From: Leptotrichia hongkongensis
GTDB lineage: Bacteria; Fusobacteriota; Fusobacteriia; Fusobacteriales; Leptotrichiaceae
Direction: 5' to 3'
NCBI RefSeq assembly: GCF_007990635.1
Contig: NZ_AP019846.1
Span: forward strand, 1,674,001-1,738,000
Length of the DNA stretch: 64,000 nt
The translations under genes and the position numbers were made by a program. Under the pieces are notes generated by a model that was given only the letters and a program-made list of their open reading frames with translations, did no database searches and was not told where the DNA came from. Below are positions 1-64,000 of this stretch, piece after piece; positions within the stretch are counted from its first letter, which is position 1; every line of letters starts with the position of its first letter.

Positions 1-853
1 TAAATTCAGGAACAATTGCCTTTTTATTTACATCTCTTCCAAATATATACCACGTTACAAATCCATAAATTGCTAGAATTATTATTATAATCGGTCCTAC
101 AGCAATTAAAGGATGAGCATAATAAAGTGTCTGTAATTTATCCCAAAATGTTGGGCTTATATTATCTGTTTTTAAATTCAGACGAAAACTTAATCCATTA
201 TATGCCTCTAAAACCTTATTTGTTTTAATTTCAACAGTTCCATTATTCAAATTTGTAATATAATCTTTCCCACTTTGTCCATATTCACCTGTAAAAATAT
301 CTAATTGCCTAATTTCATTTTTTAAAACAGGTTCTCCATTTCCAAATTTTATATTTACCGCAGCTTTTTCAATAGGAACTTGCCAAAATTGACCAATTGC
401 ATTAAAGTAAACCTGATAAATTCCATTTTTTTCAAATACTGCATTATAAATCACATAATTAAATTCGTATCTATTTACGCCATTTTCCACAAATCTGTCT
501 GCAGAACCAACCCTATATCTAATACCTTCATCAAAAAGTTTTGTAGAGTATTCTTCAGAAATACCATTTCTCTTTATCGAATTCATTTTTATATAAGATT
601 TGTAAATATCCACGCCGTTTTTCTTTGAACGTAACGGAATATCCCTATAAATACCGTGCTTTGCCGCACCGTCAAATTCATAGTCAATCACTTCATTTAC
701 TGTCAAAGTCCCATTTTTATTCATCTGAACTGTAACTTCATAATTCGTTATTTTTTCAGCAATTAATGATTTCGCACTTAAGAAAAATAATGTGAAAAAT
801 ACAAACATTATTGAAAAAATACTGTTTAATTTTCGGTTGCTAAAACTCTTCAT
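1..853 (-). CDS. DUF2207-domain membrane protein, N-terminal part (runs off the left edge)
   Basis: An open reading frame starts at ATG 853-851 behind a GGAAAT-type ribosome site and stays open to the edge (284 codons). The first 32 residues form a signal peptide or anchor ending near SLIA. A beta-rich extracytoplasmic domain follows, with the HGIYRDIP motif typical of DUF2207. A membrane segment (around residues 255-272) comes next, then the WYIFGRD sequence that leads into the cytoplasmic half. The start overlaps the end of the next upstream gene by 14 bases, so the two are probably translationally coupled. DUF2207 proteins are uncharacterised envelope proteins. The family call is good; the function is unknown. 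Confidence 0.8.
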   Translation of the reverse strand, partial: MKSFSNRKLNSIFSIMFVFFTLFFLSAKSLIAEKITNYEVTVQMNKNGTLTVNEVIDYEFDGAAKHGIYRDIPLRSKKNGVDIYKSYIKMNSIKRNGISEEYSTKLFDEGIRYRVGSADRFVENGVNRYEFNYVIYNAVFEKNGIYQVYFNAIGQFWQVPIEKAAVNIKFGNGEPVLKNEIRQLDIFTGEYGQSGKDYITNLNNGTVEIKTNKVLEAYNGLSFRLNLKTDNISPTFWDKLQTLYYAHPLIAVGPIIIIILAIYGFVTWYIFGRDVNKKAIVPEF

Positions 854-2150
854 AATAATTTCCTTCCAATGCTTCATTAGAAGCTTTTTCCAATATTTCT
901 TTTGCAAATATCTCATTCCCAAATGATTTCATAAATTTATCATTTTTATAAATAAATATATTAAGTGTATTTTCAATATATTCCTTTTTATCCTCAAGCC
1001 CTGATATTTCTATAGATTTTTTTATCATTTCTACAACATGTTTTTGCACTTTCAAAGCTTGTGAAAATGGTAAAATCTTTTTAAAATATGAAATCAACTC
1101 TTCTACATCATTAAACTTTTTAACTTCCCCACTTTTTACGTACATCTTAAATCCTTCCAAGTCCTTTTTTATCCTAGCCCCTCCATCTGTAAACTTTCCA
1201 ATATTCCTAAAATAAAGCACAAGTAAAATTGTTACCAAGGTTATAATCACTCCTGCTATTCCAAAAGGAAATAACATAAGTCCTGCCGAAAAATATACAA
1301 TACCACAGAATACCCCTATTAAAAGAGAAATCATTAATTTTATCAATACCGGAAATCCTTTAGTTTTTAAAATTAAAAAAAGTATATTTGACAAAAGTAT
1401 TGCCCAGAAAAATGTTGGAAAAAGAACAATTAATGGCACAATCGCATTCATTCCTTCAAAAATAAAAAGTAAAATTCCAAATAAAAATATTATAATTATG
1501 TAAAGTATTTTTAACTTCCAATTTGAATTATAAAACCTTTTATCCCATTTTTCCCTATTTATAGACTTTATTCCAATTAAATACAAGAAAGCGTAGTTTC
1601 CTCTCCCATCAAATTTTTCCTTCAAAACCTCAAGAATTTTAAGAAGCTGGTTCATAATAGGGTTTTTATACCCAAGAATACTCTCCTTGTCGTATTCAAT
1701 CAAAAATTCTAAAATCATTCTCTCTTCTTCTGAAAGTTCCCATTGCCTACATCCATAATCATTGATTTTACCCATATTGAACCCATACTTCTTCTTGGTT
1801 ATCTGTCTATAATATTTTTTAATGTCAACAATTTCAACAGTCTTTTTATCTTTCTTTATTTCGTGTTCATCTTCTGTCACTTTATAATTTTTCAAATCAA
1901 CATAATCTTCAATTATTACAAATTCTTTGCTTATTAGTTCCAATAATCCAAGATATGCCAAATCTATTGTCTGCTTTGAACCATCCATATAAGCCGCCAT
2001 CATTGCTGAAATTTCTTTAGGCGGCTCTGACACCGAAATAATTTCATCAACAGAATTCTTCCCAAATTTTTTCCACGTAATATAGCTATAAATCACCAAT
2101 GTTATTAACATTATCAATAAAATTATTATTTGAGTCAAACTTATTTCCAT
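840..2150 (-). CDS. DUF2207-like membrane protein lacking the extracellular domain
   Basis: 436 residues. Residues 5-25 are a membrane anchor, followed directly by WKKFGKN and an EPPKEIS...MMAAYMDG segment, which is how the cytoplasmic half of DUF2207 proteins begins. A four-segment hydrophobic block lies at about 215-325 and a charged C-terminal tail follows. It therefore resembles the back half of its downstream neighbour without the extracytoplasmic domain. It lies in a tight minus-strand run with LemA (37-base gap) and overlaps the DUF2207 gene by 14 bases. LemA/DUF2207 neighbours are common in many bacteria. Role unknown, presumably an envelope complex. Confidence 0.7.
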   Translation of the reverse strand: MEISLTQIIILLIMLITLVIYSYITWKKFGKNSVDEIISVSEPPKEISAMMAAYMDGSKQTIDLAYLGLLELISKEFVIIEDYVDLKNYKVTEDEHEIKKDKKTVEIVDIKKYYRQITKKKYGFNMGKINDYGCRQWELSEEERMILEFLIEYDKESILGYKNPIMNQLLKILEVLKEKFDGRGNYAFLYLIGIKSINREKWDKRFYNSNWKLKILYIIIIFLFGILLFIFEGMNAIVPLIVLFPTFFWAILLSNILFLILKTKGFPVLIKLMISLLIGVFCGIVYFSAGLMLFPFGIAGVIITLVTILLVLYFRNIGKFTDGGARIKKDLEGFKMYVKSGEVKKFNDVEELISYFKKILPFSQALKVQKHVVEMIKKSIEISGLEDKKEYIENTLNIFIYKNDKFMKSFGNEIFAKEILEKASNEALEGNYYEEF

Positions 2151-2187
2151 AAAGTTATTTCCTTTACGATAATTTTACTAAAATTTT

Positions 2188-2754
2188 TTAAAACTTAACT
2201 TCTGGAGCCTTTTCTGCTCCTTCCACAGCATTAAAGAACTCGGCTTTTTTAAATCCAAAAATTCCACCAAAAATATTATTCGGAAAAGTTTCTACAAAAG
2301 TATTTCTGTCTCTTGCTGTTCCGTTATAATATTTTCTTGAACTTTGAATTTCTGTTTCTATTTGAGTCAATTGAGATTGCAGGCTCAAAAAGTTTTCATT
2401 TGCCTTCAAGTCTGGATAATTTTCCTGTAACATCATTATTGATCTTAACGTTTTTGTCATTTCATTTTCAAGTTTTTGAATTTTTTCAATATTATCAATA
2501 TCCTTTGTATCAATCGACATCATTTGACTTCTCAATTTTACCACATTTTCCAGCGTTTCCTTTTCATGCGTTGCATAACCTTTAACAGTATTAACAAGAT
2601 TTGGTATCAAATCCAGCCTTTTTTGCAAATATACGCCTATTCCACTCCAACCTTCCTCATTCAGATTTTTTAGTCTAATATATTTATTATAAATTCCCAT
2701 TCCGACTACAACCAAAACTACCAAAATTCCTATTAAAATAAATACAATACTCAT
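2188..2754 (-). CDS. lemA: LemA family protein
   Basis: 188 residues with one N-terminal membrane segment (about 1-20) and a long helical body. The body includes the KRLDLIPNLVNTVKGYA motif and the alternating helices typical of LemA (Listeria epitope family). The C-terminus ends in the usual F..A.EG..K.P.V.F pattern (EFFNAVEGAEKAPEVKF). LemA proteins are membrane-anchored with a large helical domain, and their molecular function is not settled. It sits between the DUF3999-like and DUF2207-like genes on the same strand with short gaps, so one transcript is likely. Confidence 0.9.
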   Translation of the reverse strand: MSIVFILIGILVVLVVVGMGIYNKYIRLKNLNEEGWSGIGVYLQKRLDLIPNLVNTVKGYATHEKETLENVVKLRSQMMSIDTKDIDNIEKIQKLENEMTKTLRSIMMLQENYPDLKANENFLSLQSQLTQIETEIQSSRKYYNGTARDRNTFVETFPNNIFGGIFGFKKAEFFNAVEGAEKAPEVKF

Positions 2755-2770
2755 AATTCATTCTCCTCTT

Positions 2771-3943
2771 CTATTTTTTATTTTTATTTATTTTATTTAC
2801 CATAAATCCAATTAATATTACCACAACCACCCCTATAAAAACATTATAATAAACCGTGTAATCTCTTGGCTTTGAAACTTTCTTTTCATCTGCTTTTTCC
2901 AATTTTCCTACAAAAACTTCATCTCGTTCTTTTATTGAATCAGCAAATTCCGCAATATCGTACTTAGGCTTATCTAAACTTTCATCTCCAAAGGTTATTT
3001 TATAATCTTCCCCTTCTGTAGCCCTAAACACAATTCTGTCTGGAACATAGTTTCCTGTTACTTCATTTATTTTGAGCGGTGAATTATCTCCATTCTGTAT
3101 TTCAACGATTATTTCAGACAATTTTGGAACATTTTCTAAATTTATTATCAAATTTGACTTTTCCCCAACTTTAGAAATTATCCCTTCTGCATAAAAATTA
3201 TCTCCGCTTCTCACAGTATAATTTCTCTGAAACTCATCATTTACATCTAAAACAATATTTTTTAATGGCAAAAACTTGCTCTTGATTTTCAGAATTGTAC
3301 TTTTTCCTTCCTGCTCAATTTTATAATCCAATTTTATCCCTACAGTTTTAAGTTTTCCAGCCTCATTATTTGACAATTTCAAAATTGCTTCACTAAAGAT
3401 ATTTCCTTTATCTAATGGCGTTACAATTTTATAAAATTCATATCTTTTTTCTGAAAATTCGATTGTCAAGTTTGACTTATCAGGTGTCTTATAAATTTCT
3501 CCCGAAGTTATCTGTTCCCAATCTGTACCGTTATTACTTCCAAGCAAAGTATATTCGGTGTAAAAATTTTTGGAAGGAATCAGCGCAAGCCTGTTTCCAA
3601 TTATATCCTTTAACAAACTGTCAGAATTAAATTTTACAATAAATTCCATTTTATCCTTTTTCGTCAATACTTCATCTATTTTTGCCCTTGCTACAATTTT
3701 TTCGCTGTGTTTTTCCTGTTCTTTTCCAGTTTCGATAACATAAGGAACTTCCTTACCATTCTTATCAATTATCCGTATATCTCCAAGATTATTTTTACTG
3801 TTCTCATAAATATCCTCTGTTAGAAAAAATTGCTTGTATGCAGATTTTCCTGTTATTCTTATAGTTTTAAAATACTGACTGGAAAAAAGTTGAACAATTG
3901 TCAATAAAAATAAAAACAATATTATTTTATTTATTTTCTTCAT
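2771..3943 (-). CDS. DUF3999-like secreted, membrane-anchored protein
   Basis: About 390 residues. I chose ATG 3943-3941 (MKKINKI) because AAGGTGAG lies six bases upstream; a longer frame reaches 3973 without such a site. There is a signal peptide (residues 1-23), a large beta-sandwich-like extracytoplasmic region with a discoidin-like stretch (LLGSNNGTDWEQI), then a C-terminal membrane segment near 365-385 followed by lysines. This layout fits DUF3999, a family that usually neighbours DUF2339, as it does here. It overlaps the upstream DUF2339 fragment by 17 bases. Function unknown. Confidence 0.65.
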   Translation of the reverse strand: MKKINKIILFLFLLTIVQLFSSQYFKTIRITGKSAYKQFFLTEDIYENSKNNLGDIRIIDKNGKEVPYVIETGKEQEKHSEKIVARAKIDEVLTKKDKMEFIVKFNSDSLLKDIIGNRLALIPSKNFYTEYTLLGSNNGTDWEQITSGEIYKTPDKSNLTIEFSEKRYEFYKIVTPLDKGNIFSEAILKLSNNEAGKLKTVGIKLDYKIEQEGKSTILKIKSKFLPLKNIVLDVNDEFQRNYTVRSGDNFYAEGIISKVGEKSNLIINLENVPKLSEIIVEIQNGDNSPLKINEVTGNYVPDRIVFRATEGEDYKITFGDESLDKPKYDIAEFADSIKERDEVFVGKLEKADEKKVSKPRDYTVYYNVFIGVVVVILIGFMVNKINKNKK

Positions 3944-4559
3944 TTTTCTCACCTTTCCCAAAATTCTTGTCACTCAAGCTCTCTTTCACTTCCTGCTCCA
4001 ACTTCTTTAAAGCCGTCTGATAAATATAAGAAGTTCCAATCAAAATAGCCCCCATACTAAAATAAGCAATCAACTTATAGGAATTATCAAATCGTAAGAA
4101 ATCCCATAAAAAACTTTTTGCCACAAAAAATATTCCTATTCCAAGCCCAATTCTTCTAACATTCCTATTTGGCACTCTAAATCCTTTCCAGACTAAATAT
4201 CCACATAATAGCAGTCCAACTATATCCAAAGCTAGTCCAGCTCCTAAAATTAATACACCTGAATCTTCATATATCCGTAAAATAATATTTGCTACACAAA
4301 GGAAATATATTGATTCTCCCAGTATCCACAACGGCTTTTTCTCATTTTTTTTGAAAAAGCATAAATGAATATCATTTTTAGCAACCATAAATAAATATAT
4401 ATTTATTAAAATTGGCAAAAAGAACGGAAATATATAACTTATTGCTACTCTTTCTATTAATATATCCATATCCGAACTCCAACCAAAAAAATACAGGATA
4501 AGATTAATCATATTTATGAATAACAAATAAATTATTTCAATTATTATCAAGAATTTCAA
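3927..4559 (-). CDS. C-terminal piece of a DUF2339 membrane protein (split or frameshifted)
   Basis: 210 residues with six or so hydrophobic segments. The segment RRIGLGIGIFFVAKSFLWD followed by a final helix ending in YIYQ is the pattern at the C-terminus of DUF2339 proteins. That piece is missing from the upstream gene. The frame opens at TTG 4559-4557, which overlaps the upstream TGA stop (TTGA), and I see no good ribosome site. The same -1 frame is already open upstream from position 4578 or so. Either the two halves are coupled, or one base has been gained or lost near the AAAAA run around 4573-4577. Confidence 0.65.
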   Translation of the reverse strand: MKFLIIIEIIYLLFINMINLILYFFGWSSDMDILIERVAISYIFPFFLPILINIYLFMVAKNDIHLCFFKKNEKKPLWILGESIYFLCVANIILRIYEDSGVLILGAGLALDIVGLLLCGYLVWKGFRVPNRNVRRIGLGIGIFFVAKSFLWDFLRFDNSYKLIAYFSMGAILIGTSYIYQTALKKLEQEVKESLSDKNFGKGEKNEENK

Positions 4560-6523
4560 ATTAAAACTATCTTGTAATTTTTCGCTTTACACGTTACTGT
4601 TCTTAAAACAAAAAGCGAAACTAATAAACTCAAAAATATATTTTCACCATAATTTATCATTTTAAATGAAGTAACAACATTAAAAACAACTTTATTTATA
4701 AAAAATATTGAATATGTAAAAATCAGATATTTAAATATTCCATTTAAAATCCTAACTTCCGTCTTGTAGCTTTTTTGTTTTATCAGGAAATAAAGCACAA
4801 ATGAAAAAGATATTATCATCAAATCTTGAATATACACAAGCAAATATTTTTCTTCCCGCACAATTAAATTACTTACCAGCGAAACTAGATAAATCGCAAT
4901 CGTTCCATATCGCATTTCTTTGTTTTTGTATTTTCTATAAAAGAAATATAATAGTGCAGTTTCAGCACCCCACGCAACCACAACAAATTTTTCTGGCACA
5001 ATTAACGGAATAATCAGGATAAAACTTCCTAATGCAACTATATAAAAGATTTTTGCAACTTTGTTGTCCTTTAGCCTGTCGCCAAAAAATCCGTAAATTA
5101 TTCCGACTGTTCCAACTAATACGGCTTTTAGCCAACTTGGCGTTGCCTTGTCAAACAAGCTGTAAATCAATGAAAATTTTATAATTAGATTTAAACTTAG
5201 AAATATATAGTCGATTATGTTGCTTTGGCGATTTTCTTTTTTGTGTGAATTTAGGAAAATGAAACTGTATGCTGTTGTGAAAATTATGATGTAGAAAAAT
5301 GCTGTAATCTTGTCGTGAATACTATGATTCAAATAATAAACTAGCCCCGTCATATTTACTACACCTGTAACAAATCCAAAAATCTTGCTATATATCCAGT
5401 CTTTTTTCCAAGAAACTCCAAGCACAATTCCCTGCAAAATCAAAGAATATGCCAAAACATAATAAATCTGGACATTGCTCTTATTCACCCAAATATAAGC
5501 TCCGTAAGGCAAATATCCACCAATCAGCGACAATACTCCAATTATCTGGCTATCATATCGCAATGAAAGAATCACAACCAGCCCTGTCAGTATTACCGAT
5601 ATAAAAAGTCCCGCTGTCATTGGATAGAGTTTAAGATAAAGCGTAGAAAGAAGCGTAGTCAAATAAAGAATACCAATTCCACCGCCAATCAGCCCAACTG
5701 CAAAATGCTTTTTATTTTTCTGATAAAATTTTTCTCCAGCAAAAAGAAAAAACATCCCAAGCAAATACGAAGCCGAACTTTTTACATAATTATTTGAAAG
5801 AATTTTTACAAACTGTGTCCGAAATACCAAAAAAACTCCCAAAAAGATTGATATTATCCCTAAAAAGTTAAATCCCTTCAAACCAATAAGTTTTTCAAAT
5901 ACAAATCTTTTTTTCTCTCTTTCAAAAAGGATTTCCCCTTCCTTCAAAGCCGTTTCTTCTTTTATCTTATTATGAAACACCGAAGATTCCTCTTGAAGAA
6001 ATACTTTATTTTCAAAAGTTTTCCTATTACTTTTCTCTAAAAAATCACCAATTTTCCCATTAATTTTTTTGAGTTCATCTCTTAATGAATCAGCTTCATC
6101 TGAAAATTCGTGAGAAAGATTTCTTTCCAGCATTTTGACTTTTCTCTTCATTTCCTCTGCATAATTAGAAAGTCTTCTAGTCACTCCACTTTCCAATTCC
6201 ACATTCATCTTCGCAGCCAAAATATTCTGAAACTTATCAATCTCACCATTTCTCCTAACCTTTTTCGCTTCCTTCAATTCCTCAATAAGCACTGCATTAC
6301 TATTTTTAAGCCTTCCAATTTCCTCTTCCCTAATTTTCACCTTTTCATGAAATGCCTTTAAATCTTTCACTAGCCTTTCATTCTCTTCCAAAAGTTCCTT
6401 TTCCCTGCTTATTCCAGCCTCATTTTTTATATTTGCAATTATTAATTCTATCTCCGAATTTATTCTCCCAATTTCCTTATACTTATTCTCAAGATTCTCT
6501 AATTCTTTTAGTTTGTCAATCAT
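4556..6523 (-). CDS. DUF2339 polytopic membrane protein with N-terminal coiled coil
   Basis: 655 residues. Residues 1-170 are a charged coiled coil rich in Glu, Lys and Leu. A block of many membrane segments spans about 215-650, with the glycine-rich GLIGGGIGILYL and LSLIGGYLPY motifs of DUF2339. Full-length members continue with further helices, which here lie in the next reading frame (3927-4559). DUF2339 proteins are uncharacterised. Their partnership with DUF3999 is preserved in this locus. First gene of the envelope run, with a 135-base gap to speB upstream. Confidence 0.75.
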   Translation of the reverse strand: MIDKLKELENLENKYKEIGRINSEIELIIANIKNEAGISREKELLEENERLVKDLKAFHEKVKIREEEIGRLKNSNAVLIEELKEAKKVRRNGEIDKFQNILAAKMNVELESGVTRRLSNYAEEMKRKVKMLERNLSHEFSDEADSLRDELKKINGKIGDFLEKSNRKTFENKVFLQEESSVFHNKIKEETALKEGEILFEREKKRFVFEKLIGLKGFNFLGIISIFLGVFLVFRTQFVKILSNNYVKSSASYLLGMFFLFAGEKFYQKNKKHFAVGLIGGGIGILYLTTLLSTLYLKLYPMTAGLFISVILTGLVVILSLRYDSQIIGVLSLIGGYLPYGAYIWVNKSNVQIYYVLAYSLILQGIVLGVSWKKDWIYSKIFGFVTGVVNMTGLVYYLNHSIHDKITAFFYIIIFTTAYSFIFLNSHKKENRQSNIIDYIFLSLNLIIKFSLIYSLFDKATPSWLKAVLVGTVGIIYGFFGDRLKDNKVAKIFYIVALGSFILIIPLIVPEKFVVVAWGAETALLYFFYRKYKNKEMRYGTIAIYLVSLVSNLIVREEKYLLVYIQDLMIISFSFVLYFLIKQKSYKTEVRILNGIFKYLIFTYSIFFINKVVFNVVTSFKMINYGENIFLSLLVSLFVLRTVTCKAKNYKIVLI

Positions 6524-6658
6524 TGTAAAACCACCTCAAAACTCGCAAATTTTTTATAAATGTATTCTGTCAGTTTTTTGCAACATATTATCCAATCTAC
6601 TATATTCAAAAAAGTATCTGTACCATTTATGCACAAACACTTTTTTCTTTAAAATAAA

Positions 6659-7510
6659 CTATTTATAAATAAACAATAAAATTTCTCTTAGCAACTTGCA
6701 AGCTAGTGCTGTAGATTGCCCAGACTGGTCATACACAGGCGATAATTCGTTCATATCAAGCCCAACAATATTTAACTGCGAAATTTTTTCTATTGCCTTA
6801 TGAAGTTCCACAAAAGTGACTCCTCCAGCTTCAGGTGTTCCAGTTCCAGGAAATTCCGATGGATCAAGTACATCTAAGTCTAATGTAAAATACACAGGTT
6901 TCCCTTTTAATTTTTCTACAACTTCATCAAGTCCATCAAAATTAAATTTTGTTGTATGAAGATGTTCCTTTGCAAATTTCCATTCATCTCTTTCACCGCT
7001 TCTTATTCCAAACTGAAAAATTCTGCCATCTCCAACAATGTCCCAACATCTTCTAATTACAGAAGCGTGTGAATAATACTGTCCTAAATACTCATCTCTC
7101 AAGTCTGTATGTGCGTCAAACTGTATAATATGCAAATCTGGATATTTCTCAGCAACCGCTCTTACAGCTCCCAATGTAACAGAATGCTCTCCACCAATCA
7201 TAAACGGAATTTTCCCATCCTTCAAAATTTCTGCCGTTTCATCCTGAATATCCTGCAATGCACTTTCTGAATTTCCAAACGAAAGTTCCAAATCTCCTCC
7301 ATCAAAAACCTTAATATCCTCCAAATCCTTATCTTGATAAGGACTATACGTTTCTATTCCAAAACTCTCATTTCTCATAACTGCTGAAGCAAATCTAGTC
7401 CCTGGTCTAAACGAAGTTGTACTGTCAAACGGCGCCCCAAAAATAGCAATTTTACTCTCATTGTATTCATTGTCGCAACCTATAAATGTATGTATATTTT
7501 TATTTCTCAT
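6659..7510 (-). CDS. speB: Agmatinase (ureohydrolase family)
   Basis: 283 residues. It should hydrolyse agmatine to putrescine and urea in the cytosol. The manganese-binding signatures are all present: GGEHS at 106-110, DAHTD at 132-136, the SH pair at 147-148 and DLDVLDPS at 211-218. Length is normal for bacterial agmatinases. It is the last gene of a minus-strand polyamine group, 30 bases after speE, with arginine decarboxylase and speD further upstream. That context supports agmatinase over arginase or formiminoglutamase. The 148 bases between it and the envelope locus include no clear terminator. Confidence 0.9.
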   Translation of the reverse strand: MRNKNIHTFIGCDNEYNESKIAIFGAPFDSTTSFRPGTRFASAVMRNESFGIETYSPYQDKDLEDIKVFDGGDLELSFGNSESALQDIQDETAEILKDGKIPFMIGGEHSVTLGAVRAVAEKYPDLHIIQFDAHTDLRDEYLGQYYSHASVIRRCWDIVGDGRIFQFGIRSGERDEWKFAKEHLHTTKFNFDGLDEVVEKLKGKPVYFTLDLDVLDPSEFPGTGTPEAGGVTFVELHKAIEKISQLNIVGLDMNELSPVYDQSGQSTALACKLLREILLFIYK

Positions 7511-7540
7511 ATAAATTCTCCTTATCGTATTTATTCTAAA

Positions 7541-8383
7541 TTATTTTATTAAATCTTTCACATAATTTGGCAAAGCAAATGCTCCTTTATGCAATTCCGT
7601 GTTATAATATTTCGTTTCTATCCCAAACTTATTCCATTCATCAGCCTTCAAATCTTCTACAGGATTGAATTTTTTTGAAGCAAATCCAAATAGCCAATGT
7701 CCTGACGGATATGTCGGTATATGCAGTTGATAAACTGTTGCAAATGGGAAAACCGCCCTTAATTGTTTGTTTGCCCTTGCTGTTGCTTTAGCATCTGCCT
7801 CATAATATGGGCTCTCGTGCTGATTCACAAGAATTCCGTCTTCTTTTAATGCATTAAAGCAGTTTCCATAAAATTCTCTTGTAAATAAATCTTCTCCAGG
7901 CCCAAACGGATCTGTCGAATCCACAATTACAATATCATATTCATTTGCCTTGGAACGTACAAATTTCAATCCATCCTCATAATAAATATGAACTCTCTTG
8001 TCATCCAGCTTATTCGCTGTCTTAGGTAAATATTCACGACAAAGGTCGACAACCATCTTGTCAATTTCCACCATATCAATTCTCTCAATATGCTCATATT
8101 TTATAAGTTCACGAACAGTACCGCCATCTCCAGCACCGATTACCAATATTTTCTTAGCCTTAGGATTTACAGCCATAGGAACGTGAGTTATCATTTCATG
8201 GTAAATAAACTCATCCTTTTCTGTCAGCATCATAAATCCATCCAATGTCAAAAATCGCCCAAACTCTGGCGACTCAAAAATATCAATTCTCTGAAAATCA
8301 CTTTTCGCACTAACTAACTGCTTATCAATCTTTATAGAAAAACGAACATTTTTCGTATGTTCTTCTGTGTACCATAATTCCAT
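7541..8383 (-). CDS. speE: Spermidine synthase
   Basis: 280 residues. It transfers the aminopropyl group of decarboxylated S-adenosylmethionine to putrescine. The N-terminal beta-hairpin domain contains the YHEM element (61-64). The nucleotide-binding loop is GAGDGG at 83-88, and the catalytic aspartate is in VDSTDP (154-159). Length is standard. Its partner enzymes SpeD (for the aminopropyl donor) and SpeB (for putrescine) flank it on the same strand. A GH108 lysozyme gene separates it from the decarboxylase upstream. Confidence 0.92.
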   Translation of the reverse strand: MELWYTEEHTKNVRFSIKIDKQLVSAKSDFQRIDIFESPEFGRFLTLDGFMMLTEKDEFIYHEMITHVPMAVNPKAKKILVIGAGDGGTVRELIKYEHIERIDMVEIDKMVVDLCREYLPKTANKLDDKRVHIYYEDGLKFVRSKANEYDIVIVDSTDPFGPGEDLFTREFYGNCFNALKEDGILVNQHESPYYEADAKATARANKQLRAVFPFATVYQLHIPTYPSGHWLFGFASKKFNPVEDLKADEWNKFGIETKYYNTELHKGAFALPNYVKDLIK

Positions 8384-8522
8384 CTGCTACACTCCTTTCA
8401 ATTTGTATTACCTATTTTTTTAATATCTAATCTTTTATTTCCAATGTTTTGTACTTTAAAACTTTTTTATAAATTCCTCAAAATTTCCATTGTTTATAAT
8501 TTTATTCTATTTCTTACACTCA

Positions 8523-9053
8523 TTAAACGTTTCTCAAATAATTTTCCTTAACCTTAACTCTGTTCAGCCATCCAGCTAGAAAATCATTCTGAGTTACATT
8601 ATTTTTAGCAAGAGATTTGTAATATTCACGCTGTAAATTATGATAAACCATCAAAAATTTAGCTGGATTAACTTCGTTTAAATATTTTAATGTCATAGGC
8701 CCAACCGCTCCATCTACACTAATTACATTTTTACCATAAACCTTGTTTACAGCTTCCTGAGCCTTTTTAATTCCATATCTTCCAGCATTTACTGAAAAAT
8801 CAAATATGCTTAGTGCCACTTTATCATTTTTGACTTGATCCAATTTTCTAGCCTTATAATATTTTTCCTCATAAATTTTTTGTGCCATTGCTTTTGTTAA
8901 ATCTTTCATGCTACCTTTGTATCCACATTCTCTGGCTCGTTCCTTAGTAATACCATATTTTGTTTCCCCGCCTTTATCATTCTTATCATTAGAGTAGCTT
9001 CCTTCAACTAATAAAATATAATTAAAAAATTTCAAAAATCTGCTGTCAGCCAT
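8523..9053 (-). CDS. GH108 muramidase/endolysin, stranded among polyamine genes
   Basis: 176 residues, a complete glycoside hydrolase family 108 domain with a C-terminal peptidoglycan-binding module. The catalytic Glu is in LLVEGSYSND (residue 17). The KGGETKYGIT motif follows, and the module begins near VDGAVGP. It is clearly related to the prophage endolysin at 43,064-43,600: both share NDKNDKGGET, GSMKDLTK, VKNDK.ALSI and FL.GWLNRV. No signal peptide, holin or other phage gene is nearby. A GAAGGAA ribosome site precedes the start. It could be a captured phage lysozyme, a relic of an excised phage, or an enzyme released by lysis. Confidence 0.88.
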   Translation of the reverse strand: MADSRFLKFFNYILLVEGSYSNDKNDKGGETKYGITKERARECGYKGSMKDLTKAMAQKIYEEKYYKARKLDQVKNDKVALSIFDFSVNAGRYGIKKAQEAVNKVYGKNVISVDGAVGPMTLKYLNEVNPAKFLMVYHNLQREYYKSLAKNNVTQNDFLAGWLNRVKVKENYLRNV

Positions 9054-9089
9054 TTTTGGTTTCCTTCTTTCATTTATTTTAATTGGAAT

Positions 9090-9114
9090 TTCGCAGATAC
9101 TGTCTGCGTTTTTA
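9090..9114 (+). terminator. Hairpin with T-run, plus-strand orientation
   Basis: A 6-bp stem (CGCAGA / TCTGCG) with a 5-base loop is followed by five T on the plus strand. It lies in the 73-base gap between the decarboxylase and GH108 genes, which are both on the minus strand. It is therefore an orphan plus-strand terminator or a weak bidirectional hairpin. Possibly a remnant that arrived with the lysozyme gene. Confidence 0.4.
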
Positions 9115-9126
9115 CATCAAAAATTT

Positions 9127-10590
9127 TCACTCCAAAACAACATTTATCTTTTCAACATGCATATCCTCAGTTCCTGTTAATAGACATCCTTTTTCCTTTG
9201 CATATTCAATATAATTTATGATTTCCTCAGTAATTCGCTCTCCTGGTGCTAATATTGGTATCCCTGGCGGATAAGCCATAACAAATTCACCACTTATTTT
9301 ACCAGCACTTTCTTTTATGGGAATCATTTCCTTTTCTGAATAAAAGGCTTTTTGTGGCGGAAGCACAACATCAGGATTTATATATTCATGATCAAACATT
9401 CCTGTAGAGTCTTTTGAGTAAAGCCGTTTAATTTCTGCAAGTGAAGATATTAGCCGTTCTATTTCCAAACCTCTGTCTCCCGCCGAAATTATCGCCAAAA
9501 TATTTCCCAAATCTCCAAATTCAATCTGAATTTCATAATCATCCCGCAAAATATCATAAACTTCAATTCCAGCAAGCCCAATATCCTTTGTATACACAGA
9601 TAATTTTGTCGTATCAAAGTCATAAACCGAATCTCCATCAATCAGTTCTTTCCCATAGGCATAATATCCACCTAGTTTATTAATTTCATTTCTGGCATAT
9701 TCTGCAAATTTAACTGTCTTTTCAAAAAGTTCCCTTCCATTTATTGCTAAATTTTTTCTTGCCACATCAAGCGAAGTCATAAGCAAATACGATGCACTCG
9801 TAGTTTGAGTCAAGTTTATAACTTGCCGAACATAATCAGCGTTTATTCTCTCACCACTTAACAAAATCGAACTTTGTGTTAAAGAACCACCTGTCTTATG
9901 CATACTAATTGCCGCCATATCTGCTCCAGCTTCCATAGCTGAAATTGGTAAATTTTCATCAAAGTAAAAATGTGCTCCATGTGCCTCATCAACTAACACA
10001 AACATATCATTTTCATGTGCCAGTTTTACAATAGATTTTAAATCTGAACAAATTCCGTAATAAGTGGGATTATTCACTAATATTGCTTTTGCATCAGGAT
10101 TTTCCTGAATTGCCTTTTTCACATCATTAATCGACATTCCAAGTGATATTCCCAATTTTTTGTTAAGTCCAGGGTTAATATAAACTGGAATTGCTCCACA
10201 AATTACCATTGCATTAATGGCACTTCTATGCACATTTCTCGGAATAATAATTTTATCTCCAGCTTTACAAGTCGCCATAATCATAGCCTGCACAGCCCCA
10301 GTTGTTCCACTTACCATAAAATAAGCCTCTTTTGCCCCAAAAGCCTCCGCCGCTATATCCTGAGCCTCTTTAATAACCGAAGTTGGATGGCATAAGTTAT
10401 CAAGCGGCTTCATCGAATTAACATCCATCTGCATCGCATCTAGCCCAATAAAGTCCCGAAATTCCTTGTTTCCACGCCCTCCTTTATGCCCCGGTACATC
10501 AAATCTCACAACCCTATTAGAAAGATGATTTTTTAAAGCATCAAAAAGAACTGTCTTATTCTGTCTATCTGTATCAATATTTTTCCCCAT
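9127..10590 (-). CDS. speA: Arginine/lysine/ornithine decarboxylase, PLP fold type I (probable arginine decarboxylase)
   Basis: About 487 residues. I start at ATG 10590-10588 because AAAGGAG lies nine bases upstream; the open frame extends to 10,644 without a site. The pyridoxal-phosphate lysine is in SMHKTGG (K232) and the DEAHGAH motif is at about 201-207, as in the Bacillus SpeA/Cad family. The fold alone does not fix the substrate. Agmatinase, SpeE and SpeD nearby make arginine to agmatine the sensible choice. It is separated from speD by 590 bases holding a repeat and a terminator. Confidence 0.85.
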   Translation of the reverse strand: MGKNIDTDRQNKTVLFDALKNHLSNRVVRFDVPGHKGGRGNKEFRDFIGLDAMQMDVNSMKPLDNLCHPTSVIKEAQDIAAEAFGAKEAYFMVSGTTGAVQAMIMATCKAGDKIIIPRNVHRSAINAMVICGAIPVYINPGLNKKLGISLGMSINDVKKAIQENPDAKAILVNNPTYYGICSDLKSIVKLAHENDMFVLVDEAHGAHFYFDENLPISAMEAGADMAAISMHKTGGSLTQSSILLSGERINADYVRQVINLTQTTSASYLLMTSLDVARKNLAINGRELFEKTVKFAEYARNEINKLGGYYAYGKELIDGDSVYDFDTTKLSVYTKDIGLAGIEVYDILRDDYEIQIEFGDLGNILAIISAGDRGLEIERLISSLAEIKRLYSKDSTGMFDHEYINPDVVLPPQKAFYSEKEMIPIKESAGKISGEFVMAYPPGIPILAPGERITEEIINYIEYAKEKGCLLTGTEDMHVEKINVVLE

Positions 10591-10721
10591 TTCTTCAACT
10601 CCTTTCATATTTTTACTTTTAATTATTACAATTCTAAATTTCAAAATTTTTCACTAAATATTTAGACAAATTACATTTACATTTTGATTAGTAACTATTT
10701 TTTTATAATTTATATGTTTTT

Positions 10722-10760
10722 TTCTTAAAAGCAAAGGGGAACAATCGCCATCCCCTTTTA
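10722..10760 (-). terminator. Probable rho-independent terminator downstream of speD
   Basis: On the minus strand, AAAAGGGGA pairs with TCCCCTTT across a 10-base loop (plus-strand arms 10,733-10,740 and 10,751-10,759). It is followed by GCTTTTAAG and then an A-run. The T-tract is imperfect, so termination may be partial. Confidence 0.5.
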
Positions 10761-10898
10761 TTTCGCAATATTAGTTATTTCAATTTCTTCAAATTATAAT
10801 ATCTGAAGATTTTGGCGAAAGCACTACGCACTAATCCCAGCTCGTCTAAGCATTTTCGATTCAATTATAATATGTAATTTGATGAAAATAGATACCAA

Positions 10899-11071
10899 GC
10901 AAAATTTCGTTAGAAGAAAAATAGCTGTTTGAGCTTTTGTAATTTATTTTGAAGTTAAATATATTTATTCGTATTAAAACAATTTATACTCAAAAGCGAG
11001 TTCTATTTTTCTTTTATAAGAAAGTTTTGCGTTAAGCGGGGTTGTAAGGGCATGGCGTTTGATGCCCTTAC
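10899..11071 (+). repeat. 173-bp dispersed repeat, copy A
   Basis: Two parts. Bases 10,899-11,030 have imperfect terminal inverted repeats of about 40 bp: the left arm begins GCAAAATTTCGTTA and the right arm, read inversely, begins GCAAAACTTTCTTATA. Both arms share AAGAAAAATAG. Bases 11,044-11,071 form a perfect 10-bp hairpin (GTAAGGGCAT / ATGCCCTTAC) around the loop GGCGTTTG. Copy B lies inverted at 32,911-33,083 and has exactly the same length. No ORF is inside, so it resembles a MITE or a structured intergenic element. Confidence 0.85.
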
Positions 11072-11180
11072 GTTAAAATAAATAATATAAAAAAATAAAA
11101 AATAACTATTAACTAGACAAATCTATAATAAAATTTATACAACAGTTAATTTGAAGACTTAATTTAAGTATAAAATATGT

Positions 11181-12044
11181 TTAATAAATATTCATTCCAC
11201 TATAAATTTCAATCATTTCCTTCCTAAGTCTATCCGTAATTTCCAGCCTTTTTTTAGGTGCGATTTCATAAACATCTTGATTGAATAGATAATTTTGTAA
11301 TCTGATTTCCTTTATTAGCATTTTTGTATGGAAAATGTTAGACTGGTATACATTTACGTCAATCGCATCGTATATTTTTAATTTTTCAGGCTCAATATAA
11401 TCTTGAATAGAAGTTATATTATGATCTGTAAAAAATTTCTTTCCTGAAATATCCCTTGTAAATCCACGTATTCTGTAATCAATCGTAATTATATCAGAAT
11501 CAAAGCTGTCTATCAGATAGTTTAACGTATTTAGCGGCGAAATTTCCCCGCAAGTTGCAATATCAATATCCACTCTAAAAGTGGAAATTGAATTATCTGG
11601 ATGGTATTCTGGGAAAGTATGCACTGTTATATGGCTTTTATCCAAATGGGCGTGGACTGTATCCGTATCCTGACTTGCCCCACCTTTTTTTATACTGTTT
11701 TCATCCATTCCAATTTCCTCAAAAAATGGCTTTCCTCTATTACAAGACTTGTCGATATTTTCTGGACTTATTCTTTCTTCTGCAATCAAAACGTTTACAG
11801 AGGCCCCTTGTGGCTCGTAATCCTGCTTTGATATGTTCAAGACTTGTGCTCCAATCATTTCTGCCACACGAATAAGTATTTTTGTAAGCCTTTCTGAATT
11901 ATATTGCTCATCAATGTATGCAATATAGTCCTTCTGCTCCCTCTCTGTTTCCGCATAGCAAATATCATAAATATTAAAACTTAATGTTTTTGTTAAATTG
12001 TTAAATCCATATAACTTAATTTTATTATTTTCCAACTCATTCAT
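11181..12044 (-). CDS. speD: S-adenosylmethionine decarboxylase proenzyme, E. coli type
   Basis: About 287 residues. It makes the aminopropyl donor for spermidine synthesis. The E. coli-type SpeD pattern is clear: LYGFNNLTK, YDICYAET, QDYEPQGASV, then the self-cleavage site HLDKSH (the K136-S137 bond, where Ser becomes the pyruvoyl group). Compared with the E. coli enzyme there is an insertion of roughly 25 residues just before the cleavage site. I prefer ATG 12044-12042, behind GGGAGAGGAAG, over the ATG at 12,059. It is transcribed from a strong promoter at 12,309-12,337 through a leader of about 260 bases. Confidence 0.92.
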   Translation of the reverse strand: MNELENNKIKLYGFNNLTKTLSFNIYDICYAETEREQKDYIAYIDEQYNSERLTKILIRVAEMIGAQVLNISKQDYEPQGASVNVLIAEERISPENIDKSCNRGKPFFEEIGMDENSIKKGGASQDTDTVHAHLDKSHITVHTFPEYHPDNSISTFRVDIDIATCGEISPLNTLNYLIDSFDSDIITIDYRIRGFTRDISGKKFFTDHNITSIQDYIEPEKLKIYDAIDVNVYQSNIFHTKMLIKEIRLQNYLFNQDVYEIAPKKRLEITDRLRKEMIEIYSGMNIY

Positions 12045-12059
12045 CACTTCCTCTCCCAT

Positions 12060-12300
12060 TTCTTCATATTACACTAAAAATTCCTTTAAAAATCAAATAA
12101 ACCTTTAATTTGAGCATTATAGTAAAACTGCTTTAAAACTAAACTCAAAAGGTTATGACTATTTTACTCAAACCCTAAATTTATATAATTTTTAGTAGTT
12201 TAATTTTAAATAGGTTTGAGTATATTTTCAAAACATTACTGACTCAGTCTTAAAAATTTATTTATTTTTTACATATTTTTATTTATTTTTTATTTTATTT
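12060..12300 (-). promoter_or_regulatory. Long structured 5' leader of speD
   Basis: About 260 bases lie between the predicted transcription start near 12,302 and the speD start. On the minus strand the leader can form ACTCAAACC paired with GGTTTGAGT (plus-strand 12,226-12,235 and 12,169-12,177) around a loop of some 45 bases. A second TTTGAG copy closer to the gene could compete for the left arm. A GACTGAGTC palindrome lies nearer the promoter. I recognise no known riboswitch class. Confidence 0.4.
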
Positions 12301-12308
12301 TTCGCCAA

Positions 12309-12337
12309 ATTATATCATTTATACACAATTTTTACAA
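12309..12337 (-). promoter_or_regulatory. Sigma-70 promoter of speD
   Basis: On the minus strand, TTGTAA (plus 12,332-12,337) and TATAAT (plus 12,309-12,314) are separated by exactly 17 bases. It points toward speD. Confidence 0.75.
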
Positions 12338-12357
12338 TTAAAATTACAAAATGAATT

Positions 12358-12396
12358 TTCAAAAAAAATCACAGCTAAATTACTAACTGTGATTAT
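12358..12396 (-). terminator. Terminator downstream of the propeller-like gene
   Basis: A 7-bp stem ATCACAG / CTGTGAT with an AT-rich 12-base loop is followed by eight T on the minus strand. The hairpin is nearly identical to the one in the prophage at 48,564-48,598 (one base different across stem and loop). Confidence 0.8.
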
Positions 12397-12407
12397 AATA
12401 AAATATT

Positions 12408-13276
12408 TCAAATTATTCTATACTTTACTATCCTATTTTCACACCCCATAACATAAATTTCATTCTCAATTACACAAATTTTTACAATTCTTTCCTTCAA
12501 TACTTTCTCCTGTTTTAAAATATTGAACTTACCATCTGTAATTACCAATTCTCCATTTTCTAAGCCAATAAAATATTTTCCTTCAAATTCTTCAATATAT
12601 GTTATTTTTCTGTCAGAAATTTTTATCGAATTATAAAGTTCCTGATCCAAAATATTCCATATTTCAATTTCTCCATCTTCTGTTCCTGCAAAGTATTGGA
12701 GTCCAACTATTTTTGAATAAGTGTGATTTGTTTCAGTTTTTACTTCAAATATTTTTTTTAATTTATTTTCAAAAATACTTATAATGTTTATATGTTTCCA
12801 TTTTCCCTAAATTTTGTTGCACAGTTGGCAATTGTAAATATTTTATAATTTCCATTTTTTCTATTTTTGGTGAGCTTAGCGGAAATTAATTCTTTTGTAT
12901 CGACATCATATGAAAAAAGATCGTTATTTTTGATGTATACAATTCTACCACTTGTTATAAAGTTCATTACTCCAATTGAATCTTCTATATCAAATACAAG
13001 CTCAACGATTTTCTTTTTATTTCCGTCACATTTGTATACTTTTCCATTAGGAGTAGAAACAAAAAACATACTTGAAACAAATAACTGATTTTTTTCTTTT
13101 ATATATTTTATGATTTCACAGTTTTTTACCTTTCCGCCACTTTCCTTCTCAAACTTTTCTTTATTAAAATATATAAGCTTTTCTCCTGTCGTTATGATTC
13201 TTTTATTTATTGGCTCAACTCCAAAGTCATTTATCGGTGTTTTATATTTTATATCTTCTTCTAAAATTAATTCCAT
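12408..13276 (-). pseudogene. Frameshifted WD40/beta-propeller-like protein
   Basis: Two frames join into one protein of about 290 residues. The first piece (13,276-12,788) starts MELILEED behind AAGGGGAAAA and ends soon after IANCATKF. The continuation is open from about 12,812 in the +2 frame, reads INIISIFENKLKKIFEV and later AGTEDGEIEIWNI, and ends at 12,408. Short beta-strand repeats (GLENGEL, GKVYKCDG, GEIEIW) suggest a propeller. The break falls within 12,788-12,812, next to GGGAAAA. No signal peptide, so probably cytosolic. It may be intact in the living strain if the break is a sequencing error. Confidence 0.7.
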
Positions 13277-13288
13277 TTTTCCCCTTAA

Positions 13289-13838
13289 TTAGTATACTAT
13301 ATCTTCTGTCGGAAGATACCCGCTATCTTTCAAAGTTTTTAACATGTGTTTGTGCACTTGTTTTTGAAAAAATTTCGTTGTTATAATAAGTTTTCCAATC
13401 TCCATCAACTTTATCTGTATCCAAAATATACTTAAACAGCATAAAAGTATCCTTTTTTCTTGCATCATAAGCATATAATCTAAAAGTATAGTATCTTGGT
13501 TTATCTTTTGTATCTTTTTTTGGAAGATTTGTAGGTATGAGTTTAGCAATATCGTTCTCAAAATCAACTAATATTCTAAAAATGTTTTCATACCTAAGCT
13601 CTTTTCTTTCTCGTATATTATAAACCAGACCAACTTCAAGATTCCCTATTCCAACGTAATATGTCATAAAATCACGTTCAACATCACAATAAACATTTCC
13701 TTTTAGTCTAGAACGGCTTATTAATTCAATTTCCTTAGATACATATATATTAGGATTTTTTATCCATTTACAAGTATTTATATTTGAAAATGAAATTCCT
13801 GATACCAATAAAACAAGTATTATTATTAATTTTTTCAC
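13289..13838 (-). pseudogene. Frameshifted small secreted protein, unknown family
   Basis: The frame from ATG 13,838 encodes a signal peptide (MKKLIIILVLLVSGISFS) and about 150 further residues rich in Tyr, Asp and Lys, stopping at 13,323. The -1/+1 alternative frame gives a more natural C-terminus: removing one T from the six-T run around 13,373-13,380 yields NEIFQKQVHKHMLKTL, continuing to GYLPTEDIVY with a stop at 13,289. That stop sits 13 bases before the next gene's start. I recognise no family. It is cotranscribed with the propeller-like gene. Confidence 0.6.
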
Positions 13839-14065
13839 TTTTCCTCCTAAAATTTACAATTATTACATTAAATATTTTATAAATTATTCATTATAATTAG
13901 TTTTGAAAAAATATATTTTAAACTTATAACTACATATGTTATTAATTTTAAAATGATTTATATAATTTTTATTTTGCCTTTTATTTCCGTTATTGAATTT
14001 TTTCAATAAAAGTTTACCACATTTTTTTATTAATTTCAAGATTTACTATATTTTCAAATTTTTGC

Positions 14066-14095
14066 AAAAAAAGAAAATCAAATTAATGATTTTCA
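14066..14095 (-). terminator. Terminator of the AEC transporter gene
   Basis: On the minus strand GAAAATCA pairs with TTGATTTTC around a short AT loop and is followed by seven T. It lies just beyond the stop codon of the transporter gene. The remaining gap up to 13,839 is AT-rich, with no gene. Confidence 0.75.
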
Positions 14096-14107
14096 AAATT
14101 TAAAATT

Positions 14108-15070
14108 TTATATATGAATTATATTCAAAATACTCATCAGAATTGGAACAACCAATATGAATAAAATCGTACTTGTTGTAACTACATTTGTGGAATATCC
14201 AATATCTCCATTAGTTTCATTAACTAAAATTGGCAATGCTGCAAACACTGGTGCTGCTGACTGTAGCACAAACGTTTTTATTTCCAAATCATTTAACTGC
14301 ACAAAATGTCCAGCAATTTTCAATAACACAATCATGACAATTGATGAAAATACAAATCTTCCAAGTAAAGCCAAGTTTGTATCCAAATCAAACCGAATAC
14401 TGTGAAGCCCTGCATCTGCCAATACTATTCCAATATATAGTAATGCAAGAGGTGTTACAACACTTCCAAGATATTTTGTAGTTTCCACAATTGGAGTTAT
14501 TACTTTTATGCCTGATAAAAGTACAATAAAGGCTATTACAAAAGCAATAAGTGGAGGCGATAACAACTTTTTCAGATTAAATCCACTTTTTTCATCTTTA
14601 TTGCCTTCCAATGAATCACCTGCCAGAAGCATATACCCTAAAGTCCAAATTGATACAGTATTTGTAATATAATACATTAAATAATATTTGGAAGCCGCTT
14701 CTCCAAAAAGTGCCATATTCAACGGAAGTCCAATAAATATCGTATTTGCATTTACTACCGCATTATAAAAGACTCCACGTCGACCTTCTCTCATCTTCAC
14801 TAGCTTTATTACAAAAAAAGCTGCAGTATATCCGATAATAACCGAAGCAAATGTAAAAATCAAACGATTTGACACTTCCTTCAAAGCATCCATATTCAAA
14901 TATTTCAAGACTGAATAGAATATCGAACAAGGCAAAGCCACATTTGTAATAAGTTTTGACACATTTTCACTAAATGTGTGATGAAACCAGTGTCTTTTTT
15001 TCAAAATATATCCAATCGCAATCATAACAATAATAGGGAAAATACTTCCCAGTGATTTCAAAAAAATCAT
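14108..15070 (-). CDS. AEC family (auxin efflux carrier-like) transporter
   Basis: 320 residues with ten predicted membrane segments in two halves, typical of Mem_trans proteins. Recognisable features are the VALPCSIFYSVLKY helix near residue 45, the NANTIFIGLPL motif near 107 and the PVFAALPILVNE segment near 280. Bacterial members export or import small organic acids (malate, malonate and similar), but the substrate cannot be read from the sequence. It stands alone between glnA and the frameshifted pair, with its own terminator. Confidence 0.85.
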   Translation of the reverse strand: MIFLKSLGSIFPIIVMIAIGYILKKRHWFHHTFSENVSKLITNVALPCSIFYSVLKYLNMDALKEVSNRLIFTFASVIIGYTAAFFVIKLVKMREGRRGVFYNAVVNANTIFIGLPLNMALFGEAASKYYLMYYITNTVSIWTLGYMLLAGDSLEGNKDEKSGFNLKKLLSPPLIAFVIAFIVLLSGIKVITPIVETTKYLGSVVTPLALLYIGIVLADAGLHSIRFDLDTNLALLGRFVFSSIVMIVLLKIAGHFVQLNDLEIKTFVLQSAAPVFAALPILVNETNGDIGYSTNVVTTSTILFILVVPILMSILNIIHI

Positions 15071-15185
15071 TTTTAAACTTTCCTTTCTTTACTACACCCA
15101 TTTCTTTCAAAATCAAATCTAATAATTCCATAACATTTAAAGTTGATTTTACAACAATTCACTACAAAAATATTATTTTAAACAA

Positions 15186-15222
15186 ACAAAGCAAGGACTC
15201 GTTAAAGTCCCTGCACTTTTTA
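15186..15222 (-). terminator. Terminator of glnA
   Basis: On the minus strand GCAGGGACT pairs with AGTCCTTGC (nine pairs, one G-T) around a six-base loop, then TTTGTTTGTTT. It begins 15 bases past the glnA stop codon. Confidence 0.85.
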
Positions 15223-15228
15223 TCAATA

Positions 15229-17334
15229 TTATAACTTAAACAGTAAATCAGTATAAGTTGGGAAATTCCAGTATTCCTTATCAATAATTTTTTCCAAATT
15301 ATCACAAGGTACTCTTAACGCTTCCAGTCCTGTTACTAATTTTTCTTTTGCTAAATCTGTCTGTTTTACTAAATCTTTTTCATTTCTTACTCTGTTAATT
15401 TCTTTTTCGAGTGATTTTACTTCTTTTCTTAAAGTTGTAATATTTTTAAGCACATCTTTTAATATTTCTTCCTGCTCTTTTATAAATGCTTTTCCATATT
15501 TGGCATTTTTTTCAATATGATCAGCTAATAAATTGGCATATTTCAATCCAGATGGCAAGATATTTTTATTTGCAATGTCAATCAATGTTCTTGACTCTAT
15601 GCTTAATTGCGTTACATATCTGTCTGCATAGGCATTGTATCTTGCGATAGATTCCTGTTCAGAAAGCATTCCAATTTCCTGAGTTAATTCAAGAACATCT
15701 TTATCTATCATTTTTCTAAGTGCTGTATTTGAAGCTACTTCATTTGTAAGTCCACGTTTTTTAGCTTCTTTTGCCCATTCTTCACTATATCCATTTCCAT
15801 TGAAAATTATTCTATGGTGTTTTTTATAGGCATTTGCAATAATTTCATTTGCCACTTTTTGCAGAGATTTCTCAGTTGCTTTTTCAAGTTTATCTGCATA
15901 TTCAGACAGAACTTTTCCTACCATAGCATTTATTACAGCCGCAGAAGTTGCAGGTGTAGAGCTTGACCCTGGCATTCTAAACTCAAATTTATTTCCAGTA
16001 AATGCAAATGGCGAAGTTCTATTTCTATCTCCAGCATCCATACTAAATGTTGGTAATACATCAACTGACAAGTTTACTTTTGATGATTCTGACACAGGTG
16101 CATCTTTTTTGTATGCAATATTATTCAAAACTGTTGTCAATTCATCTCCCAAAAAAACTGAGATAATTGCAGGTGGTGCTTCGTGTCCACCAAGTCTATG
16201 ATCATTTGTTGCAGTTGCAGTTGCATATCTTAACATTGGATAATATCTGTCAACAGCTTCAATTACTGCGGCCACAAAGATTAAAAATTGCGTATTTGAT
16301 TTCATATCTTTTCCAGGACTGAAAAGATTTTTACCATCATCAGTTCCTAGCGACCAGTTATTATGTTTCCCTGAACCGTTTACTCCTGCAAATGGCTTTT
16401 CGTGAAGCAATGCTACCAGATCGTGTCTTAATGCTGTTTTTTCAATAGTTTCCATTATTATCTGATTCTGATCTGATGCCAAGTTTGCTACTGAAAATAG
16501 CGGTGCTACTTCAAACTGGTTTGGAGCAACTTCATTATGTCTTGTTTTTGAGGGAATCCCTAATTTCCAAAGTTCAACATCAACATCACTCATAAAGTTT
16601 ATTACTTTTTCTTTGATTTTTCCGTAATAGTGGTCACTTAGTTCCTGTCCTTTAGGTGCAGATGCTCCAAATAATGTTCTTCCTGTAAGCAATAAGTCAT
16701 CTCTTGCTTCAAACATATCTTTTTTTACAAGAAAATATTCCTGTTCCACTCCTAAAGTGTTAAATACGTGATTAGCCGTAGTATTTCCCAAAGCCCGTAA
16801 AACTCTTAATGCTTGTTCACTTATATATTTCATTGTTCTTAATAAAGGTACCTTTTTGTCCAACGCTTCACCAGTAAATGAAATAAAGGCTGTAGGAATA
16901 TATAATGTAACTCCATTTTTATTTTCTCTTATGAACGGATATGAACTTGTATCCCAAATTGTGTAACCTCTTGCCTCAAATGTGCTACGAAGCCCTCCGT
17001 TTGGAAATGAAGATGCATCAGATTCACCTTTTATCAAATTATTTCCAGAAAATTTGTAAATAACCTCCTCATTTTCAACAGGTTCCAAAAATGAATCATG
17101 CTTTTCTGCTGTCAAGTCATTTAATGGCTGAAACCAGTGACAGAAGTGAGTAGCTCCTCTTTTAGTTGCCCAGTCCTTAATTGCATTTGCAATAACTTCA
17201 GCAGTTTCTTTCGACAATTCAGTTTCACCTAGTTGCGACGCCTTAAACTCTTTAAAAACGGCTTTGGAAACTCTTTTTTTCAAATTACTGTCTCTAAAAA
17301 CGTTTTCTCCAAAGCTTTTCATAGCGTTTTCCAT
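15229..17334 (-). CDS. glnN: Glutamine synthetase type III
   Basis: 701 residues, the length of the GSIII family (about 700-730, against about 450 for GSI). It makes glutamine from glutamate and ammonia with ATP in the cytosol. Family features include GVEQEYFLV near residue 195, the HNEVAPNQFEVAP motif near 265 and the GSGKHNNWS ATP-binding segment near 320. A long helical tail (residues 590-690) matches the C-terminal part seen in GSIII. An AGAGG ribosome site precedes the start, and the promoter is at 17,411-17,439. No GlnB gene or regulator is next to it. Confidence 0.93.
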   Translation of the reverse strand: MENAMKSFGENVFRDSNLKKRVSKAVFKEFKASQLGETELSKETAEVIANAIKDWATKRGATHFCHWFQPLNDLTAEKHDSFLEPVENEEVIYKFSGNNLIKGESDASSFPNGGLRSTFEARGYTIWDTSSYPFIRENKNGVTLYIPTAFISFTGEALDKKVPLLRTMKYISEQALRVLRALGNTTANHVFNTLGVEQEYFLVKKDMFEARDDLLLTGRTLFGASAPKGQELSDHYYGKIKEKVINFMSDVDVELWKLGIPSKTRHNEVAPNQFEVAPLFSVANLASDQNQIIMETIEKTALRHDLVALLHEKPFAGVNGSGKHNNWSLGTDDGKNLFSPGKDMKSNTQFLIFVAAVIEAVDRYYPMLRYATATATNDHRLGGHEAPPAIISVFLGDELTTVLNNIAYKKDAPVSESSKVNLSVDVLPTFSMDAGDRNRTSPFAFTGNKFEFRMPGSSSTPATSAAVINAMVGKVLSEYADKLEKATEKSLQKVANEIIANAYKKHHRIIFNGNGYSEEWAKEAKKRGLTNEVASNTALRKMIDKDVLELTQEIGMLSEQESIARYNAYADRYVTQLSIESRTLIDIANKNILPSGLKYANLLADHIEKNAKYGKAFIKEQEEILKDVLKNITTLRKEVKSLEKEINRVRNEKDLVKQTDLAKEKLVTGLEALRVPCDNLEKIIDKEYWNFPTYTDLLFKL

Positions 17335-17410
17335 AAAATTTAACCTCTTTTCTGTATCAATTTCTTATGGAACAGTGCTTTTCCACTCTCCATTTTTCTA
17401 ACTATGTTTT

Positions 17411-17439
17411 ATTATACAATGTGAGAAAATATAAGTCAA
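17411..17439 (-). promoter_or_regulatory. Sigma-70 promoter of the glutamine synthetase gene
   Basis: On the minus strand TTGACT (plus 17,434-17,439) and TATAAT (plus 17,411-17,416) are 17 bases apart, giving a leader of about 70 bases. The -35 and -10 boxes match consensus in 11 of 12 positions. Confidence 0.8.
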
Positions 17440-17588
17440 ACAAAAAATTTCTTATTTTCTTTTTCTATTTGATAGACTGTATGATAAAACACACTCAAAA
17501 AAAACTTTATGCTATAAAAAATAGTAAAAACTTAAAAAATATGTTAAAATACTAACATAAACAAAACTACCAAAGGAGTTTATTACCC

Positions 17589-18257
17589 ATGAAAAAACTA
17601 CTAACTTTTCTTTTACTAACACTGTCAATCCAGCTATTCTCAGCCAATTATAAAGTTGTCCTAAAGAAAGGGGTTACTTTATCACAGCAGGAAATTACAA
17701 AAAATAATAGTGAAATTGAGATTGCGGCCAAAAGGGATTATGATTCAATTAAACGAGCAGTATCAGTTGGGATGAAATCTATGATTTCCAGAATGATGGA
17801 TGAACAAATTCAATTACCTGCAATAAGTCAAAAAAATTCTCTTAAATTTCAGAAAAAAATGAACGAATTATATAATGACATGTTCGATTATATAATGAAT
17901 AAAAACAAAATTGACGTTGAAAAAATAAGATATGTTACAAATGATATTGTCGAAGTAACATTAAATATAAAAACCCCAGATTTCACAACAAATTTACAAA
18001 AATATTCAGAATTAATGAACAGCAACTTTCTAAACGAAAAAGAAATGAAAAATCTAGATAATTTCTCAGAAGACGAAATCTTTGATAAAATAATAACAAA
18101 AATGTTTAGCTCAATGAAACAATCCTTCCAAAGAACCGATAAGTATGCTTCTATGAAAACAACAATTTATTTAGAAAAAGATAATGGAAAATGGGGAATT
18201 GCTGAACTTGATGAAAAACTTAAAAACTTTAGAGAAATATATAAATCTGTAAATTAA
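17589..18257 (+). CDS. Small exported protein, unknown function
   Basis: 222 residues with a clear signal peptide (MKKLLTFLLLTLSIQLFSA). A mostly helical mature part rich in Lys, Asn and Met follows, ending in a short beta segment (MKTTIYLEKDNGKWGIAELDE) like a DUF4878/NTF2-type ending. No catalytic motif. AAAGGAG lies ten bases before the start. It is one of only two clear plus-strand genes in the chromosomal part and has its own terminator. Probably periplasmic; I do not recognise the family. Confidence 0.8.
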   Translation: MKKLLTFLLLTLSIQLFSANYKVVLKKGVTLSQQEITKNNSEIEIAAKRDYDSIKRAVSVGMKSMISRMMDEQIQLPAISQKNSLKFQKKMNELYNDMFDYIMNKNKIDVEKIRYVTNDIVEVTLNIKTPDFTTNLQKYSELMNSNFLNEKEMKNLDNFSEDEIFDKIITKMFSSMKQSFQRTDKYASMKTTIYLEKDNGKWGIAELDEKLKNFREIYKSVN

Positions 18258-18267
18258 TAAAAAATTA

Positions 18268-18305
18268 TAAAAGGCTACCCATTTTCAGGTAGCCCTACAT
18301 TTTAT
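18268..18305 (+). terminator. Terminator after the exported-protein gene
   Basis: GGCTACC pairs with GGTAGCC around an eight-base loop and is followed by CTACATTTTATT. It starts 11 bases past the stop codon. Confidence 0.75.
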
Positions 18306-18452
18306 TAATTCTAATATTTCAGGGAATATATGCAATAACTCCTTTTATTATTATTTTAATTGACTGTATATAAAAATTATTTAACTTTAATATAACCTTT
18401 ATCCCTGTATTCAAAATATTCTTTTAGTCATTTTGATATACACCTCTCATTT

Positions 18453-18949
18453 TTAATTTAATTGCTTGCTGTATTTCAACGGCATAGGTCTATATAATAT
18501 TTGATATAGCATTTTATTGAGAGGACAGTCTAAAATTATGCTTTTATCATTTTCAACAAAGTTATCAATCACATAGATACTATTATTGCCATCTGAAATT
18601 TTTATTATTTCTTTACTTTTATAGTTTTTTGATTTTGAAAAACTATATTTCTTATGAACTTTATCAGAGTAAATTGTGCTTTTTTCAGTATTATTAAAAT
18701 CATCATAATTAAATTCCATTTTTTCTAATAAATCTTTTATGATTTCATTTATATTTTTTATTTCACAAATAACAAAAGTATTTTTTTTATCTTTACCTGA
18801 TGAAAAAGCATCAGTAATATAATTACATGCATACTTAAAAAAAGTGGTAGTTTCATCAAGATTTATTACCAAATCATACTTTAAAAATTTTTCTAATAGA
18901 TATGAATTTTATGTCGTCATAATAAATTTCTTTTTCATAAATAATCCAT
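18453..18949 (-). pseudogene. Frameshifted hypothetical protein
   Basis: The long frame (from 18,872) has no good start. Coding-like sequence continues upstream in a second frame (KEIYYDDIKFISIRK, about 18,935-18,890) and possibly a third that contains ATG 18,949-18,947. Joining them across the A5T5 run near 18,885-18,895 and the ATTATTTATG stretch near 18,940 gives about 165 residues: MDYYEKEIYYDD..., then FLKYDLVINLDETTT... to the stop. It is acidic and soluble-looking with no recognised domain. It resembles the short conserved unknowns found near toxin or immunity genes, but I cannot show that. Confidence 0.45.
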
Positions 18950-18961
18950 TAATAGTTATTT

Positions 18962-19099
18962 TTATTTTTCAAAATTTATTGCTGTGTATTTTTCAAAAAA
19001 TTGTAATAATAAATCTATAAAAATATATACAATCTTCCCAACAAATATACCAAAGATATCAATTAGGTTAAAATCAAACCAAGAATATTTTATTTTCAT
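18962..19099 (-). CDS. Small membrane protein, 45 residues
   Basis: ATG 19099-19097 has AAAGGAAAAAG directly upstream, a good ribosome site. The product (MKIKYSWFDFN...) has one long hydrophobic segment, about residues 10-34, and ends YTAINFEK. It lies just upstream of the frameshifted hypothetical gene on the same strand. Codon use is AT-rich like its neighbours. Unknown function; it could also be a remnant. Confidence 0.4.
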   Translation of the reverse strand: MKIKYSWFDFNLIDIFGIFVGKIVYIFIDLLLQFFEKYTAINFEK

Positions 19100-19285
19100 C
19101 TTTTTCCTTTCATTTATTTCTAATTTTTTTATTATATTCCACAAATTTATATCATAATTTTATGATACAGTCAATCTACTTGAAAATTTAAGAAAAATAT
19201 TTAAAAATAATGAATTGATTATAAATATAGCCTAGTTTCTTACTCTCATTTTAAACTAAAATTTCAAAAAAGGATAAGTGACAAA

Positions 19286-19329
19286 TTAAAAGGATTAGTC
19301 CCTGATTTATTTAGAAACTAATCCTTATT
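19286..19329 (-). terminator. Terminator of the butanediol dehydrogenase gene
   Basis: On the minus strand AAGGATTAGT pairs perfectly with ACTAATCCTT (10 bp) around a 17-base loop, followed by TTAATTTG. Confidence 0.7.
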
Positions 19330-19389
19330 AATAAGTTAAATTAAGTTTTTCCGATTTTAAAGCTAGTATATACATCTTATATTTTACAA

Positions 19390-20439
19390 TTATTTAGGCG
19401 ATACTAAAATCTTAACTTGGCTTTTTTCTTTTACAAGTGCTTCAAATCCTTCATTTACGATGTCTTCTAATTTAATTCTTTTTGTTACTAATAAATCTTT
19501 CGAGAAGTATCCTTGTTTCATTAATTCCAATGTTTTAGGGAATACATCACGGTATGCAATAACTCCTTTTATTGTTCTTTCTTGAATTACTACTTCATTA
19601 GGCTGAATTGGAGCTTCTGTTTCCCAGATACTTACAACCATCAATTCTCCATCTTTTTCAGCAACTTCTAAAGATTGTTGCAATACAGCAGGAACTCCTG
19701 TAACTTCATAAGAAACATTTACTCCACCATTTGTTTTTTCCTTTATATATTCAACTGTATTTACTTTTGTAGGATCTACGATTATTGCTCCCAATTTTTT
19801 AGCGATTTCCTGTCTTTCAGGTGAAACTTCCACAGCATAAATTTCTGTTGCTCCAGATGCTCTCAATGCGTCAATTATAAGAAGTCCAATTGGTCCACAA
19901 CCAAATACTGCTGCTGTATCTCCTGTATTAAATCTACTTTGTCTAACTGCGTAAACTGCTACTGCTGCAGGTTCTGTCAATGCTCCCTGTTCATAATCAA
20001 TTTCATCTGGTAATTTATGAGCCTGATCCTCATTTACAACTACAAATTCAGAGAATCCCCCTCCTCCACCAGCAAGTCCGATAAAGTTCAAGTTAGGATC
20101 CAAATTATATTTCCCAATTAATCCATTTTTTGCTAAAATTGGCTCAACTGTAACTCTGTCTCCTACTTTAAATTTTGTAATTCCGCTTCCTATTTCCACG
20201 ACTTCTCCACAAAATTCGTGTCCCATTGTGATTGGGGCTTTTTCATTTGTATATGGATGTGGAGCATTTGCTGGAATAAATATTGGTCCTCCTAAATATT
20301 CATGTAAGTCACTACCACATATTCCTGAATATTTTACTGCTATTTTAATTTGATTTTCTCTTGTAATTTCTGGTACTTCAACTTCTTCTACTCTTACATC
20401 TTTTCTATTGTGCCATCTTGCAGCTTTCATTGTTGCCAT
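19390..20439 (-). CDS. bdhA: (R,R)-butanediol dehydrogenase, zinc-type MDR family
   Basis: 349 residues. It interconverts acetoin and 2,3-butanediol with NAD(H) and is a fermentation enzyme. Catalytic zinc ligands are Cys41 (GICGSDLHE) and His74-Glu75 (MGHEFCGE), with Glu about 152. The Rossmann motif is FGCGPIGLL (about 175-183). The four-cysteine structural zinc lobe of classical alcohol dehydrogenases is absent: the segment reads EPILAKNGLIGKYNL, as I recall for the Bacillus subtilis BdhA type. AGGAGG precedes the start. Alternatives are other polyol dehydrogenases, but the LAGGGGGFSEFV stretch favours BdhA. Confidence 0.87.
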   Translation of the reverse strand: MATMKAARWHNRKDVRVEEVEVPEITRENQIKIAVKYSGICGSDLHEYLGGPIFIPANAPHPYTNEKAPITMGHEFCGEVVEIGSGITKFKVGDRVTVEPILAKNGLIGKYNLDPNLNFIGLAGGGGGFSEFVVVNEDQAHKLPDEIDYEQGALTEPAAVAVYAVRQSRFNTGDTAAVFGCGPIGLLIIDALRASGATEIYAVEVSPERQEIAKKLGAIIVDPTKVNTVEYIKEKTNGGVNVSYEVTGVPAVLQQSLEVAEKDGELMVVSIWETEAPIQPNEVVIQERTIKGVIAYRDVFPKTLELMKQGYFSKDLLVTKRIKLEDIVNEGFEALVKEKSQVKILVSPK

Positions 20440-20482
20440 TTTGATTTCCTCCTATTTTTCCTATTTTATTTCTTACCTTAAT

Positions 20483-20510
20483 AGTATACCCTACTTTTTC
20501 TTAAAATCAA
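20483..20510 (-). promoter_or_regulatory. Sigma-70 promoter of bdhA
   Basis: On the minus strand TTGATT (plus 20,505-20,510) and TATACT (plus 20,483-20,488) have a 16-base spacer, with a leader of about 40 bases. Confidence 0.65.
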
Positions 20511-20559
20511 TATCCTCTTCTTATTTTTCTTTTTTTTAATAAAATATAGTATAAATTAA

Positions 20560-20740
20560 TTCGTCGGAGCATTTTTATGCGATGACAAAACTGTTTGAGC
20601 ATCGCGAGTTTTTTGTCAGTGCAAAAAAATGTCGTAGACTAGCCATAGGTTATTGCGTAGCAATCTTGCCATAATTTTAATTATTAGGATAAATATTTAT
20701 TGCAAGGTAAGGATTTGCGGCAATGAGCAATCCTACGAAA
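20560..20740 (+). repeat. Dispersed intergenic repeat, second family, copy C
   Basis: Two blocks shared with 26,435-26,481 on the opposite strand: GTCGTAGACTAGCCATAGGT (20,631-20,650, one mismatch) and GGATTTGCGGCAATGAGCAA with TCCT (20,711-20,734). Here they are separated by 60 bases; in the other copy they abut. Upstream (20,585-20,625) is a palindromic stretch with CTGTTTGAGC and GCGAG, short words also found in the 173-bp repeat. A 63-codon frame across this element is an artefact. Confidence 0.7.
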
Positions 20741-20845
20741 ATAAAAAAAGAAAAGATATAATAAAAATAGCAAAAAATGTTTATTAAATAAAATAATCTA
20801 ATACTAAATCCTATTAGAAAATAGTATATCATTCTAAATTGATTA

Positions 20846-20880
20846 AATAAAAAAGGATTATCAATCACTTATGATAACCC
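20846..20880 (-). terminator. Terminator of accDA
   Basis: On the minus strand GGTTATCA pairs with TGATAATCC (one bulge) around TAAGTGAT, followed by six T. It lies 20 bases past the accA stop codon. Confidence 0.8.
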
Positions 20881-20900
20881 AAAATAATTATTTTAAATTT

Positions 20901-21848
20901 TTATTCTTCAAAAAATTCACCAATTTTTCTATATTTATCATATCTTCTTTTTAGCAATTCCCTTAATGAAAATTTATCTATACGCTTAAATTCCTTCACA
21001 ACCATTTCTTTTAAATTTTGCGCTGTTTCTTCAAAGTTTCTATGTGCTCCGCCTAAAGGCTCTTTTATGATCTCATCTATTATTCCAAGACTTTTTAGGC
21101 TGATAGCATCCATTCTTAGACTTTTTGCAGCTTCTGCAGCCTTTGTTGAATCATTAAAAAGAATTGAGGCACATCCCTCTGGGGAAATAACAGAATATAC
21201 ACTATTTTCAAACATTAAAATTGAGTCTGCTACACCAATTCCTAATGCTCCTCCACTTCCACCTTCTCCAATAACAACAGACATAATTGGTACACGGAAT
21301 CCAAACATTTCTGCCAAGTTTTTAGCAATAGCCTCTCCTTGCCCTTTTTCTTCGGCTTCTATTCCAGGATACGCTCCAGCTGTATCAATTAATGTCAGAA
21401 TTGGTAATTTAAAACGTTCTGCCATTCTCATTAATCTAAGAGCCTTTCTATACCCTTCAGGACTCGCCATACCAAAATTTCTAAAAATATTTGATTCAAT
21501 ATCTCTTCCTTTTTGCTGCCCTATTATCATTATTTTATAACCATCAATTGTTGCAAGCCCTCCTACAATGGCATTATCATCCTTTGAAAGCCTGTCACCG
21601 TGAAGTTCTACAAAATCCTGCGTCAATTCTTTTATATAATCCAAAGTATATGGTCTTTGAGGATTTCTTGAAATTTGAATTCTATTCCAGGCATCCATTT
21701 CATTTTCCTCAAAATCTCTATATTTATCTTCGAGGTTTTTTTCAAGTTCTGTTATTTGAGCAGAAAAATCAATGTCTCTTTCAGCTGAAAATCTTTTTAA
21801 CTCGGCTATATTATCTTCCAATTCTTTAATTTCATCTTTTATACTCAT
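20901..21848 (-). CDS. accA: Acetyl-CoA carboxylase carboxyltransferase, alpha subunit
   Basis: 315 residues. With AccD it moves the carboxyl group from carboxybiotin to acetyl-CoA, giving malonyl-CoA for fatty acid synthesis. The coiled N-terminus (1-55), the HGDR.S.DDNAIVGGLA segment (94-111) and the crotonase-fold glycine motifs GEGGSGGALGIG and SVISPEGCASILF identify AccA. AAAGGAT lies before the ATG. It follows accD by 32 bases in the same transcript, which ends at the adjacent terminator. accB and accC are not in this window. Confidence 0.95.
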   Translation of the reverse strand: MSIKDEIKELEDNIAELKRFSAERDIDFSAQITELEKNLEDKYRDFEENEMDAWNRIQISRNPQRPYTLDYIKELTQDFVELHGDRLSKDDNAIVGGLATIDGYKIMIIGQQKGRDIESNIFRNFGMASPEGYRKALRLMRMAERFKLPILTLIDTAGAYPGIEAEEKGQGEAIAKNLAEMFGFRVPIMSVVIGEGGSGGALGIGVADSILMFENSVYSVISPEGCASILFNDSTKAAEAAKSLRMDAISLKSLGIIDEIIKEPLGGAHRNFEETAQNLKEMVVKEFKRIDKFSLRELLKRRYDKYRKIGEFFEE

Positions 21849-21880
21849 ATTCTATCCTTTCGTTTGAAAAATTTTAAAAC

Positions 21881-22732
21881 TTACACTAATTTTTCCAATA
21901 CTCTATAAATCGTTGTTTTTAAGTCTTTTCTTTCTGAAATTATATCAATCATTCCGTGTTCTAGCAAAAATTCTGCCCTTTGAAACCCTTTTGGCAATTT
22001 CTGATTTACAGTCTGCTCGATTACCCTAGGCCCTGCAAAAGCAATAAAAGCATTTGGCTCTGTTATAATAACATCTCCTAGCATCGCAAAAGAAGCTGTC
22101 ACTCCACCAGTAGTCGGATCAACAGGTACAGAAATAAACGGAATTCCTGCTTCATTCAATCTTTTTACTGCTCCTGAAGTTTTTGCCATTTGCATAAGTG
22201 ACAAGATTCCTTCCTGCATTCTTGCACCACCAGAGCTTGAAACTACTACAACTGGTATTTTTCTTTTAAGCCCTCTTTCTAATGCCCTTGTAATCTTTTC
22301 TCCAACAACAGATCCCATACTTCCACCCATAAAGCTAAATTCCATTGCGGCAATACTCACTTCTAGTCCATTAATTTTTCCAACTCCACTAATAACACCA
22401 TCTAACATTCGACTTTTCTCACGTGCTAATTCCAATTTTTCCTCGTATCCAGGAAAATTTAATACATCTTTTGAATTAAGTGTCATATCTTCCTCAATAA
22501 AAGTTCCTTCATCAATTAACAGCTCAATTCTTTCAAAAGCTGTAAGCCTAAAATAATTTCCACATTTTGGACATACATTTAAATTATTTTTCAAATCCTC
22601 ATTATAAATAATCTCATTACATTGACTACATTTTTTCCACTTGTTGTCATCCACAATATCAACTGTCAATTTTGATTTGGATGTAAGTGTTACATATTTA
22701 TTTTTTGATTTTCTGCTTGAAAATAATCCCAT
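21881..22732 (-). CDS. accD: Acetyl-CoA carboxylase carboxyltransferase, beta subunit
   Basis: About 283 residues. I start at ATG 22732-22730 (MGLFSSRKS) because GAGAGGTGAAG lies directly upstream. The N-terminal zinc ribbon has the four cysteines in CSQC (35, 38) and CPKC (54, 57). The carboxyltransferase domain shows SSSGGARMQEG and PTTGGVTASFAMLGD. Partner of AccA, encoded just downstream. The 107-base gap upstream, before the RluA gene, has no clear terminator. Confidence 0.95.
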   Translation of the reverse strand: MGLFSSRKSKNKYVTLTSKSKLTVDIVDDNKWKKCSQCNEIIYNEDLKNNLNVCPKCGNYFRLTAFERIELLIDEGTFIEEDMTLNSKDVLNFPGYEEKLELAREKSRMLDGVISGVGKINGLEVSIAAMEFSFMGGSMGSVVGEKITRALERGLKRKIPVVVVSSSGGARMQEGILSLMQMAKTSGAVKRLNEAGIPFISVPVDPTTGGVTASFAMLGDVIITEPNAFIAFAGPRVIEQTVNQKLPKGFQRAEFLLEHGMIDIISERKDLKTTIYRVLEKLV

Positions 22733-22839
22733 TTCTTCACCTCTCAAGAATTTTATATTTTTAAGTTAAAATAACAGGTGTTACAATACCTTATATGATA
22801 CTACATTTATATTAGATTTTTCTTTGATAAAAATACTTT

Positions 22840-23826
22840 TTAAAAAAATGCTTTGTCTATAATCGAAAAATTATAGTTGTCAAAAGAAAGTGAATAACAG
22901 CAAAGAAAAAATCTGCTACTTCCATCTTTTATGCCATACTTCTTATCGCCCACTATAAAAAGACCTTCGTGAGCAAGTTGAGCTCTTATCTGATGTTTCC
23001 TTCCAGTAATCAGTTCAATATCTAAAAGTAAAATATTTTTATTATTTTTTTCTAGTAATTTTAATATTTTTTTTGAATTTTTTAATTTATCAAGATTTAT
23101 CTGCTTAAAATAAGTGATACTTTTTTTAGACTCTCCTGAAATAGGCTTTTCAGAGACAATAACTTTATTTTCCATTGTTGTCAAATAATTTTCAATTTTA
23201 AAATCTTTCAAATTAAGATTTTTTTCTTTAAACTTAGGATGTTCAGTTATCTTTCTATTATGAACAATCGCAAAATATTTTTTATGAATTTTATTATCTC
23301 TAATTTTTTGAGAAATATATCTAAGAAACTTTAAGGTTTTACAGCCAATAACAAGACCCGATGTTTCAAAATCGAGTCTGTTCGCAAAATTAATATTTTC
23401 GCTTTTATAAATTGCCTTAAAAACTTCAGCAAGTCCATAGTTATGTCCTGTTCCTTTATGCATCGGAATATTTTCCTTTTTATTCACAATAAAAAAATCA
23501 TCATTTTCAAAAATAATCATATTCTTATATTTTTGCAATTCGTTTTCTGAAATCTTCAAATTTCTTACTTTGCCTGAATTTTCAATTCCTGCTATTTTTT
23601 CAGTATTTCCTGCAGACAAATTTCTTATTGTAATTTTATCATTTAACAAGAGACGATAGTTCTCCTTTGACTTTTTTCCATTGATTTTAACATCTCCAGA
23701 TCTTACCGCCCCAAAAATTCTGCTAAGCGGCTCATCCTTAAAATTTTTTCTCAAATATCGATCCAGCCGCATTCCTTCCATCTCAGAATTTACAACAACA
23801 TCCTTTTTTTCCAAGATTTTCCTCAT
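22840..23826 (-). CDS. RluA-family pseudouridine synthase
   Basis: 328 residues. An N-terminal S4 RNA-binding domain (about 15-75, with LDRYLRKNF) precedes the catalytic domain with RLDFETSG (catalytic Asp152). The RxHQIRAQLA motif occurs as GRKHQIRAQLAHEG near 289. It isomerises uridine in rRNA or tRNA; RluC/RluD-like specificity cannot be decided. Two lysine-rich inserts in the second half (around 195-265) make it longer than usual. It begins four bases after rodA, so the two are cotranscribed. Confidence 0.88.
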   Translation of the reverse strand: MRKILEKKDVVVNSEMEGMRLDRYLRKNFKDEPLSRIFGAVRSGDVKINGKKSKENYRLLLNDKITIRNLSAGNTEKIAGIENSGKVRNLKISENELQKYKNMIIFENDDFFIVNKKENIPMHKGTGHNYGLAEVFKAIYKSENINFANRLDFETSGLVIGCKTLKFLRYISQKIRDNKIHKKYFAIVHNRKITEHPKFKEKNLNLKDFKIENYLTTMENKVIVSEKPISGESKKSITYFKQINLDKLKNSKKILKLLEKNNKNILLLDIELITGRKHQIRAQLAHEGLFIVGDKKYGIKDGSSRFFLCCYSLSFDNYNFSIIDKAFF

Positions 23827-23829
23827 TTC

Positions 23830-24933
23830 TTAATTATTATGAATTTTTATGCTTTCAATTATTCCTATCATTATAAATGAAGCTAGAAATGAACTTCCAC
23901 CGTAACTCATAAACAATAATGGTTTTCCTGTAACTGGAACAAGTCCAATTGTCATTCCTACATTTACGATTACATGCATAAAGATAACTCCTGCTAACCC
24001 ATATAATATGAGGCGGCCAAAATCATCCTGTATAATTCGGGCTATCCTCATAATCTCATAGATTAACATAAAATATAAAAGTAAGACTAATGAAGAGCCT
24101 ACAAATCCTAATTCTTCAGACAATACTGAAAAAATAAAGTCTGTCTGTGCTTCAGGTAAAAATTCCAATCGGCTCTGACTCCCTTGCAGAACTCCTTTCC
24201 CCATTATTCCTCCTGCTCCGACAGAAATTTTCGATTGAATTACGTGCCATCCGCTTCCCTTTCTATCTTTTTCAGGATGCAAAAAAGTTTCGACACGGTC
24301 TCTTTGATAATCGTCCAAAACAAATCTATAAACTGGATAAACTGACAAAAGTACTACAATTCCTATTACCCAAATTGGCTTCATATCTGCACCGTATAAA
24401 AAAATCATAAACAAAAATGAAGAAATTGTTATCAGTGTTGTTCCCAAATCAGGCTGTATTAAGATTAATAAGATAAGCGGTAGTGCAGGAAGAATAGAAC
24501 CAATAATATCCTTTAAGTTATTAATTCCTTCTCTGTATCTTGTTACAATCCAGTACGCTATAATCAAAATAATCCCTACTTTTACAAATTCTGACGGCTG
24601 TAGCTGAAATGGTCCCAGTGCAATCCACCGTTGTGCTCCAAGCGTCTTTTTCCCTGCAAATCGAACCAACAGCAATAAAACTGCTCCTATTCCATAAATA
24701 TGCCAAATATATAATTTTAGAATTTTATAATCAATCGAAGCTATAGCAAACACTAGTATTGTTCCTATTGCAATCCACAGAATGTTCCTAATAACCATAC
24801 CATTTTGCCTTGTTGCACTATATACAAATATAGTGCTAATTGTTGTAAGAGCATAAACAATTGATAAAATCATTTTATCCATCCGAAAAATACTATTTTT
24901 TATTCGGTCAGTTAATCTTTGTTTTTGAAACAT
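23830..24933 (-). CDS. rodA: Rod shape-determining protein RodA, SEDS glycosyltransferase
   Basis: 367 residues with ten membrane segments. SEDS proteins polymerise the glycan strand of peptidoglycan together with a class B penicillin-binding protein. The motifs GAQRWIALGPFQLQPSE (about 95-112), IQPDLGTTL (about 160) and GKPLLFMSYGGSSF near the C-terminus identify the family. The SYGGSS form and the context without cell-division genes favour RodA over FtsW. The partner PBP2 is not in the window. Confidence 0.9.
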   Translation of the reverse strand: MFQKQRLTDRIKNSIFRMDKMILSIVYALTTISTIFVYSATRQNGMVIRNILWIAIGTILVFAIASIDYKILKLYIWHIYGIGAVLLLLVRFAGKKTLGAQRWIALGPFQLQPSEFVKVGIILIIAYWIVTRYREGINNLKDIIGSILPALPLILLILIQPDLGTTLITISSFLFMIFLYGADMKPIWVIGIVVLLSVYPVYRFVLDDYQRDRVETFLHPEKDRKGSGWHVIQSKISVGAGGIMGKGVLQGSQSRLEFLPEAQTDFIFSVLSEELGFVGSSLVLLLYFMLIYEIMRIARIIQDDFGRLILYGLAGVIFMHVIVNVGMTIGLVPVTGKPLLFMSYGGSSFLASFIMIGIIESIKIHNN

Positions 24934-25065
24934 TTTTTTCTCCTAATTCTTATTTTTAGTAATAAAGTTACTTCAAAACTAAGTTTAAAAGTTATAACTA
25001 TTTATTCAATCTAATACTGACTAAATTTTGAAAAAATTCAAGTACACTATTAAAAATTTTGTTAG
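24934..25065. other. Intergenic region with a degenerate inverted sequence
   Basis: AT-rich gap between the M16 peptidase gene and rodA. No gene. Its sequence shows weak similarity to the speD leader (about 12,120-12,180). TTGAA...TTCAA near 25,028-25,040 could form a small hairpin. Confidence 0.4.
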
Positions 25066-26285
25066 TTAGTTATTGATATTTCCCAAAACCGTTATATTTT
25101 CTGCTAAATATTTCGTTTTTGCAAAAGTATTTACATCCTCAATTTTTACGTCATTAACTTCATTTTTCATTTTTTCAGTATCTAAAATTTCATTTTTTCT
25201 AATATAATAATTTCCTATAATTCCCATTCTTGAACGTGGATTTTCCATTGCAAAGGCGATTCTGCTCATATATTTGTTTTTTGCTTTCTGAAGTTCATCT
25301 TCTGTAACTCCATTTTCACGTAACTTTTTAAATTCTGAAAGCGTTATTTCTATTGCCTTTTCATAATTTTCCAGATTCGTTCCAATGTACGTCGATGTCA
25401 GGCCTCCTGATAAATAATATTGATTATACGTATAAACAGAATAGGCAAGTCCATTTTTCTCACGGATTTCCTGAAAAAGTCTAGAACTCATTGAACCACC
25501 AATAATATTTGCTAAAATATCCGTATATATTTTATTTTTACTGTTATAATCTTCACTTTGATGAGAAATACAGATATTAACTTGATTTATATCTTTTGAG
25601 ACAATTTTTTTCCAGCATTAAATGAAAAATCTATTTTATCACGTCTATCAATCTTTTTAGCACCTAATTTTGAAAAATATTGATCGATTTTCTGAATAAT
25701 CTCATTTTTATCAAAATTTCCAGAAACTACAACCAAAATATTGTCTTTTGTGTATCTTTCCTTATAATATTTTCTGATTTCATCTGCAGTAAAGCCTTTT
25801 ACACTAGCTTCTGTTCCAATAATAGGCTTTCCATACTGCCCATTTATACTGTCTGCATAATTCATTTCAAATACTAAATCATCTGGCGAATCCTTATACA
25901 TCTTAATTTCTTCCACGATTACATCTTTTTCTTTTTCCAATTCCTTTTCATCAATCGTAGAATTTGTAACAATGTCAAACAAAATATCTACAGACTTTCC
26001 TAGAAACTGTGTTAAGGCATTTATATAAAAAACTGTTTCTTCTTTAGTCGTATGTGCATTCACATTTGCCCCAAGATAATCAATTTCTTCAGAAATTTCA
26101 AAATAATTTCTAGTAGGAGTCCCTTTAAAAATCATATGTTCCAGTACATGAGAGATTCCTTCCTCCGTATCACTTTCATCTCGTGAGCCAGTTTTTACAA
26201 ATACTCCAACTGAGCAGGTAGAAATACTTTCAAGCCTATCAAAAATAACTTCTATTCCACTATTTGTCCTTATCTTCTCTATCAT
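25066..26285 (-). pseudogene. M16 family zinc peptidase, interrupted by a frameshift
   Basis: Two frames together encode a normal M16 protein of about 406 residues. The N-terminal part (26,285-25,587) has the inverted zinc motif HVLEH (46-50) and the distal Glu in the EKDVIVEEIKM helix. Its stop follows a seven-A run (plus-strand T 25,605-25,611). In the next frame coding resumes at once as KIVSKDINQVNICISHQ and continues through GGSMSSRLFQEIREKNGLAYSV to the stop at 25,066. One base lost or gained in the run explains everything. Homologues process peptides in the cytosol or periplasm. Either a homopolymer sequencing error or a real inactivation. Confidence 0.85.
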
Positions 26286-26627
26286 ACCATTCCCTTCTTT
26301 TTTATTTTATTCTAATTAATATTTATTTTTCATCTATTTATATTAATTTTTTAACACAAAGGTATTAAATACCATACCTATTATTTCGTAATAACAGTTT
26401 TTACTATTTTTGTTATGTTTCTTCTTTTTTTTGCAGGATTGCTCATTGCCGCAAATCCTGCACCTATGGCTAGACTACGACTTTTATTTGCCCAACTCCG
26501 AAACTCCTCCTTTCAGTCGTCAGACAATCGTAGTTGAACAACTAAAATCTACGTCAATTTATTAAAATAAAACTTAAAAAATAAGTATTTATAACATACT
26601 TTCATTTCATAGAGATAAAAATCCTCG
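26286..26627. other. Intergenic region between lptG and the M16 gene
   Basis: 342 bases, AT-rich, no gene. It contains the compact copy D of the second repeat family at 26,435-26,481. I see no convincing terminator for lptG; the repeat's palindromic sequence may serve. Confidence 0.6.
26435..26481 (-). repeat. Dispersed intergenic repeat, second family, copy D
   Basis: Read on the minus strand it begins GTCGTAGTCTAGCCATAGGT and runs directly into GGATTTGCGGCAATGAGCAA and TCCT. Copy C (20,631-20,734) has the same two blocks with 60 extra bases between them. The second block is itself a near-palindrome (AGGATT.GC...GC.AATCCT). Confidence 0.7.
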
Positions 26628-27704
26628 TTAGTATTCAGAATCCCTAAATAATTTTATTCCAACTATTAAAAATATAATTAATGGAATAAAACAGGCTGCA
26701 TAAATTGGAACTGCTCCAGATACTGCCATTGAACGTAAAATCGTGCTGACACCGTAATAGGCATAACCAATTATTACAGATAATCCTATATTTAGAGCTG
26801 CTCCCCCTCTTACATACCTACTTCCTAGTGAAAGTCCAATTAGACACATAACGAATGAAGATAATGCAAAAGATATTCTATAATAAAATTCTATTCTTAA
26901 ATTTAAGGAATCTGCTCCAACTCTTGTAAAATAAACTACCTTTTCACGTAATTCAGGCATTGTCAAATTTTTTGCCTTGACTGGACTTGCCAGTACATCC
27001 TCCATTTTTGCAATAAATTTGAATTTTTTTGTATCAGCAGGCTTCATTAAATTAGTTTTATCATCGTACTCCTTTAAGTCTTTGAAAGTCCATTCATTTG
27101 TTTTGGGGTTAATTTTTCCAAAAGGAGAAGTGTATATTTTGCTTATTTCCTTAAAGCCTTTTTCAAATTTCAGTATTTCAATATTCTCCATGGTCCCAGT
27201 ATTTTTATTTGCGTGTTCACTAAAAAGTACTGTTTTTTTGTCAATTTTTACAAAAATAAATTTTTTCTCCGCCTTGACAGGTTCCTTATTATCAATTTTT
27301 AAAGATTTTAAATTTTCTTTTTTAGTGTTTGATTTTCCTAAAGCGTCGTAATTTAACCAAAATACGCCCATACTTACAAGAAATGAAAAAATCATTGGAA
27401 ATAAAGCTATTCTTGCGAAACTGATTCCACTTGTTTTCATTGCTGCGATTTCCAGCTGTTTTGCCATCTTGCTTATACATAGAAGACTTCCAAGCAGAAC
27501 TCCAAGAGGAGCTGTATTTGTTATTATTTCAGGTGTTCCGTATCTCAGATATCTTATGGCGTCATGTCCTTTAAGCTTTCCGTCCATAATCCATCCCGTA
27601 AGACTAATACTTTCAGCTAGTAAAAATATTAAGAAAAACATCATCATTCCTAAAATAAAACTTTTTACATAGTTTAGAATTATATATTTATCTAATTTAT
27701 TCAT
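26628..27704 (-). CDS. lptG: LptF/LptG family lipopolysaccharide export permease (second copy, LptG-like)
   Basis: 358 residues. There are three N-terminal and three C-terminal membrane segments with a periplasmic beta-jellyroll between (about 125-240), the YjgP/YjgQ layout. With LptF and the LptB ATPase (36,425) it should extract lipopolysaccharide from the inner membrane. The coupling-helix region is around AAMKTSGISFARIALFP (89-105). It follows its paralogue by 13 bases. Assigning F or G within the pair is by gene order only. Presence of this system shows an outer membrane. Confidence 0.8.
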   Translation of the reverse strand: MNKLDKYIILNYVKSFILGMMMFFLIFLLAESISLTGWIMDGKLKGHDAIRYLRYGTPEIITNTAPLGVLLGSLLCISKMAKQLEIAAMKTSGISFARIALFPMIFSFLVSMGVFWLNYDALGKSNTKKENLKSLKIDNKEPVKAEKKFIFVKIDKKTVLFSEHANKNTGTMENIEILKFEKGFKEISKIYTSPFGKINPKTNEWTFKDLKEYDDKTNLMKPADTKKFKFIAKMEDVLASPVKAKNLTMPELREKVVYFTRVGADSLNLRIEFYYRISFALSSFVMCLIGLSLGSRYVRGGAALNIGLSVIIGYAYYGVSTILRSMAVSGAVPIYAACFIPLIIFLIVGIKLFRDSEY

Positions 27705-27717
27705 ACTCCTCCTTTCG

Positions 27718-28815
27718 CTAATTTCCCTTATATTTCTTTATTGAAAAATATATGCACATTATAAATAAAACAAAATTAGGAACCCACATTGCAATGTTTG
27801 CAGGTACATTATTTTTTAGCACCATGATCTTTGCATAACTTGCCATTCCTATATAACCAAATATAACAATCAAACTTATTCCAAAACTTATTCCTCTTCC
27901 ACTTCGTCTATGCCCTACCGAAAGCAGTACTCCCAGCCAGCATAAAAATGTACTTGCAAATGGTCCTATAAGTCTTTGGTAAATTTCTACCTGTGCTTTT
28001 AGTGCAGTTTCCTTTTCTTCAGGATTTTTTATATTCTGTTTATAAAATTCATTCAATTCTTTTATATCCATCTCTTTACGGCTTTTTTTAACTTCCTTCT
28101 TATTTTCCCTAAAAAAAGTAGTGATTGGTATTTCCTGCTCCTGATACAAAGCAGAAACTTGGCTATTACCGTCTTTATCAAAAGCATATCCTTTTACTTT
28201 CTTCAATCGTATAATTCCTGGATCAAATTTTGCATTTTCTGCAAGAAATACTATAGGATATGGATTATCTCCACGTTTATTTATAATCAGGAAATTCTTA
28301 GCCGTAGCTTTTTCATTATTTACTTCATCAATGTAAAATCCGAAACCTTTTTCCTCATTTGTCAAAAAAACTTTTTCCTCTGACAATGAACTTGGTTTTG
28401 AAGCTAGAATTTGTTTTGTCTGTGCATTTATATTTTTTAAAGCACGGGGATTTACATATATTTCAAGTCCTAAGCCAATCAACGTCAATATTATTCCAAA
28501 AATAAATGCTGGCCGGATTATTCTAAAAAGTCCTATTCCAGAACCTTCCATTGCAACGATTTCATTCGTTTCTGAAAGTCCTCCATAAACAAGCATAACC
28601 CCAAGAAATGCTCCCATAGGTATTGTCTGCACAAGAACTCCCGGTATAGCATAAAATAGATAGTCTATTATAGATATAAATGGCAAATCACTTGCAAACA
28701 GACGTTCCATAACTTCCATTATCACATTTAACATCATAATAAATGTAAATATGCTAATTCCAAATATTGACGGCAAAAAAAGTGAATTGTAAATATATCT
28801 GTCAATTATTTTCAT
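27718..28815 (-). CDS. lptF: LptF/LptG family lipopolysaccharide export permease (first copy, LptF-like)
   Basis: About 365 residues. I prefer ATG 28815-28813 (MKIIDRYIY); the open frame extends three codons further to TTG. It has the same layout as its neighbour: three helices, a periplasmic domain (about 130-255), three helices. The ..IVAMEGSGIGLFRIIRPAF segment (about 85-105) is the presumed coupling helix contacting LptB. Forms the heterodimer with the downstream gene product. Starts 62 bases after cvpA. Confidence 0.8.
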   Translation of the reverse strand: MKIIDRYIYNSLFLPSIFGISIFTFIMMLNVIMEVMERLFASDLPFISIIDYLFYAIPGVLVQTIPMGAFLGVMLVYGGLSETNEIVAMEGSGIGLFRIIRPAFIFGIILTLIGLGLEIYVNPRALKNINAQTKQILASKPSSLSEEKVFLTNEEKGFGFYIDEVNNEKATAKNFLIINKRGDNPYPIVFLAENAKFDPGIIRLKKVKGYAFDKDGNSQVSALYQEQEIPITTFFRENKKEVKKSRKEMDIKELNEFYKQNIKNPEEKETALKAQVEIYQRLIGPFASTFLCWLGVLLSVGHRRSGRGISFGISLIVIFGYIGMASYAKIMVLKNNVPANIAMWVPNFVLFIMCIYFSIKKYKGN

Positions 28816-28886
28816 TTTTATCAATTTTCCTTTTTTATTTTTCTTTTTATCTTAATAATCATTTTTTTATTTCTGTACCAAGGTGT

Positions 28887-29468
28887 TTATTCAATATCTT
28901 TTGTTTTTTCAAATTTATCTGATTTTGGATTTTTATAATTATTTAAAACGTCATCTATTACTTCTTTCTCTCTCTGGCTAACAACATATCTTTCCACATC
29001 ATCTTTTATGAATTTTGGAAAAGAATCTGCAAATTTTAATGCATGTTTTGTCATAAACTGAACAGAAAGGCTTTTGTCCCTTATTTCACGTATTCTTTTA
29101 CTTCCTATAGATCCTGTAATTACTGTAATATAAACAATAACTGCAACAAAGAATAACTCCATTATTCCGAATATCATTCCAGAAAATTTATCAAATCTTT
29201 TTATTTTTATACTTTTTAAAAATTTTCTATTGGCTATAAGAACTACAGAATAGACAATACATTGGACTAAAACTATAATAACAAAAATTTTTAACTGATT
29301 TTGAGGTTTAATTTTCTCTGAATTAAAAAAAAGTTTACAAATATAATTTGTTATAAAAATAATAAAAATATATTTAAACATATTGAAAAATTCCAAAGAA
29401 AATCCTCTTCTATATCCAAGAAAAATAAATATTATCAGTAAAACTATAAAGCCAATATCCAGCATCAT
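28887..29468 (-). CDS. CvpA family membrane protein
   Basis: 193 residues, four membrane segments in the first 130 residues, and a charged tail. The N-terminal DIGFIVLLIIFIFLGYRRG pattern, and the RFDKFSGMIFGIMELFF segment near 95, match CvpA (colicin V production family). CvpA-family proteins are linked to envelope stress tolerance in several bacteria, but the mechanism is unknown. It is separated from alr by 11 bases and presumably cotranscribed. Confidence 0.8.
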   Translation of the reverse strand: MMLDIGFIVLLIIFIFLGYRRGFSLEFFNMFKYIFIIFITNYICKLFFNSEKIKPQNQLKIFVIIVLVQCIVYSVVLIANRKFLKSIKIKRFDKFSGMIFGIMELFFVAVIVYITVITGSIGSKRIREIRDKSLSVQFMTKHALKFADSFPKFIKDDVERYVVSQREKEVIDDVLNNYKNPKSDKFEKTKDIE

Positions 29469-29479
29469 TTTCCCTACCT

Positions 29480-30577
29480 CTATTTTTCCACATAAATTCT
29501 AGGCACTCTCTGACTTATTCCACATAAAATCTCATACGAAATAGTATTACATAAATCAGCAACCTCTACAACACTTATATTTTCACCAAAAAATTCTACA
29601 ACATCGCCTTTTTTAGCTTCATTTTTCAATTCTTCAGGAAGTAAAATTATAAGCTGATCCATACAGACACGTCCTACAATTTCACATTTATATCCTTTAT
29701 AAAAAACATAGCCTTTATTTGACAAGTCACGTCTTACTCCGTCAGCATATCCAATAGAAACTGTAGCATAGGTTTTTCCAGCTTTTCCTTTATATGTATT
29801 TCCATAACTTATAAAACTATCTTCCTTTAATGTCTTTATATAGCTGATTTTTGCAAAGAGAGACATTACTGGCTTAAATTTATACGGAGCTGTTTCTTTG
29901 TCTGTAACCCCTCCATAAAGTATAATTCCCACTCTCACAAAATCTTCTATGCTATCTTGAAACTTCAAAGTTCCAAAACTGTTGTGCAGATGTCTGTATT
30001 TTATTGATGATATCCCACTTGATATTTTTTCACACATTGCTTTAAATTTGCTTTCCTGCAATTTTGTATAGTCTTTGTCACTATCCGATGATGAAAAATG
30101 CGAGAAAATTCCTATTGGATTAATATGACTGGAATTTTTAAGAATTTCATTCAGTTTTTCAGTCTCACTTTCCTGAAAGCCTACACGTCCCATTCCTGTA
30201 TCTATCTTTATAAACACATCTGTAGTTTTCCCTTTTTCTTTTCCAGTTTTTTCCAAATATTCTATTTCCTCAAAATCTGTTACCATAAAATAAATATTTT
30301 TATCAGCAATCAAATCCATGTACTCATTTTCCACAGGTCCTAATATCAGCACCATAATATCATCATGAAGTTCTTTTATTTTAAGCGCTTCGTCACTTGT
30401 TGCAACTGCAAAATTCTTAATCCCTTTTTTTATAAGAGCATTACAAATTTCAAGCATTCCATGCCCGTAAGCATCTGCTTTTATAACTGCTATTATTTTA
30501 TCCTTTGCTACAATTTTTTCAATTTCATCAACATTGCTATATAGATTATTTATATTTATTTCTGCCCAGCATCGCAT
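29480..30577 (-). CDS. alr: Alanine racemase
   Basis: 365 residues. PLP-dependent conversion of L- to D-alanine for peptidoglycan. The PLP lysine is K33 in VIKADAYGHG, the second catalytic Tyr lies in ISYGNTYKGK near 263, and the RVGIILYGG and RVCMDQ motifs are in place. Length is standard. It lies between secF and cvpA in a long minus-strand run of envelope genes. Confidence 0.94.
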   Translation of the reverse strand: MRCWAEININNLYSNVDEIEKIVAKDKIIAVIKADAYGHGMLEICNALIKKGIKNFAVATSDEALKIKELHDDIMVLILGPVENEYMDLIADKNIYFMVTDFEEIEYLEKTGKEKGKTTDVFIKIDTGMGRVGFQESETEKLNEILKNSSHINPIGIFSHFSSSDSDKDYTKLQESKFKAMCEKISSGISSIKYRHLHNSFGTLKFQDSIEDFVRVGIILYGGVTDKETAPYKFKPVMSLFAKISYIKTLKEDSFISYGNTYKGKAGKTYATVSIGYADGVRRDLSNKGYVFYKGYKCEIVGRVCMDQLIILLPEELKNEAKKGDVVEFFGENISVVEVADLCNTISYEILCGISQRVPRIYVEK

Positions 30578-30616
30578 TTTTCAATTCACCTTCTAAATTT
30601 ATCATTTTATTTTTAA

Positions 30617-31588
30617 TTATACCAGTACTTTATCTTTTTCATCATATCCATTTACTGTTTTACCAGAACTTTTTATAACATCTTTAACTTTAGGCTCATT
30701 TTTACCTTTTTTCATTATGTAAACTAAAGGACTTGCTACAAATACTGATGAATACGTTCCAACAAGCATTCCTACAAATAGAGTCATACTAAATGTTTTT
30801 AATGTATCTCCACCTAAAATCAGAAGTACAATTACTGAAAATAGAGTTGTCAATGAAGTATAAATCGATCTTGTGAACACTTGATTTATTGATTTTTCAA
30901 TAACAAGATCAAATGGTTCCACAGTTTTATTTTTACCTTTTCTATTTTTCTGAATATTTTCACGAATTCTATCAAATACAACAATCGTATCATTAATAGA
31001 ATATCCTAAAATTGTAAGAATTGCAGCTATAAATGGAGTATCAATCTCATATTTAAGTATCGCAATAACTCCAAAGGCAATAATAACATCGTGAATAAGT
31101 GCTATAACTCCTGCCAGAGCATAAACAAACTCAAATCTTATAGTAACATAAATAATAATCAGGATACTTCCTATTATTAAAGACTGAATTGCATTTGCAG
31201 TTAATTCCTTACCGATTACTGCTCCCACAGTTTCATTTTTTACAACTTCATATTTACCAGTTTTTTTGCTTAATTCTGACATTATTTTTGTTTTTTGTGT
31301 ATTATCAAGCTGTTCTGTTCTTATGATAACAGTATTATCTGTATCTGAAAACTGAACTCTTTTTGCCTTTAATTTAGGAATTTCGCCAATTAAACTGTTT
31401 AATGTCTCATTTACTGCATTTTGATCAATTTTCTTATCATATTTTAACTGAATTAATTCTCCACCTTTAAAATCTACACCAAGATTTAGCTTTATTGCAA
31501 ACAGCGAAATCAATGAAACTATAACCATTATTGCTGAAATACCTAAATAAAGGTTTCTACGTTGTATAACTTTTAAATTAATCTTCAT
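30617..31588 (-). CDS. secF: Protein translocase subunit SecF
   Basis: 323 residues with six membrane segments and a periplasmic P1-like domain (about 40-130). Signature motifs are the GVDFKGGELIQ start, IALIHDVIIAFGV and GYSINDTIVVFDRIREN. With SecD it uses the proton gradient to pull proteins through SecYEG. Its start overlaps the end of secD by 11 bases, indicating translational coupling. Confidence 0.95.
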   Translation of the reverse strand: MKINLKVIQRRNLYLGISAIMVIVSLISLFAIKLNLGVDFKGGELIQLKYDKKIDQNAVNETLNSLIGEIPKLKAKRVQFSDTDNTVIIRTEQLDNTQKTKIMSELSKKTGKYEVVKNETVGAVIGKELTANAIQSLIIGSILIIIYVTIRFEFVYALAGVIALIHDVIIAFGVIAILKYEIDTPFIAAILTILGYSINDTIVVFDRIRENIQKNRKGKNKTVEPFDLVIEKSINQVFTRSIYTSLTTLFSVIVLLILGGDTLKTFSMTLFVGMLVGTYSSVFVASPLVYIMKKGKNEPKVKDVIKSSGKTVNGYDEKDKVLV

Positions 31589-32753
31589 TTAAAGCTCCTT
31601 TCCAGAACAGCTGTTCTCTTTTTATGTTAAATGTTTTTATGAATAATTTCAAAAATATTTTTGAAACAAATACTCCTGTAATTACAGTAGCAACCACACC
31701 AAGTGCCAATGTTACTGCGAATCCTTTAATTGGCCCAGTTCCTAGGAAAAACAGCACAGCCGCCACAAGCATTGTAGTCAAATTTCCATCAATTATGGCA
31801 GGAAAAGCATTTTCATAACCTCTTTCAACTGCATCATGAAGCGATTCTCCAAACCGTAATTCTTCCTTTATTCTCTCATAAGTAATTACATTTGAATCAA
31901 CTGCCATTCCTAATGTTAATATAAATCCTGCAATTCCAGGAAGTGTCAACGCCGCACCGATTCCGCTAAGTAATCCTAAAACTAGAACTCCATTTATTAA
32001 AAGTGCTATATCTGCAACAATTCCAGGTATTTTATAAATAGCAATCATAAATACTGAAATTACACCTAGAGCAATCAGCCCAGCTATTCCAGTCTGTCTT
32101 ATTGAATCTACTCCAAGTGTCGCTCCAACTGTTCTATTTTCAACAATTTTAATTTCCACAGGCAATGCCCCTGATTTTAACAGATTTGCAAGATTATTTG
32201 CTTCTTCGATTGAAAATCTTCCAGTTATAATTCCGCTTCCTCCGTTAATTTCACTGTTAATTGTAGGTGCTGACTGTTCCTTGTTATCAAGCATTATTGC
32301 CAGCTGTTTTCCTATATTCTCCCTTGTAATCTTAGCAAAAGTGTTTGCTCCTTGTGAATTTAATTCAAAACTTACAGAAGGCATCCCAACCTGATCTCTA
32401 GAAACTCCTGCTGTCTTTAATGCAGAACCTTCTAATAAAACAGGCCCGTAACCGTCCTTATTTTTTATTCTAAACTCAAGTTTTGCTGTCGTACCAATCA
32501 ATTCAATAGCCTTTTGAGGATCTTTTATCCCCGCAAGCTCCACTATCAATTTATCATTTCCACTAAGCTGAATAACAGGCTCAGCAACTCCAATACTATT
32601 TACCCTTCTTTCAATAATATTTTTAACTTTGCTCATTGTATCAGGCTCAATTTTCCCCTGTGCCTGTAATACAACTGATGTTCCACCACGTAAATCAAGT
32701 CCCAGTTTTACTTTATTAAAGTACAAAATAAGAGCTGGAACAAAAATTACCAA
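31578..32753 (-). CDS. secD: Protein translocase subunit SecD (start uncertain)
   Basis: 391 residues from TTG 32753. Motifs include LGLDLRGGTSVVL, the periplasmic P1 domain, AVDSNVITYERIKEE and the final helices. It is the partner of SecF. The start is a problem: the TTG has no ribosome site nearby, and the first transmembrane helix is truncated. The same frame reads HYVWLLLVIFVPAL upstream to a stop at about 32,780. One extra A in the A5 run (plus T 32,775-32,779) would join it to ATG at 32,797 (MIKGDTKK...). A one-base error or an unusual start is likely. Confidence 0.9.
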   Translation of the reverse strand: MVIFVPALILYFNKVKLGLDLRGGTSVVLQAQGKIEPDTMSKVKNIIERRVNSIGVAEPVIQLSGNDKLIVELAGIKDPQKAIELIGTTAKLEFRIKNKDGYGPVLLEGSALKTAGVSRDQVGMPSVSFELNSQGANTFAKITRENIGKQLAIMLDNKEQSAPTINSEINGGSGIITGRFSIEEANNLANLLKSGALPVEIKIVENRTVGATLGVDSIRQTGIAGLIALGVISVFMIAIYKIPGIVADIALLINGVLVLGLLSGIGAALTLPGIAGFILTLGMAVDSNVITYERIKEELRFGESLHDAVERGYENAFPAIIDGNLTTMLVAAVLFFLGTGPIKGFAVTLALGVVATVITGVFVSKIFLKLFIKTFNIKREQLFWKGALNED

Positions 32754-33157
32754 AAGTAACCAAACATAATGTGATTTTTAGTGTCTCCTTTTATCATCCT
32801 TTCTTTTTTATTTTATTTAAATACTATTCTTATAAATATGTTTAATACATTTTAAAATAAATATATTTTTATTACTTTTTAAGTTTTATTTATTTTTAAG
32901 TTTTATTTAAGCAAGGACATCAAACGCCATGTCCTTGCATCCCGACTTTACACAAAACTTTCTTATAAAAGAAAAATAGAACTCGCTTTTCAATTTCAAT
33001 TATTTTTAATATAAATAATTAAATATATTTCAAAATTTATTCCAAAAGCTCAAACAGCTATTTTTCTTTTAACGAAATTTTGCTTATTTTAAAATACATC
33101 AACGCTTATAATAAAATTTAATTGTTATTCTAATTAAAAATTTTACATTTAGAGTTT
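32754..33157. other. Intergenic region between ruvX and secD
   Basis: 404 bases without a gene. It holds copy B of the 173-bp dispersed repeat (32,911-33,083), whose hairpin could terminate ruvX transcription. The remainder is AT-rich. Confidence 0.7.
32911..33083 (-). repeat. 173-bp dispersed repeat, copy B (inverted relative to copy A)
   Basis: Read on the minus strand it matches copy A along its whole length. The terminal-inverted-repeat part is plus 32,951-33,083. The hairpin is plus 32,911-32,938 (GCAAGGACAT / ATGTCCTTGC) around the same loop GGCGTTTG. Relative to copy A the stem differs at two positions, and both pairs are kept (T-A to C-G, G-C to A-T). After ruvX on the minus strand, the hairpin followed by TTAAATAAAA is terminator-like. 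Confidence 0.85.
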
Positions 33158-33574
33158 TTAAGTCAATGTATCAAGATATTTCTGCAAAATTATTGACGCT
33201 GCAACCATATCTACTACTTTTCTACGTTCTTTTCCATTTTTTTTGGAATAGTTTTTTAGATAATGCTCAGCTTCTGTTGTTGTGTAACGCTCATCCACAA
33301 AGATAATCTGAATATTTGGAATATTCTTTTTCAACTCTTCCACAAATTCCTCTACTTTTTCCACCTGACGTTTTTTTGTGCCATCAAGGCTCTTTGGCAT
33401 TCCCACAACAACTTTTTTTGTGCCTTCATCATCTAATATTTCCTTTATTCTTTCAACAGGATTTGTCTTTGTTCTGTCAATTACTTCGAGAGCAGTTGCA
33501 AGAATTCCCAAAGGATCGCATTTTGCAACTCCAATTCTGACATCTCCCACATCCAATCCAATAAATTTTTTCAT
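33158..33574 (-). CDS. ruvX: Putative pre-16S rRNA nuclease / Holliday junction resolvase YqgF
   Basis: 138 residues, RNase H-like fold. Acidic motif 1 is in GLDVGDVRIGVA (first Asp about residue 8), the GMPKSLDGT segment lies near 60 and the DERYTTTEAE motif near 97. A final Asp lies in VVDMVAAS. Family members mature the 5' end of 16S rRNA and have been proposed to resolve Holliday junctions. It is 149 bases downstream of alaS, a common pairing. Confidence 0.92.
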   Translation of the reverse strand: MKKFIGLDVGDVRIGVAKCDPLGILATALEVIDRTKTNPVERIKEILDDEGTKKVVVGMPKSLDGTKKRQVEKVEEFVEELKKNIPNIQIIFVDERYTTTEAEHYLKNYSKKNGKERRKVVDMVAASIILQKYLDTLT

Positions 33575-33639
33575 TTTTTATTTCTCATTTCTTAAACAAT
33601 TTACTATTTTATAGACTTAATAAAATTATTTTTTAGATT

Positions 33640-33668
33640 ATCTTGAAAGGGGGAGATTACCCCCTTAC
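33640..33668 (-). terminator. GC-rich hairpin between alaS and ruvX
   Basis: AAAGGGGGAGATTACCCCCTT forms a 7-8 bp stem on either strand. Neither side has a strong T-run, so this may be an attenuating or processing structure and not a full terminator. Confidence 0.4.
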
Positions 33669-33723
33669 TTAATAACATCTGCTTTAGTAAAAATCTAAAC
33701 CTGTATATCTAAAAGTAAATTTA

Positions 33724-36339
33724 TTATAATTTTTCAGTTACAAATTCAAATGCTTTTTCAACAGCTTCTTTTACAGCACTTCCATCTTTTCCACCAGCCT
33801 GTGCAAAATCAGGACGTCCTCCACCGTTTCCGCCAGCGACTTGTGCTGCAACTTTTACTATTTCTCCAGCCTTCACTTTTGAAATCAAGTCTTTTGTAAC
33901 TCCAACTACAAAAACTGCCTTTCCATTGTTATTTGTTCCCAAAATAATGATTCCAGACTGCATTTTTTCTTTTCCTCTGTCTACAATCTCTTTCAGTTCA
34001 TCAACATTTTTATCTTCAAATGAAGATTTTAGCACTTTCACACCATTTACTGCTTCAACATTTTCAAGCATTTCATTAATTTCATATTTTACAAGTTTTG
34101 TTTGCATTTCTTCATGCACTTTTACTGCCGCTTTCATATCTCCAATATATTTTTCGATAATATCGACAACATTTTTTTCATCTGTTCTAAAAATATCAGA
34201 TATTTCCTTTATTTTATCTTCAAGCCTATTTACATAACTTAAACTTTTATATCCAGTTGTAGCTGTAATTCTACGTGTTCCTGAAGCAATTCCGCTTTCA
34301 GATTCAATATTGAATAACCCTATTTCTCCAGTTGATTTAACGTGTGTTCCTCCGCAAAGCTCAATAGAATATCCGTCAATTTCAACAACACGAACTATAT
34401 CTCCATATTTGTCTGAAAATAATGCCATCGCCCCTCTTGCTTTTGCATCTTCAATATTTTCGTAATTTATTTTTACCTGTAAATTTGATAAAATAATGTC
34501 ATTTACACCTTTTTCAATTTTTTGAATCATTTCTGGATTGATTGCTTCGTAATGTGAAAAGTCAAATCTTAATTTTTCATCATCCACAAGTGATCCAGAC
34601 TGCTCTACATGTGTTCCTAGATTTTCTCTTAAAACTTTGTGTAAAATATGTGTAGCTGTATGATTTCTCTGAATATCTTTTCTACGGTTTACATCAATTT
34701 GCAATTTCACTTCTACGCCTACCGCTGGAGCAATTCCCCTTGTGATTTCAACCTGATGAATAAAGACATCGTGTTTTTTAACCACGTTTACAACTTTTCC
34801 TTCAAATTCTCCAGAAGTGATAATTCCTGTATCAGCAACTTGCCCTCCAGATTCAGCATAAAACGGAGTTTTATCAAAAATCATCTCATATCCTGAAATT
34901 CCTTCACTTTTGGCAATATGTAAAAGAGTGCTTTTTCCCTCAAAATTTTGTAAATATCCAGTAAATTCTGTTTTCCCATGTTTTTCAAAAAACTCATCTA
35001 TAAATTCATCTTTTATCATATCAGAAATTGTTGTTCTGCTGTCCTTTGAACGTTGCACCTGTTCTGCCAGCTTTTTCTCAAATTCTTCTTCCGATGCTTC
35101 AAATCCTTGATTTTCCAAAATTAGTTTTGTAAGTTCAAACGGGAATCCAAAAGTATCATACAGTTTGAAAGTCAGTTCAGCCGGCAATTCTTTCTGATTT
35201 TCCGCTTTTAATTTCTGAATTTCTTCTTCCAGCATTTCAGTTCCATTTTTCAAAGTTGTTGCAAATCTTTCTTCTTCCAGTCTTATAACTTTTTCGATAT
35301 ATTCCTGCTTTTCCGCTAACTCTGGATATGCTTCATTCATTGTTTCAAGAACGTAAGGCACTAATTTATAAAGAAATATATCTTCTTTTTCAAAAACTTT
35401 CTGTTTTGCAGAACTTCCAGCTCCAAAAGCACGTCTTATAATTTTTCTTAAAATATATCCACGTCCTTCATTTGACGGCAATACCCCATCTCCAATCAAA
35501 AATACAGAGGCTCTAACGTGATCGGCAATAATTTTTATTGCTTCCTCATTTTCATTTCCTTGAATTTCAAGTACAGATTTTATCCCTTTTGTAATATTTG
35601 TAAACAAATCAGTATCAAAGTTATTATCCTTGTTTTGTACAACTGAAGCAATTCTTTCAAGTCCTGCCCCTGTGTCAATATTTTTTTCTGGAAGAGGCAC
35701 AAGTGAACCATCTTCAAGCCTGTTCCATTCAGTAAATACCAAATTCCAGATTTCTAAAAATCTATCTCCGTCATCTCCTGGCTTTCTGTCAGCTTCTTCA
35801 TTATTTTTTCCCATATTCTGAGTATCGTAATAAATTTCGCTACAAGGCCCGCAAGATCCCACAGGTCCTGCTGCCCACCAGTTATCCTCTTCTCCAAGCC
35901 TAACAATTCTTTCTGCTGGCACTCCAATTTCCTTGTTCCAAATTTCATAAGCCTCATCATCTGTTTTATACACAGATACCCAAAGTCTGTCCTCTTCCAG
36001 TTTCAATACTTTCGTTATATACTCCCAAGACCATTCAATAGCTTCCTTTTTAAAATAATCTCCAAACGAGAAATTACCTAACATTTCAAAAAATGTATGA
36101 TGTCTAGGCGTTCTTCCTACATTTTCCAAGTCATTAGTTCTAATACATTTTTGATAAGTAGTGATTCTTTTAAATGGTGCCTCCTTTTCTCCTAAAAAGA
36201 ATGGCTTAAACGGTACCATTCCTGCTACTGTTAACAATAAGCTCTTATCGTCTGGTATAAGCGATGCACTTTCAAAATGCTTATGCTCTTTTGATTTAAA
36301 AAAATCTACAAAACTTTTTCTTATTTCATTTCCTGTCAT
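33724..36339 (-). CDS. alaS: Alanyl-tRNA synthetase
   Basis: 871 residues, complete. Class II catalytic core at the N-terminus (MTGNEIRKSFVDFFKS, RTPRHHTFFEMLGNFSFGDYF in pieces), then the editing domain with HTATHILH and CGGTHV (zinc and hydrolysis of mischarged Ser/Gly). It ends with the DHHA1-type C-Ala domain (GGNGGGRPDFAQAGG). The start is not in doubt. However, the nearest Shine-Dalgarno (AAAGGAG, plus 36,369-36,375) is 34 bases upstream, with a perfect 8-bp hairpin in between; see findings. Confidence 0.97.
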   Translation of the reverse strand: MTGNEIRKSFVDFFKSKEHKHFESASLIPDDKSLLLTVAGMVPFKPFFLGEKEAPFKRITTYQKCIRTNDLENVGRTPRHHTFFEMLGNFSFGDYFKKEAIEWSWEYITKVLKLEEDRLWVSVYKTDDEAYEIWNKEIGVPAERIVRLGEEDNWWAAGPVGSCGPCSEIYYDTQNMGKNNEEADRKPGDDGDRFLEIWNLVFTEWNRLEDGSLVPLPEKNIDTGAGLERIASVVQNKDNNFDTDLFTNITKGIKSVLEIQGNENEEAIKIIADHVRASVFLIGDGVLPSNEGRGYILRKIIRRAFGAGSSAKQKVFEKEDIFLYKLVPYVLETMNEAYPELAEKQEYIEKVIRLEEERFATTLKNGTEMLEEEIQKLKAENQKELPAELTFKLYDTFGFPFELTKLILENQGFEASEEEFEKKLAEQVQRSKDSRTTISDMIKDEFIDEFFEKHGKTEFTGYLQNFEGKSTLLHIAKSEGISGYEMIFDKTPFYAESGGQVADTGIITSGEFEGKVVNVVKKHDVFIHQVEITRGIAPAVGVEVKLQIDVNRRKDIQRNHTATHILHKVLRENLGTHVEQSGSLVDDEKLRFDFSHYEAINPEMIQKIEKGVNDIILSNLQVKINYENIEDAKARGAMALFSDKYGDIVRVVEIDGYSIELCGGTHVKSTGEIGLFNIESESGIASGTRRITATTGYKSLSYVNRLEDKIKEISDIFRTDEKNVVDIIEKYIGDMKAAVKVHEEMQTKLVKYEINEMLENVEAVNGVKVLKSSFEDKNVDELKEIVDRGKEKMQSGIIILGTNNNGKAVFVVGVTKDLISKVKAGEIVKVAAQVAGGNGGGRPDFAQAGGKDGSAVKEAVEKAFEFVTEKL

Positions 36340-36376
36340 TATTTGTTTGAGATTGTTGAAACAATCCCGCTCCTTT
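36340..36376 (-). promoter_or_regulatory. Hairpin-separated ribosome binding site of alaS
   Basis: Reading the minus strand: AAAGGAGC, then GGGATTGT-TTCA-ACAATCTC (8-bp stem, one G-T pair, four-base loop), then AAACAAATA and ATG. If the hairpin is folded, the ribosome site is about ten bases from the start; unfolded, it is too far. A possible promoter (TTTTAC, 16 bases, TACAAT) lies directly upstream. Confidence 0.55.
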
Positions 36377-36424
36377 CCTATTGTATCTTTATTTTATTAT
36401 TGTAAAATTATTATTTTTAATTTT

Positions 36425-37159
36425 CTAATCTAACTTGAAGTTATCACCCAGATAAACCCTTCTCGCTGTTTCGTCATTTGCAATCTGCTGTCCTGTTCCT
36501 GCAATCAGAATTGTACCTTCCGCCATTATATAAGCTCTTTCCGTAATTCTCAAGGTTTCACGCACGTTATGATCGGTAATCAGTATTCCAAGCCCACGTT
36601 CCTTTAACTGCATTATTATATTCTGAATATCCTCAACCGCAATCGGATCTACTCCCGCAAAAGGCTCATCAAGCAGTATAAAATCTGGATTTGTAGAAAT
36701 AGTTCTAGCAATCTCCACACGTCTACGTTCCCCTCCAGAAAGTGCATATCCCAAGCTTTTTGCTACATGAGATAATTTAAATTCTTCGATAAGATTTTCC
36801 ATTGTGGCAATTCTTTCTTTTTTATTGACTCCTCGCATTTCAAGAACCGATACAATATTTTCCTCCACAGTCAAGTTCCTAAAGACAGATGCCTCCTGTG
36901 GCAAATAACCAAGCCCAAGCCTAGCTCTCTTATACATCGGCAAATTTGTAATTTCTTCCCCGTTATACATTACTCTGCCATGATTAGGCCTTACAATCCC
37001 CGTAATCATATAAAAGGTAGTCGTCTTTCCTGCTCCATTAGGCCCAAGAAGTCCTACAACTTCACCCTTTTCCATCGACAGGCTCACACTTTTTACAACT
37101 TCCCTGTTTTTATATATCTTTTTCAAGCTATCGGCTTCTATACTAATTTTTCTAGCCAT
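36425..37159 (-). CDS. lptB: Lipopolysaccharide export ABC transporter ATPase
   Basis: About 244 residues from ATG 37159-37157, which follows AGGAGAAGAT. The longer frame to 37,207 lacks a site. Walker [10 protein letters not shown], signature [13 protein letters not shown], Walker [14 protein letters not shown] and the switch histidine in ITDHNVRET are all intact. The order and spacing, with the RNHGR-like and LPQEASVF segments, match LptB. It powers the LptF/LptG permease encoded at 26.6-28.8 kb. An 85-base gap separates it from alaS downstream. Confidence 0.92.
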
Positions 37160-37207
37160 ATCTTCTCCTATTTTATATTTTAATAAATATCTATTTATAT
37201 ATTCCAA

Positions 37208-37555
37208 TAACTTTAAATTATTAAAATTATTATTACTTCGCTATATTATAAATCATTTTTGCTTTTTTTTCTACTTTTTTTTAAAATTGATAATGTAAAA
37301 ATTTAGTATATCTTATTAAATTAATAATTATTTTTATTAATTTCACTTATATTATATTTTCTTTTTCTCAAAATTTAACTAATTTAATAAGGAAAAACTA
37401 TATTTAAATAAAGCAGTTATAATACTTAATCTGAACTTTAAAACTATTTTTATATTTAAATATCTTATTGAATTTCTAAAATTTTTTTAAATATTGGATT
37501 TAACATTAATAATTATGATATAATAAAAAATATAATTATCAAAGGAGGAATAAAT
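37208..37555. other. AT-rich divergent intergenic region
   Basis: 348 bases separating lptB (minus) from the next plus-strand gene. Very AT-rich. TTGGAT (37,494-37,499) and TATAAT (37,519-37,524) with a 19-base spacer make a possible plus-strand promoter. I see no clear minus-strand promoter for lptB. Confidence 0.5.
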
Positions 37556-37939
37556 ATGATTTTTTTAGATAAAGCTATTTTATACTTAACGCAAAATATT
37601 GAAAAACCACGTGAAATAATTGAAGAAGAACTTGAATTTGTAATAAAGCAAAGTATTTTGAACTATTTAGTGAATGAAAAAGGGATAGATATTAGTGAAC
37701 TTTCTGATTTGAATGTGACACTTGTTATAGATTTTGAAGATGATTTGACTAACAATCGGAAAAAAATGGTTGTGGAAGAATACATGTTTGAAGTAAATCA
37801 TAAAAATAATCCACTGATTCGTACTTTTAGACTTGGAACTGACAATGAGCATTATGTCCGAAGCGATTTAAAGGAACTGGAAAATGAAATTGATATGTTT
37901 GAAAACGGAATTGGAGTTTCAAAAAATAAAGGGGAATAA
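37556..37939 (+). CDS. Conserved-looking small acidic protein, unknown
   Basis: 127 residues, acidic, no signal peptide or membrane segment. The N-terminal half is helical (EIIEEELEFVIKQSILNYL) and a central beta region follows (LNVTLVIDFEDD). AAAGGAGG is seven bases from the ATG, so it is probably well translated. It has its own promoter and terminator and stands alone on the plus strand. I do not recognise the family. Confidence 0.8.
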   Translation: MIFLDKAILYLTQNIEKPREIIEEELEFVIKQSILNYLVNEKGIDISELSDLNVTLVIDFEDDLTNNRKKMVVEEYMFEVNHKNNPLIRTFRLGTDNEHYVRSDLKELENEIDMFENGIGVSKNKGE

Positions 37940-37953
37940 CTCCCCCTTTTTTA
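37926..37953 (+). terminator. Terminator between two convergent genes
   Basis: AAAGGGGA pairs with TCCCC-CTTT (one bulged C) around a short loop that contains the stop codon of the plus-strand gene. Six T follow. It sits at the convergent end with the radical SAM gene and may work in both directions. Confidence 0.75.
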
Positions 37954-38655
37954 TTGTACATATACTCCAAAATCTTTATTGTCCACAAGAATTTCAATAT
38001 TCTTCTTTTTGTTTAACTCTGGATAAATTTCTGTCAAAAACCATTTTACAAGTTCTTCATCCCGCTCCACTTTTGTATCATTATTCACAAATACACTTAA
38101 GGCTATTTCATCAAAATACTCCTGAGCAAGTTCTATATCTTGTAAAATCATTTCTTTTGTCTGCCCTTTTATACAAATCATAAAAAGTCCCATCTTATAT
38201 TCTTTTTTTATTTTTTCCAAAACTTTATCATTTGTAATAAAATTTTTGGTAAGCACTTTTGTTCTAAATTCATTATCAAAAGTTTCCATTCCAATAGCAA
38301 ACCGCACTTCCTGCTCACTAAAATATTCCCTAATTTCATTAAGCCTGTTTATATACCCAAAATACGCTTCAAAATACAATATTTTTATATTTTTCTCACT
38401 GCAAACTTCCTTAATTTTAGAAAGCGTAAAATCGTTCAGTTCAAAAACAGAGCCAGAGTTTATAACCTGTAAAACTCCTTTTTCACCAGTAATCTGATTA
38501 ATCGCCTCCAAATTTACTCTGTTCATTTCCTCTTCATCATCTGTATTATCCAAAATATAATTACAAAATGCACATTTTCCATATGCACAGCTGAATCCTT
38601 TTAAAAGTACTATTTCTCTAGGATTTTTTTCTTTTATTACACTATATCTTATCAT
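37951..38655 (-). CDS. Small radical SAM protein, candidate queuine lyase (QueL-like)
   Basis: 234 residues. The iron-sulfur cluster motif is CAYGKCAFC (cysteines 25, 30 and 33), followed by a shortened TIM-barrel with KILYFEAYFGY and FAIGMETFD. The N-terminus MIRYSVIKEKNPREIVLLKG resembles compact radical SAM proteins of gut Firmicutes. It lies 15 bases after a YhhQ-type queuosine-precursor transporter. In Clostridioides difficile, radical SAM QueL converts salvaged queuine to preQ1; context suggests the same here. The radical SAM assignment is firm, the QueL role is inference. Confidence 0.8.
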   Translation of the reverse strand: MIRYSVIKEKNPREIVLLKGFSCAYGKCAFCNYILDNTDDEEEMNRVNLEAINQITGEKGVLQVINSGSVFELNDFTLSKIKEVCSEKNIKILYFEAYFGYINRLNEIREYFSEQEVRFAIGMETFDNEFRTKVLTKNFITNDKVLEKIKKEYKMGLFMICIKGQTKEMILQDIELAQEYFDEIALSVFVNNDTKVERDEELVKWFLTEIYPELNKKKNIEILVDNKDFGVYVQ

Positions 38656-38670
38656 TTTTATTCCTTTTCA

Positions 38671-39390
38671 TTAGTCTTCACTTACTTTTCCGTTATTTTT
38701 CCAAATTGTTGCAATATATACAAACGGTGTATCCAATAATGCAATTACTACTTTTAGGAAATAAGTTGAAAATATAATTACAATTATTTCTTTCATTGAA
38801 TAAACTCCTAAAAATGCCATAAACGAGAATACTATATTATCAAGTATTTGACTTAACATAGTGCTTGCATTATTTCTAATCCAAATATCTTTAAAGCCCG
38901 GACGCAATTTTCTGATTGCCTGATAAGACCAGATGTCAAATGCCTGTGAAGCCGCAAATCCAGTTACACTTGCTATTGCCAGTCTTGGCATAAATCCAAA
39001 CACTTGACTCAAAGCCCCTTGCATGGTGTCAGACGGTGCTACCTGTATTTTTAGGACAATTTGCATAATAAAAGTTGTAAACAGCATTGAGGCAAATCCT
39101 AGTGAAACTACTTTTCTAGCATACTTCTTCCCTTCATTTTCAGAAAGGATATCTGATGCTAAATAAATCCCACCGAATGCAATATTTCCCATTGTCGTAT
39201 CCACACCAAACAAGGTCATCATCTTCCCAACCTGAATATTTGCGATAACTATTGAAAGTGGTACAATTGAAAGCAATCCTGCCTTTCCCCAAAATCTATA
39301 AGCCAAGATAACCGCTGTAAAATTAAGTAACAAATATCCTAACCACATTAATTCATTTACTCCAAACTGAAAGTTTCTAAAAAATTCCAA
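38671..39390 (-). CDS. yhhQ: Queuosine precursor transporter, YhhQ/VUT (DUF165) family
   Basis: 239 residues with six membrane segments. Family hallmarks are NIAFGGIYLASDILSENEG near 70, the GFAASQAFDIWSYQ segment near 145 and WIRNNASTMLSQILDN near 173. E. coli YhhQ imports preQ0 and preQ1; relatives with altered specificity import queuine. The start is TTG 39390-39388 with AAGGAGG seven bases before it. Transcribed from a strong promoter at 39,578-39,606 through a structured leader. First gene of a two-gene unit. Confidence 0.9.
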   Translation of the reverse strand: MEFFRNFQFGVNELMWLGYLLLNFTAVILAYRFWGKAGLLSIVPLSIVIANIQVGKMMTLFGVDTTMGNIAFGGIYLASDILSENEGKKYARKVVSLGFASMLFTTFIMQIVLKIQVAPSDTMQGALSQVFGFMPRLAIASVTGFAASQAFDIWSYQAIRKLRPGFKDIWIRNNASTMLSQILDNIVFSFMAFLGVYSMKEIIVIIFSTYFLKVVIALLDTPFVYIATIWKNNGKVSED

Positions 39391-39449
39391 AATTTTCCTC
39401 CTTATAATTTTTATTTTTTATTTAATTAAATTTTCCCTATTTTTTTAGA

Positions 39450-39515
39450 CAAATAAAAAACACACACTATCCTTTTGAATAATATGTGTTTCCAAAAGGT
39501 TTTTTTTAGAGATGG
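39450..39515 (-). promoter_or_regulatory. Structured leader with terminator-like hairpin ahead of the queuosine salvage genes
   Basis: On the minus strand: CCTTTTG ... CAAAAGG (7-bp stem, plus 39,492-39,498 and 39,471-39,477). Within its loop, AAACACA can instead pair with the downstream TGTGTTT, which is followed by a T-run. The two pairings can form an H-type pseudoknot or alternate as anti-terminator and terminator. It lies between a strong promoter and the transporter start. It does not match the preQ1-I consensus. Confidence 0.5.
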
Positions 39516-39577
39516 ATTTTCCCAAACATCATTATATTTTTTATTACTATTATTTATAGTTATTTTTATTGTCTTTT

Positions 39578-39606
39578 ATTATACAAGCATTTAGCAAAAA
39601 ATGCAA
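39578..39606 (-). promoter_or_regulatory. Sigma-70 promoter of the queuosine salvage genes
   Basis: On the minus strand TTGCAT (plus 39,601-39,606) and TATAAT (plus 39,578-39,583), 17-base spacer. Leader of about 180 bases to the transporter start. Confidence 0.8.
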
Positions 39607-39692
39607 GAAAATAATAATTTTTTAAAAATTTGCCCCTTTTTTGCCCCCTGATTGATAAAATAAAAATTCTCTATCAATACCACAAATATATT

Positions 39693-39724
39693 TTAAAAGA
39701 AAAAGAACAGATTTTACTGTTCTT
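39693..39724 (-). terminator. Terminator at the chromosome-side end of the prophage
   Basis: On the minus strand AGAACAG pairs with CTGTTCT around TAAAAT (which contains the stop codon of the DUF2335 gene), followed by TTTTCTTTT. Confidence 0.8.
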
Positions 39725-40169
39725 CTTCTGATTGATTTTTATTTTCATCTTTATTTCTTAAACCTACAGAAATAGCTAATCCACCTATAGCTCCTAACAT
39801 AGTTACATATCCTGCTAAATTACGCCCTATACTTAACAGATATATCCCACCTATTAGAGCAGATAAAACTACTATTCCACCTATTACCTGTCCTAAAATT
39901 CTATATGTTACTGCTCCATTAACTAACTTTTCTTGACATTTCTGAAAACTCTCTGACTCCTGTAATTCTATTTTTTGTCTGTTTTTCTGTTGATTTTCTG
40001 CCATTGCTACAATTCTGCTTGCTAATCCCTCTTGAATATTTTCATATCCTTGTAATTCTTCAACTGTTGGTATAGGGGCAGAACGGAAAGAAACACTTTT
40101 AGCAACTGCTCTTGTTCCAATTTTTGAAGTTTGGGACACTGGTGGTTTATTTGTTTTTCTCTTAGACAT
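39714..40169 (-). CDS. DUF2335 family membrane protein
   Basis: 151 residues. A basic, disordered N-terminus (1-30) precedes the DUF2335 pattern TVEELQGYENIQEGLASRIVAMAE... (about 35-55) and a helical stretch. Two membrane segments (about 90-135) and an acidic tail follow. DUF2335 proteins are common in prophages and near mobile elements; function unknown. It lies outside the lysis operon, after that operon's terminator, which is where accessory (moron) genes sit. Probably cotranscribed with the small gene just upstream. Confidence 0.8.
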   Translation of the reverse strand: MSKRKTNKPPVSQTSKIGTRAVAKSVSFRSAPIPTVEELQGYENIQEGLASRIVAMAENQQKNRQKIELQESESFQKCQEKLVNGAVTYRILGQVIGGIVVLSALIGGIYLLSIGRNLAGYVTMLGAIGGLAISVGLRNKDENKNQSEEEQ

Positions 40170-40170
40170 T

Positions 40171-40365
40171 CTATTTACCTACTTTGTATTGTTTATCATA
40201 TTCAGACATTGCATTTCTTATATCATTCCCAACTTTTTCCCAATCTGACTGTAATGCTTTTAAATCATTTTTTTCAAAATTAGAATTACTTTTTTTTAAC
40301 GATATTTCAGGAGAATAAACAATATCTGCAATCCCGTTTATAAAGTCTTGTAAATGTTTTTTCAT
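40171..40365 (-). CDS. Small partner protein of DUF2335
   Basis: 64 residues, soluble: MKKHLQDFINGIADIV... with ALQSDWEKVGNDIRNAM near the C-terminus. I have the impression that short proteins of this form (SDW..VG.D.R.AM) precede DUF2335 genes in other phages. It starts behind GGAGG and ends two bases before the DUF2335 start. Function unknown. Confidence 0.7.
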   Translation of the reverse strand: MKKHLQDFINGIADIVYSPEISLKKSNSNFEKNDLKALQSDWEKVGNDIRNAMSEYDKQYKVGK

Positions 40366-40450
40366 AAAAATTTCCTCCTAATTTTGTTTAATAAAGTATA
40401 ACAAATTTTTCTAAAAAAAACAAATTTTTTTTGAATATAAAGTATATTTT

Positions 40451-40663
40451 CTATTTTTCGTCTTTATAATTCAGTAATTTAAGTAATGCGTCAGGTTTGC
40501 TTCCACCCACCTTTTTTAATTTGTTGTTTATAAACTCCAGTTCCTTTACTGTAAATCTTACAGTAAAGACTTTATCACGTTTTGGCTCTAATGTTTTTTT
40601 TCTTCCACTCCCCAGGGGCTTTGGTCTGCCTTTTTTAGCCCCCCTGGTTTCTTTTTTTTCCAT
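40451..40663 (-). CDS. Small basic protein with ribbon-helix-helix-like sequence
   Basis: About 70 residues from ATG 40663-40661, behind AGGAGAGTGACT. The first 30 residues are very basic with GRPKPLGSGRKK, then RDKVFTVRFTVKELEFINNKLKKVG, which has the strand-helix-helix spacing of RHH DNA-binding proteins. This could be a small transcription regulator for the accessory genes. An antitoxin of the RHH class is possible, but no toxin neighbour is evident. Confidence 0.6.
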   Translation of the reverse strand: MEKKETRGAKKGRPKPLGSGRKKTLEPKRDKVFTVRFTVKELEFINNKLKKVGGSKPDALLKLLNYKDEK

Positions 40664-40673
40664 AGTCACTCTC

Positions 40674-40814
40674 CTATCTTAAGAAAAACATTATTAGACT
40701 TAATATACATGCTATTAAGCTTATTGTTCTTGCTACAGTATATTTTTTTTGTCCTGCAAAAGCAAAATATCCATTTACCAATGCAAATATTATCCATAAA
40801 TTGTTATTTGACAT
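40674..40814 (-). CDS. Small membrane protein, 46 residues
   Basis: ATG 40814-40812 to TAG 40674-40676. The product has two short hydrophobic segments separated by GQKKYTVAR: MSNNNLWIIFALVNGYFAFA and ISLIACILSLIMFFLR. Its stop lies 11 bases before the start of the basic RHH-like gene. The ribosome site is weak. Unknown; it may belong with the other small hydrophobic proteins in this phage segment. Confidence 0.5.
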   Translation of the reverse strand: MSNNNLWIIFALVNGYFAFAGQKKYTVARTISLIACILSLIMFFLR

Positions 40815-40862
40815 AATCTTTATAAAAAGATATAATTAAGTCGTCCCCTAAGGGGGAGGGCT

Positions 40863-41012
40863 TTATTTAAAAAGCCCTTTTATTAAAATTGTTAGTATCG
40901 TCAATATTGCGAGTATGATTTCTGCTAACAATTTGATTATTTCGAGGACTTGTTTTAAGTCCTCTTTTTTTCGCCTCCTTTCTTTTTCCTTTCGACTTAA
41001 TTTTCTTTTCAT
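40863..41012 (-). CDS. Small lysine-rich hydrophobic peptide, 49 residues
   Basis: ATG 41012-41010 has AAAGGTGG upstream; a longer frame to 41,057 lacks a site. Residues 1-18 are strongly basic (MKRKLSRKEKERRRKKED), then a helix IIKLLAEIILAILTILTIL with a short basic tail. Opposite its coding sequence the plus strand carries a perfect 8-bp terminator hairpin with seven T. A short antisense RNA is therefore possible. Candidate type I toxin-like or holin-like peptide, or simply a phage unknown. Confidence 0.55.
   Translation of the reverse strand: MKRKLSRKEKERRRKKEDLKQVLEIIKLLAEIILAILTILTILIKGLFK
40914..40972 (+). ncRNA. Candidate antisense RNA opposite the 49-residue peptide
   Basis: GAGGACTT / AAGTCCTC (8 bp, loop GTTTT) at 40,944-40,964 is followed by seven T on the plus strand, inside a minus-strand gene. 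A possible -10 (TATGAT, 40,914-40,919) with TTAGTA 16 bases upstream would give an RNA of about 50 bases. The promoter is weak. The terminator is the firm part. Confidence 0.35.
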
Positions 41013-41221
41013 TGTCCACCACCTTTCTATCTCCCTCTTACATATGTATAGTAACATATTTTTATGTAAAACGAAAGCGTTTTTGATAAAATATTTTTAT
41101 TTTTTTCAAAATTTAAAAATAATGGTAATTTCTGCAAAAAATATACCTTAAAATACCCCTATTACGATTACTTGTAATCCTTATAAATAAGCATTTCGCG
41201 ATATGTATAAATACTGTATTT

Positions 41222-41250
41222 TTTTAAAAAAAGGATACATAAAGTATCCT
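41222..41250 (-). terminator. Terminator of the phage lysis/late operon
   Basis: On the minus strand AGGATAC pairs with GTATCCT around TTTAT, then seven T. It overlaps the stop codon of the last late gene. Confidence 0.88.
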
Positions 41251-41815
41251 AATTCAACAAATCTTTTATCTTGTTATACATTCTATTTTCAAAATGTTCA
41301 AAATGTGTTTCTACACTTCTTTCTGCTGTCACATAGAGTGATTTATCTTGTTTACCATGCTCTTTTAAGTCTTCAAGTAGAGCAATTATGAGATTTTTAG
41401 TTTCAGTGAGTTCTTCATCTAAAATTGTCATAAACACTTTTAATACAGCTTTGTCAATTATATCTCTTAAATCTGTATATATTTCATGTTTCTTTTCTTC
41501 TATTTTCAGGTCTATTTCCCTTAATATTATTATCCAGTTAAGGCTGATATTATTATCTACGATATACTGAACTATTCTCTTCTGCAAGCTCCATCTTAGC
41601 CCTTGAGATGTAAAGTTTAATACCATCTCAAGCCCTTTTCCTCTCATAGTATTCATGTTCATACTCTGCATAAACTTCTTCATTTCTTTCTGTGTTTCAA
41701 GAGCTTCTTTCATGAAAGGAACTACAGAACGGTAGAGTATAATTATTGTCAGACACATAAATACTATTGAAATCCCATGGTTTTCTATGTACAATATAAG
41801 TTCCTTTAACTGCAT
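41249..41815 (-). CDS. Phage membrane-anchored helical protein, unknown
   Basis: 188 residues. One membrane segment (about 13-32, GISIVFMCLTIIILY), then a long helical cytoplasmic or periplasmic part rich in Lys and Glu. Last gene of the lysis cassette, immediately before the operon terminator. The position suggests a lysis accessory role (spanin-like or anti-holin), but there is no lipobox and I recognise no family. Confidence 0.65.
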   Translation of the reverse strand: MQLKELILYIENHGISIVFMCLTIIILYRSVVPFMKEALETQKEMKKFMQSMNMNTMRGKGLEMVLNFTSQGLRWSLQKRIVQYIVDNNISLNWIIILREIDLKIEEKKHEIYTDLRDIIDKAVLKVFMTILDEELTETKNLIIALLEDLKEHGKQDKSLYVTAERSVETHFEHFENRMYNKIKDLLN

Positions 41816-41823
41816 TGCTATTC

Positions 41824-42111
41824 CTACTTTCTATCAAAATAATAAACGAACCCAGCTCTGGCAAGCAATTCTCTGTCTCCTCTGAAATTATCACGGTAAT
41901 TTATATCAGCATATATATTACTTCGACTGTAGTCACGCTTATAATCAATCACATTGAAGTTCAGTTTATTATTGTCAGTAGCAGAGAGTTTTCCACTCTC
42001 CACTACCTTTTCAATTACCTTATCAATTGCTTTTTCCGTAGCCTGTTCAGTTACTTTTTCTATTTTCTCTCCGACAGTAGCTTTTATTCTTCCACTGCTG
42101 TCGGCTTTGCT
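41824..42111 (-). CDS. Start-less reading frame, probable -1 frameshift extension of the holin-like protein
   Basis: 95 codons (SKADSSGRIKATVGEKIEKV ... ARAGFVYYFDRK) with no ATG, GTG or TTG at its beginning. The frame overlaps the end of the holin-like gene in the -1 frame. The overlap contains G GGT TTA in the correct zero-frame register (plus 42,111-42,117), a classical slippery heptamer, and AGGAGG lies directly before it. Slippage there would fuse 123 residues of the holin-like protein to these 95. The product has an amphipathic helix and a Tyr/Arg-rich C-terminal half. Confidence 0.6.
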   Translation of the reverse strand, partial: SKADSSGRIKATVGEKIEKVTEQATEKAIDKVIEKVVESGKLSATDNNKLNFNVIDYKRDYSRSNIYADINYRDNFRGDRELLARAGFVYYFDRK

Positions 42112-42479
42112 AAACCCTCCTGCTTGTACTCGTTCAACTTTCTTTCTATTTCCCTTGCGATAGCATTTTCATCTATCAATCTATCTATTGTTGGTCTCTG
42201 TTTTTCAGGGAACATTTTCAGAACTCTATTTTGAACAGTTAGAACAGCCTGAACCAGTCTTTCATGATTTGGCTTTATGCCTTTCAGCATGTCTCCGTAA
42301 GCTATTCCCTGCGGAATAAACTTAAGTACATATTTAGATATTTTTCTTTTAAGCAAATACTTATGCCCATTAATTACAATTAAAGATAATCCCCTTGCTA
42401 TCAGTCCGGCTAATGCTACCGCCACTAAATTTGTTAAATTTGCTCCAAATTGATTTAATACTGTTGTTATCATGTTCAT
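42084..42479 (-). CDS. Holin-like phage protein
   Basis: 131 residues. A hydrophobic N-terminus (LTNLVAVALAGLIARGLSLIVI, roughly 15-36, shown in part) is followed by a basic helix and a charged tail ending KPTAVEE. This resembles holins of the LLH type, and it directly follows the amidase gene (one-base gap) in the lysis cassette. Its own stop lies inside the -1 frame described at 41,824-42,111. Holin is the likely role by position; the family match is not certain. Confidence 0.55.
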   Translation of the reverse strand: MNMITTVLNQFGANLTNLVAVALAGLIARGLSLIVINGHKYLLKRKISKYVLKFIPQGIAYGDMLKGIKPNHERLVQAVLTVQNRVLKMFPEKQRPTIDRLIDENAIAREIERKLNEYKQEGLAKPTAVEE

Positions 42480-42480
42480 T

Positions 42481-43062
42481 TTACATCACTCCTTCAAAAT
42501 ATTCTTTTATAGATTTTTTTATAGCTTCCACATATTCTTGCTTTTTCTGTTTTCCGAGCTTCAAATCGCTATTGTTATCTATGAAAAACGGTTCAATAAT
42601 GTTGCAAGGTGCATTGGTTTTATATAGCAAATAGCTACCCCTCGTTTCCATATCCTTAAACTTGACAGGATTTCGCTTTTTAATTTCGTTTGTAACTCTT
42701 GGTTTTGCTCCTCTGTTATGAATTCCAAAAGTTTCGGAAATATTTTTACTTAATATCTCTGCTAATTTTTTAGATTTTTCACTTGAATGCCAGTAAAGTG
42801 CCTCTGTTCCTGAAGCAATTCCATCAAATGAATTACAATGCAGTGATAAAATCAAGTCTGATTTGTAGCCGTTGACTATCTCAATATTTTCAACCTTGTT
42901 ATATCCCCTGTTATATTTTACGACTTCATACTCATTTTTTAATGCTTCCATAAGCATATCAGCAAGTTCGATATTATAAGCAAGCTCAGTCTCTTTTGTA
43001 TAAGGGTTAATTGCTCCGCAATCATTTCCGCCGTGCCCAATTATTATACAAATTTTTTTCAT
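42481..43062 (-). CDS. N-acetylmuramoyl-L-alanine amidase (Amidase_3)
   Basis: 193 residues, the catalytic domain alone. Zinc ligands are expected at His9 (IGHGG), Glu about 27 (ETELAYNI) and His75 (LHCNS). The catalytic Glu is in NIIEPFFIDN near 157. It cuts the bond between muramic acid and the peptide stem. Unusually, it lies directly beside a second lytic enzyme (GH108), with a one-base gap. No signal peptide, so export would rely on a holin. Confidence 0.92.
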   Translation of the reverse strand: MKKICIIIGHGGNDCGAINPYTKETELAYNIELADMLMEALKNEYEVVKYNRGYNKVENIEIVNGYKSDLILSLHCNSFDGIASGTEALYWHSSEKSKKLAEILSKNISETFGIHNRGAKPRVTNEIKKRNPVKFKDMETRGSYLLYKTNAPCNIIEPFFIDNNSDLKLGKQKKQEYVEAIKKSIKEYFEGVM

Positions 43063-43063
43063 C

Positions 43064-43600
43064 TTACACCATCTCCTTTAAATATTTTTCTTTTCTGTCA
43101 ACACGATTCAACCACCCAGTCAAAAAATCTTTCTGAGTTGGATTATATTCGACTACAGAATGATAAAATTTTCTCTGTATGTCGTGATATTCTTTCAAAA
43201 ATTCTTCTGACTTTCCTTGTTCTTCCACTTCATTCAAGGCTTTTATAGTCTTGCTTCCAAAAATACCGTCTACAACTAAATCATAACCAAAATATTTGTT
43301 TAACGTTACCTGTGCCTTTTTAGTTGCCCATTTTCCTGAGTTAAAACTCCAGTCACATATTGATAATGCAATCTTGTCATTTTTTACTTCATTCAAACGA
43401 TTTTTCAGGTAATAGTCTTTTTCCAATATTTTTTTGGCAAACTCTTTCGTTAAATCTTTCATAGAACCACGATAGCCATTCTTTCTTGCTTCCTCTTTTG
43501 TAATTCCCCAAGTTGTTTCTCCACCCTTATCATTTTTGTCGTTGGTATAGCCACCCTCGACAGACAACGTAAAGTTGAAAATTTTGTCAAATCTATCCAT
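43064..43600 (-). CDS. Phage endolysin, GH108 muramidase with peptidoglycan-binding module
   Basis: 178 residues. The catalytic Glu is in SVEGGYTND (residue 16), followed by KGGETTWGIT, and a C-terminal binding module begins near VVDGIFGSKT. It shares extended motifs with the chromosomal GH108 gene at 8,523-9,053. It cleaves the glycan strand, complementing the adjacent amidase. The start overlaps the stop region of the small upstream gene (ATGTAGATGG). Confidence 0.92.
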   Translation of the reverse strand: MDRFDKIFNFTLSVEGGYTNDKNDKGGETTWGITKEEARKNGYRGSMKDLTKEFAKKILEKDYYLKNRLNEVKNDKIALSICDWSFNSGKWATKKAQVTLNKYFGYDLVVDGIFGSKTIKALNEVEEQGKSEEFLKEYHDIQRKFYHSVVEYNPTQKDFLTGWLNRVDRKEKYLKEMV

Positions 43601-43726
43601 CTACATCACTTCCTTTATTTCTTCAACATTCAATATTATGTTGTCTTCTTCAAATTTCACTCCAACAACTTTATATTTTTTACCATCCAATTCTATTTCT
43701 GTGCATATCAATTTTTCTATATTCAT
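43601..43726 (-). CDS. Small phage protein, 41 residues
   Basis: ATG 43726-43724, GGAGTAA upstream, stop at 43,601-43,603 touching the endolysin start. Acidic, beta-strand pattern (EIELDGKKYKVVGVKFEEDNIIL), no membrane segment. Similar tiny genes (XkdX-like in position) sit between tail fibre and lysis genes in many phages, but this one lacks their recognisable motif. Confidence 0.6.
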   Translation of the reverse strand: MNIEKLICTEIELDGKKYKVVGVKFEEDNIILNVEEIKEVM

Positions 43727-43744
43727 TCAAATTACTCCTCTTAA

Positions 43745-44491
43745 TTAATTTTGAAAAAAATCGCTTACATTTAACTCTAACATTTGTTCAATGTTATATC
43801 TACTGATTCCCACTACCGCCATTTGTTCCGCCATGTCAGCAATTTCTAAAATATCCTGAATCTTTTTAGCCAAAACTTTTAATTCAACTCGATTCAATTC
43901 GATAAATTCAACTAATCCTTTATCATTTAAAACTTTTACTTTTTCAATTTTGTCTTGTTCTAAAGTCCACATTAAAGACATTTTTAATGATAAACTATTC
44001 CTATTTTTTTCATTATTCTCAAAAGTATATTTTTTGCTGTTTTTTTCGATTTCAAGCGGCTGATTCAAAAAGTTTGATTTAGCTTCTGCTAAGTTTTTTA
44101 ATGCTTTTTCTCTTAATTCTTTTAATTTTGCATTTAATAAATCATTGTCAACTTTCCAAGCGTGCGAGTTTTTATCCCATACACTCCATTCGTTCGGCTT
44201 TGCAATTGTTACGATTGTTTCATTAACTTCATCTAAATAACTTCCATCTGATAAAGTTGTTTTTCCGGACTTCAGTTTTTCTATTTCGCTCATTTCTCTA
44301 AGTTCTCCAGTTTTTGAATCAATGACTGGATTCGAAAGTAACGATGTTGAGGATTTCATTGTTTCTTCATTCCAGTCAGGATAAAATAAACTTGGATTTT
44401 TTTTAAATTCCTCTGCTGTTGTAACTGTCGGTCGTGCTATGCACTCCATTGTTGCAATTAAATAAATGTAAATTACTGTCATTTTTATCAC
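43745..44491 (-). CDS. Tail fibre assembly-type protein, DUF4376-like
   Basis: 248 residues. The centre has IAKPNEWSVWDKNSHAW, like the short PP.....W....W element in tail fibre assembly proteins. The C-terminal helical half, with LREKALKNLAEAKSNF and a closing MAVVGISRYNIEQML pattern, is DUF4376-like. It follows the fibre gene, as expected for a fibre chaperone. The start may be internal (MECIARPT, residue 15); I see no decisive ribosome site. Confidence 0.6.
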   Translation of the reverse strand: MIKMTVIYIYLIATMECIARPTVTTAEEFKKNPSLFYPDWNEETMKSSTSLLSNPVIDSKTGELREMSEIEKLKSGKTTLSDGSYLDEVNETIVTIAKPNEWSVWDKNSHAWKVDNDLLNAKLKELREKALKNLAEAKSNFLNQPLEIEKNSKKYTFENNEKNRNSLSLKMSLMWTLEQDKIEKVKVLNDKGLVEFIELNRVELKVLAKKIQDILEIADMAEQMAVVGISRYNIEQMLELNVSDFFQN

Positions 44492-44563
44492 TCCATTTCT
44501 TTACTATTTACTGCTAAAATTATGCCTTTTTACGAATTTCTAACAGCTTATTTTTTATACTCA

Positions 44564-45502
44564 CTATCTCCATTTCCCAATAGCTAAGTAAGACGCAGAA
44601 ACGCTTCCAGGAGCATTTGTTCTAGCTTTAAATGCTGTTCCACTTATTGTTTCTCCTGAAGCTATATAGGCACCTCCATTTACAGTGAGTACCAAGGAAA
44701 CAATCCCCCCTAAATTTGTTCCGTAATTGTTCATAGTTCCTGCTGGACTTGCTATGCAAGTTCCAAATCCTAGAATAATCCCATTTGAAAATTTAATGTG
44801 ATTATTTCCGATTTCTAATAACCCTTCTACCCTATCTGAAATTGGCTTATTGCTTATTGCCCTAAATTTTGTAGCATCGTTATATGTCAAATTTGTATTC
44901 TCTATACATTCATAATAGAACTTAGTCACACTATCAAAGTAAAATTTCCCTTTTACTTTGTTTCCTGTGTCCTGAATATTTCCGCCAAATTGCAATCCTA
45001 GAATTTCAGCTAATCTCGAACTAAATAAATAATTTTCATCCGCATATTTTTTAGTAATATATGTTATGCTTGGGTCAATAATAGCCGTCACATTTGCCAC
45101 TTGATCTACAATAATCGTATCTACATATTCAATCTCTACGACATTGTTAGCCGAAAAAGGCGGCACAAAATCTGGACTAGTCGAAATATTGTAAGCATAA
45201 AGTATTTCAACGTTATCATTTCCGTGTGCAAATATTCCTAACTCTTTGATATAAAACCCTGTTGTTACTGATTTATTAGTCAATAAAGCGTTAATTTCAC
45301 AAGTTCCATTTCTTTTTACGTTTATATTTAAAATTGGCAATGTTGTGATTTGATTGACTAATGCTGTCCTTTCTCTTTCAGAAGTTAATGATGTTCCATC
45401 TCCTATCCCCATTTTAGTGAATGTTATTGTTTCTCCTGCCAATCCTTTTGCTAATAGTTCTCTTCCTTTTTCCGTTAAAATAAATCCATTAAATTTTGCC
45501 AT
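44564..45502 (-). CDS. Phage tail-collar fibre protein
   Basis: 312 residues. The N-terminus (AKFNGFILTEKGRELLAKG, then ITFTKMGIGDG) is the tail-collar fibre domain that attaches fibres to the P2-type baseplate. The middle is beta-rich with a shaft-like TYITKKYADENYLFS, and the end is a glycine- and alanine-rich tip. Short for a fibre, so the receptor-binding part is compact. It follows the gpI-like gene, as in P2 (I then H). Confidence 0.85.
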   Translation of the reverse strand: MAKFNGFILTEKGRELLAKGLAGETITFTKMGIGDGTSLTSERERTALVNQITTLPILNINVKRNGTCEINALLTNKSVTTGFYIKELGIFAHGNDNVEILYAYNISTSPDFVPPFSANNVVEIEYVDTIIVDQVANVTAIIDPSITYITKKYADENYLFSSRLAEILGLQFGGNIQDTGNKVKGKFYFDSVTKFYYECIENTNLTYNDATKFRAISNKPISDRVEGLLEIGNNHIKFSNGIILGFGTCIASPAGTMNNYGTNLGGIVSLVLTVNGGAYIASGETISGTAFKARTNAPGSVSASYLAIGKWR

Positions 45503-45512
45503 AATTTACCTC

Positions 45513-46151
45513 CTATCTTATTTCTCTTAGAACTCTTGTTCTGTGTACTGTTCCAAAATTTTCTGTTATAATTTCATTTGGAATATTTATGTCAGTTGAG
45601 TTCAAGTAATATTTCTTTTTATTTTTTTCAACGAAACCATAATAATTTGTCTTTTCTTCTTTTCTTAAAAGCCTTATTCCTTCAAGCCAAGAACGAATAT
45701 TTTTATACTGCTCTACAACTTCAATTATTTTCTTGTAGCCTTCATAATCTGATAAATTCCCATCTGTATTTACTTTAAAATATCCAGGATTTCCTCCATA
45801 TTTAAACCATTCTATTATTTCAACGTTTCCATTAAATAATATTTCACATATTTCTTTAATTCCGCCTACAGTCCCTTTGTTAAAGTGTGAAAAAACAGAC
45901 CTTTTTATTAATTTTATTTTAGTATCTCTTGTGATATTAGAATCAATGTAATCAACATGATATTCCCACATCAAAAAATCTAATTCTACATCATTTAACT
46001 CTGATAACTCCAAAAAAAATTTTCTTTTAATCGCTTCATGCTTCTTTTTGATAGCAAAATTTATTGATTCATATATCCAATGCGTCGTTTTATCATTCAA
46101 AGTTGATTTTGCTGCTATATCAGTTAATTTTAAATCATCAATAGTTATCAT
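45513..46151 (-). CDS. Phage tail protein I (P2 gpI-like)
   Basis: 212 residues. Baseplate component linking fibre and baseplate. The helical N-terminal part holds LPILAWEWHVD-like sequence (here ELDFLMWEYHVDYID), and the segment HFNKGTVGGIKEICEILF near 88 is characteristic of the family. It overlaps the J gene by four bases (start inside its end). P2 order J-I-H is preserved. Confidence 0.88.
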   Translation of the reverse strand: MITIDDLKLTDIAAKSTLNDKTTHWIYESINFAIKKKHEAIKRKFFLELSELNDVELDFLMWEYHVDYIDSNITRDTKIKLIKRSVFSHFNKGTVGGIKEICEILFNGNVEIIEWFKYGGNPGYFKVNTDGNLSDYEGYKKIIEVVEQYKNIRSWLEGIRLLRKEEKTNYYGFVEKNKKKYYLNSTDINIPNEIITENFGTVHRTRVLREIR

Positions 46152-47266
46152 ATATTTTCAACTCCTAAATAATTGCTTGTAACACTTGTATTCTCTGCTA
46201 TTTCATTAAAATCTAAAACTCTAAATGTTGGACTTCTTAATACAACTCTTTTTACTCCAGCTAATTTTAGTAACTTTATAAGCTCGTCTGGATTAATATC
46301 TCTGCCCATTTTATTTTGTTGCCAAATCTTAAAATCTTTCACGGCTTTTTCAACATTATTTTTAATAACATTTACAAGCGTTTCATTAGATTTATCAATG
46401 TAGTAGTCAAAATCAATTGTGTATGATGTTTTTATTGCCTGTTTTACTGTTACATTATCCGTTAGAGGTCTTATATTATCAGTATTCAGCATTTCTTCAA
46501 TTCTCTTTTTTAGCTCATTTGTTAGTGTCAGAGAATCAGTTAAAACATAAATATCCACATTTGTTGCACTTGGACTATACGCTACAACATCAACAATATT
46601 CGTACTTGTCGACTTAGCCCAAAATTCATAAGCTCCTTTACTTCCAGCTGTTGTAAACGATTCAGGGATTTCTCTGATTCTAGCTCTATAATTATCGTCT
46701 TGCTCTATTTCAGCTCCATTATTTGATGCTGTAATGTTCTCGACTTTATCGTAATGTGGAAAAATGTCGACCATCGTGTTAATTTGTCCGACTGGAATAT
46801 CATTTCCAACAGTTCCTGATGTGTTGCAAGTTGCGATTCCATCTACATATAAATCGCCTTTCTCTATTTTATATTGTTCATCTGTTGAAAAATACAACTC
46901 ATTGTATTGAATCCTTGACCCTTTCGGAATTATTATATCCGTTACTTGAATATCAGTAATATAAAATCTAAATGTCGCCACGGCTGGTTGTTCTACAAGT
47001 CTTTTACCTCTATTTCCGTAAAACTCTCCTTTCAAATCTAGCCGCTCATTTCTTGCAAATCTTAAATAATTCTGTTTCATTTCATCGTTGTATTTTTCTT
47101 CTCTTAATCCAAATAAATACGCTACTGTTTCAAAAATCAATGTCTCTGGGCTTGATTCTGTAAGCTTTCTTCCACTTAATTCCTGAAATTTATCAATCAT
47201 ATCTCTTTTAAGTTTCCATGAATCAGCATCTATAATTTCATAATTTTCATCTATCTGTTCACTCAA
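46148..47266 (-). CDS. Baseplate protein J
   Basis: 372 residues. Wedge protein of the contractile-tail baseplate. Family features are FYITDIQVTDIIIPKGSRI-like strands near 105 (shown in part), the DNYRARIREIPESFTTAGSKGA segment near 195 (in pieces DDNYRARI and TTAGSKGAYEFWA) and a late NPDELIKLL. It overlaps gpW-like gene by eight bases upstream and gpI by four bases downstream. Confidence 0.9.
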   Translation of the reverse strand: MSEQIDENYEIIDADSWKLKRDMIDKFQELSGRKLTESSPETLIFETVAYLFGLREEKYNDEMKQNYLRFARNERLDLKGEFYGNRGKRLVEQPAVATFRFYITDIQVTDIIIPKGSRIQYNELYFSTDEQYKIEKGDLYVDGIATCNTSGTVGNDIPVGQINTMVDIFPHYDKVENITASNNGAEIEQDDNYRARIREIPESFTTAGSKGAYEFWAKSTSTNIVDVVAYSPSATNVDIYVLTDSLTLTNELKKRIEEMLNTDNIRPLTDNVTVKQAIKTSYTIDFDYYIDKSNETLVNVIKNNVEKAVKDFKIWQQNKMGRDINPDELIKLLKLAGVKRVVLRSPTFRVLDFNEIAENTSVTSNYLGVENI

Positions 47267-47573
47267 TGTTTACCACCTCAATTCCTAATTCAATGTCAAA
47301 ATCATTATTATATGTATCTTTCATAATGATTCTAGTTTGTCTTAAAACAGCCCTTGGCTCGTATTCTCTTATAATTTTAGTCAAGTGGCTTGTGACCCTA
47401 TTCTGCACAACATTAATGTTCTTATCAATCAAATCACTGTCAAATGCAAAATCTCGATTGAGTGGCTGTTCTTCTTTGCAAACTCTTAAAATCATTCCTA
47501 CGTTTGTAACTACTTCTTCTAAAGTGTTCTTCGGATTATAATTTATTTCTTCAGAACTATTTACTGTTATCAT
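47259..47573 (-). CDS. Baseplate protein W, GP25/lysozyme-like wedge
   Basis: 104 residues. The gp25-like pattern is RDFAFDSDLIDKN near 40, then YEPRAVLRQTRI near 70. It forms the inner baseplate wedge with J. Overlaps the upstream U-like gene by 17 bases and J by eight, a tightly packed cassette. Confidence 0.88.
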   Translation of the reverse strand: MITVNSSEEINYNPKNTLEEVVTNVGMILRVCKEEQPLNRDFAFDSDLIDKNINVVQNRVTSHLTKIIREYEPRAVLRQTRIIMKDTYNNDFDIELGIEVVNIE

Positions 47574-48087
47574 TATTTACAGCCTCCTTCTGCTCATTCT
47601 CGATGTCATCTTGATTCTCTTCAGTGACTTGCTGATTTTTTTGTATTTTTCTTTGTTCAATTAATTGATTATACAACTTAGGATTTTTAATATACTCTTT
47701 AAGCGTAATATTCAACTTAACAACATCAAATCCACCCTCTTCTTTGTTAAAATAACTGCTTTCTTCTGATAATTCTGTTATCAAAAAAGGGTATTCGCCA
47801 AATACTTGACCACCAAAGACTAGATTAGCATATTCTCCAAGCTCAAGCATTTGCTTGATTGTATCTAGTTCTTCTTTCAAAGTAGTCTGTTGTATTAAAG
47901 ATGATACCAAAGTCATTGTAAAACTAACTTCTAGTAAATCTCTACCTTGGAATCTTAACATTCCAGGACCGTAAATTGCTTGATGTTCCGATATTTTAGC
48001 CTTGTATGATCTGCTTATTTGATTATTAAGCGATACAATCTGATCTTCTGACGCTTCAAAAATTACATCTCCAAAACTTCCTATCAT
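47557..48087 (-). CDS. Phage tail protein U (P2 gpU-like)
   Basis: 176 residues. N-terminal GSFGDVIFEAS and a central RFQGRDLLEVSFTMTLV fit the GpU family of tail completion/baseplate proteins. The tail after residue 140 is a hydrophilic Gln/Asn/Glu-rich extension (EENQDDIENEQKEAVNN) not needed by the family. Overlaps gpV by four bases. Confidence 0.75.
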   Translation of the reverse strand: MIGSFGDVIFEASEDQIVSLNNQISRSYKAKISEHQAIYGPGMLRFQGRDLLEVSFTMTLVSSLIQQTTLKEELDTIKQMLELGEYANLVFGGQVFGEYPFLITELSEESSYFNKEEGGFDVVKLNITLKEYIKNPKLYNQLIEQRKIQKNQQVTEENQDDIENEQKEAVNNDNSK

Positions 48088-48533
48088 TGCGGACCTCCAG
48101 TCATATCTCCGCCAGCAGTTACTCCATCATGTTTATGTGTATTAAGATTAATGCTTCCACCAGTTTTTGTAGTTCCACTGACTTCTAAATCTCCATTAAT
48201 TAAAATCTTGCCAATATTCAAAGTCAACGTATTTTTATCGTAGCTCCAGCTTCCGCCATCAGAAAAAGTCTTTTTTACTTCACTCTCGCTACTAGAAGCA
48301 CCACGCATAGGACAACCAAGCACAACTCCCTGTTCAGGCATTTCTGAAAAAAATAAGCAATAAACAGTCTGTCCTAGTCCAAGTGTATAATTATCACTGT
48401 GGCTTTCAGAATAAGGAACTAACACATTAAGCCAGTCCGTTGTTTTATCATCATCGCCCTTTAACAACACTCTTACTTTTCCAGTTTTTGAATCTATCGC
48501 ACTTACTTCTCCTGCTTTTAATGTTTCAATCAA
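48084..48533 (-). CDS. Baseplate assembly protein V (spike)
   Basis: About 149 residues. I place the start at TTG 48533-48531, behind GGCAGG. The longer frame to 48,575 begins inside a terminator tail. OB-fold (VSAIDSKTGKVRVLL), then a beta-helical spike and the tip sequence THKHDGVTAGG, where the HxH motif binds iron at the apex. It is the membrane-piercing spike. A terminator and the toxin-like cassette lie directly upstream, so gpV transcription must pass or bypass them. Confidence 0.88.
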   Translation of the reverse strand: MIETLKAGEVSAIDSKTGKVRVLLKGDDDKTTDWLNVLVPYSESHSDNYTLGLGQTVYCLFFSEMPEQGVVLGCPMRGASSSESEVKKTFSDGGSWSYDKNTLTLNIGKILINGDLEVSGTTKTGGSINLNTHKHDGVTAGGDMTGGPQ

Positions 48534-48563
48534 TTTAACCACCTGCCTTATCACTTTTTGTAA

Positions 48564-48598
48564 CAAAAAAATCACAGCTAAATTAATAACTGTGATAA
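48564..48598 (-). terminator. Terminator closing the toxin-like cassette, upstream of gpV
   Basis: ATCACAG / CTGTGAT, 12-base loop, seven T on the minus strand. Nearly identical to the chromosomal hairpin at 12,358-12,396. It faces into the baseplate genes, so late transcription needs read-through or antitermination. Confidence 0.75.
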
Positions 48599-48609
48599 TA
48601 GTTTTTATA

Positions 48610-48637
48610 TTGACTTTTTTCCAAAATATGCTATAAT
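48610..48637 (+). promoter_or_regulatory. Plus-strand promoter of the antisense RNA
   Basis: TTGACT (48,610-48,615), 16-base spacer, TATAAT (48,632-48,637). It points against all surrounding phage genes. Confidence 0.75.
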
Positions 48638-48642
48638 ATAAT

Positions 48643-48695
48643 CAAATAAAATTCGATTATGTTCAAGCCCTCGTTGTTGGGCTTATTTTTTTTTG
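48643..48695 (+). ncRNA. Convergent antisense RNA, putative type I antitoxin
   Basis: From the plus-strand promoter the RNA would begin near 48,643 and end at a terminator: AAGCCC (48,665-48,670), loop TCGTTGTT, GGGCTT (48,679-48,684), then ATTTTTTTTTT. Length is about 50 bases. It overlaps the stop codon of the second peptide gene. Its 14-base segment TTCGATTATGTTCA and 12-base segment CCTCGTTGTTGG recur at 48,960-48,973 and 48,855-48,866. It is therefore complementary to the start and stop regions of the first peptide's mRNA. Confidence 0.65.
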
Positions 48696-48787
48696 CTTTT
48701 TTTCCATTTTATAAACTTTATAGTCCAGAAAGTGCAGAATAAAATTATTATCGTTATTGATAATACCAGTTGTATTTTTTCATACAT
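48683..48787 (-). CDS. Hydrophobic peptide 2 of the toxin-like cassette, 34 residues
   Basis: ATG 48787-48785, AGAGG nine bases upstream, stop at 48,683-48,685. Residues 1-4 are polar, 5-23 form one membrane helix (IQLVLSITIIILFCTFWTI) and the end is strongly basic (KFIKWKKSKKK). This is the form of type I toxins and small holin-like peptides. Its 3' end and stop codon are fully complementary to the antisense RNA. Confidence 0.65.
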   Translation of the reverse strand: MYEKIQLVLSITIIILFCTFWTIKFIKWKKSKKK

Positions 48788-48822
48788 AATAGCTACCTCT
48801 TTCTATTTTTTTATTAAAGTGT

Positions 48823-48866
48823 AGAGAAAAGGCTAGAGGGTTTGGCAACCATAGCCTCGTTGTTGG
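48823..48866 (-). terminator. Possible terminator of the first peptide's RNA
   Basis: On the minus strand AGGCTA and TAGCCT enclose an inner GGTT/AACC stem, followed by TTTTCTCT. It would end the toxin-1 transcript at about 180 bases, with read-through giving peptide 2. Confidence 0.5.
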
Positions 48867-48974
48867 TTATTTCTTCTTGTCGTTTCCGTCTTTATACTCT
48901 TTGTATATCATATATACAAATTGTAATATTGTACAGATACTGGCAAGTAGATGAATTTTTTCGATTATGTTCAT
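48867..48974 (-). CDS. Hydrophobic peptide 1 of the toxin-like cassette, 35 residues
   Basis: ATG 48974-48972 (or GTG two codons earlier) behind AAAGGAGG. The sequence is MNIIEKIHLLASIC, a hydrophobic stretch to about residue 24, then YKEYKDGNDKKK. One membrane helix and a charged tail, as in Fst/Ldr-type toxins. The start region (TGAACATAATCGAA in the mRNA) and the bases just after the stop (CCAACAACGAGG) are the exact complements of two segments of the antisense RNA. Confidence 0.65.
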   Translation of the reverse strand: MNIIEKIHLLASICTILQFVYMIYKEYKDGNDKKK

Positions 48975-49009
48975 TACCACATATCCTCCTTTCCGTTCTC
49001 TACAGAACT

Positions 49010-49038
49010 ATTATATTGCACCTCTTGGAATTTGTCAA
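49010..49038 (-). promoter_or_regulatory. Perfect-consensus sigma-70 promoter of the toxin-like cassette
   Basis: On the minus strand TTGACA (plus 49,033-49,038), 17 bases, TATAAT (plus 49,010-49,015). All 12 consensus positions match, giving a leader of about 30 bases before peptide 1. The strongest promoter I see in the window. Confidence 0.88.
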
Positions 49039-49086
49039 TGTATCATCACAGTTATTATATTTAATTGTAATTGTCCTATAAATAAT

Positions 49087-49635
49087 TTACTTCTTCTTAT
49101 TTCTAGCTTTTCGTCCTCTTTTCTTGCTAGAACTCTTACCACTTCTACCTTTTCTGCCTTTAGATTTAGCCTGTTTTTCTGCTTCTTTTTGCCGTTGCTC
49201 CTCTTTAGTCTGGGCAATCGCATTTTGTTCGGCATTTTCTCTTGCTCCAAGTTTCATAGCATTGATTTCACAAGCGTAGTCACCAGTTACATTATGCGTT
49301 ACTTTATCTATTACATATTTACCTTCAAATTTTCCCCAGCTCTCATCTAGTTCTATTATTGCTCCTGCCAAATATTTAGTATTTCCATCAACATTTAAAG
49401 TTATCTGAAATTCCTGTTTCATGTTTTCTTTTAATGTCTTTTTAGCTACTTTCTTGGCTGTACTTTTCCCTTTCGTCTTAACTTTTAAAGTTTTTTCTTT
49501 TTTACTTCTGCCCTTTTTACCTTCGGCTTTATTTTTTAACTTCTCTTTCGATTCCTTAACTGTTTTTCCTTTTTTGGAAGAATTTTTACTTCCTGTTTTT
49601 TTACTTTTTTCCTTTTTAAAAGACGCATAACTCAT
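49087..49635 (-). CDS. C-terminal half of tail protein D (late control D family), separate gene
   Basis: 182 residues. Residues 1-70 are a very lysine-rich, low-complexity stretch. Residues 73-130 contain the end of the D fold (GAIIELDESWGKFEGKYVIDKVTHNV), and a second Lys/Arg/Ser-rich tail closes the protein. In P2 these parts form one polypeptide (gpD, a baseplate hub protein). Here it has its own ATG and ribosome site (GAGGTAAAAA) four bases after the N-terminal gene. Confidence 0.7.
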   Translation of the reverse strand: MSYASFKKEKSKKTGSKNSSKKGKTVKESKEKLKNKAEGKKGRSKKEKTLKVKTKGKSTAKKVAKKTLKENMKQEFQITLNVDGNTKYLAGAIIELDESWGKFEGKYVIDKVTHNVTGDYACEINAMKLGARENAEQNAIAQTKEEQRQKEAEKQAKSKGRKGRSGKSSSKKRGRKARNKKK

Positions 49636-49645
49636 TTTTTACCTC

Positions 49646-50500
49646 TTATTTTTTCTTGGATTTAACCTTTTTGCTAGACTTCTTGTTTTTAGAAGATTTG
49701 TTATTGTTCTTTGATTTTTTATTTTCTGATGATTTTTCTTCTGAGCTTTCAGTTGTAACTTGATTACGTTTTTCAAGCTCTTTTTTTGTAATAATTTCCT
49801 TAATAACTTTTTTCTTGTCAGGATCATAATAGGAAACTTCAACTTTGTCATAAATTTCCTTATTTTTCTTTTTCAAGCTGAAACTTCTTATTCTTTCATC
49901 ATTAATGTTAAAAAGCTCAACAGTATCATTCTTTTCCATTTCTTCGTCATCAAAAATGATTATCTTGTCATCAGATACCTTCATATTTAATCCAGTTTCC
50001 TTAACAACTCTATTAATAAAAGCTAAATCTGTTTCCTGATTTTGGTCAAGTCTTTCAAAAAATTCGTTATCTGCATATATTTCCGCATTCATTTCATGCT
50101 TATTGGCAATCTGTGTAACAAGCTCTTTTAGAGTTATCCTTTCCCAAGCAACACTATTCTTTTGGTCTCGAATATTCTGGTCTAATGGTAAAGCTAAGCA
50201 TTTCAGATTAAGCCTGTTATTTTCAAAAGTTGGCTCATCTACATAAAACGTTCCCAAATCCAAAAAATTAGTTTCATTTTCCAGCTCTTCATGAATCCCA
50301 ACAAGTAATTGAGCGTTCTCGTCAGGATACCATTCTTTAAGCCAGCGATAATCTAAATTTTCCAGTTCCAGCTCCAAGTCATCTATTGCATTCTTAGAAT
50401 TATCAGTATAGTTTAGAGATGAAATAGAATGGGCTATCTCATCAGAAATATCAACTTTATTAAAAATAACAATTACTCTTATGTTCCTAGCAAAAGCCAC
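49646..50500 (-). CDS. N-terminal part of tail protein D (late control D family)
   Basis: 284 residues. The hub-protein fold is recognisable from VIVIFNKVDISDEI through LKCLALPLDQNIRDQKN and the FINRVVKETGLNMKV segment near 165. After DKVEVSYYDPDKKK (about 220) the family would continue into its last domain. Instead the protein ends in about 40 residues of Ser, Lys, Asn and Glu (low complexity). The missing domain is encoded by the next gene. Confidence 0.8.
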   Translation of the reverse strand: MAFARNIRVIVIFNKVDISDEIAHSISSLNYTDNSKNAIDDLELELENLDYRWLKEWYPDENAQLLVGIHEELENETNFLDLGTFYVDEPTFENNRLNLKCLALPLDQNIRDQKNSVAWERITLKELVTQIANKHEMNAEIYADNEFFERLDQNQETDLAFINRVVKETGLNMKVSDDKIIIFDDEEMEKNDTVELFNINDERIRSFSLKKKNKEIYDKVEVSYYDPDKKKVIKEIITKKELEKRNQVTTESSEEKSSENKKSKNNNKSSKNKKSSKKVKSKKK

Positions 50501-50502
50501 TT

Positions 50503-50724
50503 CTATTCACCCCTTTTCCAAGGTGGCAAACTTGTATCATTATTACTTTCTTCAGCAATTTCAGGAAGAATAATTGGAACATTTGCGTCAAAGACGGCGA
50601 TGTCGATTAAAGCTAAATTACTTCTAACAAGGTCATGATAATAGCCTTCACTTCTGTAAACTCTATAAGCTATCAAATCCCAAGTGTCACCACTTTGTGT
50701 CCTGTAAACTCTAACGTTAGCCAT
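50503..50724 (-). CDS. Tail protein X (P2 gpX-like, LysM-type)
   Basis: 73 residues: VYRTQSGDTWDLIAYRVYRSE is the LysM-like gpX sequence, followed by a proline-rich end (NVPIILPEI). Small baseplate/hub component that sits between tape measure and D, the P2-type order. Abuts the tape measure gene by one base. Confidence 0.9.
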   Translation of the reverse strand: MANVRVYRTQSGDTWDLIAYRVYRSEGYYHDLVRSNLALIDIAVFDANVPIILPEIAEESNNDTSLPPWKRGE

Positions 50725-53700
50725 TATCCAAACGCCGTCCTTTCTTTTTTATTTTTAGCTTTCGCCAATGCTCTCATTACTGCTTTCTCAATTGCACTTG
50801 TATCAGCATTTCCATTTACTGTTATGCTAATATTGATAACATCTCCGCCACTCGAACCTTCATTATTTCTAAGCCCTGACATTCTCTCTTTTAGTCCACT
50901 AATTTTATCTCTAAAACTATTTCTAGTTTCACGATTATTCAAGATTTGAGTACCACGAGGTAAATTTAATAACATTTCATGTTCTGCTAAGAAAGCTGGT
51001 TTACCTGGCATTTGAATTAATTCTGCTCCACGTTCTGCTACTGTTGTAAGTCCTCCGCTCCAATAGTTTGTTCCAGCAGCATTCATTCCTAACATTCCTT
51101 TGATTCCGTTTGAAATCGGGTTATTTGCAACTGCTGATTTTATATCGTTCCATTTTTGCTTAAAATAATCAACTACTCCATCAATAGCTTTTTTTAGCCC
51201 ACCAGCAACTGTATCAAAAGCACTTTTTATTCCATTCCAAACTTCTGTTGCCTTTGTTTTCATTTCATTCCACTTAGTTGAAAAATAAGATTTAACATCC
51301 TCAATCCCAGTTTTTATTTTATTCCACAATTCTACTGCCTTGCTTTTTATAACATTCCATACTCCAATAACCACTCCTTTAATTGCATTCCATACAAATC
51401 GTGCAACAGCAACTAAAGTTCTCCATATAGCCTTTATTACCATAATTCGTATTCTTATTTGAATTACAATCGCTATAATTACAGCTAAAATTATTGTTTT
51501 TATTACAGTCCATATAACTTTAACAGCTACTGACAGCGCTTTCCAAGCCATTTTTATAATGTTGATATACATTTTTACATACATCACTATTGCTTTAATT
51601 ACAACAGCTACCACGACTTTAATAACGTTCCACACAGCAACTACCACTGGTTGCAACACTTTCCAAACAGCTTTTATAACGGCTATATAGGTTTTTACAT
51701 AAATCGCTATACCTTGCATAACAACGCTTGCCACCACCTTAATAGCATTCCATACTTCCATAACTGTTGGCTTTATGATCTGCCAAATTTGCTTGATAAA
51801 ATCCACACCTTGTTTAACAATATTTTTTATTCCTGTTATCACATTCATTACTGTTGGCTTTATCCCTTGCCAGACTTGTTTTATAAAGTTAGCTACTGCT
51901 TTAAATATCGCATTCACTCCATTTCTAAACCAAGCACATTTATTATATAAAACCACAAGTATTGTTATGACAGCAACAATCGCTACAATAATAAGTCCCA
52001 CAGGATTGGATAAAAAAGCACTATTTATAGCCAATCCAATAGATTTAATTAACGATATTACTCTAGTTAAAACAGGAAATGCCGTTTTAAATCCTTCAGC
52101 AAAACTTCCAGCAGCCTTAAATTTATCAAATATTAGAATCCCTTTAGATACACCACTAAATAAAGGGGCAAAACCTTTCGTCAATCCACCAATTCCTATT
52201 TTAAAAGCGGCTAATACTGCTACACCTTTTAAAATATTTGTAGTTAATTGTGGATGTTTTTGAATAAATTGAGCAAATTTTGAAATAAGTGGACCAAAAG
52301 AGTTAGCAACTTGTACTAAACTTGGTCCTAACGCTGAACCTAAATCTACTCCCATATTTATAACTCTATTTTTTAAAGTATCAAAAGAATTCCCCATTGT
52401 TTTCAATCTTTGATTATATTCTGCATCAACACTTCCTGATGTTTTCATCTTGTCATGAGCATTCTTTATATTTGTCCCAACTTCATCAATATGTTTTGCT
52501 AATTCAGAGGCTGATTGGATAGATTCTTTACCAAATAACTCTTTTAGAGTCGCTGCCTGAACATCTTTGGGAAGCTTTTTAATTCTTTGGAAAACATCAA
52601 TTAATGTTCCTTCTCCATCTTTTGTCATTCTCTTAGCTACGTCTTCCACATCTAATCCTAACGATTTAAAGGCTGCTGCTTGCTTTTTAGTTGCTGATGT
52701 TCCAGCCATTAATCCCAATGATATATTTTTTAATCCTGTTGCTGCAACTTCCGATGGAACTCCAACAGACACTAAACTCGCTCCTAATGCCGCAACTCCT
52801 TCTTTGGAAATTCCAGCCATACCACCAAGTCCAGCTACTCTGCTTGAAATATCAGCTATTTCAGGAGCTGTTGCCGCTACATTATTCGCTAAATAGTTAA
52901 TTACGTTAGCATATTGCATTACTCCGTTCTGATCCAAATTTAATTGTGCCCTTGTTTTTGCCAAAAAGTTCCCTGCTGCCTCAGTATTCATGTCAAAAGC
53001 AACTTTAATTTTAGCCGCATCTTTAGTATATCTTTCCAATTCATCTGTTTTTATTCCCGCTTGAGCTCCTGCTCCTGCAATTTGAAATAATTCTACTTGA
53101 GATAGTGGACTGTTTTCGCTAAAGTTTCTCATTGCTTTGTAAAATCCTGTTTCCATTTGTTTTGAACTAAAATCAGCAACTTTTTTTAAGTCTGCTTGAG
53201 CATTTTCTAAATCAACTGCTAATTTAACAGGAACAGCCAAAGCTCCAGCCATTCCCACACCTTGCATTATTTGCTTATCCCCAAAGTCTTTCATTTTACC
53301 AACAGTTTCTTGCCTAGCATCATATCTTTTTTGAGCTTCTTTCAGTTTATTCATTTTTTCAATTTCTTTTTCAACTTCCTGGACCTTGTTTCTGTAGTTA
53401 GATAAACTAGCGCCTTCAGCTTCTATCTTACTTCTTGCAGCTTCAAATGCATGTTGTTGTTGTTCTTTTTGCTTATTCAATTTTCCAACATTTTTTTCAG
53501 CCTGTTCTATTTCCTTAGCTAACTGTTTATTACTACTCCCAGTTCTTTCATATTCAGCTTTCAATTTTTGCAAATGTTCAGAAGCTTTTTTGTACTCTGA
53601 ATTAATTTTATTTAATCCATCACGAGCTTTGTCCATATTTTGAAAAGCTTTTTGTGCTTTTTCCATGCTTTTGATTTCTTTTTCAAATTCTTTGACAGAT

Positions 53701-53801
53701 TTCGTCGTATTTTTTAAAGCATTTGCAACTTGACTCATTCCACTAATAGCACTGGCTACTGCTGCACCCAGAACTATGTTCAACTCTAAATTTTTTGCCA
53801 C
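50724..53801 (-). CDS. Tail tape measure protein
   Basis: 1025 residues. N-terminal coiled coils (about 25-165), a conserved tape-measure domain (about 200-480, with SQVELFQIAGAGAQAG and LGGMAGISKEGVAALG), then membrane-like segments near 590-620. About 200 residues (roughly 635-835) of tandem hydrophobic/basic repeats follow, of the form W..IK.VV..V...I..YVK.YI. The C-terminus has a glycine-rich linker and GAELIQMPG...LPRGTQILN. It sets tail length and is ejected during infection. Confidence 0.93.
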   Translation of the reverse strand: MAKNLELNIVLGAAVASAISGMSQVANALKNTTKSVKEFEKEIKSMEKAQKAFQNMDKARDGLNKINSEYKKASEHLQKLKAEYERTGSSNKQLAKEIEQAEKNVGKLNKQKEQQQHAFEAARSKIEAEGASLSNYRNKVQEVEKEIEKMNKLKEAQKRYDARQETVGKMKDFGDKQIMQGVGMAGALAVPVKLAVDLENAQADLKKVADFSSKQMETGFYKAMRNFSENSPLSQVELFQIAGAGAQAGIKTDELERYTKDAAKIKVAFDMNTEAAGNFLAKTRAQLNLDQNGVMQYANVINYLANNVAATAPEIADISSRVAGLGGMAGISKEGVAALGASLVSVGVPSEVAATGLKNISLGLMAGTSATKKQAAAFKSLGLDVEDVAKRMTKDGEGTLIDVFQRIKKLPKDVQAATLKELFGKESIQSASELAKHIDEVGTNIKNAHDKMKTSGSVDAEYNQRLKTMGNSFDTLKNRVINMGVDLGSALGPSLVQVANSFGPLISKFAQFIQKHPQLTTNILKGVAVLAAFKIGIGGLTKGFAPLFSGVSKGILIFDKFKAAGSFAEGFKTAFPVLTRVISLIKSIGLAINSAFLSNPVGLIIVAIVAVITILVVLYNKCAWFRNGVNAIFKAVANFIKQVWQGIKPTVMNVITGIKNIVKQGVDFIKQIWQIIKPTVMEVWNAIKVVASVVMQGIAIYVKTYIAVIKAVWKVLQPVVVAVWNVIKVVVAVVIKAIVMYVKMYINIIKMAWKALSVAVKVIWTVIKTIILAVIIAIVIQIRIRIMVIKAIWRTLVAVARFVWNAIKGVVIGVWNVIKSKAVELWNKIKTGIEDVKSYFSTKWNEMKTKATEVWNGIKSAFDTVAGGLKKAIDGVVDYFKQKWNDIKSAVANNPISNGIKGMLGMNAAGTNYWSGGLTTVAERGAELIQMPGKPAFLAEHEMLLNLPRGTQILNNRETRNSFRDKISGLKERMSGLRNNEGSSGGDVINISITVNGNADTSAIEKAVMRALAKAKNKKERTAFG

Positions 53802-53822
53802 AATTTACCTCCCTCCTCCCTT

Positions 53823-54062
53823 TTATTCGCTTTCTTCTTGCCTCGCCTTTTCTTCCTCAATCAATTTATTAGCCCTTGCTATCCAGTAATCCAGCTCATC
53901 AAATGTACATTTCATAAGCGTTTCATAACTAATATTCATTTTAAAATAGTTGAGCCCACTCAATAAATCTGTAATCAAGTCTAAAAAGTCATCTGTTACG
54001 CTTCCGCCGTTGGAGTTTTCTCGTCCTTGTCTTCGTCCGTTCCCCAACCTTTTACTAAAAAA
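53823..54062 (-). CDS. Tail assembly chaperone E' (made by -1 frameshift from E)
   Basis: The -1 frame that overlaps the end of E and continues as SVTDDFLDLITDLLSGLN... to EEEKARQEESE. No credible independent start: the first in-frame GTG/TTG-type codons are inside E without a ribosome site. The heptamer T TTT TTA (plus 54,056-54,062), in the zero-frame register of E, allows -1 slippage. The frame is open from there to the stop at 53,823. P2 uses the same arrangement (E and E+E'). Confidence 0.75.
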   Translation of the reverse strand, partial: FFSKRLGNGRRQGRENSNGGSVTDDFLDLITDLLSGLNYFKMNISYETLMKCTFDELDYWIARANKLIEEEKARQEESE

Positions 54063-54328
54063 TTCTTAGTTTGATTTACCACTTTTAAAAAGTCTTCAGC
54101 GCCTAATGTCATTAAATGCCCATATTTAATACCTGATGCCTTTTCAGCTACAGTCAAAGCCCAAGCATCATCAAAATCTTTAAAGTTTTCGGCATTAGAC
54201 TTCATTCTTGATTTATAATCTTTTCCACATTCCAATAAATCTGCCCCTGTCAAATTATCCAGTTTCAAATCTATTTCTTTGTATTTTTTACTTCCTAAAT
54301 CATATTCTTTTGTTAATTTTATAATCAT
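53996..54328 (-). CDS. Tail assembly chaperone E
   Basis: 110 residues. Short helical protein with LKLDNLTGADLLECGKDY, typical of P2-type gpE and related tail assembly chaperones, and a C-terminal acidic tail. It lies between the tube protein and the tape measure gene. It assists tape measure assembly. The frameshift site is in its codons for NFL near residue 90. Confidence 0.85.
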   Translation of the reverse strand: MIIKLTKEYDLGSKKYKEIDLKLDNLTGADLLECGKDYKSRMKSNAENFKDFDDAWALTVAEKASGIKYGHLMTLGAEDFLKVVNQTKNFLVKGWGTDEDKDEKTPTAEA

Positions 54329-54338
54329 TCTATTCCTC

Positions 54339-54866
54339 CTAAATATGTCCTAATAATTGTCTTATGATATTATTTAAACTTCCATTTACATTTGAAATTC
54401 CATTCAACACATCAATTTCAATGATTGTTTTACCATTTATCATTAATTTGTAATAAGTTATACTCAAATCAAATGAACCTTCAAATTTCTTACCGTTCTC
54501 AACTTTTGGACCATCAAATTTTGTGATAAATCCTTTCAATGTTGCATCTGCACCAGTTACTTTTGGCGAGTGCGACATTCTATCTAATTCTTGTAAAGCT
54601 CCCAAACACTCTAATGTGATTGAATCATTATTATTAAAATTTAATAATGTATCATTCATACTATCCATTTTGACCTTAGCTGACATTTTTTTGTAATGTC
54701 CAATTAGCGGAGCTTCAAATTCTGCAGCCATACCAAATTGTTCAGTTGTTATTGTTGCAGACTCAACGTTTGGAAGTTCTACTACTCCAACTCCTTCTAA
54801 TGCATTCGAACCATTGACATAAAGGTCAGCGTCAACGATTCCCAAAGGCAGTTTCTTTTTAGCCAT
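54339..54866 (-). CDS. Major tail tube protein (P2 gpFII-like)
   Basis: 175 residues. The family pattern is clear: LPLGIVDADLYVNGSN near the start, LPNVESATITTEQFGMAAEFE and a final KTIIEIDVLNGISNVNG. It forms the inner tube of the contractile tail. Immediately downstream of the sheath gene (11-base gap), as in P2. Confidence 0.92.
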   Translation of the reverse strand: MAKKKLPLGIVDADLYVNGSNALEGVGVVELPNVESATITTEQFGMAAEFEAPLIGHYKKMSAKVKMDSMNDTLLNFNNNDSITLECLGALQELDRMSHSPKVTGADATLKGFITKFDGPKVENGKKFEGSFDLSITYYKLMINGKTIIEIDVLNGISNVNGSLNNIIRQLLGHI

Positions 54867-54877
54867 TCTTTATCCTC

Positions 54878-56323
54878 CTATTTTCCTAAACTATTTGCAA
54901 ACTCAGTTAATGCATCTGCGTCATATTTTTTCTTAAATGTTGCTGATTTCATACCAGGAATTACTCCCAATTTAATAACCCAAGTTATATCCCCATTTGT
55001 GACATTAATCGTGTCATTATCTTCAGCTGATAAAGCAGCATTTGCACTCAATAAATCATTTCTAGCTACAATAGCGTTTAATCTAATATTCATTGATTTT
55101 GTTACTGTTTCAGCTAATTTTTTAGAAAATTTCTTATCCACTTTATCAAAATAACTTATAACCAATTCATTCCCTATATACTTAAACATTCTACGAGTAT
55201 ATATGAATTTGTCCTTAGGATCTGTTGCCATTGGATTAAGTGCAGTTTCAGACCCCCAACATTTCCAACCTTTGAAATTAATAGCGGTTACTACTCCGTT
55301 TTTATTTAATAAGTTAGCTTGTTGTTCTTTATCCAAGATTATCTCTTCAAGATTTCCACTCGAATTTTTCCAATATAAACTGTCACATTTATATAAATAA
55401 TTAGACGGAGTTTGTGATGGAACTCCACCATTTTCATTATCTACCGATAACGACAAAGCAGCATACTGAATAGACTGAATATATTTTTTACCAGCCAATC
55501 CCAGTGTTCCATATAACACAATTTGGTCATTTCCGTTAACGTTATTATCATCTTTCCATTTTGGAATTTGGTCATAAGGCTTGTCTATCGGTGCATTAAT
55601 CAAAGCAACTGCCTCAAACATATTCCCATTTATATTTTTAGCTTTTGTTTGCATAATTGCAGCAACTTCACTATCGCTTGAAAAATCTGGAATATCAATG
55701 AAAGCTGGTAATTCCGAATATTTTAAAAAAACTTCATCTAATAACTCTAGCCCTGTTCTTTTCATCGTTGAAATATCATATCCACCTAAAGCCTGTGCTT
55801 TCGTTACTTTTGATAAGTCGATTTCTTCATATTCAATATCAATTTTAGTGCCATTTGACGGTTTAGCATATATTTCGAGTCCTTCATTCGTCCACATCGT
55901 TACAGCGTCTGAAATAACTTGTGATGTTGCATTTTCTTTTACTACCAATGTATCTGTTATAAGTTTGTGGTTTGGAATAACAACTTTACCATTTGTTAAG
56001 CTCAAATCATTTTGAGTCTTTTTAACTGTTTTATGCTTTTCAAGATCTAAGATATTCACAACATAAAGTGGCGCTACTTTATATAGTTCAAAAAACACTT
56101 TTATAGCTTGTGAAATTGAAAAATCTAAGTCGTAAGTGTCCCCAAAATACTGAATAGCTTCTTTATAAGTTCCTAATCTTACAATCTCATTCGCTCTTCT
56201 GTTTTCTCTTTTTACTTTGTTCATCGGTGCAGTCCCTACAATAAAATGCCCATAATCAAGCACTATTGGTAGTGATATATCACTCGATGTCTCAGTTTGA
56301 TAAGTTCCGTGTTTATAACCCAT
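54878..56323 (-). CDS. Tail sheath protein (P2 gpFI-like)
   Basis: 481 residues. N-terminal YKHGTYQTETSSDISLP and HFIVGTAPMNKV, C-terminal GWKCWGSETALNP, the standard sheath signature, and FKYIGNELVISYFDKV. The contractile sheath drives the tube. Its presence settles that this is a myovirus-type phage. Its first codon overlaps the end of the small upstream gene. Confidence 0.95.
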   Translation of the reverse strand: MGYKHGTYQTETSSDISLPIVLDYGHFIVGTAPMNKVKRENRRANEIVRLGTYKEAIQYFGDTYDLDFSISQAIKVFFELYKVAPLYVVNILDLEKHKTVKKTQNDLSLTNGKVVIPNHKLITDTLVVKENATSQVISDAVTMWTNEGLEIYAKPSNGTKIDIEYEEIDLSKVTKAQALGGYDISTMKRTGLELLDEVFLKYSELPAFIDIPDFSSDSEVAAIMQTKAKNINGNMFEAVALINAPIDKPYDQIPKWKDDNNVNGNDQIVLYGTLGLAGKKYIQSIQYAALSLSVDNENGGVPSQTPSNYLYKCDSLYWKNSSGNLEEIILDKEQQANLLNKNGVVTAINFKGWKCWGSETALNPMATDPKDKFIYTRRMFKYIGNELVISYFDKVDKKFSKKLAETVTKSMNIRLNAIVARNDLLSANAALSAEDNDTINVTNGDITWVIKLGVIPGMKSATFKKKYDADALTEFANSLGK

Positions 56324-56562
56324 TATTCAGCCTCCTCCCTTATTTGGTCTTTAATTTGCTGTGTTACCGTTTCAAGCAATTTTTCGTTTTGTAATGCTTC
56401 ACTAGCTTGATTAACATCCACCAAAGTTCTTTTCAAAAGCGGATATTTCTCAAATTTTTCTTCGATCACTTCATTACTGTAGTAAATAACACCTTTTGTA
56501 AATCTAATATCTTTAAATTCAAGCGTATCTCCTAAATAAATATATTGCTTTTTATCTTCCAT
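56323..56562 (-). CDS. Small phage protein upstream of the sheath gene
   Basis: 79 residues, soluble. Beta-like start (QYIYLGDTLEFKDIRFTKG) and helical acidic end. Small proteins occupy this place in several contractile phages. I recognise no family. It abuts both neighbours, so it is translated with them. Confidence 0.65.
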   Translation of the reverse strand: MEDKKQYIYLGDTLEFKDIRFTKGVIYYSNEVIEEKFEKYPLLKRTLVDVNQASEALQNEKLLETVTQQIKDQIREEAE

Positions 56563-57020
56563 TATTCCTCCTTAAAAATTTCAGGCTCAACAGGATAATC
56601 CCAAACTGTAAATGTAATTCTTGAAAATATAAAATCTCCAAACTCGTCACTATATAAATCACACTTAAATTCTTTATCTTCCCGTATTGCCCATCCTCTT
56701 TCATCATAAACTTTAGTTAAAAGTTTACTTCTAATTTCTTCACCTTTATAAAGATTATCAATATAATCTTCATTCTTAGTACCAACTATTATTTCAAAAG
56801 TAGCGTCGCAATCATAGCTATCCATTCCTTCTGCAACTTGCCTAGAACTCAAAGCCCTTAATGTCACACAAGGAAAAAACGGCTTTTTCTGTCCTGTATT
56901 TTTGTCAATTTCACCGTATCTCCTAACTGGCAACGCTCCTCGGAATATCTGATAATCAGTATCTTTAAATTCTTCACACAAAAAGTCATACAAACTTTTT
57001 TCAATCACTTTAATACTCAT
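56562..57020 (-). CDS. Phage tail terminator/completion-like protein
   Basis: 152 residues. N-terminal helix LYDFLCEEFKD, then a mixed alpha/beta body with CVTLRALSSRQVAEG and a terminal FSRITFTVWDYPVEP. Position between the minor-tail-Z-like gene and the sheath matches tail terminator (Gp37/gpU-lambda-like) proteins. Supported by context and secondary-structure pattern only. Confidence 0.5.
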   Translation of the reverse strand: MSIKVIEKSLYDFLCEEFKDTDYQIFRGALPVRRYGEIDKNTGQKKPFFPCVTLRALSSRQVAEGMDSYDCDATFEIIVGTKNEDYIDNLYKGEEIRSKLLTKVYDERGWAIREDKEFKCDLYSDEFGDFIFSRITFTVWDYPVEPEIFKEE

Positions 57021-57023
57021 AAA

Positions 57024-57575
57024 TTACATTGACAAGAGCCTATTCAACTCATGTTCAAACCTTTCATTTAACTTTTGAGACATAAATTCATCGAGATCAG
57101 GTAAAAAAGTCGTAGGTCCTAACATTTGTGGAGCAGACGGTCCGTATTTTCTTTTGATTGGCAATCGTCCATTTCCTTCTCTTTCGAATGCCCCTAAATG
57201 ACCGTCTTTATATGCTATAAATGTTTTATCATTAAGCATTATCCCATTACCATTCTTTACTGTAGCCGTTACCGATGTTCTGCCTGTTCTTGTGCTCGGA
57301 TTCAATTGGAAATGGTCTAATCCCAAATAACCTCCATTAGAATTGATTTCAGCCATCAGCTTACCAGGATTAGCTCTTTTCATAGTCAATCCGCTTAATA
57401 AATCCCCATATTTAACCGTATAGGTCTTAGTTGCATTTCTAACCATACGAGTTTTACTCATAGTTGAAACCCTATTTAAAGCACTTGCTAAAGCCTTTGG
57501 AGCTTGTTGCGGAAATTCAACGAACTTATTCTCAATATCATTAAGGACACTTTCATCAAATTGAATCGTAAACAT
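57024..57575 (-). CDS. Minor tail protein Z-like / tail completion protein
   Basis: 183 residues. QQAPKALASALNRVSTMSKTRM near residue 23 (in part), the YTVKYGDLLSGLTMKRAN stretch and a C-terminal helix resemble lambda gpZ (Minor_tail_Z). It likely stabilises the head-tail joint. Follows the FII-like gene, as in lambda. Confidence 0.65.
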   Translation of the reverse strand: MFTIQFDESVLNDIENKFVEFPQQAPKALASALNRVSTMSKTRMVRNATKTYTVKYGDLLSGLTMKRANPGKLMAEINSNGGYLGLDHFQLNPSTRTGRTSVTATVKNGNGIMLNDKTFIAYKDGHLGAFEREGNGRLPIKRKYGPSAPQMLGPTTFLPDLDEFMSQKLNERFEHELNRLLSM

Positions 57576-57587
57576 CTAAATCAACTC

Positions 57588-57917
57588 CTAATAATCCGTG
57601 TATCTATATAAATCAAGTTCATACATACCAAAGTTCTCTTTACAGTTTGCAACTATCCATTCCTTATTGTCAAAATCTATCCTCATATTGCCTTCAGGCT
57701 TATACTTCAAATACTTTTTGTCAATAAATACCGTAATCCCTTCCTTGTAAAATCCACTTTCTATTGTTAATTTTCCACTAATTTCCTTTTCTTGAAAACT
57801 GTCCTCATCTGTCACACAAATAACATCAGTACCATTCAAATTATGTGTTTCACCAAACTCTTCTGAATTTAAAAATGTATTTTGTATATCATTTTCTAAA
57901 ATATCTTTAAAATTCAT
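57588..57917 (-). CDS. Head-tail joining protein (lambda gpFII-like position)
   Basis: 109 residues, mostly beta. The ICVTDEDSFQEKEISGKLTIESG segment is like the Phage_attach fold (a short beta-barrel with an N-terminal helix). It lies directly after a small connector-like gene and before Z. Family match is probable, not certain. Confidence 0.55.
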   Translation of the reverse strand: MNFKDILENDIQNTFLNSEEFGETHNLNGTDVICVTDEDSFQEKEISGKLTIESGFYKEGITVFIDKKYLKYKPEGNMRIDFDNKEWIVANCKENFGMYELDLYRYTDY

Positions 57918-57922
57918 GTTTT

Positions 57923-58144
57923 TTACCTATTTTTCTTATTTTTTGTATCTTTTTTATCTGTTTCTTCAGTATTTTCTATTTCAATTGATTCTTCAGACTT
58001 TTCAGTTTTACCGTTTATTTCAGCAATAAGCCCTCTTTCAAGACAGCTTTTTATTACTGACTTTTCTTGTATATCTACTTCACCGTCTACTTCATAACTA
58101 ACTCCACCATAAATCATAGGCTTTAATGTTCTAAATTTCATCAT
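57923..58144 (-). CDS. Small phage head-completion-like protein
   Basis: 73 residues. A short beta element (YGGVSYEVDGEVDIQEKSVI) and helix, then a very hydrophilic Glu/Thr/Lys tail. It follows the capsid gene. Likely head-tail connector accessory; I recognise no family. Confidence 0.55.
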   Translation of the reverse strand: MMKFRTLKPMIYGGVSYEVDGEVDIQEKSVIKSCLERGLIAEINGKTEKSEESIEIENTEETDKKDTKNKKNR

Positions 58145-58150
58145 TACCTC

Positions 58151-59164
58151 CTATTTAACTTTCAATATTTTTATAGCTTCGATATCATAAACCACAGGAA
58201 GTGGTCTTGATTCTGTCCTGATTTCTACAGTGTTAGATTTTGAATCTTCATCTGTAAAAACTGAACGCTCTGCTACAATAATTCCTTGTTTTACATCCGC
58301 TGCTGGTCCGTAGATAATTGTATTATTGCTTGGTGCTAACAACACTTTACCTTCAGGAACAATATTTTTTGTTGAATAAGTTTTTCCATCAGCATTTAAC
58401 ACAGAATGTTGTGACTGATAAGAATAAATAGGAAGTCCAAATGGTGCAAGAGTTCCAATATAGATTGCTCCACTTGCAATTTCTCTAGGATTAATTTCTC
58501 CCATGTGATAATTTCTTACATCTAATAATTTTTGAACTTTTTCATTTTCTACAAATAATTTTGCAGTTACTGGGTCCATTAAAATCATTTCAGGTCTTAA
58601 ACCTGTGTTTTCTCCTATTTTTGTTATTGCCGCTTGTAAATCTCCAATTATATCAGCATTAGGTTGAGTCCATAAAACAGCTGGTGTAATTTCTTCAACT
58701 GTTCCAAATTTAATTTCCCCTTCTATTCCTTCACCTTTTACAACTACTTTCCCATCAAACAACGCTTCAGCACACATTTTTTCTTCTCTTCTTGTAATTT
58801 GTTCTTCAAATTCAGCAAAAGATTCTGCAAGTAAGTCTGCTTTTCTTTCCTCGGGACTTTTCCCGCCATAAATTGTTTCCCCTGCCGTTTTATTAAAAAA
58901 CAACTCAAAAGCCGAAAAAGTTCTTTTTGGTGCTACTTTTGGAGCTTGAAAAAATTTACTTTCATAAGTGTTCTTTACCATTTCTGTTCCTGGAATAAAT
59001 TCAGATACAAAAGGTGCTACAAGTTGTCTTCCTTTTCTAAATTCTATTTCCATTTTTTGATTTTCTGATGTTTTTCTATTTTTAAAATAACTGTCTCTTA
59101 TAAATGATTTCGGTCTAATCACATTCTGGTCATACAACCCAATAAATTCTATTACTGCTGGCAT
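58151..59164 (-). CDS. Major capsid protein (lambda gpE family)
   Basis: 337 residues. The gpE fold is indicated by RKGRQLVAPFVSEFIPG near 45, the FELFFNKTAGETIYGG region, a spine helix rich in Glu around 110-125, and a C-terminal ESRPLPVVYDIEAIKIL. It forms the icosahedral shell. It follows the decoration protein and overlaps it by one base, the lambda D-E order. Confidence 0.9.
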   Translation of the reverse strand: MPAVIEFIGLYDQNVIRPKSFIRDSYFKNRKTSENQKMEIEFRKGRQLVAPFVSEFIPGTEMVKNTYESKFFQAPKVAPKRTFSAFELFFNKTAGETIYGGKSPEERKADLLAESFAEFEEQITRREEKMCAEALFDGKVVVKGEGIEGEIKFGTVEEITPAVLWTQPNADIIGDLQAAITKIGENTGLRPEMILMDPVTAKLFVENEKVQKLLDVRNYHMGEINPREIASGAIYIGTLAPFGLPIYSYQSQHSVLNADGKTYSTKNIVPEGKVLLAPSNNTIIYGPAADVKQGIIVAERSVFTDEDSKSNTVEIRTESRPLPVVYDIEAIKILKVK

Positions 59165-59499
59165 TATTCCTTACCTCCTAATCCTTTTATTACAATACCT
59201 TTATCTCTAGCTGCTTTTGTAAAATCTGCTTTTTGTGTACCTGCTTTCACATTTAATCCCTCAAAAATGAATTCCCCTGAAATAGCTACAGTTGTTTTAG
59301 TTTTCACAGTTGTTCCGTCAGCATTTTCCATAACTATTCCAAATAAATCAGTTCCATCTGAAAGTTCGGCAGTTACATTTACAGCATCACCTCTTTTTAC
59401 ACTTTTACCTTGCGGCACTTCAAATTCCATATATCTGTGTCCTGTACCGCTCAAAAATTGTTCACTGGCATATTCATTGCCTTTTGTTACAAAATCCAT
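59164..59499 (-). CDS. Head decoration protein (lambda gpD-like)
   Basis: 111 residues, beta-rich. FEVPQGKSVKRGDAVNVT and AISGEFIFEGLNVKAG fit the HDPD family. It binds the expanded capsid and stabilises it. Located between the protease/scaffold and the capsid gene, as in lambda. Confidence 0.85.
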   Translation of the reverse strand: MDFVTKGNEYASEQFLSGTGHRYMEFEVPQGKSVKRGDAVNVTAELSDGTDLFGIVMENADGTTVKTKTTVAISGEFIFEGLNVKAGTQKADFTKAARDKGIVIKGLGGKE

Positions 59500-59886
59500 T
59501 TATTTCCCCTCCTCTGTTTTTTTATTCATTTTAGAAAAAATAGTCATAATATCAAGTCCCATAAACTGTTTTTCTTCTTTTTTGCCATGCGTTGTTCCAT
59601 CATTCGCAGCTGGTGGTATAAAATTACCTTGGCTTTCGTTTTTAATATTTTGCAACTTTTGAGCTTTTTCTTCTTTTTGCTTTTTCAAAATATTAATAGC
59701 CAATTCACTAGCTGACATAGGATTTACATATTTCGCATTTTCTATTAAGTCAGAATAATTATTGACCCCTATATCATCAATAGCTTTTATTCTTTCCCTT
59801 TCTTCCTCTTTTCCAATCTTTTTTCCCTCATTTAATACATAATCATACAAATCAGGAAATTGGTTTTTTAACTCATCTAAAGTCAT
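59500..59886 (-). CDS. Nested scaffold protein (Nu3-like), internal start in the protease gene
   Basis: An in-frame ATG at 59886-59884 (MTLDELKNQF) is preceded by AAGGAGG with a five-base spacer. That is the best ribosome site in the head operon, although it lies in the middle of an open gene. The product, 128 residues, is helical, charged and ends FSKMNKKTEEGK. Lambda makes its scaffold Nu3 from an in-frame start inside gene C, so the same strategy is very likely here. Confidence 0.75.
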   Translation of the reverse strand: MTLDELKNQFPDLYDYVLNEGKKIGKEEERERIKAIDDIGVNNYSDLIENAKYVNPMSASELAINILKKQKEEKAQKLQNIKNESQGNFIPPAANDGTTHGKKEEKQFMGLDIMTIFSKMNKKTEEGK

Positions 59887-60570
59887 TTTTACCTCCTTAG
59901 TATTTTTTTTATTATTAATAACTACACCTTTTACTTTTCTAAAATTTTTAAATTTTGAAATATCAAAAGCCATGTTATTTATAATTAATTTATTTTCTAC
60001 AAATTCTTTCCCTACTTCTTCATCCACAATTTCATCAACAAATCCGTAATCTTTAGCCATTTCCGCATCCATCCAAGTTTCATTATCCATTAATTCAGAT
60101 AAAGTTTCCTTATCAGTTTTTGTTTTATTTAAATATGTTTCAATAATACTGTTTTTAACCTTATCAAGCATTTCAACAGTTTTTTGCATTTCTTGATTGT
60201 TCCCATAAGCAAAAGTAATTGGATTGTGAATCATAAATAAAGCATTTTTAGGCATTCTTACAGTATCACAAGCACTTGTTATAATAGTTGCGGCACTTGC
60301 TGCCAAACCATCAATATTTGCCGTCACTTTAGCTTTGTGATTTTTAAGAGTATTCGCTATTGCTACAGCACTAAATACACTTCCACCTGGACTATTTATA
60401 TGTAAAGTAATATTTTCCACATCTCCAAGGTTTTCTATATCTTGTTTAAATACCTTATCGGATACATCATCCCAATACTCATCACTTCCTATACTCCCAT
60501 AAAGTATAAGTTCCGCCGTTTTTTCTTCCTCATTCTTCACTAGATTCCAAAATTTTAGTTGTTTCGGCAT
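59500..60570 (-). CDS. Head maturation protease, ClpP-type, with C-terminal scaffold region
   Basis: 356 residues. Residues 20-185 are a ClpP-like serine protease: Ser92 in GLAASAATI, His115 in MIHNP, and an Asp near 173 in AKDYGFVDE; the SPGGSVFSA loop is at 60-68. Residues 230-356 are a helical, charged scaffold-like part. GGAGTGG-type ribosome site upstream; the start overlaps the portal gene by 41 bases. Lambda gpC plays the same role with an S49 protease; here the protease is of ClpP type. Confidence 0.88.
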   Translation of the reverse strand: MPKQLKFWNLVKNEEEKTAELILYGSIGSDEYWDDVSDKVFKQDIENLGDVENITLHINSPGGSVFSAVAIANTLKNHKAKVTANIDGLAASAATIITSACDTVRMPKNALFMIHNPITFAYGNNQEMQKTVEMLDKVKNSIIETYLNKTKTDKETLSELMDNETWMDAEMAKDYGFVDEIVDEEVGKEFVENKLIINNMAFDISKFKNFRKVKGVVINNKKNTKEVKMTLDELKNQFPDLYDYVLNEGKKIGKEEERERIKAIDDIGVNNYSDLIENAKYVNPMSASELAINILKKQKEEKAQKLQNIKNESQGNFIPPAANDGTTHGKKEEKQFMGLDIMTIFSKMNKKTEEGK

Positions 60571-62083
60571 TTATTACCACTCCTTTCTCTTTTAATAATT
60601 TATTTTCTTTTGCTAAAATTCTTACATTTTGTTCAAAATCTCCACCATTTAGCTCTGCCGTTTCTCTAGTTCTAGTTGATAATCCATTATTAATTCTTAT
60701 AACAGCAGCATTAGCCTCTTTTAATGGGTCAATTTGCCCTTGCGAAGGTCCATTCCATTGTGACCCACACCAAGCTTTATCTATAAGGAAATCAGTTCCA
60801 TAGTTTTTAAGTTCTACTCTCCCTAATAAATAAGCTTCATTTAACCATTCTTCATAAATTGGTTGAGTAAAGTTTTCAGAAAACCACTCTCGTCTTTTTC
60901 TGAACATTTTCCATGCTTCCAAAAGTGCCGCACGACTTGCTGAATAACTCGCCGTGAAATGCTTAATCAAAAGTTCATACGGAACTTCTAAAGCACTCCC
61001 TATTTGTCTTAAAATACTCGTTACAAATGGGTCAAATTGCGCATTTGGTCTTCCTGGATTAGTGGCTTTTGCTTTTTCTCCTGGATTAAGTGAAGCAATC
61101 ATTCCTGGTGCAAGTTCTATAGTGGTTTCATCTTCTGAATCTACCAGCAAATCATTTTCAACCGCTTCAAGTTCTCCGACATCAGCCCCGCTCGGACTAT
61201 CAGCTTCACTTTCAATAAAAATTGCATACAATCCACTTATAACAGCAGCCATTAATTCTGCTTCAGTATAATTTCCAAGCTGTTTTAAATTTTCGATAAC
61301 TGGTGACAATATTGGGATTCCTCTTACTTGTTCAGGTCTTTCGGTAAAAAGAAGATGGATTATGTTTTTTTGATTCTCACTTCCATAAACTTTAATAAAT
61401 TTTTCTGTTACTGCACCAGTTGCGTCCAATGGATGTTCAGATGAAACATAATAACCTTCAACTCTTCCATTTTTATCTATCTTTACTCCTTCAACTACAC
61501 TTTTATCCGAAATCATATTATTAGGAGTATAAATTCTATCAGGCTCTAAAATTTCTAACTTCAAACTATACGGATTTTTAGGTGTTTCAAAATAATTTAA
61601 TTTTATAAAGCATTCTCCATTTAGTAGCACTGTCAAAAATACAAGTTCTTGAACTTGATAAAAATTCATAGTTCCTAAATTATCAATCTTATCTTTCGAC
61701 CAAAGTTCAAATTCTTTTTCAATCATTTCTTCTACCTTAGCCGCTTCATCATCACTTATCCCTATTGTTTCACTATCAATAGCCGCTTTTAATTTCAAAC
61801 CACTTCCCACAACATTTGTGTTAATGGTTTTCAATGCTCCAGTTGCAACAGAAGTTCCCATATATAAATCTCTTGAACGCTCAATCAATTTCTTACGATT
61901 TTTATAAATATCTTTTTTTACACCGCCCGCAGTACTTTGCCAACCTATCATTGCTTTTTTAGTAGTTGAAGCTCCGTGATTGGAATATCCTGTATTTAAA
62001 ATTTCCAGTTTTCTTCTTGCTTTAAATCTTTCTACTCCTTTTTGCGGATTAAATACTGCCACTAAATTGTCAATTAAATTCAT
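60530..62083 (-). CDS. Portal protein (lambda gpB family)
   Basis: 517 residues. Family features are the NTGYSNHGASTTKKAMIGW region, RERSRDLYMGTSVATGALKT-like sequence (here ERSRDLYMGTSVATGALK), LEILEPDRI near 180 and SALEVPYELLIKHF near 372, followed by ASRAALLEAWKMFRKRREW. It forms the dodecameric DNA entry ring. Lambda-family portals pair with GpA-type terminases, as here. Confidence 0.93.
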   Translation of the reverse strand: MNLIDNLVAVFNPQKGVERFKARRKLEILNTGYSNHGASTTKKAMIGWQSTAGGVKKDIYKNRKKLIERSRDLYMGTSVATGALKTINTNVVGSGLKLKAAIDSETIGISDDEAAKVEEMIEKEFELWSKDKIDNLGTMNFYQVQELVFLTVLLNGECFIKLNYFETPKNPYSLKLEILEPDRIYTPNNMISDKSVVEGVKIDKNGRVEGYYVSSEHPLDATGAVTEKFIKVYGSENQKNIIHLLFTERPEQVRGIPILSPVIENLKQLGNYTEAELMAAVISGLYAIFIESEADSPSGADVGELEAVENDLLVDSEDETTIELAPGMIASLNPGEKAKATNPGRPNAQFDPFVTSILRQIGSALEVPYELLIKHFTASYSASRAALLEAWKMFRKRREWFSENFTQPIYEEWLNEAYLLGRVELKNYGTDFLIDKAWCGSQWNGPSQGQIDPLKEANAAVIRINNGLSTRTRETAELNGGDFEQNVRILAKENKLLKEKGVVINAETTKILESSEE

Positions 62084-62103
62084 ATCACACCTCTCTTTCT
62101 AAC

Positions 62104-62334
62104 TTAAAGATTTCTAGGAACTCCTCTTCTCACTCTTCTTTTTCCAATACTATTTAATTTTTGTAATTCATTTTCCCAATAAGCTCTCCCTTTTCTTATT
62201 TCATCTATTCCCATTCGAGTAAGTTCTCTTGTCCCAATTTTATAGCTTTTTCCTGTTAAAACTGCTCGTTCAGCTTTACCATATTCAACTATCATTTCTA
62301 AAATATATTCTCTTGAATAATTCGATTTTCCCAT
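62104..62334 (-). CDS. Small head-joining protein, GpW/DUF6148-like
   Basis: 76 residues. YGKAERAVLTGKSYKIGTREL followed by MGIDEIRKGRAYWENEL (pieces of one helical hairpin) match the small proteins between terminase and portal in lambda-like head modules. Strongly basic C-terminus (GKRRVRRGV). Starts immediately after the terminase stop. Confidence 0.8.
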   Translation of the reverse strand: MGKSNYSREYILEMIVEYGKAERAVLTGKSYKIGTRELTRMGIDEIRKGRAYWENELQKLNSIGKRRVRRGVPRNL

Positions 62335-64000
62335 TTACTTAATTCCTTTCGACAGTATTTTTCTTTTTCTACTAACTCTCTGTGTTCTTAATCCATTTAA
62401 CAAATCGGTTGAGTACCTAATGTCTAAATCTGGATTAGCAATTCTTAATGCAGCTTGTGCATAATTACGAATATCGAGCGGTTCATTTCTTTTATCTCCT
62501 ACTGTTTTCCACTCGATTTTAGCTTGTCCTTTGCTAAATGTAACAACTTTTATTTCGGACGTAAGTCCTTTAAAATAAATTTCATCATATCCACGCTTAG
62601 GATTGCTTGGATAATGCATATATTTAGCTCCTGGTTCTTTTACTTTAAGATTACTCATTATTGTATCTTTCCCAGTATTAACTCCCAAGACAAATAAGGA
62701 AATTCCTCCTTTATTGTTCTTACTAGGACGCGAAATAAGAGGTCTCCCAGTTTCTCCACTTCCTTTTATTCCAAAAATATTCAACTGTTCTCTTGCTTTT
62801 ACATACCTGTAAACATCATCAGTATGATGCCCACCTGTATCAACACAAGCACAAGCAACCCTTATTTTTTCTCCGTTCTGATAAGAATAATCTTTCAATA
62901 AAATTTGGTCTAATTCATTCCAAACATAAGGCAAAGCAGGATTTCCCATAATAACTTTATAATAAATACCCCAGCTTTCTTCACCTTTTGCCCATCCAAC
63001 GATTTCAACCTCAAGTCTATTGTCTTGAACATCGACACCAGCTGTAAGCACATTGACTTTGTCAGGAATTTCTACTTCCTCATAAGTTCCATCTTCATGA
63101 TTCAAGTATTCGCCGTAATCTTCAGCTCTCGCTTGTATTTCCTCAAAGTTAAATCTTTCAACTTTTTCTTCCCAGCATTCCCCAAGAGCTGTATTAACAA
63201 ATACTTTCATAAGCTGTTCATCACCTTTTGCCGCTTTAAATTTATTAATAATGCTACTCCATTTAGAAAACGGACTATAAAGTTCCGAAATATGAAATCC
63301 TCTTACTTGAAACCTGTCAACTTCACTATTATGTGCTCTCCATTCTCCTTTGATAAGATTTCTTTTCCAATCGTACTCACTAGAAGTTTCCAAACATTTT
63401 TCACATTTGTGTGTCACATCTTCAAACATGATATTTCTCCACTTTAACGTTTGCATTTCTCCACATTTTGGACAAGGCACATAATACTCTTCTTTTGTGC
63501 TGTTCTCGTATTCCAGTTCTACTCTACTTCCACCTTTAATGGTTGGCGTACTTGTAAGCACAATTTTTTTATTCCAAAATGTTTTGGTCCTTTCAATTGC
63601 TAGATTAAGTGGATCACCTTCGCCTTTTACATTAGACGGAAATCTATCAATTTCATCAGCTAATAAAATCCTAATCGGTCTACTTGACAATTCCGCCGCA
63701 GAATTACTTCCAGTCAAAACTATATAACCCCCAGCAAATTCCTTTTGCCTTTTAGTATCCCTTGAATTATCGCTCTCAATTATTTTGTTTCTAAGTTGTG
63801 GAGTACTCAAAATCATATCGTTAAGCCTAGTGCTTGAAAAATCTTGAGCCATATCTTTGGTAGGCATTAAAAACATGATTGGAGCTGGATCATAATCAGC
63901 ATAAAACCCAAATGTATTCATAAGTATTTCAGTTTTAGATAGTTGAGCTCCATACATCATTACAACCTTCTCAGTCCTTTTATCTGATATCGCTCTCATT
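62335..64000 (-). CDS. Terminase large subunit, GpA family (N-terminus outside the window)
   Basis: At least 554 residues, still open at the right edge. The ATG at 63,999 is probably internal, because GpA proteins have a further N-terminal stretch before this point. Walker A-like GAQLSKTE (17-24), Walker B ILLADEID near 110, a zinc-ribbon pair CPKC...CEKC near 180-200, then the nuclease domain beginning VLTAGVDVQDNRLEVEIVGW (about 318). It packages DNA and cuts it. Confidence 0.93.
   Translation of the reverse strand, partial: MRAISDKRTEKVVMMYGAQLSKTEILMNTFGFYADYDPAPIMFLMPTKDMAQDFSSTRLNDMILSTPQLRNKIIESDNSRDTKRQKEFAGGYIVLTGSNSAAELSSRPIRILLADEIDRFPSNVKGEGDPLNLAIERTKTFWNKKIVLTSTPTIKGGSRVELEYENSTKEEYYVPCPKCGEMQTLKWRNIMFEDVTHKCEKCLETSSEYDWKRNLIKGEWRAHNSEVDRFQVRGFHISELYSPFSKWSSIINKFKAAKGDEQLMKVFVNTALGECWEEKVERFNFEEIQARAEDYGEYLNHEDGTYEEVEIPDKVNVLTAGVDVQDNRLEVEIVGWAKGEESWGIYYKVIMGNPALPYVWNELDQILLKDYSYQNGEKIRVACACVDTGGHHTDDVYRYVKAREQLNIFGIKGSGETGRPLISRPSKNNKGGISLFVLGVNTGKDTIMSNLKVKEPGAKYMHYPSNPKRGYDEIYFKGLTSEIKVVTFSKGQAKIEWKTVGDKRNEPLDIRNYAQAALRIANPDLDIRYSTDLLNGLRTQRVSRKRKILSKGIK

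Follow-up and report, generated by a model that had tools for sequence, protein, structure and literature searches.

The leader preceding the queuosine-salvage genes yhhQ and queL of Leptotrichia hongkongensis is probably a transcription-terminating OFF riboswitch that represents a divergent subtype of the preQ1 class I architecture, with preQ1 as its most likely ligand. The window analyzed here, 64,000 nucleotides of contig NZ_AP019846.1, contains the following features of the leader and its operon, with aptamer bases numbered as in the type I Can riboswitch.

39578..39606, minus strand: promoter, with -35 UUGCAU (39606-39601), a 17-bp spacer and -10 UAUAAU (39583-39578), from sequence and recurrence in relatives
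39497..39531, minus strand: preQ1-I-like aptamer, a putative H-type pseudoknot, UGAUG UUUGGGAAAAUC CAUCU CU AAAAAAAA CCU (alignments; R2 model)
39527..39531, minus strand: P1 5' strand, with U39531 opposite U39510, giving 4 pairs here and 5 in most relatives
39515..39526, minus strand: loop UUUGGGAAAAUC, containing U6 (39526), the P2 5' strand GGG (39523-39521) and the specificity base C17 (39515)
39510..39514, minus strand: P1 3' strand, in which C18 (39514) pairs with G5 (39527) as the pocket floor
39500..39509, minus strand: A-rich L3 tail, CU and eight A (alignments)
39497..39499, minus strand: P2 3' strand CCU, common to aptamer and antiterminator (alignment, sequence)
39493..39499, minus strand: antiterminator 5' arm CCUUUUG, pairing with CAAAAGG
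39471..39477, minus strand: antiterminator 3' arm CAAAAGG, pairing with CCUUUUG
39456..39493, minus strand: intrinsic terminator hairpin of approximately -16.7 kcal/mol, with a U-run after it that extends to approximately 39450 (fold, terminator scan)
39397..39403, minus strand: yhhQ ribosome-binding site AAGGAGG (read from sequence)
38671..39390, minus strand: yhhQ (QPTR/COG1738), queuosine-precursor transporter with a UUG start (TIGR00697, 184 bits against a cut-off of 51; Vut_1)
37951..38655, minus strand: queL-like queuine lyase, a radical SAM protein (homologue of queuine lyase, PDB 6p78, E 8.8e-57)

The leader had a folding energy of -24.6 kcal/mol, compared to -13.5 kcal/mol for shuffled sequences (z -3.84), and 0 of 200 shuffles folded as well. 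Together with the YhhQ/TIGR00697 and queuine-lyase matches, this agrees with a preliminary description of the DNA, which had predicted a structured, switchable leader ahead of queuosine-salvage genes; the words that it named (CCUUUUG, AAACACA, CAAAAGG and UGUGUUU followed by a U-run) were all found on the minus strand. Its "strong promoter" has a perfect -10 element and a -35 element with 3 of 6 consensus bases, which makes "strong" generous and is the reason that a consensus promoter scan omitted it. The same promoter stretch was present in L003, L006, L009, L012, and L018; farther upstream, GGGGGCAAAAAAGGGGCAA was also found in L003 and L006 and was absent in L009, L012, and L018. Prophage-type genes stop approximately 100 bp upstream of the leader promoter (window 39610-39714), and this interval is probably an integration junction beside the yhhQ promoter. 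The prophage-type block ends with a gene for a small membrane protein (39714-40169; DUF2335 match, E 5.4e-10). A terminator serving prophage read-through was also considered and rejected, since the leader also occurs in genomes whose upstream DNA bears no relation to this junction.

The aptamer (39531-39497) lies directly upstream of CCUUUUG, and the CC of its tail can pair with GG of the loop to form P2. The sequence layout of P1, loop, A-rich tail, and P2 was found in all 20 aligned rows, which comprise 13 distinct sequences, as were invariant G5, U6, C17, C18, and tail A's. The alpha site of preQ1 class I riboswitches, as given in PMC11625349 and PMC8752633, consists of the G5-C18 floor, U6, the cytosine C17 immediately preceding the P1 3' strand, and A30 of the A-rich loop, and each of these bases was present in 20/20 variant rows. 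Mean pairwise identity among 15 representatives was 0.90 in the core, 0.45 in the 30 nucleotides (nt) upstream, and 0.38 in the 30 nt downstream. R2, a model built from variants only, scored the window aptamer at 56.6 bits (E 3.9e-10), with the window row included in the model. Four of the five P1 pairs never varied and the outer pair alone covaried (over 13 rows, AU 7, CG 2, GC 1, UG 1, and unpaired 2, the window among the unpaired). This outer pair (39510/39531) is U-U in the window and in the five loci with the common promoter stretch (L003, L006, L009, L012, and L018) and A-U in L002, L004, L005, and L007. The P2 strands (GGG with CCU) were invariant, with no covariation within the variant rows; because P2 never varies, its assignment is by analogy rather than by covariation, and the pseudoknot itself is likewise a prediction drawn from its resemblance to preQ1-I. 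The isolated aptamer folded no better than shuffled sequences in an energy model without pseudoknots.

A P1-only model (R1) made from 13 Leptotrichiaceae yhhQ leaders and run over 98 Fusobacteriota genomes produced 30 strong matches (E ≤1.2e-4) in 30 genomes, after the removal of 5 weak matches (E 0.0036 to 0.0088) that fell in 4 genomes. The preliminary description had allowed that such a search might find the leader unconserved, which it did not. All 30 strong matches preceded queuosine-salvage operons, 21 at yhhQ and 9 at a gene for a queK-like nucleoside hydrolase followed by a second transporter. The 21 yhhQ-associated matches were in Leptotrichiaceae, a family in which yhhQ was found in 30 of 33 genomes and 9 yhhQ genes were without the variant; queL followed yhhQ in 20 of the 21, the exception being G017, with no queL match. 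All sampled genomes of the window genus (13/13) contained the variant, and YhhQ of L031 (Leptotrichia sp. oral taxon 879) was 98% identical to that of the window. The other nine sites were in genera g13 and g12, which belong to another family outside the model, and had E values of 2.6e-6 to 1.2e-4. Each lay just before an IU_nuc_hydro-type gene and then a second YhhQ-like transporter. Family searches established this for both genes of G037 and for the hydrolase of G035, and reading frames did so for the other seven. By family and context this hydrolase is QueK-like and would be expected to have QueK activity. Ten genomes, G037 included, had a hydrolase with ≥70% identity to the G037 query; the leader was the variant in 9 of them and of RF00522 type in 1 (G082). 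Visual inspection of 230 nt upstream of the more distant queK-like genes of genus g25 (52 to 54% identity; L121 to L124) showed no variant leader.

This distribution bears on whether the leader senses a small molecule at all. A constitutive attenuator or a protein-controlled terminator, with the upstream motif as a protein-binding site, would be compatible with an invariant P2. Such an arrangement is very unlikely given that 30/30 strong matches precede queuosine-salvage operons, that the pocket bases are identical to those of preQ1-I, and that models of the two RNAs cross-match weakly but in place.

The divergence from the preQ1-I consensus noted in the preliminary description was evident from the Rfam preQ1 model, RF00522, which had no match in the window at its gathering threshold nor, on 391 nt or 61 nt, at E ≤10. 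Among 4,227 Rfam families, no preQ1-II or preQ1-III match was found near the aptamer at E ≤10, and no known Rfam family accounted for the leader. RF00522 exceeded its cut-off in only 5 of the 98 Fusobacteriota genomes, and the cut-off also excluded many preQ1-I-like relatives. In the opposite direction, R2 matched 14 of 16 canonical-type leaders weakly but in place (14.5 to 27.5 bits; E 0.0006 to 0.27) and missed L038 and L125, where "canonical-type" denotes an RF00522 match or, for L146 and L147, a judgment by eye.

The variant was compared to each of the three types of preQ1-I. It resembles type II (the Bacillus subtilis and Thermoanaerobacter tengcongensis kind, part of RF00522) in its predicted H-type layout, G5-C18, U6, the C before the P1 3' strand, A-rich L3, and a transcription-termination platform, as in B. 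subtilis. It differs in its GG/CC(U) P2, its longer tail before P2, and its lack of an RF00522 score, and the AC that marks type II before the P1 3' strand was limited to one row of 20, with A16 in L008. With type I, which binds two stacked preQ1 molecules, the variant shares U6, U7, C17, A30, a 12-nt loop, and, in 16/20 rows, U16, and P1 AGAUG/CAUCU is common to the variant and to type I-like leaders of neighboring genera. It departs from type I in having A in 20/20 rows in place of the beta-site C31 (0/20), a tail of AACC rather than CUAGG, and a loop of UUUGGGA rather than UUCGGAAACC, and thus falls outside that type. The pyrimidine-rich stem-loop and AAGG tail that mark type III are replaced by the loop UUUGGGA... 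and the tail AACC. When leaders were aligned on P1, those of neighboring genera had N-U-AAAAAA-CUAG, or an A-rich CUAG lacking the U, at the place where the variant had N-U-AAAAAAAA-CC; up to the first P2 C, the window tail exceeds that of neighboring leaders reading UAAAAAACUAG by 2 nt. RF00522-matching queL leaders such as L040 to L043 resemble type I, with UC before P1 and a CUAGG tail. The leader of L044 (genus g25, before yhhQ and queL) resembles the variant in AGAUG/CAUCU, UC before P1, and a tail ending in CC, but has the loop UUCGAAAAAUC, a six-A tail, and an RF00522 match below the gathering score (35.7 bits). It was also the best R2 cross-match of the canonical set (27.5 bits) and may be an intermediate between variant and canonical forms.

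From these alignments and model scores, we conclude that the variant is homologous to preQ1-I and yet a distinct subtype. In the searches described here, no Rfam 15 family covered the subtype, which is known so far only from Fusobacteriota. The core pattern had no matches in viral contigs, and R2 had none in 398 genomes from another phylum, that of L034, a search without a positive control that shows little. A literature search, judged mostly from listings, recognized no paper on a queuine-sensing riboswitch or on this Fusobacteriota variant.

Downstream of the aptamer, AAACACA begins at 39491, and GUGUGUGUUUUUU (39467-39455, minus strand) is followed by the U-run; the terminator hairpin (39493-39456) consists of the stretch between the antiterminator arms paired with GUGUGUGUUU. 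A terminator was present in 29/29 leaders examined. A hairpin using the P2 CC with downstream sequence was found in 28 of the 29, with L010 by eye using only the second C; in 4 of the 28 (L011, L013, L067, and L072), the lowest-energy CC hairpin encloses the terminator, and a competing hairpin is visible by eye. These downstream platforms comprise at least three unrelated sequences, with the words CCUUUUG/CAAAAGG, CCUUU/AAAGG, and AAAAACC/GGUUUUU. Shuffled sequences gave antiterminators as good in 4/40 cases for the window, in 9/40, 8/40, and 8/40 at other loci, and in 0/40 at three loci; for L008, no antiterminator was found within the span limit. Because these per-locus results are unimpressive, the argument for the mechanism is the recurrence of the arrangement in unrelated platforms.

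In the proposed switch, plentiful ligand would lead the nascent RNA to fold P1 and a ligand-filled P2, in which GG of the loop pairs with CC of the tail. With P2 holding the CC of CCUUUUG, the CCUUUUG/CAAAAGG antiterminator could not form, and the terminator would stop transcription before yhhQ-queL. When ligand is scarce, CCUUUUG would pair with CAAAAGG and trap the terminator arm in its loop, so that transporter and queuine lyase would be made. Ligand binding should favor termination, because the CC that closes P2 also starts the antiterminator; both the direction of switching and the identity of the ligand are inferred. The terminator is computed to be more stable than the antiterminator (approximately -16.7 versus -6.7 kcal/mol), and therefore the choice between them must be kinetic.

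The alternative pairings named in the preliminary description, which it took for either a pseudoknot or antiterminator/terminator alternatives, thus appear to be the expression platform, and the sensor is placed upstream of them at 39531-39497. CCUUUUG/CAAAAGG and AAACACA/UGUGUUU are complementary, and an H-type pseudoknot of these words that would itself be the sensor was judged geometrically possible; the words lie in the less conserved part of the leader, however, and this arrangement is highly improbable. The words were rejected as a sensor, since unrelated terminators replace them in L008, L019, L029, L066, and L074 with the upstream core unchanged. The suggestion of a divergent or new queuosine-precursor-sensing RNA was sound as to divergence, with a preQ1-I-like aptamer that keeps the ligand-contacting bases, and had overlooked the aptamer itself.

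The window genome contains tgt and queA, and neither queC nor queF was found over the cut-off in any of the 33 family genomes; the matches below it presumably represent different proteins with PP-loop and GTP-cyclohydrolase folds. Queuine lyase yields preQ1, which Tgt uses as its substrate. With tgt and queA present and queC and queF not over the cut-off, yhhQ and the queuine lyase therefore fit a salvage route of import, conversion of queuine to preQ1, and the action of Tgt and QueA. Leptotrichia is listed as a queuosine-precursor consumer in PMC11130926.

The ligand is probably preQ1. As the end product, it would be the logical signal for an OFF switch that controls the queK-transporter and yhhQ-queL operons alike, whereas queuine would shut off its own lyase. 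It is unlikely that the same fold and switch serve a pocket that recognizes queuine, queuosine, or two stacked ligands. Favoring such a pocket are the 2 nt by which the tail exceeds that of the neighboring UAAAAAACUAG leaders, the retention of the type I beta-site U7 and mostly of U16 (16/20) despite the change of C31 to A, and the RF00522 match (E ≤1.1e-5) directly before queL in G036, G037, G038, G042, and G044, five of the nine genomes whose queK-transporter operon has the variant in front. The alpha-site bases are unchanged, however, and a queuine-sensing OFF switch would silence the queuine lyase when its substrate is abundant. In G082, moreover, a canonical leader (RF00522-type, 36.3 bits) precedes a 71% identical queK, which an in-frame TAG divides in two there, and the two RNAs therefore seem to be interchangeable. 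Canonical preQ1-I also controls queK-qrtT-queL in Clostridioides difficile, according to PMC11477304; the pathway logic, in which a preQ1-I RNA governs queuine/queuosine salvage, is the same as that proposed here, but the C. difficile RNA is a recognized preQ1-I and its transporter is of another family (ECF QrtT). Also doubtful is a fourth preQ1-I subtype in which the 2-nt-longer tail and altered P2 would build a taller pocket for queuine, or for a stacked ligand pair, rather than one preQ1; if it existed, some Fusobacteriota would monitor successive queuosine-salvage steps with two different RNAs.

A salvage-gene riboswitch type that the current Rfam preQ1 model misses means that regulation of queuine/preQ1 uptake is under-annotated in such microbes. 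Genomes containing both the variant and a recognizable preQ1-I provide a natural setting for testing whether so small a pseudoknot pocket was retuned to another ligand.

Other preQ1-like or yhhQ-associated leaders were also observed. The genome of the window has a weak RF00522 match (21.1 bits) at G000:C1:1398769-1398805. In a Clostridia metagenome-assembled genome (L034:2885-2931), a subthreshold RF00522 match (24 bits) with a possible CCAU/AUGG P2 precedes a yhhQ homologue. In four genomes of genus g11, of the same family as the window (L025 to L028), a different, conserved leader, GUUCAUAGGUGGCAGYGUUGAAC followed by A-rich sequence and UUAGGAGG (Shine-Dalgarno), lies directly before yhhQ. 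It has no Rfam preQ1 match at E ≤10 and forms a hairpin with a tail entering the Shine-Dalgarno sequence, and it is possibly another, translational, queuosine-precursor RNA.

Follow-up and report, generated by a model that had tools for sequence, protein, structure and literature searches.

The locus described here lies on the minus strand of the window, by which we mean the whole 64,000-nucleotide stretch of Leptotrichia hongkongensis DNA that was analysed, and sits in the lysis module of a P2-like prophage. Re-reading of the ORF coordinates left those of the original prediction unchanged and placed all features on this strand. The features are as follows:

43064..43600, minus strand: second endolysin, glycosyl hydrolase 108 (GH108; Pfam, E 2.7e-22)
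42481..43062, minus strand: endolysin, N-acetylmuramoyl-L-alanine amidase (Amidase_3; Pfam, E 8.8e-29)
42084..42479, minus strand: ORF1, zero frame, holin-like protein of 131 aa, directly 3' of the amidase gene
42111..42117, minus strand: putative slippery heptamer G_GGT_TTA, invariant in 6/6 homologues
42105..42110, minus strand: spacer GCAAAG, 6 nt long in 6/6 homologues
42071..42104, minus strand: stem-loop with the 5' arm CCGACAG (42104-42098) and the 3' arm CTGTCGG (42077-42071)
42084..42086, minus strand: zero-frame TAA stop of ORF1, inside the loop of the stem-loop
41824..42111, minus strand: ORF2, -1 frame extension of 95 codons plus stop, without usable start and with dN/dS well below 1
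41249..41815, minus strand: next gene, 188-aa single-span membrane protein of BhlA-like layout as judged by eye

P2-like baseplate, tail fibre and tail genes are located upstream of the endolysin genes and ORF1. Together with the position of ORF1 3' of two endolysins, they identify a late-operon lysis module. Like holins, ORF1 is a small membrane protein whose gene adjoins an endolysin gene in a late operon. Hydropathy predicts one membrane segment at about residues 15-39. Profile searches matched no Pfam or NCBIfam family, including the LLH holin family PF09682, and gave one weak match over residues 14-128 to PHROG 6918, annotated as 'holin' (E 0.033). ORF1 is treated here as a putative holin. 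By the positive-inside rule, the positive charges that immediately follow the membrane segment would place the C-terminus in the cytoplasm. Pfam and PHROG searches gave no family match for the 188-aa gene. Near the lysis genes, the minus strand also encodes a highly basic protein of 64 aa (40863-41057), which has a membrane segment at its C-terminus and no family match.

ORF2 is open from stop to stop (42168 to 41824, with the stop codon at 41824-41826), and its frame is shifted by -1 relative to that of ORF1. The original prediction that this 95-codon frame has no start codon at its beginning holds, as the first ATG, GTG or TTG is the GTG at 42003, which lies past the part predicted to be helical, 55 codons after the open frame begins. 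An internal start at this GTG, which would produce a separate 59-aa beta tail, is a highly improbable explanation. A GTG at this position is retained in the four same-genus sequences described below, but it is missing from both copies found in another genus and lies in a poor ribosome-binding context, and conservation in the -1 frame extends to the helical part that precedes it. In three tails of a second clade (L032, L038 and L041), the 59-62 tail codons contain no ATG, GTG or TTG.

We searched 96 genomes of the order for relatives of ORF1 and ORF2. The two co-occur in G070, G075 and G079, which represent three further species of the genus, and at two contig ends of G084, a genome from another genus; with the window, this gave six independent sequences. 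IMG/VR contig 2788500453 carries a further copy resembling that of G070. All relatives came from this whole-genome search of the order and from IMG/VR; none turned up in 84,980 species genomes or among phage and plasmid records, which were scanned as well. Weak profile matches at eight other loci (L033-L037, L070, L071 and L074) proved unrelated upon reading. ORF2 lies in the -1 frame in every relative carrying the pair, and all six sequences lack ATG, GTG and TTG from the last upstream -1 stop to the ORF1 stop. In the two G084 copies the frames overlap by just 11-12 codons, and the shift site is therefore tightly bounded. The relatives expected to contradict a frameshift, namely tails with a normal ATG start or in-frame fusions, were sought and not found in the genomes searched. 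A 103-aa relative of ORF1 in G086 (contig C21, L007) has no tail at all, and the next gene is a membrane protein with its own start, which indicates that the tail is an extension.

The substitution pattern indicates purifying selection on ORF2 as read in the -1 frame. The dN/dS ratio was 0.08 between the window and G070, and more distant pairs, including those between the clades, gave pS of about 0.7-0.8 versus pN of about 0.2; the near-identical pair G075/G079 was uninformative. The -1 frame is accordingly open beyond the zero-frame stop and selected at the protein level. Frame breaks frequently stem from sequencing errors or gene decay, but the same break recurs in many independent assemblies from several genera with both frames under purifying selection. 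The homologues thus refute a sequencing error, and we consider an error or a decayed gene practically negligible as an explanation.

The zero frame reads GAG GGT TTA GCA AAG around the presumed shift site. It contains GGGTTTA in register as G_GGT_TTA at 42117-42111, as originally proposed, and the conservation of both the heptamer and the frame, which had been proposed as a check, was found in all six homologues. GAGGGTTTAG is invariant across the aligned homologues. The codons GAG GGT TTA are frozen in each of them, whereas around these codons, in the ORF1 end that the homologues share, 11 of the 20 columns with an invariant residue use different codons. Among the 14,805 codons of the 44 other window genes, no in-register GGGTTTA is present, and any in-register XXXYYYZ accounts for 1.2% of codons. 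Because 6/6 sequences keep the heptamer together with a -1 frame that lacks a start, and in-register GGGTTTA is absent from the 44 other genes, the arrangement goes beyond chance. GGG.UUU.A is outside the best heptamers in E. coli, which counts against frameshifting here (PMC4066793). Slippage would join Leu123 to the AGC codon of the -1 frame (first base 42111), and the 218-residue product originally calculated is reproduced as 123 plus 95 residues. Transcriptional slippage was ruled out, as the site has no long homopolymer run. The AGGAGG at 42121-42116, previously suggested as a dnaX-like stimulator, did not withstand comparison: it overlaps the heptamer and is misplaced, and only the window and G079 have it (2/6). 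The optional upstream Shine-Dalgarno stimulator of the dnaX type is thus not a conserved part of the site.

In each of the six sequences, a hairpin that had escaped the original prediction follows the heptamer at a distance of exactly 6 nt, within the spacing of 5-8 nt downstream reported for -1 stimulators (PMC4066793). The minimum free energy of the window hairpin is -13.4 kcal/mol (z -3.55), and the six hairpins range from -10.0 to -14.7 kcal/mol (z -2.9 to -5.7), with 0-1 of 200 shuffles per hairpin equally stable. The stems differ in sequence between the two genera while pairing is preserved, with compensatory, double-sided changes at six of the eight stem pairs; one pair is broken in G079, which counts against the structure. 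The covariation score of the stem was 0.592 compared with 0.282 for shuffled alignments (reached by 0/500) and at most 0.158 for slid controls. Likewise, 89.6% of the cells in the stem alignment are paired, versus 72% in shuffles and 21-42% with a slid partner, and RNAalifold recovers the same stem unaided. A terminator is unlikely because no U-run follows the hairpin and the zero-frame stop lies inside it. The stem-loop is the strongest element in favour of frameshifting.

Coupled reinitiation could also bring ribosomes into the -1 frame, at an ATA that overlaps the ORF1 stop (ATAA or ATAG), and would yield a separate tail protein. This ATA is found in 6/6 sequences, and G-rich motifs in E. 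coli are able to promote weak initiation at an AUA that lies 7 nt downstream in the -1 frame (PMC4066793). Its conservation is nearly automatic, however, as TAA or TAG is preceded by A when the last codon is GAA or AAA. A TGA stop, which would create an efficient ATGA, is used in none of the six, and no conserved Shine-Dalgarno sequence lies at a working distance. In the second clade, the codon overlapping the stop is GTA. Nor would reinitiation account for why the heptamer is frozen and why a covarying hairpin follows it 6 nt later, and we consider this route very unlikely. A -1 programmed frameshift, as originally predicted, is supported by the conserved heptamer, the conserved frame, the 6-nt spacer and the covarying stem-loop, an arrangement that, on sequence grounds, has the textbook anatomy of such a signal. 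We conclude that the locus very probably carries a -1 programmed ribosomal frameshift with predicted products of 131 and 218 residues.

We infer slippage, its rate and the role of the tail as follows. The majority of ribosomes would terminate at the ORF1 stop and release the 131-aa holin-like membrane protein. Some would pause at the stem-loop while their P and A sites cover G_GGT_TTA, and slip one base back to GGG TTT. These would bypass the zero-frame stop, which lies in the stem-loop, and translate 95 further codons. The resulting 218-aa form, presumably a fixed minor fraction, would combine the same membrane segment with a conserved helical and beta-stranded tail.

Individual elements of this arrangement are known from other systems. 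The tail assembly chaperones lambda G/GT and P2 E/E+E' likewise come from a dsDNA phage gene with a short and a C-terminally extended form, produced at a fixed ratio by -1 slippage, but they serve tail assembly and are unrelated to the lysis-module proteins described here. The same prophage likely contains such a classical tail-chaperone frameshift on the minus strand at 53823-54349: the likely chaperone gene (54328-53996) has TTTTTTA in register at about 54064-54058, the overlapping -1 frame reaches 53823, and the tape-measure gene comes next. The -1 signals of E. coli dnaX and IS elements share the heptamer with a stem-loop a few nucleotides downstream; they differ from the present site, which has no conserved upstream Shine-Dalgarno sequence and a G_GGU_UUA instead of an A-rich heptamer. 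Frameshifting in totivirus gag-pol is stimulated by a pseudoknot. The gag-pol signal of the yeast L-A type uses the same heptamer GGGUUUA (PMC8780742), although in a eukaryotic RNA virus with unrelated proteins. Open-access literature combining holins with programmed or ribosomal frameshifting yielded, in the portions available to us, tail-gene cases only, and two large frameshift papers do not mention holins in the text examined; such absence is weak evidence. As far as we found, two lengths of a lysis protein made via ribosome slippage have not been described previously.

Phages set the time of lysis via two holin forms or antiholins. Two product lengths from one holin gene are made by lambda S105/S107 and by SPP1 gp26/gp26* (PMC6316719), which arise from dual N-terminal starts, unlike the C-terminal frameshift proposed here. 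By analogy with the two forms of lambda S, long subunits may co-assemble with short ones via their shared N-terminal part, and the fixed ratio could set the lysis time, a role to which we give somewhat less than an even chance. If true, a constant-ratio ribosomal frameshift would represent a new solution to lysis timing.

The tail itself could point to a different task. The host genome encodes Omp85 and therefore has two membranes, and no recognisable lipoprotein spanin is present in the lysis region. Given a frameshift, the long form might be an unusual spanin-like protein, with an inner-membrane anchor, a periplasmic helix, and beta strands that bind to or insert into the outer membrane. The AlphaFold2 model of the tail, which predicts a helix followed by a three-strand meander, speaks for this possibility but is of low confidence (pLDDT 56 overall, about 67-75 in the strands). 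A Foldseek search with this model returned no match at E 0.001 or better, and profile comparison found no match between the tail and host outer-membrane proteins and gave no support for a likeness to the YadA anchor or autotransporters. Rz/Rz1 spanin genes likewise have overlapping frames in the lysis cassette of phages with diderm hosts, but Rz1, unlike the ORF2 tail, possesses a start of its own as well as a lipobox, both of which the tail lacks. No lipobox-bearing small frame was found in ORF1, ORF2 or the frames near the lysis genes, which thus lack the lipoprotein signal of spanins. The positive-inside rule also places the tail in the cytoplasm. As the charges seem to favour a cytoplasmic tail, we prefer the timing role; a tail that contacts the outer membrane in a spanin-like task comes next, and we regard it as rather unlikely.

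A profile of the conserved tail end also retrieved a second clade, consisting of sequences from G094, G095 and G091 and five IMG/VR contigs. In this clade, ORF1 belongs to the LLH holins (PF09682, E 2.9e-8 for the G095 protein, the one tested), and profile comparison found no similarity between these LLH holins and the window ORF1. The tail can be reached solely via the -1 frame, and the shift would have to take place within 7-13 nt at the ORF1 stop. Most sequences have GGGGAAG as the site, G091 has GGGGGAG and L041 has GGGTAAG, and this absence of a canonical heptamer counts against the frameshift reading. The shift mechanism is less clean here because re-pairing needs one G-U pair for GGGGAAG and GGGGGAG and one mismatch for GGGTAAG. 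At six of the loci (L031, L032, L038-L040 and L042), an inverted repeat GGGGAA(GTARR)TTCCCC overlaps the shift site and the stop codon, and in L041 the arms are changed yet complementary (GGGTA..TACCC). Most of the second-clade tails end exactly in an aromatic residue, as outer-membrane proteins do; the host autotransporters end in F or Y. This ending favours the spanin-like role.

The arrangement thus recurs on two sequence-unrelated holin-like proteins, and a start-less conserved tail is invisible to annotation pipelines. The tail may bear on how Fusobacteria-type phages without a recognisable spanin break the outer membrane. It would be a bolder and still less probable generalisation that -1 frameshifting is the invariable route by which a family of lysis membrane proteins of these phages acquires an outer-membrane-seeking beta tail. 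The family would include at least two holin-like proteins that are unrelated in sequence and differ in their slip sites, and this would constitute a new recoding-controlled way to finish diderm lysis.

The two parts of the long form have different relationships among the homologues. The window ORF1 is nearest to that of G079 and the window ORF2 to that of G070, while G075 and G079 have ORF2 but not ORF1 in common. In the alignment, relatedness switches close to the slippery site, which would suit a role of the frameshift signal as a joint for module exchange. The gene 3' of the tail is also exchanged between unrelated membrane proteins (L003, L004, L005, L012 and L016). It is BhlA-like in the window and G070, another of these membrane proteins on G084 contig C19, an unrelated multi-span, holin-like protein in G075 and G079, and again multi-span on G084 contig C21.
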